The notes below the pieces were generated by a model. That model saw nothing but the letters and a program-made list of their open reading frames with translations. It was not told where the DNA came from and ran no database searches. Position numbers and translations under genes: made by a program. A DNA stretch of 40,202 nucleotides, from assembly GCA_017395555.1 (NCBI GenBank), contig JAFPUE010000080.1:1-40202 (forward strand), given 5' to 3'. This document shows, in pieces, positions 1 through 40,202 of this stretch (the first letter of the stretch is position 1; each line of letters opens with the position of its first letter). The stretch is from Ruminiclostridium sp. Lineage in GTDB: Bacteria > Bacillota > Clostridia > Oscillospirales > Ruminococcaceae.

Positions 1-100
1 GATAGCTCTTTTCAGGCATTATGCTTCATATAATAGTGGGTGCTGTATGGGTGCTACCGACAGTTTTTAGCATTTCTCAGCGCGCTTTTCAGGCAAAAAG

Positions 101-135
101 AAAACCTCGCAAACGCAGTGTTTACGAGGTTTTTC
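101..135 (-). terminator. Rho-independent terminator behind the toxin-antitoxin operon
   Basis: A 14-bp stem (101-114 against 120-133, one mismatch) with a 5-base loop is followed on the minus strand by a T-rich run (TTTTCTTTTT). It lies about 160 bases beyond the toxin stop and would end the minus-strand transcript. In the rest of 1-294 I see no supportable gene; a 67-codon reading frame there reads straight through this hairpin. The 11-mer CTTTTCAGGCA occurs twice (8-18 and 85-95). Confidence 0.75.
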
Positions 136-294
136 GTTGTTTTTGATAAATAAACCCGTTCGGGAATGATTATCTCTTCGATAAGATTTATTATCGCTTG
201 CATAAGTTTGGATGGCTTTATAAAGGCATTTGTGATATTGTGTGAGTACTACGAGAGTGATATGGAGCAATTCTCAGCACATCTTAGCAAGTTT

Positions 295-609
295 TCATTT
301 CAATAGTTTCCTGATGTCCCGTCCCGCATAGATGACACGAGCTACCGTTATCGTCTTGCCGGGTTCATCGACCCAATAGAAGACATCGTAGTTTCTGACA
401 ACGATCTTTCTGTACTCTTGCTTTAACGGTTTTATCGGGATATACAGCGGATACATATACGGCTGTTCGGCTGCCGCTGAGACTCTTTCGGAAATATCCT
501 CCGCAAGCCTGTCTGCCGCGCTTGGGTTGTCCAATTCAACTCCGATATATTTTGAAAGCTCGACAAGATCGTGCAATGCAATGGGAAGGTACACTATTTT
601 GTACATCAT
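295..609 (-). CDS. RelE/ParE-family type II toxin
   Basis: A 104-residue protein with the RelE/ParE toxin layout: an N-terminal strand (MMYKIVYLPIALHDL), two helices with the alternating pattern usual for the family, and a C-terminal sheet ending in the ARVIYAGRDIRKLL-type tail. Most RelE/ParE proteins are 90-105 residues, so it looks full length. Family members are ribosome-dependent mRNA endonucleases (RelE/YoeB branch) or gyrase poisons (ParE branch); sequence alone does not decide which. Its ATG overlaps the stop of the upstream antitoxin (ATGA at 606-609), so the two are translationally coupled. The antitoxin-first order is typical. Function is inferred from family and pairing. Confidence 0.88.
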   Translation of the reverse strand: MMYKIVYLPIALHDLVELSKYIGVELDNPSAADRLAEDISERVSAAAEQPYMYPLYIPIKPLKQEYRKIVVRNYDVFYWVDEPGKTITVARVIYAGRDIRKLLK

Positions 610-875
610 TTGCCCCTCGCAGCCGCTTTCATGGCTTCAAGCACATCTTTCTGTGAAAAACGCTCATTCGTCTCCGAGGCTTGTCTTTCAGCTTCGGCGA
701 GCTTGGAATATACCTCACTGTCAAACTGCAAATTTTCATACGCTTCCATGCTCATAACCACCATATCGCCATACCCGTTTTTAGTGAGGAATACCGGCTG
801 TGCCGTTTCATGAACGGTTCGGGATATATCGGCAAAATTATTTCTGAGGTCCGAGACCGGTCTTATCATACTCAT
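606..875 (-). CDS. Phd/YefM-family antitoxin
   Basis: An 89-residue protein with the Phd/YefM signature: an N-terminal DNA-binding half starting MSMIRPVSDLRNNFADI, then the conserved strand and helix with FLTKNGYGDMVVMSMEAYENL. The charged C-terminal half (residues about 55-89) is the expected toxin-binding segment. These antitoxins neutralise a RelE/ParE or Doc toxin and repress their own operon. It is the first gene of the pair and the toxin ORF overlaps its stop by 4 bases. A consensus promoter lies about 20 bases upstream and a GGGG-type ribosome site precedes the ATG. Confidence 0.88.
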   Translation of the reverse strand: MSMIRPVSDLRNNFADISRTVHETAQPVFLTKNGYGDMVVMSMEAYENLQFDSEVYSKLAEAERQASETNERFSQKDVLEAMKAAARGK

Positions 876-893
876 AGTATCACCCCTGACTAT

Positions 894-922
894 ATTTTAG
901 CATAATTATGATAAATTGTCAA
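894..922 (-). promoter_or_regulatory. Toxin-antitoxin promoter with internal palindrome
   Basis: On the minus strand: TTGACA (917-922), a 17-base spacer, TAAAAT (894-899). The spacer contains the perfect 10-base palindrome CATAATTATG at 901-910, a plausible operator for autoregulation by the antitoxin. The operator role is inference; the promoter match is direct. Confidence 0.75.
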
Positions 923-974
923 GAGCGTTTATTCAAAAGCACCCAAATATCCGGAAAACAATTTGTAAAGGAAA

Positions 975-1023
975 AAATCTATTTCCCAAAAATAAAAAAA
1001 TATTGATTTCGGGAAATAGATTT
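975..1023. repeat. Left copy of 49-bp inverted element before AAA/DUF4143 gene
   Basis: Perfect 13-bp arms (975-987 and 1011-1023; AAATCTATTTCCC and its complement) are separated by 23 bases. A related copy in opposite orientation sits directly after the gene (2254-2303), also with a 23-base spacer. The right arm overlaps the spacer between the -35 and -10 boxes of the gene's promoter, so it could be an operator. The paired arrangement would also fit ends of a small mobile cassette. Confidence 0.8.
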
Positions 1024-1031
1024 GATATAAT
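1003..1031 (+). promoter_or_regulatory. Promoter of AAA/DUF4143 gene 1
   Basis: TTGATT (1003-1008), 17-base spacer, TATAAT (1026-1031). The spacer holds the GGGAAATAGATTT arm of the inverted repeat, so a protein bound to the repeat would block polymerase. GGAG at 1041-1044 is the ribosome site for the ATG at 1056. Confidence 0.75.
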
Positions 1032-1055
1032 ATATACAAAGGAGCGTGAGAGCGT

Positions 1056-2249
1056 ATGAAACTGATAGAAAGAAGCGATTATCTCAATAAAATCGTCAGC
1101 GTGATCGGCACACCTGATATTAAGGTCATCACCGGTGTTCGCCGAAGCGGAAAATCCAAACTGCTTGAAGCATTCAAGAGGTATGTTACCGCGAATGTGC
1201 CGAATGCCAATATTATACACATTAATTTCAATCTGCCCGATTTTGACGGACTGACTGAATATCGTCCTTTGTATGACCATATCAATGCCTCTTTTAAAGA
1301 GAGAGTAGAAAACTTCGTTCTGATAGATGAGGTACAGATGTGCCACAACTTCGAGAAAGCAATAAACGGACTGCACGCACTGGAGAAATTCGATATATAT
1401 ATCACAGGCTCAAATGCGTTCCTGTTAAGCTCCGATCTTGCTACGCTGTTTACGGGAAGGACCTTTGAGATCAAGGTTTATCCTTTCTCGTTTGCCGAGT
1501 ATGTGAAATACTTTGAATATACCGATTTGTATTCTGCGTTTGATAAATATGTCATCGAAGGCGGTATGGCCGGCTCGTATATTTATAAAGACAGAGAAGC
1601 AAAATATTACTATATCGCCGAGGTATTTAATACTTTGATAATCAGAGACATCCATCAGAAGTATAAGATACGCAATACTGCACTTATGGACAGACTTGCG
1701 GATTACCTCATGGATAATATTTCAAACCTGACATCTGCACGAGCCGTCACAGATACCTTCAACAACCATAAAGATAAGATCAATCATAAAACCGTTGGTA
1801 AATATATGCAGTATCTCTGCAATGCGTTCGCTCTTTATAAAATATGTCGTTATGATATTAAAGGAAAGAAATATCTGTCAACAAATGAAAAATACTACCT
1901 GAGTGACCATTCATTCCGATACGCAAAGCTCGGAACAAAGAACTTGGACTATGGCAGAACGCTCGAAAACATTGTTGCAATTGAGCTTCTGCGGCGCGGA
2001 TATGAGGTCTCTGTGGGCGTTCTCTACAAGAAAGAGGTAGATTTTGTTGCAATAAAGCGCGATGAAAAGATATATATAAAGGTTTCGGACAATATATCCG
2101 ACGAAAATACATTTCAGCGCGAAGTATCTCCGCTTTTATCCATTAATGACGCATATCCCAGGATGCTGATTGCAAGGACCCACCATGAAGCCTATCAGTA
2201 TGAAGGCATTAAGATTGTTGACTTTTCCGAATGGCTTACAAGCATATAA
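1056..2249 (+). CDS. AAA ATPase with DUF4143 domain (copy 1)
   Basis: A 397-residue protein of the AAA_14/DUF4143 family. The N-terminal ATPase has Walker A GVRRSGKS (residues 27-34) and Walker B with sensor-like FVLIDEVQMC near residue 90. The C-terminal half carries the DUF4143 / PD-(D/E)xK-like block LENIVAIELLRRGYEV followed by KEVDFVAI and IYIKVS, a nuclease-like fold seen throughout this family. Length is normal (about 380-430). The cellular role of the family is poorly defined; members are abundant in gut Firmicutes and Bacteroidetes and often sit singly in accessory DNA. This one is monocistronic, with its own promoter, and is bracketed by inverted ~49-bp elements. A paralogue lies at 17611-18828. 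Confidence 0.9.
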   Translation: MKLIERSDYLNKIVSVIGTPDIKVITGVRRSGKSKLLEAFKRYVTANVPNANIIHINFNLPDFDGLTEYRPLYDHINASFKERVENFVLIDEVQMCHNFEKAINGLHALEKFDIYITGSNAFLLSSDLATLFTGRTFEIKVYPFSFAEYVKYFEYTDLYSAFDKYVIEGGMAGSYIYKDREAKYYYIAEVFNTLIIRDIHQKYKIRNTALMDRLADYLMDNISNLTSARAVTDTFNNHKDKINHKTVGKYMQYLCNAFALYKICRYDIKGKKYLSTNEKYYLSDHSFRYAKLGTKNLDYGRTLENIVAIELLRRGYEVSVGVLYKKEVDFVAIKRDEKIYIKVSDNISDENTFQREVSPLLSINDAYPRMLIARTHHEAYQYEGIKIVDFSEWLTSI

Positions 2250-2253
2250 TGCT

Positions 2254-2303
2254 AATCTGTTTCCCGATTTTGAGATTTTTTCGGTTTTGGGAAACAGATT
2301 TTT
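2254..2303. repeat. Right, inverted copy of the 49-bp element after AAA/DUF4143 gene 1
   Basis: Perfect 12-bp arms (AATCTGTTTCCC at 2254-2265, complement at 2289-2300) are separated by 23 bases, five bases after the gene's stop. Read on the minus strand it aligns with 975-1023 at about 80% identity without gaps. The one changed arm pair (A-T in the left copy, G-C here) is compensated on both sides, so pairing is conserved. A short T run follows, so it may also act as a terminator. 2304-2527 contains no gene I can support. Confidence 0.75.
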
Positions 2304-2527
2304 GATTTATAGGCTCATATTCTTTAAGTAGGATTGACCCCGTCTGTGCGGGGAAAAGTCAAGCGTGATTATGGGGTTCTGTTGATTACCCATAAAGAAC
2401 TCCCCGCCGACAGCAATCAACCCGCGGCAACTATTCAATCGTGTAGTATGAGCACAATAGAAAATTCAGACCAGATGGAATCAAGTCAGTCTTATTACTT
2501 TAACACATATAAAACGCAACGATCTTG

Positions 2528-3145
2528 TTATATAACTGAATATTTTACATTATTTCCCTTATCTGCGACTTTTTTCACCTTCCCGGCAAAGAGCATTTCA
2601 TCAACTGCCTGCGAAAGTTTTTTAGTAATGCCCTTATATCCCATTGCCGCCGCAAGCTCGGTAAGAAGCAGCGGCTTTTCTTTCAGCGCCGCGAGTATCT
2701 TTTCCTCGTAGGCGCGCTTTTTGTCGGATTTTTTATCCGTTGCAATAAAATAACTGTGAACGGGGATAGTGACAGACAGAAAGCCGCGCTGATCGTCCAT
2801 TTCAAACCGCGGCAGTCCGGAACCGTTCTCCGTCAGAGCCCGTATCGCGTTCGGGAAACCGGTGTTCCTGCCCTCGATGAGTTTCAGTTCCTTCAGGAAA
2901 TCGCCTATCCTGCGGTTGCGGTACACTCGTATTTTGCAATTGTTGTGACTGGATTCGGAGATGCAAGCGCCGAAGCCGGGGAAACTCGTTATAATGTACC
3001 CGCCGCCAAGATTGTCTATGTCGTTGGCAAAAGCGCAGATCGTGTGAATGATCGCATTCGGGTTAAAGTCGCTCTTGAACTCTATGCGTGTGGATTCAAC
3101 TATTTTGCTGTTTATGAGATCATCAATGTTTACCGGAATTGCCAT
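2528..3145 (-). pseudogene. AlbA_2/RecG-like regulator with large internal deletion
   Basis: The first ~50 of 205 residues match the AlbA_2 (Schlafen AAA_4-like) start of putative RecG-like transcriptional regulators: VESTRIEFKSDFNP, then HTICAFANDIDNLGGGYI. Immediately after, the sequence jumps to the far C-terminal part (ITSFPGFG, then YRNRRIGDFLKELKLIEGRNTGFP), and ends in a winged-helix-like segment. Full family members as I remember them are about 450-550 residues, so roughly 250-300 central residues, including most of the ATP-binding-like core, are missing while the frame is kept. Promoter and ribosome site are intact. Either a decayed gene or a retained mini-protein. Confidence 0.7.
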
Positions 3146-3168
3146 AGATTAAGCCCCCTCTCGATATT

Positions 3169-3197
3169 ATTATACAACCGTTCGATAGTTTTGTCAG
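3169..3197 (-). promoter_or_regulatory. Promoter of the AlbA_2 remnant
   Basis: Minus strand: CTGACA (3192-3197), 17-base spacer, TATAAT (3169-3174), about 23 bases before the start codon with a GAGAGGGGG ribosome site. The -35 region is embedded in a cluster of GTTCGACA-like repeats. Confidence 0.7.
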
Positions 3198-3265
3198 GCC
3201 GTTCGACACAATTTTGTCGAGTTGTTCGACAAAAATCGAGACAGCTTTGTCGTATGACGACAAAG
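3179..3265. repeat. Cluster of TTCGACAA-type half-sites between divergent promoters
   Basis: Three direct repeats of the form (C/T)(C/T)GTTCGA(C/T)A start near 3179, 3199 and 3222; short TTTGTC(G/A) boxes lie between and after them. A 9-bp perfect inverted repeat (CTTTGTCGT 3245-3253, complement 3257-3265) follows. The cluster lies between the minus promoter at 3169-3197 and the plus promoter at 3303-3331. This looks like a multi-site operator. The cognate regulator is not identified; the AlbA_2 protein itself is a candidate. Confidence 0.55.
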
Positions 3266-3302
3266 TCCATTAGTTATAACATCAGAAAGTATCCGCGTTT
3301 AC

Positions 3303-3331
3303 TTGACACCGCATCCTAATTCTGTTATAAT
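3303..3331 (+). promoter_or_regulatory. Promoter of the GltD-like oxidoreductase
   Basis: TTGACA (3303-3308), 17-base spacer, TATAAT (3326-3331): a perfect consensus. It leaves a leader of about 135 bases before the ATG at 3476, in which I recognise no riboswitch or strong hairpin. Confidence 0.8.
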
Positions 3332-3475
3332 AAACACATTAATGGAACCTCTAAGTATGTGCAAACTGAATCATTATGCTTGTTTTCGTTTACTGCTTGT
3401 TCAATGTCGGATCTGTATTGTTTTAGAGTATGGGTAGATTGAAGTCAGCATTTAGTTTTTCGGGAGGAAATATCT

Positions 3476-4708
3476 ATGTCAACGATAAAACAGGAAGCGG
3501 AAAGGTGTTTGAAATGCAAAAAAGCCATGTGTTCGGCACACTGCCCCGCCGCAACGGATATTCCGCAGGTAGTTCAACTTTTTCTTGACGGAAAAATAAA
3601 AAAAGCGGGTGAGATACTTTTCTACAACAATCCGCTTTCCGCCGTCACTTCGATAATTTGTCCGCATGAAAGAAACTGCACAGGTCACTGTGTGCGTGGA
3701 ATAAAGGGTGAACCTGTAATGTTTTACCGTATCGAGGAATTCGTTTCAAGATTTTATCTTGAAACACTCGATATTCCGGAAATAAAAAAGAACGGGATCA
3801 AAGTCGCCGTTGCCGGATCAGGTCCCGCAGGGATAACTATGTCCCTTCTACTGCTGCTTAACGGCTATGACGTTACGCTTTTTGAGGCAGAGGACAGCAT
3901 CGGAGGCGTACTGAAATACGGTATCCCCCCGTTCAGACTTCCGAGAGAGATCTTGGATATGTATAAGGATATTATGCTTAAAATGGGCTTGCACTTCCGA
4001 CCGAACACAAGAATAGGTACCAACATAATGATAGAAGACCTTTTCCCGGACGGATATAAAGCGATATTTGTCGCAACAGGCACCGGCAGACCTAACAAAT
4101 TAGGGCTTATAGGAGAAACGCTTGGACACGTTCACTTTGCGGTAGATTATCTGAAATCACCGGCAGCGTTCAAACTTGGGAACAGAGTTGCAGTCGTCGG
4201 CGCGGGCAATGTTGCTATCGATGCGGCACGAACTGCGATCAGGCGTTCGCATTCTCATGTTACGATACTTCATTTTATGGGTGAAGAAAACATGACGGCA
4301 AACCATGAAGAGGTTGAAATGGCGCAGCTCGAAGGAGTGGAATTTATCCACTTTGCGCAGGCTGTCCGTATAAAAGAGGACTCTGTCAGATGCGTTCGTG
4401 TGAATCGTATTGAGAATGCGGACGGCACCTTCAGCTTTGAAGAAGATTATTCAGACGTTTTCGATGTGCCGGCTGATTCCGTTATAATCGCCATCGGTCA
4501 GGGTCCCGGTGCGGATATGAAAGCCGCCGGTGTCAAGCTGACACAGAAAGGCCTTCTTGACGTAAATGAATATGGAGAGACCACACTCCCCGGAGTATTT
4601 GCCGCAGGAGACATTGTATCCGGTCCGAAAACGGTTATTGAAGCTGTCGCATTCACAAAAAAAGTATTCAGCAAAATGGATGAATACATGAAAAGCGAAA
4701 CTCGTTAG
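3476..4708 (+). CDS. GltD-like NAD(P)/FAD Fe-S oxidoreductase
   Basis: A 410-residue flavoprotein of the glutamate-synthase small-subunit / dihydropyrimidine-dehydrogenase N-terminal type. It has an Fe-S N-terminus with Cys 11, 14, 19, 23 and 62, 68, 72, expected to bind two [4Fe-4S] clusters. A first dinucleotide site, VAGSGPAG (112-119), binds FAD; a second, VAVVGAGNVAIDAAR (238-252), binds NAD(P)H; the closing FAD motif is GVFAAGDI (373-380). Such proteins pass electrons from NAD(P)H through FAD and the clusters to a partner. No large glutamate synthase, PreA or NfnA-like partner is nearby, so the acceptor is unknown. At 410 residues it is somewhat shorter than GltD (about 460-490). Start chosen from the GGGAGG site at 3461-3466. 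Confidence 0.88.
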   Translation: MSTIKQEAERCLKCKKAMCSAHCPAATDIPQVVQLFLDGKIKKAGEILFYNNPLSAVTSIICPHERNCTGHCVRGIKGEPVMFYRIEEFVSRFYLETLDIPEIKKNGIKVAVAGSGPAGITMSLLLLLNGYDVTLFEAEDSIGGVLKYGIPPFRLPREILDMYKDIMLKMGLHFRPNTRIGTNIMIEDLFPDGYKAIFVATGTGRPNKLGLIGETLGHVHFAVDYLKSPAAFKLGNRVAVVGAGNVAIDAARTAIRRSHSHVTILHFMGEENMTANHEEVEMAQLEGVEFIHFAQAVRIKEDSVRCVRVNRIENADGTFSFEEDYSDVFDVPADSVIIAIGQGPGADMKAAGVKLTQKGLLDVNEYGETTLPGVFAAGDIVSGPKTVIEAVAFTKKVFSKMDEYMKSETR

Positions 4709-4836
4709 GGTACAAGACCCACTAACCTGAACTTCCGGCGTTTTTCTCATTCAAACCTCAAACGGGAATATAAATCGAACCCCCTGCTAAGCAACTTGAC
4801 ATATGTCATGTATTATTGCGAATCAAAATACTATTA

Positions 4837-4880
4837 TTAAAAAACGGCTCCCCTCGGCCATTCCGAAGGGAGCTTTATTG
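4837..4880 (-). terminator. Terminator behind the truncated amidase
   Basis: An 11-bp stem with one mismatch (4847-4857 against 4863-4873), 5-base loop, and six T residues on the minus-strand 3' side. It begins about 11 bases beyond the stump's stop codon. Confidence 0.8.
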
Positions 4881-4883
4881 TAT

Positions 4884-5084
4884 TCAGGGAGTTGTTGTTA
4901 ACAGATATGTCGGGTGCCCCGCGTCAAGCACGATCACCTGCCGTGTCACGGTCTCCGCCGCGGCAGCCTGTACCCGTGCCTCATCGCCCGCTCTTACGCT
5001 TGCCGCAAGCGCGGCGACAGTCACACAGCAGAAGAGCGTGATGATAAACGGTATCTTGTTTTTGAGTATCTTTATGCTTGCCAT
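4884..5084 (-). pseudogene. N-terminal stump of an N-acetylmuramoyl-L-alanine amidase
   Basis: A 66-codon frame: a membrane or signal segment (IPFIITLFCCVTVAALAASV, residues 12-31), a short linker, then RQVIVLDAGHP, the opening of the Amidase_3 catalytic domain (normally V-V/I-L-D-A-G-H-G with the first zinc ligand His). The frame then ends after nine more residues. About 170-200 catalytic residues are missing, so it cannot be an active amidase. A consensus-spaced promoter, an AAAGGAC ribosome site and a terminator all remain, so a short membrane peptide may still be made. The amidase assignment rests on one motif and is moderate. Confidence 0.55.
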
Positions 5085-5149
5085 ATCCCTTGTCCTTTCA
5101 TAGCTTTTTGTACAGAATATGAGACAGGTTCGCGGAATATGACATATAT

Positions 5150-5178
5150 ATTATAGCATATCGCGGCGAAATAAGCAA
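5150..5178 (-). promoter_or_regulatory. Promoter of the amidase stump
   Basis: Minus strand: TTGCTT (5173-5178), 17-base spacer, TATAAT (5150-5155), followed about 55 bases later by AAAGGAC and the ATG at 5084. Confidence 0.65.
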
Positions 5179-5220
5179 TAGAAATTACCCGAAAGCAAGA
5201 CCGCCGGGTATTCATCGCAC

Positions 5221-5260
5221 AAAAAAACTGCGCGGAGCGGTTTGCCCCACGCAGTTTTGT
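5221..5260 (-). terminator. Terminator of the GDSL multi-module gene
   Basis: A stem of 9 bp (AAAACTGCG 5224-5232 with its complement 5250-5258) and a run of seven T on the minus-strand side, starting 10 bases after the stop of the 5268-11021 gene. Confidence 0.85.
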
Positions 5261-5267
5261 TATTATA

Positions 5268-8200
5268 TTACTTTACCTTGATGCTTACGCGATCGCTCTT
5301 CACGAGCTTTGTCCATTTGCCGTCAACACAAGCGCTTACCGCGTAAGTGTAGGTCTTGCCGGACTTGACACCTGTGAAGCGTACAGCCGCATTCGATGTT
5401 TCCTTCACGAGCTTGAGCTTGCCGTTCACGAGCTTGTAAACCCTGTACTTCTCTGCACCGGCAACCTTCTTCCAGCTTGCGGTGATCTTACCGTCTTTCA
5501 CAGTGAGCTTTACGACCGGCTTGAAGTAGCAGTTGAACGAGATCTTGTAGCCGGTGGGAGCATCGCTTATCACTCCGCCCTGCTTTACCTTGAGCGTGAA
5601 CTTGTAGGTAAAGTTGTTCTTGGCGTTCTTAATTGTGATCTTTGTCTTTGATGTCTCGGCTATCTGAACCAGCTTGCCGTCCTTTTCGCAGTAAAGAACG
5701 TACTTCGATACCGCGGATATCTTGTCCCAGCCGGCCGTGATGCTGTTATCGGCGTTGAGTTTTGCCCACATCTTCACGTTCGTGCGGTTCTGGCTGCTGC
5801 AGTCACCGGAAGAAGAGGAACTTCCGGTGGAAGTTCCGCCAGAGCTGCCAGAAGAAGTCGGCTTGGAAGGTCCGCTGGGTGTTATCCATCTCGCCGTGAT
5901 CGTCATGTCATACTCGGGCATTGTTGCGGGTATCGCCTTATCCCAGCCGCCGAATACATATCCCTGCTTCGTGGGAGCTGCCGGAGCGGTTATAGCCTCG
6001 CCGTATTTCTTCGTGATCGGGGATATCTCAGTACCGCCCTTGGTGTCGAATGTGATCGTGTACTCATTCGCCTCATATATCGCCTTCAGCATTATGTTGC
6101 CGGTGAGCTCTGCCGAGAAATCGTACTCTGTTGTGCCGTCGGCGGACCAGAATCTGAATGTACAGCCTTCCTTTTCAGGGTCTGTTTCGGGCTCATCGGC
6201 TTTCTGTCCGGTTGTGCGCTCCTGCTTTTCCGGAACAGGTGAACCGCCGTCCGCGTCAAAGATCACCGTGACACTGCGGCCTATACCGACAGCAACTGTC
6301 GTGTCGGATGACGCATTCTGCGTGTCGGTCTCCTTGAAGCGCACCTTGTACTCTCCTGCCGAAAGACCTGTTATTGTATCGGACGTGATCGCGGTATACT
6401 CGGTCGCTGTGCTCAGCTTGTACTCCATGACGCTGTTCACGCCGGAGATAGTGCCGTCCTTGCTGCCCTCGGAGCTCTCATTCGTCGATGTAAGCCCTGT
6501 CGGAGCTTTGGGACCGTCAGCCTTTTCAATCGTGTAATCCACGCTCGCTGTCTCGCCCTCGACCGTTATCTGCGCTTTGTAGGTACCCGGGTCTGTCGGA
6601 GCCTTACCGAGCTTGTCACCGCCCTTGTAATACTCAATAGCGGTTTCGGAGACTGTAAGCTCGGTTGCCGTGTTGAACACCTCAAGCCCTGTGAGCGTCG
6701 CATTCGGTGTGCCGTTGTCGTTGTACTTCGACTTGGCGGGCTTTACGATAGTCAGCGTTACCTTGTTGTCCGTAAGATCGCAGCCCCCATTTTCGCAGGT
6801 TGCCGTGACAGTCGCACCGCTCGCGCTGTATGTGAAGCTGTGAGTGTGAACAGGCGGTGGTGCGGTAACATATTTCAGCGTATATGTCGTTACAGTGCCT
6901 GTAGTTTCATGATTTATTTCATATCCGTCAAGATCGCCGTCCAGAACCCAATCATCTTTATTTGCGACAAGCCCTGTTGCTGTTGTTGTCCAGCTGTTTG
7001 CCTCAGAGAGTTCGTACTCTTTGCCTTCAATATAGCATTTGAGACTTTCGGGTCTTGTGGCGCGAATGTTGTCATCGTCGTCCCATACTACCGCAATAGT
7101 CGCCTCGTGGGTCTTTTGCAGCGTAATTGTAGTCACAGATTCCTGTACAACCGGTTCGTCTTGCGTATATCCTTCGGGAATTTCCGGTATTGACCATTCC
7201 AGATTATCTTCGGAAAGTCCTGTTACTGTTGCAGACCATTCATTTGACGCATTGAGCTCTTTTTCGGTATCCGCGATTTTCGCTGTGACTTTTTCGGGTC
7301 TTAATTTGTCCTTGTCGTTCGCGTCATCCCATACTATCTGCAAAGTATAATCGTATGTAGGCGCAGACTCATGTGTCAGCGTAATTGTAGTCACAGATTC
7401 CTGTACAACCAGTTCGCTTTGCGTATATCCTTCGGGAACTCCGGAGAGCGTCCAGCTCAGACCGTCTTCGGAAAGTCCTGTTACTGTTGCAGACCATTCA
7501 TTTGACGCATTGAGCTCTATTTCGGTATTCGCGATTTTCGCTGTGACTTTTTCGGGCCTTATGCCGGCACTGTTGTCATCGTCGTCCCATACGACAACAA
7601 CGGTAGCCTCGTAGGTTTGCGGCGCGTTTTCAAACACCGCCATGAACACGGTATCTTTCTTTATCGTGTCATTCTCAAAATCAAACTCCTTACCGTCAAC
7701 GCTCCAATACTTGAAGACCTTGTCGCCGTCCGTCGGGTCGTCCGCGGGCTTGGTGACTGTGCCGGGGGTTCCGGGAACGTATTTTGAATCAAACTCGGTT
7801 GTTCCGTTTATGAACGTCGCCTTTAACGCAGGGACGATTTTCGCGTTGTCTATATTGTTATCGTCCGGGCTGTTGTAATAAGCAAAGTCTGTCGTTCCGA
7901 AAACAAAGAATTTTTTACCTTCGACTATTTTTGTTGTATTCCGATATTTTCCCTGATTGTCGATAAAGTCGTCACCGTTCGTCCATGTGAGGTTTATCTC
8001 TTTTTGATAAAGAGTATAAGGGTGAACGCGAATAGATATACCTACATTATCCTCCACTTTGGGATTAGGTCTTGCGGTAACTTTACCACCGTTTATCTTT
8101 ATGTTGGCACTGGTGATCGCGTGTTGTCTGAACGGTTCTTGTCTTTCACTGAGTTCATAATAACCGCCATCTGCATTGACTATACCGCCATTTATCGTTA

Positions 8201-11021
8201 ATTCCAAAACATTGATCGTTCTTTGATAATCCTTGAAACCTTCTAAACTGATTTTTCCGCCATTTATCGTTAATGAACCAAACCCACTATTTATTTCTCT
8301 TGAAACTTCCCAGACACCCATTGTAGATTCGTCTGTACTTTGTCCATATACAGTCAGCATCGAAACAGAGGTTATAATGCCTTTATCATCTACTTTACCA
8401 CCGTCTATTTGACAATCTCCGGTTAATGTAACTCCATCACAAAGAATGAGTTTGACTTCACCGGATGTTTTTATTTTTGCAGTGATATCTTTGTCAACAA
8501 CATACCAACCGTCTCTGCTTGTTCCTACCAGACTGGTTTGGTTTGCTGTTACACTCGTATAATTCTCGCAGACCTTTTCTGTTCCGTCCGCCTCGAGATA
8601 CTTCACAGGTTTGATGTCAGTATACACAGCGTTAAACACTGTGTCACCGCTTATCGTGTCTTTTCCGAAATCAAACTGTTTTTCGTTGACAGCCCAATAG
8701 ATCAATTGTTTACCATACGGTTCCGGATTATTGTTAGGCGGTGTTACCTTACCGGTTTTTGTTGATGCGTATGTGACCGCGAACTCTTTCTCGCCGTCCA
8801 TGAAAGTTGCCTTGTACTGGTCAACAAATATCGCGTCGAACACAGTATCGCTACTTATCGGTGTATTCTCAAAATCAAACTTTTCGCCGTTAACTGACCA
8901 ACCGATAAAGTCCATATAATCGTGTGAAGGATCGGGCTTGGGCGGTGTTACCTTACCCGTCTTCGGCGACACATAAGCAGACGAGAACTCGGTCTCGCCG
9001 TTCATAAACGTCGCCTTGTACTGTTTGATAAACTGCGCACTTACCGTCACGTCCGCGTAAGGCATCTCAAACGAATAAACACCGTCTATCGGCTGTATTA
9101 TATGATCGCTGCCGTCATTGTAAACAACGTCGCCGATCTCGTAGCCTACGTCGGGTTCAACGTCAAGCGTTATGGTGCTTCCGGGAAAGTAATACTTCTT
9201 TCCGAGCACTTCAAACGTTCCCTCGGACGCGGTGATAGTACCGTTCGTAATGCTGTCGCTGACAGTGACCTCGGCGAAATTCTTCGTCGTGCCCTGTCCT
9301 GCTATGTTTTCGACAGATTTACCCGCCTTTATATAAAGTGTCGTGTCGGCGGGTATATAAACATTCTCTTTGGCGGAATTGTTTTTATTATCTGTTATCG
9401 TGCCGCCGAGAATTATGAACCTGCCTTTGTCTTTGTAGCATGCGGCATTTACGCCGCCGCCGATAAAGCCCATGCCGCCGATTTCAGTATTACCGCAGCC
9501 GGTTATCGTGCCGCCGGTCATTATAAATGTACCGGTTGTCGCAACAGCCACAGCGCCGCCTGATTCCGACGCAAAGCACTCTGTGATCGTACCGCCGTTC
9601 ACGACGAACTCACCGCCGTCTTTTACCAATACAGCGCCGCCGATTCTGTTGTAAGATTTGATGAGCTTACCGGTCTTTGCCTCGCTGCTGTCGTCGAGCG
9701 TGAATTTGCCGTTTACCGTGAAAGCGCCGTCTCTTTCCCGATCATTCGCATACTTAAGATTGCGGTCAGCCGTGTGTCCGTTAAGGTCGAGAGTTACGTC
9801 CGCACCCGCGGGGATAGTTACGGCAGTATCGTAATACTTTGCCGTCACGTCCGCGGTGAGCTTGACGGAATCGCCCGCTTCGAGCGCTTCCTTCATTGCC
9901 GTCCATGTGCTTACCTCAACGCGCTCCGGCTCGCCGTTGTCGATAGCGTTCATCTTCGCCTGTACTGCCGCCGCGTATGCAGCCGCACCATCTGCGTTCG
10001 GGTGCATCGAGCTGCTGCTTATATTTACAAGAGAGTTAGGGTCGTAGTTTACGTCATCATCACTTTCGGCGGTAGATATTTCGTTTATGAACGCGCCTTC
10101 CGTGTAGGCTTCTTTTCCTTTGAACGAGTATGCGACATCGACGTACCAGATGTTCATGCCCTCATTGGCACATTCTCTGACAATGCTCTTGATCTCTCCG
10201 TTGAGCCATCTGACTGCACCGTTCACCTGTGCGCTGATTTCCGGGGAGACATCTAAGTTAAAGCCCAATAATTTGGCAGTAAAACCGTCTTCGCTGAAAA
10301 GCGTCGGATAGCCGGCAACGATTATCGCGGCATCGCCCGATTTCTCGGCAATGGTCTTGTATGCAGCCTTGATCTTGCCTTTTGCGCCGATAGACATGCT
10401 GAATTTGGTTTGTATATAAGTAATATATTGCTCTAACGACATTTCAGCAAGTAAGTTCTGATCGCCGAACAATTGTGTTGCAATACTCGGTGCCATCATT
10501 GAATAAGGTGACTTCTTCAATGCTTCATAGAGCGCGACCTTCATCAGGTCAACAAAGCCGACATCGTTTCCGCCGAGCGTCAGGGTCACGAAGTCGTTTT
10601 CGGTGAGTGTGAGCCCGTTAAATACACTGATCTGCGGGTCAAGCGTCGCCGTGCCGGAGTAATCGCCCTTTTTATAGGTAATTTCCTGCTTGCCCTCGAT
10701 GTCCTTCGTTTCCGCACCCGAAGCCGCCGCGAAGAACCAGTTCTCGCCGCGTGTCATGGGTACGCCGTCGAGGGTCAGCTGACTGCCCCACGAGGTCAAT
10801 GATCTGTGCGCGAGCCAGTCATGATCTTTGACCTTGTCCGCGTCTGACTTCTTGCTGCCGTAGTAGGGCGCAATGCCCTCACCTGCCGAGTAGGAGTCAC
10901 CAAGCGAGACGATGATACGCGGGTCATCCGCCGCGCTTACCGTGAAGGTGAATCCCGCCATGCACGAAATTATCATGCAAACCGACAGGAATACGCTTAA
11001 AATCTGCCTTGTCTTCTTCAT
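5268..11021 (-). CDS. Giant secreted GDSL/SGNH hydrolase with adhesin-like modules
   Basis: 1917 residues. A signal peptide (1-31, ending FTVSAA) is followed by an SGNH hydrolase domain (about 33-360): GDSYS with nucleophile Ser43, GGND (150-153) and MHPNADG with His340; the residue three before the His is Ser rather than the usual Asp. Next come beta-helix stretches rich in NGG-type turns (about 370-620 and 830-1000). Three InlB-like repeats (KATFMNG... GWSVNG...FDFEN) lie around 665-800 and 1065-1130, then three Cna-B-like repeats (VVWDDDDN...RPEKV...EWSATVTGLSED), an MBG-like segment and two further InlB-like repeats. A Ser/Gly linker and two FN3-like domains close the protein. No LPXTG signal is visible, so it is probably released or held non-covalently. 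Substrate unknown; an esterase acting on carbohydrate or lipid esters is plausible. Confidence 0.85.
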   Translation of the reverse strand: MKKTRQILSVFLSVCMIISCMAGFTFTVSAADDPRIIVSLGDSYSAGEGIAPYYGSKKSDADKVKDHDWLAHRSLTSWGSQLTLDGVPMTRGENWFFAAASGAETKDIEGKQEITYKKGDYSGTATLDPQISVFNGLTLTENDFVTLTLGGNDVGFVDLMKVALYEALKKSPYSMMAPSIATQLFGDQNLLAEMSLEQYITYIQTKFSMSIGAKGKIKAAYKTIAEKSGDAAIIVAGYPTLFSEDGFTAKLLGFNLDVSPEISAQVNGAVRWLNGEIKSIVRECANEGMNIWYVDVAYSFKGKEAYTEGAFINEISTAESDDDVNYDPNSLVNISSSSMHPNADGAAAYAAAVQAKMNAIDNGEPERVEVSTWTAMKEALEAGDSVKLTADVTAKYYDTAVTIPAGADVTLDLNGHTADRNLKYANDRERDGAFTVNGKFTLDDSSEAKTGKLIKSYNRIGGAVLVKDGGEFVVNGGTITECFASESGGAVAVATTGTFIMTGGTITGCGNTEIGGMGFIGGGVNAACYKDKGRFIILGGTITDNKNNSAKENVYIPADTTLYIKAGKSVENIAGQGTTKNFAEVTVSDSITNGTITASEGTFEVLGKKYYFPGSTITLDVEPDVGYEIGDVVYNDGSDHIIQPIDGVYSFEMPYADVTVSAQFIKQYKATFMNGETEFSSAYVSPKTGKVTPPKPDPSHDYMDFIGWSVNGEKFDFENTPISSDTVFDAIFVDQYKATFMDGEKEFAVTYASTKTGKVTPPNNNPEPYGKQLIYWAVNEKQFDFGKDTISGDTVFNAVYTDIKPVKYLEADGTEKVCENYTSVTANQTSLVGTSRDGWYVVDKDITAKIKTSGEVKLILCDGVTLTGDCQIDGGKVDDKGIITSVSMLTVYGQSTDESTMGVWEVSREINSGFGSLTINGGKISLEGFKDYQRTINVLELTINGGIVNADGGYYELSERQEPFRQHAITSANIKINGGKVTARPNPKVEDNVGISIRVHPYTLYQKEINLTWTNGDDFIDNQGKYRNTTKIVEGKKFFVFGTTDFAYYNSPDDNNIDNAKIVPALKATFINGTTEFDSKYVPGTPGTVTKPADDPTDGDKVFKYWSVDGKEFDFENDTIKKDTVFMAVFENAPQTYEATVVVVWDDDDNSAGIRPEKVTAKIANTEIELNASNEWSATVTGLSEDGLSWTLSGVPEGYTQSELVVQESVTTITLTHESAPTYDYTLQIVWDDANDKDKLRPEKVTAKIADTEKELNASNEWSATVTGLSEDNLEWSIPEIPEGYTQDEPVVQESVTTITLQKTHEATIAVVWDDDDNIRATRPESLKCYIEGKEYELSEANSWTTTATGLVANKDDWVLDGDLDGYEINHETTGTVTTYTLKYVTAPPPVHTHSFTYSASGATVTATCENGGCDLTDNKVTLTIVKPAKSKYNDNGTPNATLTGLEVFNTATELTVSETAIEYYKGGDKLGKAPTDPGTYKAQITVEGETASVDYTIEKADGPKAPTGLTSTNESSEGSKDGTISGVNSVMEYKLSTATEYTAITSDTITGLSAGEYKVRFKETDTQNASSDTTVAVGIGRSVTVIFDADGGSPVPEKQERTTGQKADEPETDPEKEGCTFRFWSADGTTEYDFSAELTGNIMLKAIYEANEYTITFDTKGGTEISPITKKYGEAITAPAAPTKQGYVFGGWDKAIPATMPEYDMTITARWITPSGPSKPTSSGSSGGTSTGSSSSSGDCSSQNRTNVKMWAKLNADNSITAGWDKISAVSKYVLYCEKDGKLVQIAETSKTKITIKNAKNNFTYKFTLKVKQGGVISDAPTGYKISFNCYFKPVVKLTVKDGKITASWKKVAGAEKYRVYKLVNGKLKLVKETSNAAVRFTGVKSGKTYTYAVSACVDGKWTKLVKSDRVSIKVK
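7121..7560. repeat. Recent 258-bp in-frame duplication of a Cna-B-like module
   Basis: Segments 7121-7301 and 7379-7560 align at a constant offset of 258 bases (86 codons) with near identity, including GCGTAATTGTAGTCACAG at 7121 and 7379. The third Cna-B-like copy nearby is much more diverged. The high DNA identity suggests recent duplication or gene conversion inside the gene. Confidence 0.85.
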
Positions 11022-11061
11022 GTTTACCGTCCTTTCCGAACGATGAAATAATTTCCGTTAT

Positions 11062-11090
11062 ATTATATCACATTTGGTTTGATTTGTAAA
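11062..11090 (-). promoter_or_regulatory. Promoter of the GDSL multi-module gene
   Basis: Minus strand: TTTACA (11085-11090), 17-base spacer, TATAAT (11062-11067), then GGAAAGGACGG before the ATG at 11021. Confidence 0.8.
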
Positions 11091-11662
11091 TATTTCCAGA
11101 AAAAAGACTGCCGACGAAGCACTTTAAAGGCACATTTTCAGCAGAGTGTACAATTCCGAGACGGAGATTTGTGATATTTAAAGCAGGGAGGTTACAAATT
11201 GGGAACAGGAAAGAAATGTACGAATCCGGGAAGAAAACGCCCTGTTAACTGCGCTGTACAGCGTCCGAGATTGGCAGGGAATATACTTACCCTACACGAT
11301 ACATAGACGGTCTTAAAACGCGAAAATCTTCTCGGTAAAAAAAACGGAGCAAGTGATTTCACCTGCTCCGTTCTTGAATATTCGACTGTCTGTCATAACT
11401 GTTTCGGTCAATTGGTGGTCAACAATTATAAATCAAATCGACCAAATTGACCATTTTTCATTTTAGATTGCTCAAAGCATTTCCCATTGTAATGCAGGTT
11501 GGAGGAGATTGAAGAAAACTGCCGAAGGTCTTAGCAGAAATACCATATAAAAGAGCGGGGCATAGAAAGAGTACAAACTCATATCAGACACACTGTGAAA
11601 GGTTAGTACATTTTGTTGTTTTGCACAATGCTGCAATTGCAGCTTTTTAAATATTATGCAAT
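11091..11662. other. Gene-poor spacer before the restriction island
   Basis: I see no convincing gene here. It holds a minus-strand terminator (11335-11372) and an imperfect inverted repeat with arms GGTCAATT (11406-11413) and AATTGACC (11445-11452). A small GCTGCAATTGCAGC palindrome followed by TTTTT lies near 11630. A 35-codon frame starting with TTG at 11199, eight bases after GGGAG, is the only candidate peptide and has no recognisable relatives. Confidence 0.6.
11335..11372 (-). terminator. Terminator probably serving the hsd operon
   Basis: A 9-bp stem (AACGGAGCA 11343-11351 with 11364-11372) is followed on the minus strand by eight T. It lies about 290 bases beyond the hsdR stop and is the first good minus-strand terminator there. 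Confidence 0.8.
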
Positions 11663-14600
11663 TTATACATTTTTAAACTTCTCAAAGAAATCTTTAAGTT
11701 TTTCGATAACAATTTCTTTCTTCTCCTTGCGATTACCGCCGCCGAAACGTGACACCGCAGGGAGAATTTTGTCTATATCCGTACCTGTGGTCTTTATGCC
11801 GCCGTCACGGAATGCACCTTCGATAAACGATCTGGTTTCTTCATCTTTGAGCTTTTCTTCCGCTATGATCGCAGCAAGAGCCTTTTCGCGTTCCTCGGCA
11901 ACGAAGATATGCCATTCATTCATAACGTCGTCAACGTCGTTTATGCCTGCGATAAAGGTCTCTATGAGCTGCTTCTTGCTGCGCAGCTCCGGGCTTGATT
12001 CTATAGCCTTCCGGATAGTGATAAGCACTTCCTTGTCACTGCAATGGCTGTCATGGAATTTAGCCACAAGCATAAGTATATAATCGATGTTGATCTCGAT
12101 CTGCTTGATAAGCTCGATCTCGAATACAATATCATCATCAATGTCTGTAAGATTGCCCTTTTTGCGGCGTTCGTTCCACTCATCACGCAAATCCTGATAC
12201 CGTCCGAGGTAATCCTGAAAATCGTGCTCTGAAATGATCTCCTTGCCTGCAAACTCATCGAAGCTCACAAGCAGATTACGCATACGCAGGATTGCACCGA
12301 GAAGCACGATAAACTCCTTCTGGCGTTCCTCGCCGATGATCTGGGGTTCATCAAGCGGGAATTCCGTCAGCAGCCGGTCTATCATATCCACATAGCCGTC
12401 AACGTGCCTGCCCTTTTTATCCTCGTAGCCGTTGTAGTAGTCGTCAAAGCTCTGCAAGGTGACGATACCGCCCGCTTCCTTATCACCGAACAGGGCAATA
12501 GCCGCATCTGTTCTCTTTTTCAGGTTCCGGAAGCATACTATGTTACCGAATGTCTTGATAGAGTTAAGAATACGGTTCGTTCTGGAATATGCCTGTATCA
12601 GGCCGTGCATTTTGAGGTTCTTATCGACCCAAAGGGTATTTAGTGTAGTTGCATCAAAGCCTGTAAGGAACATATTCACGACTATAAGCATATCCAGTTC
12701 CTTATTCTTCATGCGGAGCGACACATCTTTGTAGTAGTTCTGGAACTTGTCGCTTGACGTATCGTAGTTGGTGTTGAACTGCTTATTGTAGTCGGATATG
12801 GCTTTTTCCAGGAAATCTCGTGACGTGGAATCGAGCGCAGAGGTATCTTCGGGGTTTTCCTCATCGAGAATTCCGTCCGGGTCTTCCTCGTTTGCCCCAT
12901 AGCTGTATATTATGGCTATCTTCAGCGCCTTTTCGGGGTTCTCAGCCATTTGCTTCATGAATTCTTCGTAGTACAGTTTCGCAGCCTGTACCGAAGATAC
13001 CGCAAATATTGAGTTGAAACCGCTGATACGCTGTTTCTGCTTGATCTCCTTTACCTGTTCGCGGCGCTTGGACTCCGCGACCTCGGAAACATTCGTCAGA
13101 ACATTATAACTGTATGTACGTTCGTTCCTGTATGTCTTTTGGTTGAAGTGGTCTAAAATATACGATGTAACGAGAGACAGGCGCTTCGGGGACATATACG
13201 CCTTCTCGCGGTCAATATCCCATACCTTGACATCTTCAATGTCCTCTTCCTTATCCATTGTCTTGATGTAGTCCACACGGAACGGAAGAACGTTCTTATC
13301 GTTTATAGCGTCAACAATGGTATAGGAATGGAGCTGATCGCCGAAAGCCTGTTCCGTAGTACGCAGATTCGGGTTCTTGCCCGTTCCGGCATTGAGCGCA
13401 AATATCGGCGTACCGGTGAAGCCGAAAAGATGATATTTCCTGAACTTCTTGGTTATCGCGGCGTGCATATCACCGAACTGGCTCCTGTGACATTCATCGA
13501 AGATGATGACAACGCGCTTATCGTATACGTCATGCGTAGGATTCTTGCTAATGAATGTCGAGAGTTTCTGAATAGTAGTTATGATAATGCGGCAGTTCGG
13601 GTCTTCGAGCTGCTTTTTCAGTATAGCGGTAGAGGTATTGCTGTTCGCCGCGCCCTTCTCAAAGCGGTCATACTCGCGCATGGTCTGATAGTCGAGGTCT
13701 TTACGGTCAACGACAAACAGCACCTTGTCAATATAATCAAGCCCGGAAGCGAGCCTTGCGGACTTGAACGAAGTCAGGGTCTTGCCCGAACCCGTGGTGT
13801 GCCAGATATAACCGCCGCCCGCGACAGTACCGAACTTCTTGTAGTTGTTGGCAATCTCGATACGGTTAAGAATGCGCTCCGTAGCCACGATCTGATACGG
13901 GCGCATTACAAGCAGCAGGCTTTCCGACGTGAATATGCAGTATTTCGTTATGATATTGAGGATAGTATGCTTTGCAAAGAAAGTTTTCGTGAAGTCCACA
14001 AGATCGGGAATGATCTTATTGTTTGCGTCAGCCCAGAACGACGTAAACTCAAAGGAATTACTCGTTTTGGTCTTCTTGCTGCTTTTTCCCGCTTCCTTTA
14101 CGGCGTTGAAACGAGTCGTGTTAGAATAATACTTCGTGTTCGTGCCGTTGGATATAACAAATATCTGCACATACTCAAAAAGACCCGAACCCGCCCAGAA
14201 GCTGTCCCTCTGATAGCGGTCTATCTGATTGAACGCTTCACGGATAGGCACACCGCGCCGTTTTAGCTCTATATGCACAAGCGGGAAGCCGTTCACAAGC
14301 ACGGTCACATCATAGCGGTTCTGACGCTTGCCGGTATCGACCTCGTACTGATTTATGACTTGCAGGCTGTTGTTATGTATATTCTTCTTGTCGATAAGCG
14401 TGATATTCTTTGTTGAGCCGTCGTCGCGTTTCAGGTTCTTGACGTTGTCTTCCTGTATCGTCTTGGTCTTCTCGACAATGCCCTCGTTGGAATTTGCTAT
14501 AAACTCCGTAAAGAAGCGCTTCCACTCGCTTTCTGTGAAAGTATAGCCGTTAAGCTGCTCGATCTTCGCGCGGAGATTGGCAATAAGATCATCTTCCTTG

Positions 14601-14761
14601 TGGATAGTCAGATATTCATATCCAAGCTCACCGAGGCGGCGTATGAACTCCTTTTCAAGCTGCGCTTCGCTCTGGTATGCGTCGGCAGTGCGGGGTTCGG
14701 GGATATACTCGGTAACAACGGTGTTTTCGCTGGTGGCGGCTATGATGTTGAAATAACTCAT
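11663..14761 (-). CDS. hsdR: Type I restriction enzyme, HsdR subunit
   Basis: 1032 residues, normal for HsdR of the EcoR124 (IC-like) group. The N-terminal nuclease shows the PD-(D/E)xK pattern: YDVTVLVNG followed by HIELKRRG (Lys near residue 165). The motor has Walker A TTGSGKT (about 320), the DEAD-box variant FDECHRSQFG (about 420) and motif III FTGTPI. The C-terminal helical part ends SRFGGGNRKEKKEIVIEKLKDFF. HsdR translocates DNA and cuts unmodified DNA when joined to HsdM and HsdS. The ATG overlaps the hsdS stop (14758-14761), so it is last in hsdM-hsdS-hsdR. No frameshift is visible and the system looks intact. Confidence 0.95.
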   Translation of the reverse strand: MSYFNIIAATSENTVVTEYIPEPRTADAYQSEAQLEKEFIRRLGELGYEYLTIHKEDDLIANLRAKIEQLNGYTFTESEWKRFFTEFIANSNEGIVEKTKTIQEDNVKNLKRDDGSTKNITLIDKKNIHNNSLQVINQYEVDTGKRQNRYDVTVLVNGFPLVHIELKRRGVPIREAFNQIDRYQRDSFWAGSGLFEYVQIFVISNGTNTKYYSNTTRFNAVKEAGKSSKKTKTSNSFEFTSFWADANNKIIPDLVDFTKTFFAKHTILNIITKYCIFTSESLLLVMRPYQIVATERILNRIEIANNYKKFGTVAGGGYIWHTTGSGKTLTSFKSARLASGLDYIDKVLFVVDRKDLDYQTMREYDRFEKGAANSNTSTAILKKQLEDPNCRIIITTIQKLSTFISKNPTHDVYDKRVVIIFDECHRSQFGDMHAAITKKFRKYHLFGFTGTPIFALNAGTGKNPNLRTTEQAFGDQLHSYTIVDAINDKNVLPFRVDYIKTMDKEEDIEDVKVWDIDREKAYMSPKRLSLVTSYILDHFNQKTYRNERTYSYNVLTNVSEVAESKRREQVKEIKQKQRISGFNSIFAVSSVQAAKLYYEEFMKQMAENPEKALKIAIIYSYGANEEDPDGILDEENPEDTSALDSTSRDFLEKAISDYNKQFNTNYDTSSDKFQNYYKDVSLRMKNKELDMLIVVNMFLTGFDATTLNTLWVDKNLKMHGLIQAYSRTNRILNSIKTFGNIVCFRNLKKRTDAAIALFGDKEAGGIVTLQSFDDYYNGYEDKKGRHVDGYVDMIDRLLTEFPLDEPQIIGEERQKEFIVLLGAILRMRNLLVSFDEFAGKEIISEHDFQDYLGRYQDLRDEWNERRKKGNLTDIDDDIVFEIELIKQIEINIDYILMLVAKFHDSHCSDKEVLITIRKAIESSPELRSKKQLIETFIAGINDVDDVMNEWHIFVAEEREKALAAIIAEEKLKDEETRSFIEGAFRDGGIKTTGTDIDKILPAVSRFGGGNRKEKKEIVIEKLKDFFEKFKNV

Positions 14762-15984
14762 GCTTTCACTTCCTCAAAGGATAATAATTTATCTCTATAA
14801 TACTCATACTGCTTTTTTCTTGCTTCGATCTCCGCAGGCAAGCCCTCGGAAATGTCATTGCAGAGCTTGTCAAAGCGGTCAAGGATTGATACGATGCGTT
14901 CTTGTTCTTCGATTGGCGGAATAGGCACTCTGATTTTTGAAAGCTTATCTCCAGTTGTTGTTGCTCTTGTTGTAAATGCAGCATACTTAACGATTTGCTT
15001 CCTAACTTCTTGAGTAGAAAAATAATATGCACAGAATTTTGGTATCAAAAGTTCAGTGGTAGGTCTTGCTCTCAAAACAAACCCGCTAAAAACGCAGTTA
15101 GGAACATCTTCAACTAAAGTGCTTGACATACCAATATCTTCTTTTGTTTCTGACGTTCTTGTAAAGAAAACATCGCCTTTTTTGGCACTATATCGTTCAA
15201 TCTCATCAGAAGTAACGTCAACAAGACCTGAAAACGAATCTTTAGCCAGCCACCTGTTTTTATAAACATCGGTAAAATTTATAATTGGCGTTCCTTTTCC
15301 AAATGCTTCTTTTTCCTTATTAAGACCGTTCTTAACAACGAATAAATCACCAAACATTCGCCATTCACAATCATTGTTCTTGAAATATAACAAATGTTCA
15401 CGATAATATTCATACTGTTTCTTGCGGGCTGTAAGCTCTGCTGTAAGTTCGGCTGTAAGCTCTGTGAAATTGTCAAGTACCTTGACAATTTCAGCCTGTA
15501 CCTCTAAAGGCGGTACAGGGATTAAATACCGCATAATGGCTTCTTTGCTACCGCGCGGCATTTTTGCGCCTTTAGCATTTTGCATATCGTATAAGAAGAA
15601 TTTATCAGAAGATAGAATATAATAAAGAAACTTAGGTGTAATATTTGATGTTGTAATGTGTATTACAAGAACATCTCCATTTGTTCCCCCTTCACAATCA
15701 GATAGCCAAATTTTCTTTAAGTATGGGCGTATATTGCCTATTAAAACATCACCTTCTGTGAATTTAATAAGCCGACCTTCTTCGGGAACATACACAGAAG
15801 TAGTACGTCCTTGTTTATCAGGTAATAAATTATCTACGCCTATATATGAAGCATCATCTACTTCATATGCGTTTATTCGTTCCTTAGAATATTCTGCTAT
15901 CTCGCTGAGATTTTTAGATTCGACCCCATTCGGGCAAAGCTCTGCGATCAATTCATCAATTCTGCTCATTGTATTTTCCTTCAT
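14758..15984 (-). CDS. hsdS: Type I restriction enzyme, HsdS specificity subunit
   Basis: 408 residues with the standard plan: target-recognition domain 1 (about 1-160), central conserved region, target-recognition domain 2 (about 205-360), and a C-terminal conserved region. The two conserved regions are alike: ARKKQYEYYREHLLYF in the middle and ARKKQYEYYRDKLLSF near the end. The central region contains a tandem ELTA x3 repeat encoded by a 12-bp unit, the same spacer type that sets half-site distance in EcoR124I. A perfect 12-bp inverted repeat lies directly beside it. The gene starts 10 bases after hsdM and overlaps hsdR by 4. The DNA target cannot be read from sequence. Confidence 0.93.
   Translation of the reverse strand: MKENTMSRIDELIAELCPNGVESKNLSEIAEYSKERINAYEVDDASYIGVDNLLPDKQGRTTSVYVPEEGRLIKFTEGDVLIGNIRPYLKKIWLSDCEGGTNGDVLVIHITTSNITPKFLYYILSSDKFFLYDMQNAKGAKMPRGSKEAIMRYLIPVPPLEVQAEIVKVLDNFTELTAELTAELTARKKQYEYYREHLLYFKNNDCEWRMFGDLFVVKNGLNKEKEAFGKGTPIINFTDVYKNRWLAKDSFSGLVDVTSDEIERYSAKKGDVFFTRTSETKEDIGMSSTLVEDVPNCVFSGFVLRARPTTELLIPKFCAYYFSTQEVRKQIVKYAAFTTRATTTGDKLSKIRVPIPPIEEQERIVSILDRFDKLCNDISEGLPAEIEARKKQYEYYRDKLLSFEEVKA
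15427..15462. repeat. 12-bp x3 tandem repeat (ELTA/TAEL) in hsdS
   Basis: On the plus strand GGCTGTAAGCTC, TGCTGTAAGTTC and GGCTGTAAGCTC run back to back. The coding strand gives Glu-Leu-Thr-Ala three times. Gain or loss of a unit keeps frame and would change the distance between the two recognition domains, as known for EcoR124I versus EcoR124/3I (two versus three TAEL). Confidence 0.9.
15466..15492. repeat. Perfect 12-bp inverted repeat inside hsdS
   Basis: GAAATTGTCAAG (15466-15477), three bases, and its exact complement CTTGACAATTTC (15481-15492), in the codons for EIVKVLDNF next to the tandem repeat. It could be an inversion or pairing site, or it may be chance within coding constraint. 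Confidence 0.8.
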
Positions 15985-15994
15985 TTAATTCAGC

Positions 15995-17554
15995 TTATGC
16001 TATTTCCGCAATGATCTTATCGATCTCCGCTCTCAGCTCATTCTCGCGCTGTACGATCTCCGCGATCTGAGCATTGAGAACATCAATATCTATGACCTCG
16101 CGGGTGTCTTCCTGCTCAACATACGTCGAAACGGACAGGTTATACTCGTTATCTTCGATCTCCTTATTCGGCACAAGGCGGCAGAAATGCTCCTTGTCGG
16201 TGCGCTCGTTGAATGTGGCAACGATCTTTGATATGTTGTCCTCGGTGAGCTTGTTGCTGTTCGTGACCTTGATGCACTCCTTCGACGCATCTATGAAAAG
16301 CGTGCTGTTCAGGGTCTTGTTCTTTTTCAGCACCATGATACAGGTTGCGATAGATGTACCGTAGAAAAGGTTGTCGGGGAGCTGTATGATACAATCGACA
16401 TAGTTGTTGTCTATCAGATATTTGCGTATTTTCTGCTCTGCGCCGCCGCGATACATAACGCCGGGGAAGCATACGATAGCAGCCGCGCCGTTGTTTGCAA
16501 GCCACGAAAGAGAATGCATGATGAATGCAAGGTCGGCTTTCGATTTAGGCGCAAGCACTCCCGCGGGCGAGAAACGCGGGTCATTTATCAGCAGCGGATT
16601 AGCGTCGCCCTCCCACTTTATCGAGTACGGGGGATTCGATACGATAACCTCAAACGGTTCGTCATCCCAGTGCTGCGGCTCGGTCAGCGTGTCCTCGTGC
16701 GCAATATCGAACTTGTCATAGTCGATGTCATGCAGGAACATATTGATGCGGCAGAGGTTGTATGTCGTGATGTTTATTTCTTGCCCGAAGAAGCCCTGAC
16801 GCACCTTATCCTTGCCGAGAATCTTTGCAGCCTTCAGCAGCAGAGAGCCGGAACCGCAGACAGGGTCATAGACCTTGTTTACTTCTGTCTTACCGGATGT
16901 CGCAAGCCGCGTAAGAAGTTCGGAGACCTCCTGCGGGGTATAATACTCGCCGCCGGACTTACCCGCGTTTGACGCATACATACCCATAAGATACTCGTAT
17001 GCGTCACCGAAAGCGTCAATGGTGTTATCCTTATAATCGCCGAGCTGCATAGAAGCAACACCGTTCATCAGCTTTACAAGACGCTCGTTACGCTTTGCCA
17101 CAGTACCGCCAAGCTTGTTGCTGTTTACATCGAAATCGTCGAACAGTCCCTTGAAGTCGTCTTCACTTTCGCAGCCCTGTGCCGAACCCTCGATGCTTCT
17201 GAAAATCCCTTCAAGGGTCTCGTTCAGGTTTTCGTCCTTATCCGCTCTTTTAAGAACGTTGCAGAAAAGCTGACTCGGGAGAATAAAGAAGCCTTTGGTC
17301 TGCACCATGTCTTCACGGGCAGCCTCGGCTTCTTCGTCTGACAGTAAGGCATAATCAAAGCCGGCAGAACCCGCTTCGATCTCGCCCGCGTTTATGTAAT
17401 TCGTAAGATTCTCGGATATGTAACGATAGAACAGCATGACGAGGACGTAGTTTTTGAAGTCCCACCCGTCAACGCTGCCACGCAGATCGTTTGCGATAGC
17501 CCATATTGTGCGGTGAAGTTCCGCTCGTTCCTGTTCCTTTTTATTGTCGATCAT
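15995..17554 (-). CDS. hsdM: Type I DNA methyltransferase, HsdM subunit
   Basis: 519 residues, the usual HsdM size. It has the N-terminal helical HsdM domain (about 1-140), SAM-binding motif I DPVCGSGSLLL (about 228-238), and catalytic motif IV NPPYS (about 305) diagnostic of N6-adenine methyltransferases. The C-terminal coiled segment (IAEIVQRENELRAEIDKII) is expected to contact HsdS. HsdM methylates the bipartite target and is part of the restriction complex. It is first in the operon; the ribosome site (GAAAGTGAG) is modest. The AAA/DUF4143 gene ends only 56 bases upstream on the same strand, so read-through from that gene is likely; I found no strong separate promoter. Confidence 0.95.
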   Translation of the reverse strand: MIDNKKEQERAELHRTIWAIANDLRGSVDGWDFKNYVLVMLFYRYISENLTNYINAGEIEAGSAGFDYALLSDEEAEAAREDMVQTKGFFILPSQLFCNVLKRADKDENLNETLEGIFRSIEGSAQGCESEDDFKGLFDDFDVNSNKLGGTVAKRNERLVKLMNGVASMQLGDYKDNTIDAFGDAYEYLMGMYASNAGKSGGEYYTPQEVSELLTRLATSGKTEVNKVYDPVCGSGSLLLKAAKILGKDKVRQGFFGQEINITTYNLCRINMFLHDIDYDKFDIAHEDTLTEPQHWDDEPFEVIVSNPPYSIKWEGDANPLLINDPRFSPAGVLAPKSKADLAFIMHSLSWLANNGAAAIVCFPGVMYRGGAEQKIRKYLIDNNYVDCIIQLPDNLFYGTSIATCIMVLKKNKTLNSTLFIDASKECIKVTNSNKLTEDNISKIVATFNERTDKEHFCRLVPNKEIEDNEYNLSVSTYVEQEDTREVIDIDVLNAQIAEIVQRENELRAEIDKIIAEIA

Positions 17555-17610
17555 GGTATTGGCTCACTTTCGTTAGTTTATATATTAAAATAATTCTCCC
17601 GTTGGATAAT

Positions 17611-18828
17611 TCAGTATATTTTACCGATCAGCCAATCCAGCGCATTTATCCTTCTTATGCCATTATAATCAGCTTCGGGATCGTCATCGAGAGTAAGAAT
17701 AAACTTTTGATAATGGTCATTTATTTTTCTCAGAGGGGCAAGCTCGCGTTCGAGAGTATTACTGTCCCTGACTGTGGCAGCGACCTGATAGTAAACAGGG
17801 CGCTTTTCATATATCGCGACAAAATCAACTTCAAGCTCGTCGATCTTACCGACATAAACCTCATTTCCACGGCGAAGAAGTTCCAGATATATTATGTTTT
17901 CGAGTATTCTACCAACATCTGTGGACTGAGAGCCGAGTAGCGTATAACGAAGTCCGATATCAGCCGCATAGTATTTTTCGAGAGTTTTAAGGCGCTGCTT
18001 GCCCCTGACATTATAACGCTCAGCCTTATACACAGCGAAGCTTGATATAAGTGCTTCGAGATATTTCTCTACTGTTTTTGCGTCGATCTTTCTGCCGTCA
18101 GAGGTCATAGTATCAGCGATCTTTTTAGTCGATAACTGATTGCCGATATTATCATACACAAATCTTACGACACTTTCGAGCATCATTATATCAGTGAGCT
18201 TTTTCCTTGTTGCAATATCTTTGACAATAATAGTATTGAAAAGGCTATCAAGGTAGTCATGTATCTCTTTGGGCTGATCTTTTAGCTGTAAAATATACGG
18301 GAAAGTGCCTTTTTCCACATAATCTCTGTATTTTTCCGAAAGACTCTGTTTGCTGTCGGTCGCAGACGCGTACTCTTTAAAAGAAAGAGGAAGCATAGAG
18401 ATTTCTACATATCTTCCCGAAAGCATGGTCGCGATCTCACTCGACAGCATTATAGCGTTTGAACCGGTAAGATATATGTCTGTGTTCTTTTTGATAAACA
18501 GGCTGTCAATAACTTCCGGGAACTCCTTGCACTGCTGAACCTCATCTATAAGAATGTATGTCATTTTATTGGTAAGCAACCGCTCTTTGATATATTTATG
18601 CAGCGCATCAGGTTCCCGAAGTCCCTTGTTATCATAATCTTCAAGGTTTAAGAAGATTATCTGGTCATCTTTTACTCCGTTATTTTTAAGATAATCTATA
18701 AACATCTCCATAAGTGTGGATTTGCCGCATCTTCTTATTCCGGTTATTATCTTTATTATCTGCTTATCTTTGAAAGCTATCAGCTTGTTCAGATCTTCTT
18801 CGCGTTTTATAGAGTCCAAAACAGTCAT
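17611..18828 (-). CDS. AAA ATPase with DUF4143 domain (copy 2)
   Basis: A 405-residue paralogue of the protein at 1056-2249. Walker A TGIRRCGKSTLM lies around residues 29-40 and Walker B is YILIDEVQQC. The C-terminal DUF4143 block reads LENIIYLELLRRGNEV, then LEVDFVAI and PVYYQVAAT; it keeps the usual QVA where copy 1 has KVS. The ATG at 18828 directly abuts AAAGGAG, so the better-spaced TTG at 18819 (fourth codon) may be the real start, giving 402 residues. It lies immediately upstream of hsdM on the same strand. Family role is unsettled; association with the restriction operon may be coincidental. Confidence 0.9.
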   Translation of the reverse strand: MTVLDSIKREEDLNKLIAFKDKQIIKIITGIRRCGKSTLMEMFIDYLKNNGVKDDQIIFLNLEDYDNKGLREPDALHKYIKERLLTNKMTYILIDEVQQCKEFPEVIDSLFIKKNTDIYLTGSNAIMLSSEIATMLSGRYVEISMLPLSFKEYASATDSKQSLSEKYRDYVEKGTFPYILQLKDQPKEIHDYLDSLFNTIIVKDIATRKKLTDIMMLESVVRFVYDNIGNQLSTKKIADTMTSDGRKIDAKTVEKYLEALISSFAVYKAERYNVRGKQRLKTLEKYYAADIGLRYTLLGSQSTDVGRILENIIYLELLRRGNEVYVGKIDELEVDFVAIYEKRPVYYQVAATVRDSNTLERELAPLRKINDHYQKFILTLDDDPEADYNGIRRINALDWLIGKIY

Positions 18829-18848
18829 CTCCTTTGCCTTTTGCTTAT

Positions 18849-18877
18849 ATTATAGCCTAAAATTTCAGAAAAATCAA
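18849..18877 (-). promoter_or_regulatory. Promoter of AAA/DUF4143 gene 2 (and possibly hsd)
   Basis: Minus strand: TTGATT (18872-18877), 17-base spacer, TATAAT (18849-18854). The same -35 hexamer, spacing and -10 are used by copy 1. A 28-bp palindrome directly abuts the -35 box. Confidence 0.8.
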
Positions 18878-18905
18878 TAGTTTTGGGAAAATATTCCCAA
18901 AACTA
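18878..18905. repeat. 28-bp palindrome abutting the -35 box of AAA/DUF4143 gene 2
   Basis: Arms TAGTTTTGGGAA and its exact complement (12 bp each) around a 4-base centre. The core TTTCCCAAAA followed by TATTGATTT on the gene's strand is shared with the element before copy 1, though arrangement differs. Likely operator; the binding protein is unknown. Confidence 0.8.
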
Positions 18906-19029
18906 ATAAAATTGTTTGTTTTGCTTTTATGATCTGTAATTAAAGATTCAGTCGAAAATCCGCTCTACAAGCGGGTTTGAAGCCACAAAAGCACAAAATT
19001 CCCCAGTGGGGAATTGGGAATATAGCCAA

Positions 19030-19060
19030 ATAACGGACAGCATTTGTTGCTGTCCGTTAT
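19030..19060 (-). terminator. Hairpin after the ribbon-helix-helix gene
   Basis: Perfect 13-bp arms (19030-19042 and 19048-19060, core AACGGACAGCA) with a 5-base loop, five bases past the stop at 19066. The minus-strand T run (TTATTTGG) is weak. A second small hairpin with arms AATTCCCC and GGGGAATT is at 18997-19015. Confidence 0.65.
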
Positions 19061-19065
19061 GCTGC

Positions 19066-19257
19066 TTATTCAGAGGATAAATCTTCATCGGTAAGCTCAA
19101 TCTCACCATGTTTTTTCTCATAGTTCTTGATCTCTTTCTTTATAATAGTTTCTATAAGATTTGTTAGCGAACGGTTTTCTGCCTCAGCCATCTTTTTGAT
19201 CTTGGCGTGATCAACAAGATTAAGCCGCAGAGTAAATTGTGATTTCAAAACTGCCAT
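19066..19257 (-). CDS. Small ribbon-helix-helix (Arc/CopG-like) DNA-binding protein
   Basis: A 63-residue protein: an N-terminal strand KSQFTLRLNL, helix VDHAKIKKMAEAEN, turn RSLTNL and second helix IETIIKKEIKNYEKK, the ribbon-helix-helix fold, then an acidic tail. Such proteins dimerise and bind paired operator half-sites; many are antitoxins. No toxin gene adjoins it. The TATGGTGT/ACACCATA half-sites in the divergent intergenic region (19291-19328) are probable targets, so it may control itself and the SLOG gene. A GAAAGGAAGG ribosome site precedes the ATG. Confidence 0.8.
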   Translation of the reverse strand: MAVLKSQFTLRLNLVDHAKIKKMAEAENRSLTNLIETIIKKEIKNYEKKHGEIELTDEDLSSE

Positions 19258-19290
19258 AGTGATACCTTCCTTTCATAGATATGATACCAC

Positions 19291-19346
19291 TATGGTGTAT
19301 GTTTGTATGCAATCACCTTGACACCATATTGACACCTTGATATAAT
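19291..19346 (+). promoter_or_regulatory. Promoter and operator half-sites of the SLOG gene
   Basis: TTGACA (19318-19323), 17-base spacer, TATAAT (19341-19346): perfect consensus. TATGGTGT (19291-19298) and its exact complement ACACCATA (19321-19328) form an inverted pair, the second overlapping the -35 box. TTGACACC occurs twice in tandem (19318 and 19329). Confidence 0.75.
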
Positions 19347-19378
19347 AATAGTATTCTGTTATTTTATCGAGGTGGACT

Positions 19379-19867
19379 ATGAACACATTAACAGTCAGCT
19401 TTTTCGGCCATAGGGAGATAGAACACCCGTTTGAGATAGAAAAAAGGCTTGAATCGGTCGTTACCGATCTCATAAAGAAGAAAGATTACATAGAATTCCT
19501 TGTTGGTAGGGACGGCGAGTTCGATCAGCTCGCTTCTTCCACCATTCGCCGTGTCGCAAAGCGGCTGGAATACGGCAATACAGCCCTTGTGCTTGTTCTG
19601 CCGTATATGCGGGCGGAATACCGCGATAACGAGGACAGGTTTCATGAATACTACGACGAAGTAGAGATATGCGAGGAATCCGCGACAGCATACCCCGCAG
19701 CAGCTTTCAAGAAGCGAAATCGGTCAATGGTTGACAGGTCTGATCTCATTATATGCTGTGTTGAGCGCAAAGAGGGTGGCGCGTACAGCACCATGCGTTA
19801 TGCCGAACGCTCCGGTAAGGAGATACTGAACCTTGCCGATGACAAATTATTTTCTGATAAAATGTGA
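19379..19867 (+). CDS. SLOG / DUF1273-like nucleotide-sensing protein
   Basis: A 162-residue protein beginning NTLTVSFFGHREIE and containing EFLVGRDGEFDQLAS, RSMVDRSDLIICCVE and GGAYSTMRYAERSGKEILNL. This is the Rossmann-like pattern of YspA/DUF1273 SLOG proteins, thought to bind nucleotides or their derivatives and frequent in phage and defence neighbourhoods. It is full length for the short SLOG class. It has its own consensus promoter, a GAGGTGG ribosome site and a divergent ribbon-helix-helix gene. Specific ligand and output are not known. Confidence 0.85.
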   Translation: MNTLTVSFFGHREIEHPFEIEKRLESVVTDLIKKKDYIEFLVGRDGEFDQLASSTIRRVAKRLEYGNTALVLVLPYMRAEYRDNEDRFHEYYDEVEICEESATAYPAAAFKKRNRSMVDRSDLIICCVERKEGGAYSTMRYAERSGKEILNLADDKLFSDKM

Positions 19868-19894
19868 TATTTTCAATCGGTGATAGTTCTGACC

Positions 19895-19924
19895 TTGACA
19901 AACGCCTGCAAACACGGCTATAAT
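19895..19924 (+). promoter_or_regulatory. Promoter of the truncated phosphoesterase
   Basis: TTGACA (19895-19900), 18-base spacer, TATAAT (19919-19924), followed by AAAGGAG near 19939. Confidence 0.7.
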
Positions 19925-19993
19925 ACAATAAAACGACACAAAGGAGACGTTGTAACGGAGACCCAAGCCTCCGGGAAGTACAACGTAAATAAT

Positions 19994-20071
19994 ATGATCT
20001 ATGTAATATCCGACATACACGGAATGTATGACAAATATATACAAATGCTGGAGCTTATAGCATTCAAGTAG
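19994..20071 (+). pseudogene. N-terminal fragment of a calcineurin-like phosphoesterase
   Basis: Only 25 codons remain: MIYVISDIHGMYDKYIQML plus a few. ISDIHG is the first metal-binding motif (D-x-H-G) of bacterial PPP-type serine/threonine phosphatases, normally about 200-250 residues. The frame stops (TAG 20069-20071) exactly where a nested inverted repeat begins, suggesting the rest was deleted or displaced there. A consensus promoter remains upstream. A frame open from further upstream exists, but homology starts at this ATG. Confidence 0.65.
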
Positions 20072-20126
20072 CACTCACTAAAATTGCCCTCAAAATCGTG
20101 AGTGCTACCTGAGTGTTGCTTGAATG
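20061..20126. repeat. Nested inverted repeat at the phosphoesterase breakpoint
   Basis: The inner arms GTAGCACTCAC (20068-20078) and complement (20098-20108) are perfect. The outer arms 20061-20077 and 20110-20126 match at 14 of 17. The two sets share bases, so two alternative hairpins are possible. It is located exactly where the preceding gene is cut off. Confidence 0.75.
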
Positions 20127-20171
20127 TTACCGTCTGATTTTTACCAATTCTTACCAATTCACACGGCATAA

Positions 20172-20200
20172 GAAAAACCCCGCAAGAAAGCCTTGCGGGG
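20172..20200 (-). terminator. Terminator of rplM-rpsI
   Basis: A 9-bp GC-rich stem (CCCCGCAAG 20178-20186 with 20192-20200) and five T on the minus-strand side, about 33 bases past the rpsI stop. Confidence 0.9.
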
Positions 20201-20232
20201 CGATTTTCTGTGTGTTTGTGAGATACGATTTG

Positions 20233-20637
20233 TTATCTCTTCGAGAACTGTGGAGCACGTCTTGCAGCCTTCAAGCCGTACTTCTTTCTTTCCTTCATTC
20301 TGGGGTCTCTTGTAAGGAAGCCTGCCTTCTTGAGTACGGGACGGAGCTCGTCACTGTACTGGAGAAGTGCTCTGGAGAGGCCGTGACGGATAGCGCCTGC
20401 CTGACCGGTAACGCCGCCGCCTGCAACAGTGCAAACGATATCGAACTTATCGATAGCGCCTACGAGGTTAAGGGGCTGACGAACGATGAGCTTAAGGGTA
20501 TCGAGACCGAAGTAATCGTCGATATCTCTGTTGTTGATGGTGATGGAACCGCTGCCGGGATATACACGTACGCGGGCAACAGAGTGCTTTCTTCTTCCTG
20601 TTCCGTAGTAGTAGGATTTTGTATCATACATTGACAT
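20233..20637 (-). CDS. rpsI: 30S ribosomal protein S9
   Basis: 134 residues, the usual size. It has the S9 signatures [19 protein letters not shown] near the start, the [19 protein letters not shown] block in the middle and the invariant basic tail ending QFSKR, which reaches the P-site tRNA in the small subunit. It lies 14 bases after rplM, the universal pairing, under the rplM promoter, and is followed by a strong terminator. Confidence 0.98.
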
Positions 20638-20651
20638 ATCCGTGCGCCTCC

Positions 20652-21083
20652 TTAAAATTCAAATACTTCGGGCTTCTGAGCAGCGTTCTTGTGCTCTGCG
20701 CCTGCATACAGACGGAGTCTTGTAAGAGCCTTGCGTCCGAGAGTTGTGTTGGGGAGCATACCGTTTACAGCGAGCTCCATAGCCTTTTCGGGTCTTGTAG
20801 CCATCAGCTTTTCATACTGAATGGATCTGAGGTGACCGATATAACCTGTGTGCCATCTGTAATACTTGTTCTGGAGCTTGTTTCCGGTAAGAACGGCTTT
20901 GCCGCAGTTGATGATGATCACATGATCGCCGCAGTCGCAGTGGGGAGCGTATGTGGGCTTATTCTTGCCGCGGAGAATTGTAGCTGCCTGAGCTGCAACA
21001 CGTCCGAGGGGCTTGCCTGCCGCATCGAGTATATACCACTTGCGTTCTACGTTTTCTGCCTTGGGCATATAAGTAGTTGACAT
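20652..21083 (-). CDS. rplM: 50S ribosomal protein L13
   Basis: 143 residues, normal length. Signatures: [21 protein letters not shown] near the start, [23 protein letters not shown] and the [21 protein letters not shown] block. L13 is an early assembly protein of the large subunit binding 23S rRNA. First gene of rplM-rpsI; AGGAGGA precedes the ATG and a perfect consensus promoter lies about 35 bases upstream. Confidence 0.98.
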
Positions 21084-21118
21084 ATTCTTTTCCTCCTGAA
21101 TTTTTTAGTGACTTCGTT

Positions 21119-21147
21119 ATTATAGCGATTTGCGCCGGCTTTGTCAA
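21119..21147 (-). promoter_or_regulatory. rplM-rpsI promoter
   Basis: Minus strand: TTGACA (21142-21147), 17-base spacer, TATAAT (21119-21124). The leader is short (about 30 bases). Confidence 0.85.
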
Positions 21148-21277
21148 CAGTTTTGGCGGCGTATTTTTAAAATATACCGCCGTTTCTCTCATTTTTTCTT
21201 CATTTCTCTCTGTTTCTCTTGTTTTCTCTCCTGCCGTTTCATCTTTTGCTGTTTATATCACTCAATAAAATTTTTGT

Positions 21278-21312
21278 TTTATGTCCCCCTGCCTCCGGCG
21301 GGGAGACATAAA
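21278..21312 (-). terminator. Hairpin after ricT
   Basis: Arms TTTATGTC (21278-21285) and GACATAAA (21305-21312) extended by C/G-rich inner pairs. On the minus strand it is followed by AAAACAAAAATTTT rather than a clean T run. It would end the darA-holB-ricT transcript about 55 bases past ricT. Confidence 0.6.
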
Positions 21313-21318
21313 CGCAAT

Positions 21319-21330
21319 AATTATTCATTA
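21319..21330 (-). repeat. TAATGAATAATT dispersed 12-mer, copy 1
   Basis: One of four exact copies in the window, here 37 bases after the ricT stop and in the same orientation as that gene. Confidence 0.6.
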
Positions 21331-21366
21331 TTAGTTTTACTATATTTCGATAGAAATATAATATTA

Positions 21367-22233
21367 TCAGTCTTCGAGCCCCTTGAGCGCCGCGATCTCG
21401 TCCTTGTTTATCCTGATCTTCGCGTCCTTCAGCAGCTTGACATCCTCGCGCTTATAGGGTGCTGCGGGAGCGTCGGGATTATTCTTCAGCTTCACCTTCA
21501 GCATACCCGTGAGCAGGTTCGCGTCCTCCACCTGTCCCTGTCCGTCGGGGGTCTCTACGATGGCGCCTACCTTCGGAGTAATGCGCAGGAGCGCGTCATA
21601 GCTGTCCTGCTCGTATTTCAGGCAGCACATAAGTCTGCCGCAGGTGCCGGATATCTTTGTCGGGTTGAGCGAAAGGGACTGCTCCTTTGCCATTTTTATC
21701 GACACTGGCTGGAACTCTCCGAGAAAGCTCGCGCAGCAGAACGGTCTGCCGCAGATACCGAGTCCGCCGAGCATTTTCGCCTCATCGCGCACACCTATCT
21801 GCCTGAGCTCGATACGCGTTCTGTAAATGCTCGCAAGGTCTTTTACAAGCTCGCGGAAATCTACTCTGCTCTCCGCCGAAAAATAGAACAGTATCTTGCT
21901 GCCGTCGAAGGTATATTCCACGTCAATAGGCTTCATTTTGAGTCCGTGCTCCGCGATCTTCTTGGTGAACACCTTCAAAATGTCCACTTCTTTTGCCTCG
22001 TTATCGCGGATACGCTTCTCGTCCTCGGGGGTCACCTTGCGTATTATGGGCTTGAGCGGCTGAACGACTTCCTTGTCATCGACTTCGCGGTTGCCGATAA
22101 CGACTTCCCCGCACTCGACACCTCTCGCGGTCTCGACGATCACTTTCTCGCCAACCTGCACCTTTTTATTTCCGGGCGAAAAGTAATAGACCTTTCCAAC
22201 CTCTTTGAATCTTATTCCGATTATCTCCGTCAT
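21367..22233 (-). CDS. ricT: RicT/YaaT PSP1-domain protein
   Basis: 288 residues. The C-terminal PSP1 domain carries the two diagnostic cysteine clusters, GICGRPFCCASFL (Cys161, 166, 167) and GTCGRLMCCLKYEQ (Cys198, 203, 204). In Bacillus subtilis RicT, with RicA and RicF, forms an Fe-S containing complex that assists RNase Y in mRNA maturation and promotes sporulation, competence and biofilm formation. It lies 9 bases after holB, as in the conserved Firmicutes block, and is probably co-transcribed from the darA promoter. Neither RicA nor RicF is in this window. Confidence 0.92.
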   Translation of the reverse strand: MTEIIGIRFKEVGKVYYFSPGNKKVQVGEKVIVETARGVECGEVVIGNREVDDKEVVQPLKPIIRKVTPEDEKRIRDNEAKEVDILKVFTKKIAEHGLKMKPIDVEYTFDGSKILFYFSAESRVDFRELVKDLASIYRTRIELRQIGVRDEAKMLGGLGICGRPFCCASFLGEFQPVSIKMAKEQSLSLNPTKISGTCGRLMCCLKYEQDSYDALLRITPKVGAIVETPDGQGQVEDANLLTGMLKVKLKNNPDAPAAPYKREDVKLLKDAKIRINKDEIAALKGLED

Positions 22234-22242
22234 TTTTCCTCC

Positions 22243-23223
22243 TTAACGGCGGTTTGCGGATTCCGCCGCATCAAAAAGCGCTCCGCAGCACTCCGCCGCG
22301 AACAGCTTCACATTCGGGTTCGTAAAAGAGAGCCCGTAAAGTCTGAGCGCTTCCGTGTACATTCCCGATATCGCACCGAGGCTGTATGTCGAAGCGATAC
22401 GTTTTGTCCTGTCCATATATTTTTCCGCGGTGCCTTTACCTGACTTGTAAGCGGCAGCCTGCGCGAAAATATCCGTGAGGATGCCGAGCGCTGCGAATAT
22501 TTCTTCCCTTGTTTTCAGCGACGACATCGCGAGCAGGCAGTCGAGCTCCTTCTTTTCCGCGATAGCGTCGCAGGCTTTAACGGCGGCGTGATAATACTGC
22601 ATTTCCTCGCCGTTTTGTTCGTATTTCAGAGCCGTGCCGATGTTCCCGCCGAACTGCCCGTAAAGCTCGGCAGCCCGTGACGCTGAGATACCGTGCTCCG
22701 CCAGAGCCTTCGCGAGCTCCTGTTCGGTCACCGGATCCACAGCCACCGCCGTCACTCTCGAAAGCACCGTCTGCAATATCGGCTCTTTTCTTGCCGCGGT
22801 GAAGATGTATCTGTTGAACTCCAGCGGCTCCTCGATGAATTTGAGCAGCGTGTTCTGGCATATCACCGACATTTCGTCGAGCGACTCGAAAACGCAGACG
22901 CGGATATCGCCGTCATTTGGCTTTATATAGCAGCCTGAGATGAACTCGCGCAGGCCGTCCGCGTTGTACTTGCCCTTCTCCATAGCGGACAGGGGATATA
23001 CAACATCGGGGTGTATGTGCTGTTCGACGCGTCTGCACTCGTTGCAGCGCATACACGGCTTTTTCCCGCTGCCGGAGCACATATACATCATAGCGGTGTG
23101 ATCCGCGAGGACTTTCTTGCCAATGCCCTTATCGCCCGTAAAAAGCAGGGCGTGCGGAAATCTGCCGGACTGTGAAAATCTGTCAAGCGCTTCGAGCGCA
23201 CGTTTTTTTCCGTACAATTCCAT
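22243..23223 (-). CDS. holB: DNA polymerase III delta-prime subunit
   Basis: 326 residues from the ATG at 23223; a TTG at 23238 would add five residues overlapping darA, but family members begin at the MELYG-type start. It has the clamp-loader AAA+ fold: SGRFPHALLFTG then GDKGIGKK, a Walker A in which the last Ser/Thr is Lys, as expected for a delta-prime subunit that does not hydrolyse ATP. A zinc module has Cys 49, 57, 60 and 63, and TLLKFIEEP is the conserved core helix. It helps load the sliding clamp during replication. Its ATG lies one base past the darA stop with no clear ribosome site, so translation is probably coupled. Confidence 0.93.
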   Translation of the reverse strand: MELYGKKRALEALDRFSQSGRFPHALLFTGDKGIGKKVLADHTAMMYMCSGSGKKPCMRCNECRRVEQHIHPDVVYPLSAMEKGKYNADGLREFISGCYIKPNDGDIRVCVFESLDEMSVICQNTLLKFIEEPLEFNRYIFTAARKEPILQTVLSRVTAVAVDPVTEQELAKALAEHGISASRAAELYGQFGGNIGTALKYEQNGEEMQYYHAAVKACDAIAEKKELDCLLAMSSLKTREEIFAALGILTDIFAQAAAYKSGKGTAEKYMDRTKRIASTYSLGAISGMYTEALRLYGLSFTNPNVKLFAAECCGALFDAAESANRR

Positions 23224-23224
23224 T

Positions 23225-23557
23225 TTACAGCTTTTCAAACCGCTCTATATCGGTAACGAAAACAGTAGCTCCGCCGACGCTTACCTCAACGGGATAGCTT
23301 GCGGGAGCACTTTCCGCGCTCAATGCCACGGAAGCCGCATTCGGAACATACTGCTTGCGTCTGCGGGAATTTTGCGCGATCGAGGCGATAATGCCGTCAA
23401 CAGCCGCGTTCTCGCAGCAGATCATGAATGTTGTGTTTCCCGCCATGAGGAAGCCGCCTGTGGAAGCGAGCTTCGTTGCGGAGTAGCCTCCGCGCGTGAG
23501 TGCCGTGGAAACGTTATGTGCGTCGTCATTGTTTACGATAGCGAAGATCAGTTTCAT
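23225..23557 (-). CDS. darA: Cyclic-di-AMP receptor, PII-like (DarA/PstA, YaaQ)
   Basis: 110 residues with the PII-like fold of the DUF970 family: MKLIFAIVNNDDA at the start, TRGGYSATKLASTGGFLMAGNTTFMI in the first half, and a C-terminal VGGATVFVTDIERFEKL strand. Family members trimerise and bind c-di-AMP; the downstream target is unknown. In B. subtilis the order is yaaQ-yaaR-holB-yaaT. Here yaaR is absent and holB follows directly. Consensus promoter and a GAGG site precede it. Confidence 0.92.
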   Translation of the reverse strand: MKLIFAIVNNDDAHNVSTALTRGGYSATKLASTGGFLMAGNTTFMICCENAAVDGIIASIAQNSRRRKQYVPNAASVALSAESAPASYPVEVSVGGATVFVTDIERFEKL

Positions 23558-23621
23558 ATCATTGCCTCTTTTTCAGACTTATCTCCCGCAGCGTGCAGTT
23601 GTGACCCGCGGCAGATAAATT

Positions 23622-23650
23622 ATTATATCACATTTTGCATAGTTTTTCAA
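23622..23650 (-). promoter_or_regulatory. Promoter of darA-holB-ricT
   Basis: Minus strand: TTGAAA (23645-23650), 17-base spacer, TATAAT (23622-23627). A leader of about 60 bases follows, containing a GC-rich CTGCCGCGG...CTGCGGG stretch but no clear regulatory RNA. Confidence 0.8.
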
Positions 23651-23675
23651 TACTAAAAACATAATCAATTAAGAA

Positions 23676-24800
23676 TTATGAATTATTCATTATTACACAT
23701 ACGCATACTGCGCCTATGCCTTTTCCGGCAAGACCGAGCCCTTCCTCGGTAGTCGCCTTGACGCTCACGCGGTCAGCCGGAACTCCCACAGCGCGGGCTA
23801 TATTTTCACGCATAAGCGTTATGTACGGCGCGAGCTTCGGCTTCTCGGCGTTTATCGTGCAGTCGAGATTTGACACGGTATAGTCCTTTTCGCGTATCAG
23901 CCCGGCAACGTGCTCCAGCAGCTTTATGCTGTCAGCGTCCTTGTATTTCTCGTCGGTGTCCGGGAAATGCTTTCCGATATCCCCGAGCGCCAGCGCACCG
24001 AGCATCGCGTCCATTACCGCGTGAACAAGCACGTCCGCGTCGGAATGACCGAGCAGCCCGAGCTCGTATGGTATCTCCACGCCGCCGAGTATCAGCCTGC
24101 GCCCCTCAGTAAGAATATGTACGTCATACCCGTGACCGATACGCAGCACGGGCAAAGTGTTTGCCGGAAGATCGTCCGGTGTTGTTATTTTAATATTGCT
24201 TCTGTCTCCGTCCACCAGCTTCACCTTTATCCCCAATAATTCCGCAAGTCCCGCGTCGTCCGTAGCTTCTTTGCCGGAGAGCACCATTTCCCCGTAGATG
24301 TCCGCGCGGAACGCCTGCGGTGTCTGCACGGCGCGCAGCGTGTCGCGTTCCGGCGTGCCTGCCGAAAAGCCGCTGCCGTCAATGAATTTCACCGTGTCCT
24401 TCAGCGGCAGCGCCGGTATCGCTGCACCGTATTCCTCCGCGGCTGCGGCAATGCGTTCGATAAGCTCCGCCGTCACGAACGGTCTCGCGCCGTCATGCAC
24501 CATTATGATGTCCGCGTTTTCTGCCGCGGAATACGCGCTGCGTGCGGAATCCGTGCGTGAAGCGCCGCCGGGAACTATCGTTTTCAGCTTCGATATCCCG
24601 TGCGCATTACAAAGCTCATGTATCCTGTCGATATCGCATTCTCTCGCGGCAATTATTATGTCGGAGATCACCGGGGACTTCTCAAACGCGAGCGCGCTTT
24701 TTACGATGACCGGAAGCCCGTCTATTTCCGCGAACTGCTTGTTTATCCCGCCCATTCTCTGCGACGAACCGCCGGCGAGTATAAGAACATCGGTTTTCAT
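23676..24800 (-). CDS. ispDF: Bifunctional IspD-IspF isoprenoid enzyme
   Basis: 374 residues, two enzymes fused. IspD part (about 1-215): nucleotide-binding [11 protein letters not shown] with [13 protein letters not shown] (101-109) and AVQTPQAF (158-165). IspF part (about 218-374): GHGYDVH with zinc ligands Asp226 and His228, [11 protein letters not shown] with His252, and the [11 protein letters not shown] loop. It makes CDP-methylerythritol and then the cyclic diphosphate in the non-mevalonate pathway; the intervening IspE step is not encoded here. The ATG overlaps the stop of the upstream lipoprotein gene by 4 bases. The last codons (MNNS, stop) are formed by the dispersed TAATGAATAATT element. 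Confidence 0.95.
23681..23692 (-). repeat. TAATGAATAATT dispersed 12-mer, copy 2 (inside ispDF 3' end)
   Basis: This copy supplies the codons for the C-terminal Met-Asn-Asn of IspDF on the minus strand, just before the stop. Confidence 0.65.
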
Positions 24801-27178
24801 TGCTGCTGACCTTTCTTTAGCCTGATATGATCTATCTCGTCCGTCCAGCCGTAGGTCTCCGTCATATTTTCGGTCACGGACGAAACATCAACTCTTATCG
24901 TGCTGAACAGGGTGCAGAATCTGCGCATATAAAGCGGTATCTCCGCCGCATATACGTTGATCGCTCTGTCCAGACATTCCATATATGCTTTCGGCTTGTC
25001 CTTCGCGGAAGCGTTTTCCGCCGTTTCAACGAGCTCTTCGAGCTTGTGCGAAGCTATGCTGTAATAGCCGTTAAGGTATATCTGTCGCAGGGTGCCTGCC
25101 CATGCGCCCGCCCATATCTCCTGCGTCTCGTTGGTGAAGCAGTCCCAGAGCACGGCCGCGTCCTCCGAAACGCGCAGATCGAGCGTTATGCCGATATCGC
25201 CGAGCAGCTCCGACGCATTCTCCAGAGCCTTGTACGCCGGGTGACTGTGATCGCTGCCGCACACAATATCCGCTGTATATTCGAGCTTTCCGCCCTCCGG
25301 AGCGCCGGTCACGATGCTCCCGTCGGTTATCTCATATCCCGCCGCGCCGAAAAATCCGAGGCACGCCTTCTTCACCGCTTCATACCGTTCTTCCTCGGTC
25401 ATGCCGTCCGTGAATATCTGCGCCCCGTTCACATCGACGGTGAACGGCTTGACGTAGTTGTCCCCGTTCGTCTCCGGCACAACACCGTCTATGATCGGAT
25501 AATCTATCATTTCACAGTGCTCACCGTAATACGAGAGCACCGACTCCTCCTTGTAAAAGGCTATGGCGGTGGCGATACCTCTGCGCAGAGCGTAGCTCTT
25601 ATCGGAGAAGCAGTCGTCCCCGACTTTTACATTCTCCGCATTTATGCCGATATAGCCGTAACCGCAGTCGCCCGACATGACCGGAAGTATCTTCTCCATA
25701 GAACGGTTAGCCTCGTCAACTGCGGTAAAGCTCTTGCCGGTGCCGTCGCAGTCCGAAACATCGGCGATACCGTCGCGTATCAGATAAGCCGCTTCGCCCG
25801 TTCCGCCGGTAACTATTTTAAGGTGCTTTGTTGCCGGCTCGCCCTTGTAGTAATACTCGTTCGCTTCAAGCGACAGAGCGCCGTCGAAATGTCCCGTGAC
25901 ACGGTACGCGCCCGCACCGAGCGGCTCCGTGGCATGAATACCGAGCACTTCACCCGCGTTTCCTTTCGTGAATCCGAATTGCCCGCCCGCGTAGTCGTAC
26001 ATATCCGTGCTGCCGTAATAGTGCAGCGGAACTATGCGCATACCGCACAGAGCATTCTCAAACGCGGAGGTGTCGCCCCTGACGCTCACCGACAGCGAAA
26101 GATCACCCTTGCGGACAATGCCGGAAACGCTTCCCACATGGACGGGCTCGCTCTCACCGCTCTGCCGTGTGATGTATTCCACGGCGACGGACAGCGCCTG
26201 CGTGTCGTAAGCCGTCTCGTCACCTGTTATCATTCCCGCGAGCCTGCGGTAGTTTATACCGTATGCGTCCGCGGTCTCGGCAATAACGGTCTCTCTGTCC
26301 TTACCCGCCGCTTCATATCCGTCGGTAAGGGAGTAGAAATACGCGAAAAGCTCCTGCGGCTCCTTGTATTTCGCGGTATAGAACGAGTACGCGCTGTCGT
26401 CATACATAGCCTCCACAGCCGTGTACTGCTGCTCCAGCACGGGAATTATCAGCCTCTCTCGCATAAGCTCCGCGATACCCTCGTCCGCGAGAGCTTCATC
26501 CGCGGCTTCCGCGGTTATGGTCTCGGCTATGCTGCTGTCGAAGCAGTAGTTGAGCGCACCGACGATATTCGCGTAGTACAGCGGACAGTCCCCGTTATAA
26601 GAAGTGTCGAGGTGCAGATAAAGCGTGAAGATAACGTCGTCCGCGTCGAGCTTTTCGCCGTCGGCAAATCTCACATCGTCGCGCAGCTTAATGTCATAGA
26701 CCGTAATATCGCTTTCCTCGTCGCGGGAAATATCTATATCCGCTATCCCGCCGTAAGCATAGCCCTTGCCGCCGTACATCTCTATCTGCGGTATTTTTCC
26801 GTGGGTTATGAGCTCACCGGCTCTTGTCAGCCCGGACAGGGTGACCCCGGTGGTTTTCCCGACGATCTCTCCGAATGCCGAGTTCGCGTAAAACGGCGAT
26901 ATATCAGTTACAGCGCCGTCCGCCGCTATAACGAGCGGTGCGTCGGCCTGTTCCTTTTTGGCGGAGGGCTCACCCTCGCTTTCGAGCGCCGCCGCAGAAT
27001 TGGACACCGGCGCGGGCGTTGTGAGCGCGGAGGTTGCCTGCGTCGTCTGCGCGGGCGCGGTTGTTACCGGAGCCGTCGTTTCGACGGGAGAGGCGTTGCC
27101 GCAGCCCGCCATTACCGCCGCGCAGACAAGTGCCGCCGCTGTTTTTATATATCGTAATTTCTTTTTCAGAATTAACAC
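24797..27178 (-). CDS. Solute-binding lipoprotein of peptide/nickel ABC type (SBP family 5)
   Basis: About 790 residues. A lipoprotein signal ([22 protein letters not shown]) is followed by a Thr/Pro/Ala-rich linker and a family-5 solute-binding fold: [25 protein letters not shown] early, and [17 protein letters not shown] late. Expected to be anchored outside the membrane and to bind oligopeptides or similar, but no permease or ATPase is nearby. The frame is open to 27451, yet the promoter's -10 is at 27200-27205, so translation must start below about 27195. Candidates are GTG 27178 (used here) and CTG 27169, the latter eight bases after GGGGAG and giving [10 protein letters not shown]. It overlaps ispDF by 4 bases. 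Confidence 0.82.
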
Positions 27179-27199
27179 TCCCCGAATTGATATGCCACT

Positions 27200-27228
27200 A
27201 TTATATAACAATTTCATTCTCTTGTCAA
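27200..27228 (-). promoter_or_regulatory. Promoter of the solute-binding lipoprotein-ispDF operon
   Basis: Minus strand: TTGACA (27223-27228), 17-base spacer, TATAAT (27200-27205). Its position rules out the upstream in-frame ATG codons as starts. Back to back with the GNAT promoter; the two -35 boxes are 25 bases apart. Confidence 0.85.
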
Positions 27229-27253
27229 ATCGCAAAAAGTCATACGTTTTCAC

Positions 27254-27282
27254 TTGACATCGAAAACTGTCGGCGCTATAAT
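27254..27282 (+). promoter_or_regulatory. Promoter of the GNAT gene
   Basis: TTGACA (27254-27259), 17-base spacer, TATAAT (27277-27282): perfect consensus, followed by GAAAGGA and the ATG at 27324. Confidence 0.85.
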
Positions 27283-27323
27283 ATTTTTGTTCGCACCGGT
27301 ATGACAAAGAAAGGATCGAAACA

Positions 27324-27794
27324 ATGGAAATAAGAAGAGCCGCAATATCCGACATCGACGGGATAAACCGCCTGCTGCGGCAGGTACTCGAAGTACACCA
27401 CGAGGGCAGACCCGATCTGTTCAAGGGCGGTGTCAAGAAATACACGAACACCGAGCTTGCAGAAATAATCCGCGACGACGGCAGACCGATATTCGCGGCG
27501 TTCGACGGCGAAAGGCTCGTCGGCTACGCGTTCTGTGTGATAAAATACTATCCCCACGACAATATCCTTACCGACATCAAAACGCTGTATATCGACGATC
27601 TCTGCGTTGACGAGACCGAACGCGGCAAGCACATCGGCACCGCAGTTTACGAGTATGTGAAGGAATACGCGAAGAATACAGGCTGCTATAACATAACGCT
27701 GAATGTCTGGGAGTGCAACCCTCCCGCGAAGCGCTTCTACGAGCATCTCGGGCTTGTCCCGCAGAAGATTGGAATGGAAATGATACTGAAATAA
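27324..27794 (+). CDS. GNAT-family N-acetyltransferase
   Basis: 156 residues with the GNAT fold: an N-terminal EIRRAAISDIDGI strand-helix, core strand TLYIDDLCVDETERGKHIGTAVYEYV with the acetyl-CoA pyrophosphate loop (R-G-K-H-I-G), and the C-terminal NITLNVWECNPPAKRFYEHLGLVPQKIGMEM block. It transfers acetyl from acetyl-CoA to an amine; the substrate is not predictable. Monocistronic, divergent from the lipoprotein gene. Confidence 0.92.
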   Translation: MEIRRAAISDIDGINRLLRQVLEVHHEGRPDLFKGGVKKYTNTELAEIIRDDGRPIFAAFDGERLVGYAFCVIKYYPHDNILTDIKTLYIDDLCVDETERGKHIGTAVYEYVKEYAKNTGCYNITLNVWECNPPAKRFYEHLGLVPQKIGMEMILK

Positions 27795-27826
27795 TGAATA
27801 ATTGTGGTTGTCCGCTTCGCGGACGT
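27792..27826 (+). repeat. TAATGAATAATT dispersed 12-mer, copy 3, with adjacent hairpin
   Basis: The 12-mer (27792-27803) begins within the GNAT stop codon and is followed by a small hairpin (GTCCGC, TTC, GCGGAC at about 27810-27824). Just beyond, TGAATCGTGACGAGA (27830-27844) recurs exactly at 39972-39986. Confidence 0.6.
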
Positions 27827-27887
27827 ATCTGAATCGTGACGAGACAAAATAGTTTTGTATCACTTAAAAAAATTGTTGAAATGCGAC

Positions 27888-27925
27888 AAACTGCCGTGCG
27901 AAAAGCATTACACGGCAGTTTTTTT
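27888..27925 (+). terminator. Terminator behind the GNAT gene
   Basis: An 11-bp stem (AAACTGCCGTG 27888-27898 with 27911-27921) followed by a T run to 27925. The next promoter's -35 begins two bases later. Confidence 0.9.
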
Positions 27926-27926
27926 C

Positions 27927-27955
27927 TTGACATATCGCAGTGCCGATGATATACT
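27927..27955 (+). promoter_or_regulatory. Promoter of the zinc-ribbon membrane protein
   Basis: TTGACA (27927-27932), 17-base spacer, TATACT (27950-27955), directly after the preceding terminator; GGAAAGGAA precedes the ATG at 28017. Confidence 0.75.
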
Positions 27956-28016
27956 GTAATATGGTGTATAATTTTCATAGACTAATATGCAACTTTACCT
28001 CGGAAAGGAAATAATT

Positions 28017-31000
28017 ATGTTTTGCGGAAATTGCGGAAATAAGATCGAAGATAACGTAAAATTCTGTCCGTCCTGCGGTGCGCCGATACAGACGGATGTA
28101 CAGCCCGCGGCTCCCGTACAGGAACATGCTGCGGAGCCTGTTGTGCAGGCAGCCGCTCCTGTAATTGAACAGGCTGCGGAGCCCGCCGCTCCTGTCAGCG
28201 AACCGGCACCCGCTCCCGCCGGGCGTGCTTATCCCACACATAACGTCGCGGAGGACAGCGTACATCTCATGGGAGATGTACCGATGATAGAAGAACCCGC
28301 CGCACCTGCGCCGGAGCCGGCTCCCGTTCAGCCGGAAGCGCCCGTGCAGCAGAACGCGTTCGCGCAGCCGGCAGCTCCGGTTCAGCAGCCCGTTCAGCCG
28401 GAATATCAGCCTGCAGCTCCCGTTACGCCCAAGAAGAAAAAGGGCAAGGCGGGTCTTATCGCGGGAGTAACAGCCGCCGCGGTAGTTGCGGGCGGTGCCG
28501 GAGTAGGATACTTCTGCTTCCACGACGATATCACCCACCTTGTAATGGGCGACAAGGAATACGCGAAAATGGTTGACAAGATGTCGTTCATAGGGCTCAA
28601 AGACCACGAGGACGATATCAACGGCTATACCGACAACCTGTCGTCATATATCGGAATGTTCGCCAATGCGGCGGGTAACACCTCGCAGGACAATACGGAG
28701 AGCTCCTCGGATGATATGGCGCTTCGTATGCTCGGCGGCTGCTTCGGCGTATTCGATAACGGCATCATTCCGGACGGAACACTGCTCGAATCCGAATCCA
28801 CGGTAAACGTGGAGCTCGGAAGCGTATTCGCGCTCGCGGACAACGACACGACAAAGTCCATAATAGAAGCGATAAACAGCTCGAAGATCACCTCGAAGAT
28901 CGCAAACGGCGAGACCGATCTTTTCTCCGCGGCGATAATCGCGGGCGGCAACGAGCTGATAAGCGGCGAGTTATACACGAAGGACGGCGGTATGCTGATA
29001 GCTCTGCCGAGCGTGACCGACAAGACAGTATATATCCCGAAGGAGAAGTTCGACGGGCTCGTACCGACGGAGGAGGAGCTCAAAAAGCGCACTCCCGACA
29101 AGGAAGAGCTCAAGCGCATACGCAAAGAGCTCGCGAAGATATACTATGACAGCTACGACAGCGCGCAGATCAAATACACCGACAACTCCATTATGGCAGT
29201 AGAGCTCGACGGCCCCGATCCCGGTGTTACCGCGAAGGGCAATCTCGTCAGCATAACACTGACGGGCGAGCAGATCGAAGACGTGCTTAATAAGTGCAAG
29301 GACTTCCTTAAGAACGACGAGTATCTGAGAAGCTACTTCAAAGAAGCATATGATATAGACAACGATAAATACGAGGAGCTTTTCAAGCAGCCGGAAAACA
29401 CGGAAAGTGCAAAGAAACCGGAACTCACGCTGGATATAGAACACCTCGTCGATGTTCACAACAACGTACTCGCGACACGCTATAAGCTGCAGTCCGAAGA
29501 CGGCAGCGGAACAGCTATGTTCGTCGGACAAAAGAACAACAAGGGCGCGTATGTCGGCATCACGGCAAAGGACGACCTCAGCGCGGAAATAAGCCTTGTG
29601 GACAAAACGGAAAACAACAAGGACGGCAAGGCTGTTCTGGATATCAATGTATCCACAAAGGACAAGAGCGGCGATTTCCGCTTTGACTGCAGCTACACCG
29701 GCAAGGGTACGGCGAAATTCACAGGCGATGTCGAAGTACCGGTAGGAAATTATGTCGTAACTCTGTCCGATCCGGACAAATTTACCCAGTCCGTAAAGGA
29801 TCTGCTCGGTATGTCCGACATATCGAAGGATCAGATAGTCGGCGAGACCATGTCGGCAGTGGATCAGGGCTCCGGCTTCAACCCCGATTCCCTGATAAAA
29901 GAGCTGAAAAAGTTCACGCTCACACTTGATTCTTCCGTTGCGGACAACGTTCACACCGAGAAAATGAACATAGCGTTCGGCGATATAGGCTCGATAGAAT
30001 TCGGCAGCCGCACCGAGAAGAAGTCCGAAACGGTGACAATGCCCGATACGGCAAAGTCCGTACGCATCGACGACGAGGAAGCCATGAGCGCTCTGAGTGA
30101 GGACGTTGTAAAGTGGGCGGGCGATCTGCTTGACAAGACAGGTATCTCGAACATGATCGGCGGAATGTTCGGCAGCCTTGTGAACCCCGGCGGTATCATA
30201 GGCACCGATACCGACGGCAACCCGCACTATGCCGCGTACACACAGTATATGGAGTATGAGGCGGACAGCGCGAGCAACCGGATATATGATTCCCTCAAAG
30301 AACAGGTTGGGGAAGCCGTTGCGGCGAAAGGCGCAGGTCTTGTCGAGGGCAGAATAAAGCTGTACTACAAAAACGGCAAGCCCGAGGTAATCGACGACGG
30401 CGGCTTCGGCGGACTTAAATTCGATGACATGGAAGGTCTTGATTCCGTTTACGCGGAAGTGCTGATCGACAGCCGCTTCTCGAACGATATCGTCGGAGTA
30501 ACTACGGTATTCACCGACGACAAGTATGATATCCCGAACGATCTGCCCGGCGTGTTCAACTACTGCGACAACCTTTATCCGTGGGAAACAACTAATATGA
30601 TCGACGACTATGTTGTCGGCACATACCCCTATATTTATACGGGCGAGCCCTTTACGACGGAATACCCCGCTGCTCCCTATACAAAGGAAGAGCTTGACGA
30701 CATCGCTTACAGCATAACGGGCAATGCGCTCAAAATGCTCGGACCCGACGGCGATCTTGGCAACTACAAGAATACCGATTCCGACGATCTCGCGATCGAG
30801 CTCAGCTGCGACAAGACAGAATGGACGCTGTCGGCGTGCTACGAGAACGGCTATTGGACAGGAAACGATATCGTATCGGGCGATTTCACGAATACGCTTC
30901 TGAATGACTGCCGTGATATCGACGCAAAGAACGAAATAAAGGCTGTCCTATACTTCAAGGACGGCAAGCTCGTCGGAACGGCGGCATTCTCCGGCAGCAC

Positions 31001-32219
31001 ATACATAGATATCGAATCGAGGCAGTTCCCGAAGGCGGACGACTTCAAGAACGGCACGTTCGCGGGCTGGGACGAGAACGCGGGCAAAGGATACATCAAA
31101 TACTACGACGATCTGATAGCGGAAGGAACCTACTGCCTTACCACACACGGCGCACTCGGCAGCGGCTCCGCGGCGGTGAGCGATCCCGGCGCGTCGGAGA
31201 TCAACGGCACATGGTTCGTTACGACGATAGACGGAAAGCCGTATGAAGAAACAATGCGCGAGCTTCTTTCAGGTCTGGAAGATCCGGACATAGAAACAGG
31301 CACCTCAAACGGATTACCGAGATTCTATTTTGTAATAAACGGCAGCAAGATGACCGTGGGCATTGAAAGTCTCGATATTGACAGCACGGAATATAATATC
31401 GAACCAGGCGAATTTGACGGCAAGCCCGCGTATAAAATACTTGACAGCTGGGGCGACAATTACGGCTGGTTCATACCCGATGAGCAGCAGAAAACCGCAC
31501 AGGTGCTCGACACCCTGAATGACAGTATGATGGAAGTGGTATGGGAAAGCTCTTCCGTTACGATACCGGGGAAGACAGCCTTCGGCACGGTCAAGCAGGA
31601 TGTGTCGATAGAGGACGTAGCCGGAAAATGGCACACCTTCTATGACGACGAAGATTACTATCTGATGATCGGCACAAACTACGTCGCTGTTGATTACGAT
31701 CCCGACGATATGTATTTTAATGACGACGATTATGTTCTGATGAACCCGAACGGTGACGGCTTCGACTGCTTTGAATCCGGCGAAACCACTGCGGTAATAA
31801 GAATAACGTACAGCGCGGATACAGACACACTTTCCGTTATGTCTCTGCAAAACGACAATACTATGATCTTGGAGAGAACAGACACACTGCCCGCGCAGAC
31901 ACCCTATCTCGGCACATGGCAGATCTCCGGTGTTGAAGGTCAGAGCATCGAGGATTATGTGGGACAGAACGACATAGATATTGACGACATAATGTGCAGC
32001 TTCATAATAGGCGAATACGTCGGACTTTACACCGACAAATACGGCTATGACGAGCTTTGGACGGTATTCCCGACAGACGACAGATCCTTCAACCTTGCGT
32101 ATGACTCCTCACTGTTCATTGAAATGAAGCTCTCCGACGACGGCAGCAAGCTCAACGGAATAATGAGAGTTGACGACAGCAACGAGACCGTGCAGTACGA
32201 ATTTGTAAGAGTATCATAA
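28017..32219 (+). CDS. Large zinc-ribbon, single-pass membrane protein
   Basis: 1400 residues; start chosen from GGAAAGGAA at about 28002-28010. It begins with a zinc ribbon (Cys 3, 6, 17, 20), then a Pro/Ala/Glu/Gln-rich linker (about 28-138). A Lys-rich stop (KKKKGK) precedes one transmembrane helix (about 146-166, AGLIAGVTAAAVVAGGAGVG). The remaining ~1230 residues should be outside. They include a long alpha/beta region and near the C-terminus three similar lipocalin-like units opening with NGTWFVTTIDGKPYE (about 1062), AGKWHTFYDD (about 1202) and LGTWQISGVEGQSIED (about 1297). No catalytic motif is evident. Such proteins are common in Ruminococcus-like genomes without known function; a cell-surface binding or sensing role is a guess. 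Confidence 0.85.
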   Translation: MFCGNCGNKIEDNVKFCPSCGAPIQTDVQPAAPVQEHAAEPVVQAAAPVIEQAAEPAAPVSEPAPAPAGRAYPTHNVAEDSVHLMGDVPMIEEPAAPAPEPAPVQPEAPVQQNAFAQPAAPVQQPVQPEYQPAAPVTPKKKKGKAGLIAGVTAAAVVAGGAGVGYFCFHDDITHLVMGDKEYAKMVDKMSFIGLKDHEDDINGYTDNLSSYIGMFANAAGNTSQDNTESSSDDMALRMLGGCFGVFDNGIIPDGTLLESESTVNVELGSVFALADNDTTKSIIEAINSSKITSKIANGETDLFSAAIIAGGNELISGELYTKDGGMLIALPSVTDKTVYIPKEKFDGLVPTEEELKKRTPDKEELKRIRKELAKIYYDSYDSAQIKYTDNSIMAVELDGPDPGVTAKGNLVSITLTGEQIEDVLNKCKDFLKNDEYLRSYFKEAYDIDNDKYEELFKQPENTESAKKPELTLDIEHLVDVHNNVLATRYKLQSEDGSGTAMFVGQKNNKGAYVGITAKDDLSAEISLVDKTENNKDGKAVLDINVSTKDKSGDFRFDCSYTGKGTAKFTGDVEVPVGNYVVTLSDPDKFTQSVKDLLGMSDISKDQIVGETMSAVDQGSGFNPDSLIKELKKFTLTLDSSVADNVHTEKMNIAFGDIGSIEFGSRTEKKSETVTMPDTAKSVRIDDEEAMSALSEDVVKWAGDLLDKTGISNMIGGMFGSLVNPGGIIGTDTDGNPHYAAYTQYMEYEADSASNRIYDSLKEQVGEAVAAKGAGLVEGRIKLYYKNGKPEVIDDGGFGGLKFDDMEGLDSVYAEVLIDSRFSNDIVGVTTVFTDDKYDIPNDLPGVFNYCDNLYPWETTNMIDDYVVGTYPYIYTGEPFTTEYPAAPYTKEELDDIAYSITGNALKMLGPDGDLGNYKNTDSDDLAIELSCDKTEWTLSACYENGYWTGNDIVSGDFTNTLLNDCRDIDAKNEIKAVLYFKDGKLVGTAAFSGSTYIDIESRQFPKADDFKNGTFAGWDENAGKGYIKYYDDLIAEGTYCLTTHGALGSGSAAVSDPGASEINGTWFVTTIDGKPYEETMRELLSGLEDPDIETGTSNGLPRFYFVINGSKMTVGIESLDIDSTEYNIEPGEFDGKPAYKILDSWGDNYGWFIPDEQQKTAQVLDTLNDSMMEVVWESSSVTIPGKTAFGTVKQDVSIEDVAGKWHTFYDDEDYYLMIGTNYVAVDYDPDDMYFNDDDYVLMNPNGDGFDCFESGETTAVIRITYSADTDTLSVMSLQNDNTMILERTDTLPAQTPYLGTWQISGVEGQSIEDYVGQNDIDIDDIMCSFIIGEYVGLYTDKYGYDELWTVFPTDDRSFNLAYDSSLFIEMKLSDDGSKLNGIMRVDDSNETVQYEFVRVS

Positions 32220-32225
32220 ATCCTT

Positions 32226-32252
32226 CGCCCCGACGGTTTTTCCGCCGGGGCG
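32226..32252 (+). terminator. Hairpin after the zinc-ribbon gene
   Basis: 11-bp GC-rich stem with one mismatch (32226-32236 with 32242-32252) and a T5 loop, seven bases after the stop. No T run follows, so termination may be incomplete and the next gene (nnr) partly read through; I found no clear separate promoter for it. Confidence 0.5.
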
Positions 32253-32257
32253 AGAAT

Positions 32258-32269
32258 TAATGAATAATT
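32258..32269 (+). repeat. TAATGAATAATT dispersed 12-mer, copy 4
   Basis: Exact copy in the spacer between the zinc-ribbon gene and nnr, on the same strand as both genes. Confidence 0.6.
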
Positions 32270-32310
32270 GCGGACACCTAAACTGTAAACTGAAAACCGG
32301 AGGTGTGGAA

Positions 32311-33846
32311 ATGCGGCTTGCGGTAACAAACGAACAGATGAAAGCGGCGGAGGCTGCCGCCGACAGCAAGGGCATATCATATATGAAGATGATGCGCAAC
32401 GCGGGAGAGGTCTGCTTTGACCGCATCACGCGCTTCCTCGGCGGGAACGTCGAGGGCAAAGACGTGGTGATACTTGCGGGGCGCGGCAACAACGGCGGCG
32501 ACGGAATAGTGATAGCAAACCTGCTCACCGAAGCCCGCGCAAACGCGATACTCGTGTTCGTGCAGGATCTGCCGAAGTCGGACTGCGCGAGAGAGTGCTA
32601 TTCGCTTTATGAAAAGGTAGTTAAATCCACGCTGTACATTCACCGAAAAGACGCGGTAATGCGGCTGATATCAAACTGCGATGCGGTGATCGACTGCGTA
32701 TTCGGCACCGGCTTTCACGGTGCGCTTGAGGACAATATGCGGGAGCTGTTCGGATTTGTGAACAAGAGCTGCCCCGGCATAAAGATATCCGTCGATGTTC
32801 CGAGCGGTATAGACAGCAATACCGGAGAGATCGCGGACGGCGCTTTCCGCCCGGATTACACGATAGTGCTCGGCTCAATGAAGCGCGGGCTGTACTCGCA
32901 CCCGGCATTCGAGACCTGCGGGCGGATATCCCTCGCGGATATCGGCATACCCGCCGACTGTTACAGCGGCTTTGAGGCTGTGCTGACCGACGGGATGATA
33001 ATGCGGTTCCTGCCGGAAAGAAAGCGCGTGTCGCACAAAGGCACCTACGGCAGGCTCCTTAACGTAAGCGGCAGCGCGTACTATACCGGCGCGGCGCTGC
33101 TTTCCACGAACGGTGCGCTCCGGACGGGTGTGGGGCTCTGCACGCTCGCAACTCCCACGCGGGTAATAAACGCGATCGCGCCTTCAATCCCGGAGGCGGT
33201 GTATCTCCCGCTTGAACAGGATTACGACGGATTTATCGCGGACAAGAGCATCGACGCGGTAAAAATGGATCTGCTCAACCGCGGGTACACGGCAATACTG
33301 ATCGGCTGCGGGCTCGGAGACCGCAAAACCACCGCGGAGCTGACAGGTTTCGTCATAAAGAACGCGGATTGTCCGGTGATAATCGATGCCGACGGTCTTA
33401 ATTCGGTATCAAAGAATATAAATGTACTGAAGGAAAGAAAAAAGGGCATCATAGTTACGCCTCACCCGGCGGAGTTTTCGAGAATGACCGGCAAGCCCAC
33501 CGCGGAGATACAGCGTGACCGTATCGGCTACGCAAAAGCGTTTGCGCGGGAATACGGCTGTGTCACGATGCTGAAAGGCGCAAACACGGTCATTGCCGCT
33601 CCCACGGGGGAAACGTTCATCAACACCACCGGAAATCCCGGACTCGCCAAGGCGGGCAGCGGAGACGTCCTCGCGGGCATAACCGCTTCTCTTGCAGCGC
33701 AGGGAGTGCCGCTCCTGTACTCGGCGGTGCTCGGCGCGTATCTGCACGGGCTTGCCGCGGACACGCTCGCGGGAAGAATGGGGCTTGCGGGAATACTCCC
33801 GCGCGATATCCCCGACACGCTCCCGGAGATACTGAAAAAAGTATAA
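32311..33846 (+). CDS. nnr: Bifunctional NAD(P)H-hydrate epimerase / ADP-dependent dehydratase
   Basis: 511 residues from the ATG at 32311, chosen for the GGAGGTG site; an upstream ATG at 32260 comes from the dispersed repeat. The N-terminal YjeF_N epimerase (about 1-215) shows LAGRGNNGGDG, FGTGFHG and DVPSGID. The C-terminal ribokinase-like dehydratase (about 225-510) shows VSHKGTYGRLLNVSGS, VITPHPAEFSRM-like VTPHPAEF and NPGLAKAGSGDVLAG (about 442) with the catalytic Asp. Together they repair hydrated, inactive NADH and NADPH. Many Firmicutes carry this fused form. Both halves appear intact. Confidence 0.93.
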   Translation: MRLAVTNEQMKAAEAAADSKGISYMKMMRNAGEVCFDRITRFLGGNVEGKDVVILAGRGNNGGDGIVIANLLTEARANAILVFVQDLPKSDCARECYSLYEKVVKSTLYIHRKDAVMRLISNCDAVIDCVFGTGFHGALEDNMRELFGFVNKSCPGIKISVDVPSGIDSNTGEIADGAFRPDYTIVLGSMKRGLYSHPAFETCGRISLADIGIPADCYSGFEAVLTDGMIMRFLPERKRVSHKGTYGRLLNVSGSAYYTGAALLSTNGALRTGVGLCTLATPTRVINAIAPSIPEAVYLPLEQDYDGFIADKSIDAVKMDLLNRGYTAILIGCGLGDRKTTAELTGFVIKNADCPVIIDADGLNSVSKNINVLKERKKGIIVTPHPAEFSRMTGKPTAEIQRDRIGYAKAFAREYGCVTMLKGANTVIAAPTGETFINTTGNPGLAKAGSGDVLAGITASLAAQGVPLLYSAVLGAYLHGLAADTLAGRMGLAGILPRDIPDTLPEILKKV

Positions 33847-33911
33847 AGTAAATACAAAAGGCGTTTCACAGGACCTTTTTCCTTCCGATTATATGAATTG
33901 AAGGAGTTACT

Positions 33912-34448
33912 ATGAAACGTCTTATTTTTGTTGTTCCGGCAGTTCTCATACTGTCGTCCTGCGCCGCGTCCGGCAGTGCCGCAGATCCCGCGAAGCTCGA
34001 TGTGCCGTTCGGCGCGGAAGCCCGCATATCCTACGGCGGTGACGAATGTACCGCGAAGATAAGCCGCTACGGAGCCGGGAGCTGGGAATTTGAGATAACG
34101 GAGCCGTATGCGCTCGAAGGTCTTACAGTGACCGAAACGGACGGCAAAACCACGTTCTCGATGCTCGGCGCGGAAAGCACTGCGGACATAAGCCCGGCGG
34201 CGGTAAGCATGACCCGCGCATTCTCGTCCGCTTATGACGCGGCAGCCGCAGGCGGCGAGGTGACTTATGACAGCGCCGGGGAGCCGGTATTCACCGGAAC
34301 GTCCGACACGGGCAGATACCGCGTGAAGCTCGGCGAGGATATGACTCCCACGCTCATAACGTCGGAGGAATGTAAGCTGAAAGCAGAAATATCGTCCTTC
34401 GGACTGCTGCCGGAGAACGATATTACCGCAGAGATCGACAGGAGCTGA
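33912..34448 (+). CDS. Small secreted lipoprotein of unknown function
   Basis: 178 residues. Lipoprotein signal MKRLIFVVPAVLILSSC with the lipobox Cys17, then about 160 residues of predicted beta-rich sequence (ARISYGGDECTAKISRYGAG, GRYRVKLGEDMTP), loosely like LolA/LppX-type folds but without a diagnostic motif. GAAGGAG precedes the ATG. It lies 65 bases after nnr on the same strand and may share its transcript. It converges on the sigma-like/propeller gene with only seven bases between the two stop codons and no terminator hairpin. Confidence 0.82.
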   Translation: MKRLIFVVPAVLILSSCAASGSAADPAKLDVPFGAEARISYGGDECTAKISRYGAGSWEFEITEPYALEGLTVTETDGKTTFSMLGAESTADISPAAVSMTRAFSSAYDAAAAGGEVTYDSAGEPVFTGTSDTGRYRVKLGEDMTPTLITSEECKLKAEISSFGLLPENDITAEIDRS

Positions 34449-34455
34449 ACCGCGC

Positions 34456-37400
34456 TTACGACTCCGAAAGAGCCAGCGTTATCAGCTTTGTGTCGGTTAT
34501 GATGTAGAGGTCTCCGTCCATGAATACGGGACAGAGAACGGATGATTTTTCGTCGAACATCAGGTGCTCGCCTACCTGTGAGAATACCGAACCGTCGAAC
34601 CGCAGGATAACTATGCGCTCGACTTCCGAGAAGCCGTCGAAATAGACTGTGGGGACAGCGAAAAGCGTTCCCGTTTCGTCCACGGCGATAAAGGAGCTGT
34701 TGGTCTCGGCGGGGCTGCTGAGGTATTTCAGATTGTCGCGCGAGGTGTCCTTGTCGAGCTCGATTATCGAGTACGCGGTCTCTTTGAGCCCGTTGTCGTA
34801 GCTGTACAGCGACAGCCTCAGTCCCGCGCGTTCACCGTTTGGGGTAGGCTCGGCTTTAAGTCCCACGAGCCTGTCACCGGCAGCCGAAAGCCTGTCGGTA
34901 TAGATGTAGTCGGAGGTAACGTCTGCGGGCGCGGGCGCATCGCCGCTCATATCGAAACCGTACAGCAGCTTCGCGGTCTTGCCCTGCTCCGCGACAACGA
35001 ACGCGATGCCGTCGTCTGACCACGCAATATTTTTCGCATTTTCGGAAACTGTGTCATCATCGCCGGACTGTGTGGAGATGTAGGTGCCGTTCTTGTAAGC
35101 GGTGATACCGCCGCCGTCCGGGAGCTGTCCGATAAGTGCGCCGTCACCGAGGCACTGCGCACCGAAAGCTTCGCCCATGTAGCACTTCGCGCCGGAAACC
35201 GACATATTGCCGTCAATATCGACTGCGTAGGTCACACCCTCATCGACTGTCACAAGTGTTGTATTGCCGCCGTCGAACCGGAGCTTTTCCGCGTCACGGT
35301 AGCCGTCGGTATATCCGCCGAGCACTGCCGCGGCTTTTCCGCCGACAGTATAGATGATGTGCAGCGCGTTATGCTTCGCGCCCTCTATCGCGTAAATGTC
35401 GGACGCCGATATCTCGTTCACAACGCCGTTCTTTGAGCAGGACGGCTTTTTTCCGTTGTAATAATCGTCCGCCTTGTCGGGAGCATAAACTGCCGCAATG
35501 ACGAGCTTGCCGTTCACGACACCGGCACCCGCGTAGTCGCCGGTAACGGTGTATTCGTCCTGTTTCGACAGCGCGCTGTCATAGACAGTCACCGTCGTTT
35601 CGTGCAGCGACGAGCCTGCCGCGTCACGCGTTTCCGATATCACATAAAGCTCGCCGAAAATGACGGTATATCCGCGCACCGCAGAGCCGTCAACACGCAC
35701 GGGCTCCGGCTGAACGGCAGCCTCACCGCTGTCCGCTCTCGCGAGAGTTACCTTGCGGAAATAGTCGTTCGCGTAGATGTAAGCCGAGCTTCCGTCGGTT
35801 ATCACACCGGATTCCGAGCCGGGCAGTATGCGGGGAGCGTACGGTTCCGCGGAAGCGCACATATATCCAGCTTCCGCCGTGCTTGCGGAGCTTCGGAAGC
35901 TGCCGCCGTACTTCGCATCGTTGAGATCCGCGAGAGACGCGAGCTTTGTGAGCTGCGTATCCTCGGAGAACACCGCGTCGGACTGCGCCGGGACTGCCTC
36001 TTCTTCAACGGCTCCGGTCTGCGCCGCTTCCTCCGTCACCGCGGGAACGTCCTGCACGGGCACGGTCTCCGCGGGCTTCGCGAGGAACTTCATACCCACG
36101 CTTCCCGCCGTGAGCAGTACCGCGCACACCGCGCAGGCAACGATCTTGCCCGTATTCACGCCCTCGTAGTATTCGTTCTCGTCATAGAAGAACGCATTGC
36201 CCTTGTAGCGCGGTCTTTCGGGTTCTTCGTCTTCGTCATCGTCGTCGTCGTCTTCCCTGCCGCGACTGTTTTCTTCTTTGTAAGTGTCCTTTTCTTCTTC
36301 CCCGCCGTATTCGTCGGCTCCGTAATCGTCGTCTTCCTCATCCGGTTCGGGCCCGATCACGGGTTCTTCTTCCGGTTCGGGTTCTTCAACCGGCTCCGGT
36401 TCAGGTTCCTCCGGTTCCTCTTCCGGTTCCTCTTCCGGTTCGTACTCTATCTCTTCCGCCTGCTCCGGCTCAGTATCTTTCTCCGGTTCGGGTTCGATAT
36501 TCTCTTCCGGCCCGGGCTCCTGTTCTTCCTCGGGTTCGTATTCTGTCTCCGGTCCTTCAACGGCTTCTGACCCGGAAACTTCCTCGTCCTCATAATCGTC
36601 ATCGTCGTAGAACTCCGGCGGCTCGCTTATCTCAATACTGTCGTCGTCGTCATCACCGTAATCATTGTCGTCGTCCATTCCGAAAACGGATATACCCTCG
36701 TCGTCCTCATCCTCGTCCTCCGACGTGTCGCGGTCAAGGATAAGCTCCGAGGTAAATTCGAGGACCTCTTCCTTTTTGCCGTGCTTCTTGTCACTTGCAA
36801 AGACAAGCTCAACATCGGGCTTGTAGCCGTATATCTGCTCGTCGCTTTCCGGATCAATAATGTCATTGACATACGGGTTGGACTCGCCGATCGCGTATTC
36901 GTCTATTATCTGCGTTACGGAGATCCCGCGGGTGTCCGTCTTTTTGGGCTTGGGGCTTTCGTATTCCCACTCTTCCTCCGGTTTCTCCGCAACCTCCGCG
37001 GCAAGAGCCGCCGCGATCTGCTCTGGTGTGAGCTCGGGTTCGGGCTCGGGTTCCGGTTCGGGCTCCGGTTCGGGCTCGGGCTCGGGTTCCGGCTCGGGTT
37101 CCGGCTCGGGTTCCGGTTCGGGCTCCGGCTCGGGCTCGGGTTCCGGTTCGGGCTCCGGCTCGGGTTTGGGCTTTTTCGCCGCAGGCTTTACCGGCACCGT
37201 AAGATCGTCATCGTCGTCGAAATCATCGTTAAGATCGGACTCGTCATCATCGGAGAAGTTCACGCCGGTCAGCTCCACGCGGAACGGCTGTATCTCGTCA
37301 TCGCCGTCGTCCTCCGTCAGAACGCCGAGCGGCTCGTCCCACTTGTCGGTATGCTTTTCGGCGGGCTTCTGCGGCTCGTGCGCAGGCTCGCTCACGCTCG

Positions 37401-39753
37401 CTCCGGCGCTCTCGCCCTCCGCGCCTTCCGGTATCTCGTCCGCGAACGGTATGGGTATTATCTTGTCAAAGGTCTTTGTATTTGATATCGAAGTCAGCGG
37501 CATATCGAATTCTATCGTTCCGCTGACCGGCTTTTCCGCCGCTTCGGCTTCCGCCATTTCCGCAGCAGGCTCCGGAGCCGGTTCTTCCCCGGCTTCGGCG
37601 GGCTCCGCGCCCTCTATGCTCTCTATCGTTTCCGGTTCTTCCGCGCTTTCGATAAATTCACGCACTCCGACGCTTTCCGCAGTCTCCGGCGCTTCCGCGC
37701 TTTCTTCCGGTATCTCCGCGGCTTCCGTCACGGGCAAGGCGGGAATATCGAGCTCCGCTTCCTCCTCGGGAGCTTCCGCGTCGATCATAACCGGCTCCGG
37801 TATCTCCGCCGCTTCTTCGACTGCCGCTTCTTCCGCGGTGTCAGGAGTTTTCTCCGGTATCTCGTCGTGCTGTTCTTCCTCGGGCGCGGCAATTCGCTCG
37901 GGCTTTGCCTGCGGCAGTACAGCTTTCGACGCGATAGCCGCAAAGGGATCTATCGCTCCGGTGCTGTCGTCATCGTAATGTCCCTCGTCCTCCGTGAAGC
38001 TCTCACTTCTCGGCACTACCGAAACTATATCTCCGAGGCTCGGCGGTATGCTTGACGAACGGTTATCCTCCGCGTCACCGAACGCTCTGCGGTTCTTTTT
38101 CGAGCGGTTTTTGTTCTTCTCACGACGCTTTTCCTGCGGCTCGGGCTGCACGGGTACAGGCACGGGAACAGCCGCGGGCTCCGGCTCGATCGGCTCCGGC
38201 TCAATTACGGGAGCGGAAACGGCAGCGAATTCGGGAGCTGTCGTCTCGGGCTTTTCGGGTCCCGCAAACTTCACCGTCTCAAACACGGCGGAAGCCTGCA
38301 CGGGTACGGGCGGCTTCTCATATCCGGGACGGTACTGATCTATCTGTCCGGGCTGCTCCGCTTCACGGAGATCAAGCTGCGCCGTGTTCCTCGGATCGCT
38401 CATTCCTATCGCCATCTGCAGATCGGTCTTGGGCGGGTTGCGGCGGCGTCTTTTTTTTCGGCGCGTGCCGTCATAAAGTCCCGCCTTTTCAAGCGCAAGG
38501 CGATTCTCCTCTTTCGCGTCAAGAACCTCGCGGCGCTCTTTTATCGCCGTGAGCATCTTGTAATAATCGTTCTCGGTGAGCGGCGACTGTTCGAGAAGCT
38601 CGATAAGTCTGCTTTTTGTGAGCTTCGGGTTCTGCTCTATCTCGCGAAAAGCGCTGTTGCTTATCCTCGTGTTTCCGAGCAGACGCAGAAACTCGCTGCC
38701 CTTCATTCTCTCCGCCGTAACAACGGCAATAAATGCAGCCGCGTCGAACTTGTTTCCGCTCAGATAGTCGTCCTGCTCCTCGTCGTTCTCCGCTTCGGCA
38801 TCTTCATATTCTTCCGCGTCGGCATTCTCACCGGTATCGGATTCCTCCTCAAAAACGGGCTCCTCCGCGGCTTCCTCCGGCTCGCTCTCCGTATATTTAT
38901 CCGTTACGGCTGTCTCCTGCTCCGGGATATCTTCCGCTTCCGGTGCGCTCTCCTCCGTTATATCCTCCGGCTGTTCTTCTTCGGGTTCTTCCGCTTCCGG
39001 CTCCGGTACGGGCTCCGGTGCGGGTTCCTCTTCGGGAACGCTTTCTTCCTCCGGCTCCGCCGGTTCTTCCTTCGCGGGCTCCTCTTCATCGTCGGCAAAA
39101 AGCACCGCAGTCGGTATCTCCGGCGAATACGGCTTGTCGGGGGCGCTGTCCGTCTCCTGCACGGCTTCGCTCTCGTTTTCGGTCATATTGAGGATATCCG
39201 CGAGCGAGCGCTGTTCGTTCTGCTTGTCAAAAGCGGACAGACGTTCCCTCAGCTTTTCGGGAGCCTCCCCCGTTCTGATCGCGTTCATTACGCGGTCATA
39301 TCCGGAACCGAGGTGCTGTTTCGCGGAGGCGAGCTTGTCGTTTACAGCATTTTCCGGCATACCGAGCAGCACCGACACCTCTCTTGCGGAATACCCGAAC
39401 ACGCTTGCGATCGCAAACACGAGCCTTTCCACATCGGGCATCTTCTCCGCCGCGGCGAGAGATCCCGGTGCCATATGTACGGTGCCGTTCGCTTTATATT
39501 CCTTGAGCATATCCACGATAAACTTCGTCAGCTCATGCACGAGCCACGAGCACAGGTGGCGCTCGTCCTTTATGCGGGAAATACTCTCAAAACCCTCGTC
39601 TATGGCATCGGAAACAGCCTTTTCCGCGCCGCCGCCGTTTTTGAGTGACAGCAGCGCCGCCGCGTAGAGCTTATCCGCGAAGTTCAAACAGAGCGATTCG
39701 TAGGCGGCTCTGTTTCCGTCCTTTGCCATACCGAGCTTTTCTTCAAAATTCAA
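34456..39753 (-). CDS. ECF-sigma-like / acidic linker / membrane / beta-propeller fusion protein
   Basis: 1765 residues from TTG 39753, which sits eight bases after AAGGAG; the frame is open further upstream without a good start. Residues 5-87 resemble ECF sigma region 2 ([16 protein letters not shown], then [21 protein letters not shown]). Residues 103-150 resemble region 4 ([20 protein letters not shown], then [18 protein letters not shown]). A long acidic Pro/Glu linker follows, with a helical insert (about 329-420), an RKKRRRR patch (about 430) and 22 Glu-Pro dipeptides (about 863-906). One transmembrane helix is at about 1204-1224 ([21 protein letters not shown]). The ~480-residue C-terminus has the repeated strand pattern of the PF09826-type beta-propeller. 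No signal peptide, so N-terminus inside and propeller outside. A membrane-tethered regulator is inferred. Confidence 0.82.
37035..37166. repeat. Hexanucleotide tandem repeat, 22 units, coding (Glu-Pro)22
   Basis: Twenty-two consecutive hexamers of the form C(G/C)GG(T/C)T on the plus strand, with no interruption. The third-position variants (CGGGTT, CGGGCT, CCGGTT, CCGGCT) recur in blocks, indicating expansion by unit duplication. Unit gain or loss keeps the frame and changes linker length. Confidence 0.92.
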
Positions 39754-39875
39754 GACCCCATCTCCTTTTCCGGGCAATGTCCAAAACCGGCGAATGATAT
39801 TGGTATAAACGTCTGTTATCCGGCTTCCGTGTCTTCGCCGTATCAACAAAACGATAAAAAACCATAATTAAATAT

Positions 39876-39881
39876 ATTATA
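39876..39881 (-). promoter_or_regulatory. Probable -10 of the sigma-like/propeller gene
   Basis: Minus-strand TATAAT (39876-39881). No good -35 lies at the right distance (only TTTATT-like), so the promoter may need an activator or another sigma factor. The leader to the TTG start is about 115 bases. Confidence 0.5.
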
Positions 39882-39971
39882 GCACATTTCCCCGAAAAAT
39901 AAAAGATGTTTTGACAAATTTCCGAAAATATTATTAATTCTTCACCAAAAGATGAAGTATTAACAATAGTA

Positions 39972-39986
39972 TGAATCGTGACGAGA
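39972..39986 (+). repeat. TGAATCGTGACGAGA 15-mer, second copy
   Basis: Identical to 27830-27844. Both copies are intergenic and both are followed within about 60 bases by a strong terminator-type hairpin, so they may belong to one dispersed intergenic element. Confidence 0.55.
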
Positions 39987-40000
39987 TCCAAACTGTGTAT

Positions 40001-40045
40001 AAAAATAACAGCTTGCCGTGGATTTCATAGCAAGCTGTTTTCTTT
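40001..40045. terminator. Bidirectional terminator hairpin
   Basis: 10-bp perfect stem (AACAGCTTGC 40007-40016 with 40030-40039), T-rich on both sides (TTTTCTTT on plus, TATTTTTA on minus). It separates the upstream region of the propeller gene from whatever lies beyond the window. Confidence 0.8.
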
Positions 40046-40202
40046 AAAAGCTGACCTTATTTAGGCAATACCGCACAAATAGTCGCACACATCTTGCTTG
40101 CATATTATTCCGTCATCTTGCACAGAAATTTCTTGACTTACGTCAGTAAGCCTGCGAAATTTCTATACAATCTGACGAAAAATCTGACTGCGCAATCTGC
40201 GC
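40046..40202. repeat. Structured non-coding element, cut by window end
   Basis: No reading frame. It holds nested inverted repeats: AGAAATTTC (about 40126-40134) with its complement GAAATTTCT (about 40156-40164), and inside it CTTAC/GTAAG. The start GGCAATACCGCACAAAT resembles, from memory, motifs repeated between genes in related gut Firmicutes; that is not checkable here. Possibly the end of an insertion sequence or a dispersed repeat. Confidence 0.4.

What the first reader, a model, noticed from the sequence alone, without database searches (positions are those of the whole stretch)
34456..39753. ECF-sigma-like domain fused through a giant acidic linker and one membrane helix to an extracellular beta-propeller
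Directly seen: region-2-like and region-4-like segments in the first 150 residues, about 1050 residues of acidic, repeat-rich linker, one transmembrane helix near 1204-1224 and about 480 residues of propeller-like sequence. Known: ECF sigma factors are normally small soluble proteins held by separate membrane anti-sigma factors, and propeller domains occur on the outer part of some such membrane proteins. Inference: here the sigma-like part and the outer sensor are one polypeptide, so signal release might need proteolysis, or the domain may have lost polymerase binding and act as an adaptor. The weak -35 also fits special regulation.
Basis: partly seen in the sequence, partly recalled or inferred. 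Interest (0 to 1): 0.85.

Follow-up and report, generated by a model that had tools for sequence, protein, structure and literature searches.

The report
Degenerate sigma domain fused to sensor
In uncultured gut bacteria related to Ruminococcus, a gene-switch protein (sigma factor) and its membrane-bound sensor partner have become one giant protein, but the switch part appears to have lost the features it needs to work on DNA and RNA polymerase, so it looks recycled for another role.

Summary
One 1,765-aa ORF (minus strand, TTG start) encodes an ECF-sigma fold, acidic linkers, one TM helix and a beta-propeller.

The fusion is real: 17 complete fused ORFs among 71 genomes of the genus, in one clade. 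It derives from an operon: 19 of 20 high-scoring PF09826 propeller genes from other genera have an ECF sigma gene directly upstream. In the window's genus 65 of 71 genomes carry one mid-propeller locus: separate sigma-like gene 25, fused 19, no sigma-like gene 19, undetermined 2.

The fused sigma-like domain keeps its predicted fold and purifying selection (omega 0.06-0.17, six pairs), but has lost the region-2.2 acidic signature (position 45: 3 of 20, versus 19 of 19 operon controls) and the basic recognition helix (charge -2..+1 versus +3..+6). Its core-binding face is unusually variable. Most of this loss is already seen in the 25 separate genes.

Best reading: a "pseudo-sigma" module in a membrane receptor, probably no longer a transcription factor. 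Fused sigma/anti-sigma proteins are known (IutY, ECF52); I found no report of the degeneration followed by loss or fusion.

The parts
34456..39753 (-). Whole fused gene, 1765 aa, TTG start, AAAAGGAG ribosome site at 39769-39762
   Evidence: 17 complete fused ORFs (this one included)
39289..39753 (-). ECF-sigma-fold domain, residues 1-155 (region 2 about 8-88, region 4 about 100-148)
39199..39291 (-). Anti-sigma-type tail, residues 155-185, with invariant P165-x-x-L168 (A164 in all but one or so); matches the start of the separate downstream protein in split relatives
38482..38748 (-). Conserved helical 'mid' domain, residues 336-424; no accepted Pfam match; most constrained part (omega 0.03-0.055)
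37000..37179 (-). Low-complexity Pro-Glu repeat in the acidic linker (within residues 859-918)
36085..36147 (-). Single transmembrane helix, residues about 1203-1223
34459..35868 (-). Beta-propeller related to PF09826, residues about 1296-1765, taken as extracytoplasmic
39876..39884 (-). Extended -10-like TGCTATAAT upstream of the gene (direct reading; consensus scan found no full site)

Best explanation
The gene encodes a one-polypeptide membrane receptor that descends from an ECF sigma / PF09826-propeller operon. Shown by sequence: the order sigma fold, anti-sigma-type tail, mid domain, TM helix, propeller; relatives with the parts as neighbouring genes; one fused clade; loss of core- and promoter-contact signatures with purifying selection on the fused domain; co-occurrence of tail and sigma-like domain. 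Inferred: the sigma fold is now a 'pseudo-sigma' that does not direct RNA polymerase but folds on the tail in cis (closed, SigW-RsiW-like state) as a built-in regulatory or anchoring module; the propeller senses something outside the membrane, and the signal passes through the TM helix to the mid domain, the part kept in all three architectures and the most constrained, which is the likely output.
For: Operon origin: 19 of 20 PF09826 genes fetched from other genera of the family (chosen from the higher-scoring hits) have an ECF sigma gene directly upstream on the same strand; 25 genomes of the window's genus have adjacent same-strand sigma-like and mid-TM-propeller genes. One clade of 18 fused rows, SH-aLRT 99. 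Signature loss: residue 45 acidic 3/20 fused, 12/25 split, 19/19 operon controls; residue 49 acidic 3/20, 1/25, 18/19; residue 143 basic 0/20, 0/25, 19/19; recognition-helix charge -2..+1, -2..+4 (24 of 25 at most +2), +3..+6. In fused proteins positions 45, 48, 49, 52 lie at the 95th, 96th, 74th and 85th percentile of variability, in operon controls at 0, 29, 38 and 51. Yet omega of the sigma domain is 0.06-0.17 in six fused pairs. The 19 sigma-less loci also lack the tail motif (0 of 19), which 19 of 19 fused and, by strict motif, 23 of 25 split loci have. Mid domain: omega 0.03-0.055 in the 5 of 6 pairs where computable, one copy in 65 of 71 genomes. Closed-state fold: SigW from the RsiW complex TMt 0.75, RNAP-bound SigH 0.33.
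Against: No experiment. Region 4 still passes the Pfam cut-off in residues 1-168 of the window protein and a region-4 match at E<=0.1 is seen in 13 of 16 fused proteins. Residue 140 is basic in 20/20 and W70 kept in 20/20, and region 2.3-2.4 is strongly conserved, which could mean altered rather than lost DNA binding. Two other basic positions of the recognition helix do not separate the groups well: 138 is basic in 11/19 and 145 in 8/19 operon controls, and 145 is basic in 13/20 fused. A closed conformation may be what AlphaFold2 gives for any ECF; no coordinates or PAE were available, so tail docking was not seen. Which residues touch RNAP or DNA is recalled from E. coli sigmaE, not from a call. 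Omega is rough because many dS values are near or above 1, and it was measured in fused pairs only. That the mid domain is the output is inference from conservation.
Confidence: 0.55

Rival explanations
1. A working membrane-tethered ECF sigma factor: an outside signal triggers regulated intramembrane proteolysis, which frees the sigma domain to bind RNA polymerase and a divergent promoter, as proposed for IutY and ECF52.
For: Same order of parts as IutY/ECF52 (passages of PMC8999054; PMC5826349). The genome has an M50 site-2-type protease, best E 7e-58 (the family rang in 14 of 14 control genomes). The sigma domain is under purifying selection.
Against: Loss of region-2.2 and recognition-helix signatures in 20 fused and 25 split homologues against 19 operon controls and 17 other ECFs; core face unusually variable; acidic residue at 139 in 16/20 fused and 0/36 controls. 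A sister clade does without the sigma-like gene at the locus.
Confidence: 0.2
2. A PhyR-like decoy: on signal, the sigma-like domain is exposed and titrates the anti-sigma of a true ECF sigma factor, releasing that sigma.
Confidence: 0.15
3. The sigma-like domain is a relic that merely helps the protein fold or positions the tail, with no signalling role of its own.
For: Absent at the locus in 19 genomes; tail poorly conserved outside the AP-x-x-L core.
Against: Omega 0.06-0.17 over the domain and 39 near-invariant positions (entropy at most 0.3 bit) in 20 fused proteins speak for a specific function.
Confidence: 0.1

Closest known systems
IutY (ECF243, Pseudomonas putida), sigma fused to its membrane anti-sigma
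   Same: ECF sigma domain N-terminal, anti-sigma and membrane part C-terminal in one protein (PMC8999054, passages)
   Different: IutY is an active sigma released by proteolysis in an iron-siderophore system; here the outer part is a PF09826-type propeller, a mid domain is added, and sigma contact signatures are lost
ECF52 (SCO4117) and ECF48/ECF53 of Actinobacteria
   Same: ECF sigma, long extension, TM helix and extracytoplasmic part in one polypeptide (PMC5826349 and PMC8999054, passages)
   Different: Zinc-finger anti-sigma domain and (ECF52) carbohydrate-binding module instead of tail, mid domain and propeller; Actinobacteria; SCO4117 was shown to act in regulation
ECF57 with WD40-like repeats
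   Same: ECF sigma fused to propeller-type repeats (PMC8999054, passages)
   Different: There the repeats are proposed to mediate protein-protein interaction; no PF09826-type propeller is mentioned in the passages seen; listed example is from Singulisphaera
PhyR sigma-like domain
   Same: Sigma fold that works without being a sigma factor (structure titles; abstracts in a search listing)
   Different: Response regulator that binds the anti-sigma NepR; two-component input
ECF sigma + PF09826 propeller gene pairs in other genera of the family
   Same: Sigma gene followed by a tail-TM-propeller gene: the presumed ancestral arrangement
   Different: Two genes, canonical sigma signatures, no mid-domain match in the 20 fetched stretches; mid-like domains outside the genus are rare (4 genomes in the order sample; also L066)

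Membership tests
ECF (group IV) sigma factor | sigma2 and sigma4 folds | tested here: met
ECF (group IV) sigma factor | region-2.2 core-binding signature (role of the residues recalled) | tested here: not met
   residue 45 acidic 3/20, residue 49 acidic 3/20 in fused; 19/19 and 18/19 in operon controls; the window itself has K45, S48 and an acidic D49
ECF (group IV) sigma factor | basic -35 recognition helix (role of the residues recalled) | tested here: not met
   charge -2..+1 in 20 fused versus +3..+6 in 19 operon controls and 17 other ECFs
ECF (group IV) sigma factor | directs RNAP to promoters | not testable with these tools
   needs biochemistry
Fused sigma/anti-sigma one-component proteins (IutY, ECF52) | sigma domain, anti-sigma segment, TM helix and outer sensor in one ORF | tested here: met
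   that the tail is an anti-sigma segment is inferred from its place and co-occurrence
Fused sigma/anti-sigma one-component proteins (IutY, ECF52) | activation by proteolytic release of an active sigma | not testable with these tools
   M50 protease present but nothing links it
PF09826 beta-propeller family | significant homology to the family | tested here: met
   not by direct HMM for the window, but hhalign E 8e-25 to a set with canonical members; intermediates L117 E 1.5e-24 and L051 E 4e-11 hit the Pfam model, others such as L052, L133, L134 do not
PF09826 beta-propeller family | propeller fold | tested here: met
PhyR-type sigma mimic | sigma-like domain plus receiver domain | tested here: not met
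   no receiver domain in Pfam or NCBIfam scans

The most novel reading that the evidence does not exclude
A 'pseudo-sigma' receptor family: in one bacterial genus an ECF sigma factor stopped being a transcription factor while still paired with its membrane anti-sigma, and the pair then went two ways, fusion into one giant receptor in one clade and loss of the sigma part in another, with a cytoplasmic mid domain carrying the output. Sigma factors would thus join the kinases and proteases as proteins with conserved non-catalytic (pseudo) descendants built into membrane receptors.
Probability: 0.5. Interest if true: 0.78.

Novelty: new variant of a known kind. Interest (0 to 1): 0.62.

Why it matters
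It gives, inside one genus, the steps from a sigma/anti-sigma gene pair to a one-protein receptor, and a natural set for asking what a sigma fold can do without RNA polymerase. It also points to an uncharacterised, nearly universal receptor of this uncultured gut genus and to a frequent ECF sigma / PF09826 propeller pairing whose signal is unknown. If residues 1-155 do bind RNAP after all, the case would instead show a sigma factor with an unusual core interface.

Tried and rejected
Assembly error or chance ORF: rejected (17 complete fused ORFs; omega well below 1). Direct PF09826 match in the window: not found, replaced by profile-profile comparison. Known family for the mid domain: none accepted (Pfam best E 0.003, DUF4168 in 3 of 14 members; PDB best E 0.008 to part of a cyclodipeptide synthase, taken as chance); the mid domain was not folded or searched alone, so a known fold is not excluded. 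Solved relative of the canonical propellers by sequence: none at E<=0.1. Consensus promoter: none at threshold. A search for the pseudo-sigma idea found one paper, on phage T4 late transcription; propeller/ECF searches returned three papers of which none by title concerns this pairing, one pipeline paper and none; of 59 papers, 20 were listed and three opened for passages. The main ECF classification paper and the sigmaE -35 structure paper are not held, so whether the PF09826 pairing has an ECF group number is unknown. Sigma domain as a phage tail protein (weak Pfam hits): rejected as below cut-off.

Rows dropped or relabelled: of 13 own-genome PF04542 loci, L090, L092, L093, L097 and L098 were left out as not ECF-like from then on and L094 from then on, leaving 7; the typed SigW fragment was not counted; L005 (cut by contig end) is not in the fused 20 and L033 is; L066 and L067 were moved from the canonical and split groups to an outgroup set. 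The 20 operon controls were picked by me from the higher-scoring hits, not at random; one (L171) has no sigma gene in the fetched stretch. In the tree L024, L029, L144, L148 and L149 were dropped as too short, duplicates L136 and L151-L153 skipped, and L135 (C-terminal half on a contig end, its other half L033) labelled fused by me. One split sequence with charge +4 goes against a clean gap between split and control groups. L131 and L066 have long branches, and the tree was run in 'quick' mode only. 'Sigma-less' means none in the fetched stretch; for L118 only about 670 bases upstream were available, and the rest of those genomes was searched only for the 60 genomes with one window sequence.
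Full report

The linker holds a conserved 89-aa helical domain ('mid'). It has no accepted Pfam match and is the most constrained part of the protein: omega 0.03-0.055 in the five of six fused pairs where it could be computed, against 0.06-0.17 for the sigma part and 0.07-0.13 for the outer domain; many dS values are near or above 1, so these are rough. The rest of the linker is 33-42% Asp+Glu, with a Pro-Glu repeat, and differs widely in length among relatives.

RELATIVES. In the genus, 65 of 71 genomes carry exactly one mid-domain match (39 of 41 of good quality); in a sample of the order 18 of 394 do, 14 of them in this genus. I fetched the loci and classed all 65: 19 have sigma and mid in one ORF, 25 have a separate sigma-like gene next to it on the same strand, 19 have no sigma-like gene in the fetched stretch, 2 cannot be told because of contig ends (G004, whose two halves lie on two contigs and look fused, and G254, which has the tail). 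One more genome (G053) has the sigma part on a contig end without a mid match. Seventeen ORFs with sigma and mid exceed 1,000 aa and are complete. A named-genome search gave 19 fused-type loci in assemblies titled Ruminococcus, Ruminococcaceae, Ruminiclostridium or Clostridia, several from rumen or gut samples; 15 are full length with a TM helix and 4 are cut by contig ends. Most are the same contigs as in the unnamed set. A tree of mid plus C-terminal parts (63 rows) puts the 18 fused rows in one clade and the 17 sigma-less rows in one clade (SH-aLRT 99 each), the fused clade being next to a split clade (support 86).

ORIGIN. PF09826 genes are common in the family (73 of 197 genomes; the longest open frame among the matches is 947 aa, so none looks like the giant fusion). 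Of 20 from other genera that I fetched from the higher-scoring hits, 19 have an ECF sigma gene directly upstream on the same strand, usually adjoining or overlapping, and none shows a mid domain. In split relatives of the genus the downstream protein begins with a short tail with an h-P-x-x-L/I/V motif (23 of 25 strictly; the other two have I-P); in the fused proteins the same motif (A164-P165-x-x-L168 in the window) follows region 4 (19 of 19); in sigma-less proteins it is absent (0 of 19). So the tail goes with the sigma-like domain, as expected of its binding segment, and the fusion joined two neighbouring genes. A family member outside the genus, L066, has a canonical sigma, the tail, a mid-like domain and PF09826, so lack of the sigma gene in the sigma-less clade is most simply a loss.

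IS IT STILL A SIGMA FACTOR? The controls are 19 operon sigmas, 7 own-genome ECF-like genes, 6 other ECFs of the genus and 4 canonical split sigmas (36 in all). Residue 45 is acidic in 36 of 36 controls, in 12 of 25 split and 3 of 20 fused; residue 143 is basic in 34 of 36, 0 of 25 and 0 of 20; the recognition-helix charge is +3 to +6 in 36 of 36, -2 to +2 in 24 of 25 split (one is +4), and -2 to +1 in 20 of 20 fused. Not every position separates the groups: residue 138 is basic in 27 of 36 controls (11 of 19 operon ones), 1 of 25 and 0 of 20; residue 145 in 23 of 36, 6 of 25 and 13 of 20; residue 140 in 32 of 36, 10 of 25 and 20 of 20. Three outgroup pairs with a mid-like domain are intermediate (residue 45 acidic in 2 of 3; charges +2, +5, +6). 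Within the fused clade the core-binding face is among the more variable parts of the domain, while residues 63-77 are nearly fixed. That these positions touch core RNAP and the -35 element is recalled from E. coli sigmaE work; the paper was not held. Against loss, region-4 profile matches persist in 13 of 16 fused proteins at E<=0.1, in 9 of 18 split ones, and W70 is kept in 20 of 20 fused.

MECHANISM. Shown by sequence: architecture, neighbouring-gene origin, one fused clade, signature loss with purifying selection on the fused domain, co-occurrence of tail and sigma-like domain, near-universal single-copy mid-TM-propeller protein. Inferred: propeller outside, signal through the TM helix, mid domain as output, sigma fold clamped in cis by the tail. 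The membrane orientation (sigma side inside) is inferred from homology to anti-sigma-type proteins. A site-2-type protease exists in the genome, so proteolytic release cannot be excluded, but a released domain would be a poor sigma factor by sequence.

NOVELTY. Sigma/anti-sigma fusions are in print: IutY, ECF48, ECF52, ECF53, ECF36, and ECF57 with WD40-like repeats (passages of PMC8999054; PMC5826349; PMC8103513 passages, say that extensions may come from fusion with anti-sigma-like genes). Regulated proteolysis of RsiV is from passages of PMC6066255. PhyR is a known non-transcriptional sigma fold (search listing; structures). I found nothing on PF09826 propellers as anti-sigma partners or on degenerate fused sigma domains; the library is incomplete. 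Hence 'new variant of a known kind', with a bolder reading (a pseudo-sigma receptor family) at about even odds.

Noticed in passing
L039:1664-3469 (minus), L038:3275-4975, L040:1208-3790 (minus): Other genomes of the genus carry different ECF fusions: a canonical-looking ECF sigma followed by hydrophobic segments and leucine-rich-repeat-like sequence (602-aa frame), one followed by a TM-like segment, a Thr-rich stretch and another domain (567 aa), and one with a long C-terminal extension (861 aa).; repeats judged by eye.
   Followed up: partly
L119, L120, L124, L126, L127, L128, L129, L132: In several sigma-less genomes the mid-TM-propeller gene is divergent from a MurL-like epimerase gene (only L129's was scanned: NF041275 E 4e-73, below its cut-off; the others by eye), mostly next to a MurD-like ligase (L129: TIGR01087 E 9e-39), the alternative D-glutamate route known from Xanthomonas (recalled)..
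   Followed up: partly
L034:7145-9338, L035:145-702: Next to two fused genes lies a second, ordinary ECF sigma gene (in L034 followed by a 579-aa frame)..
   Followed up: no
window 11666-17554 (minus): Type I restriction-modification set (HsdR, HsdS, HsdM by Pfam), with an AAA_14/DUF4143 ATPase gene next to it (17614-18828)..
   Followed up: no
window 27987-32219 (+): 1410-aa zinc-ribbon protein with a Pro/Ala-rich stretch and a hydrophobic segment; otherwise unassigned by Pfam..
   Followed up: no
window 33912-34448 (+): Small lipoprotein-like gene convergent with the fused gene (7 bases between the two) and kept next to it in the two nearest relatives L021 and L022..
   Followed up: no
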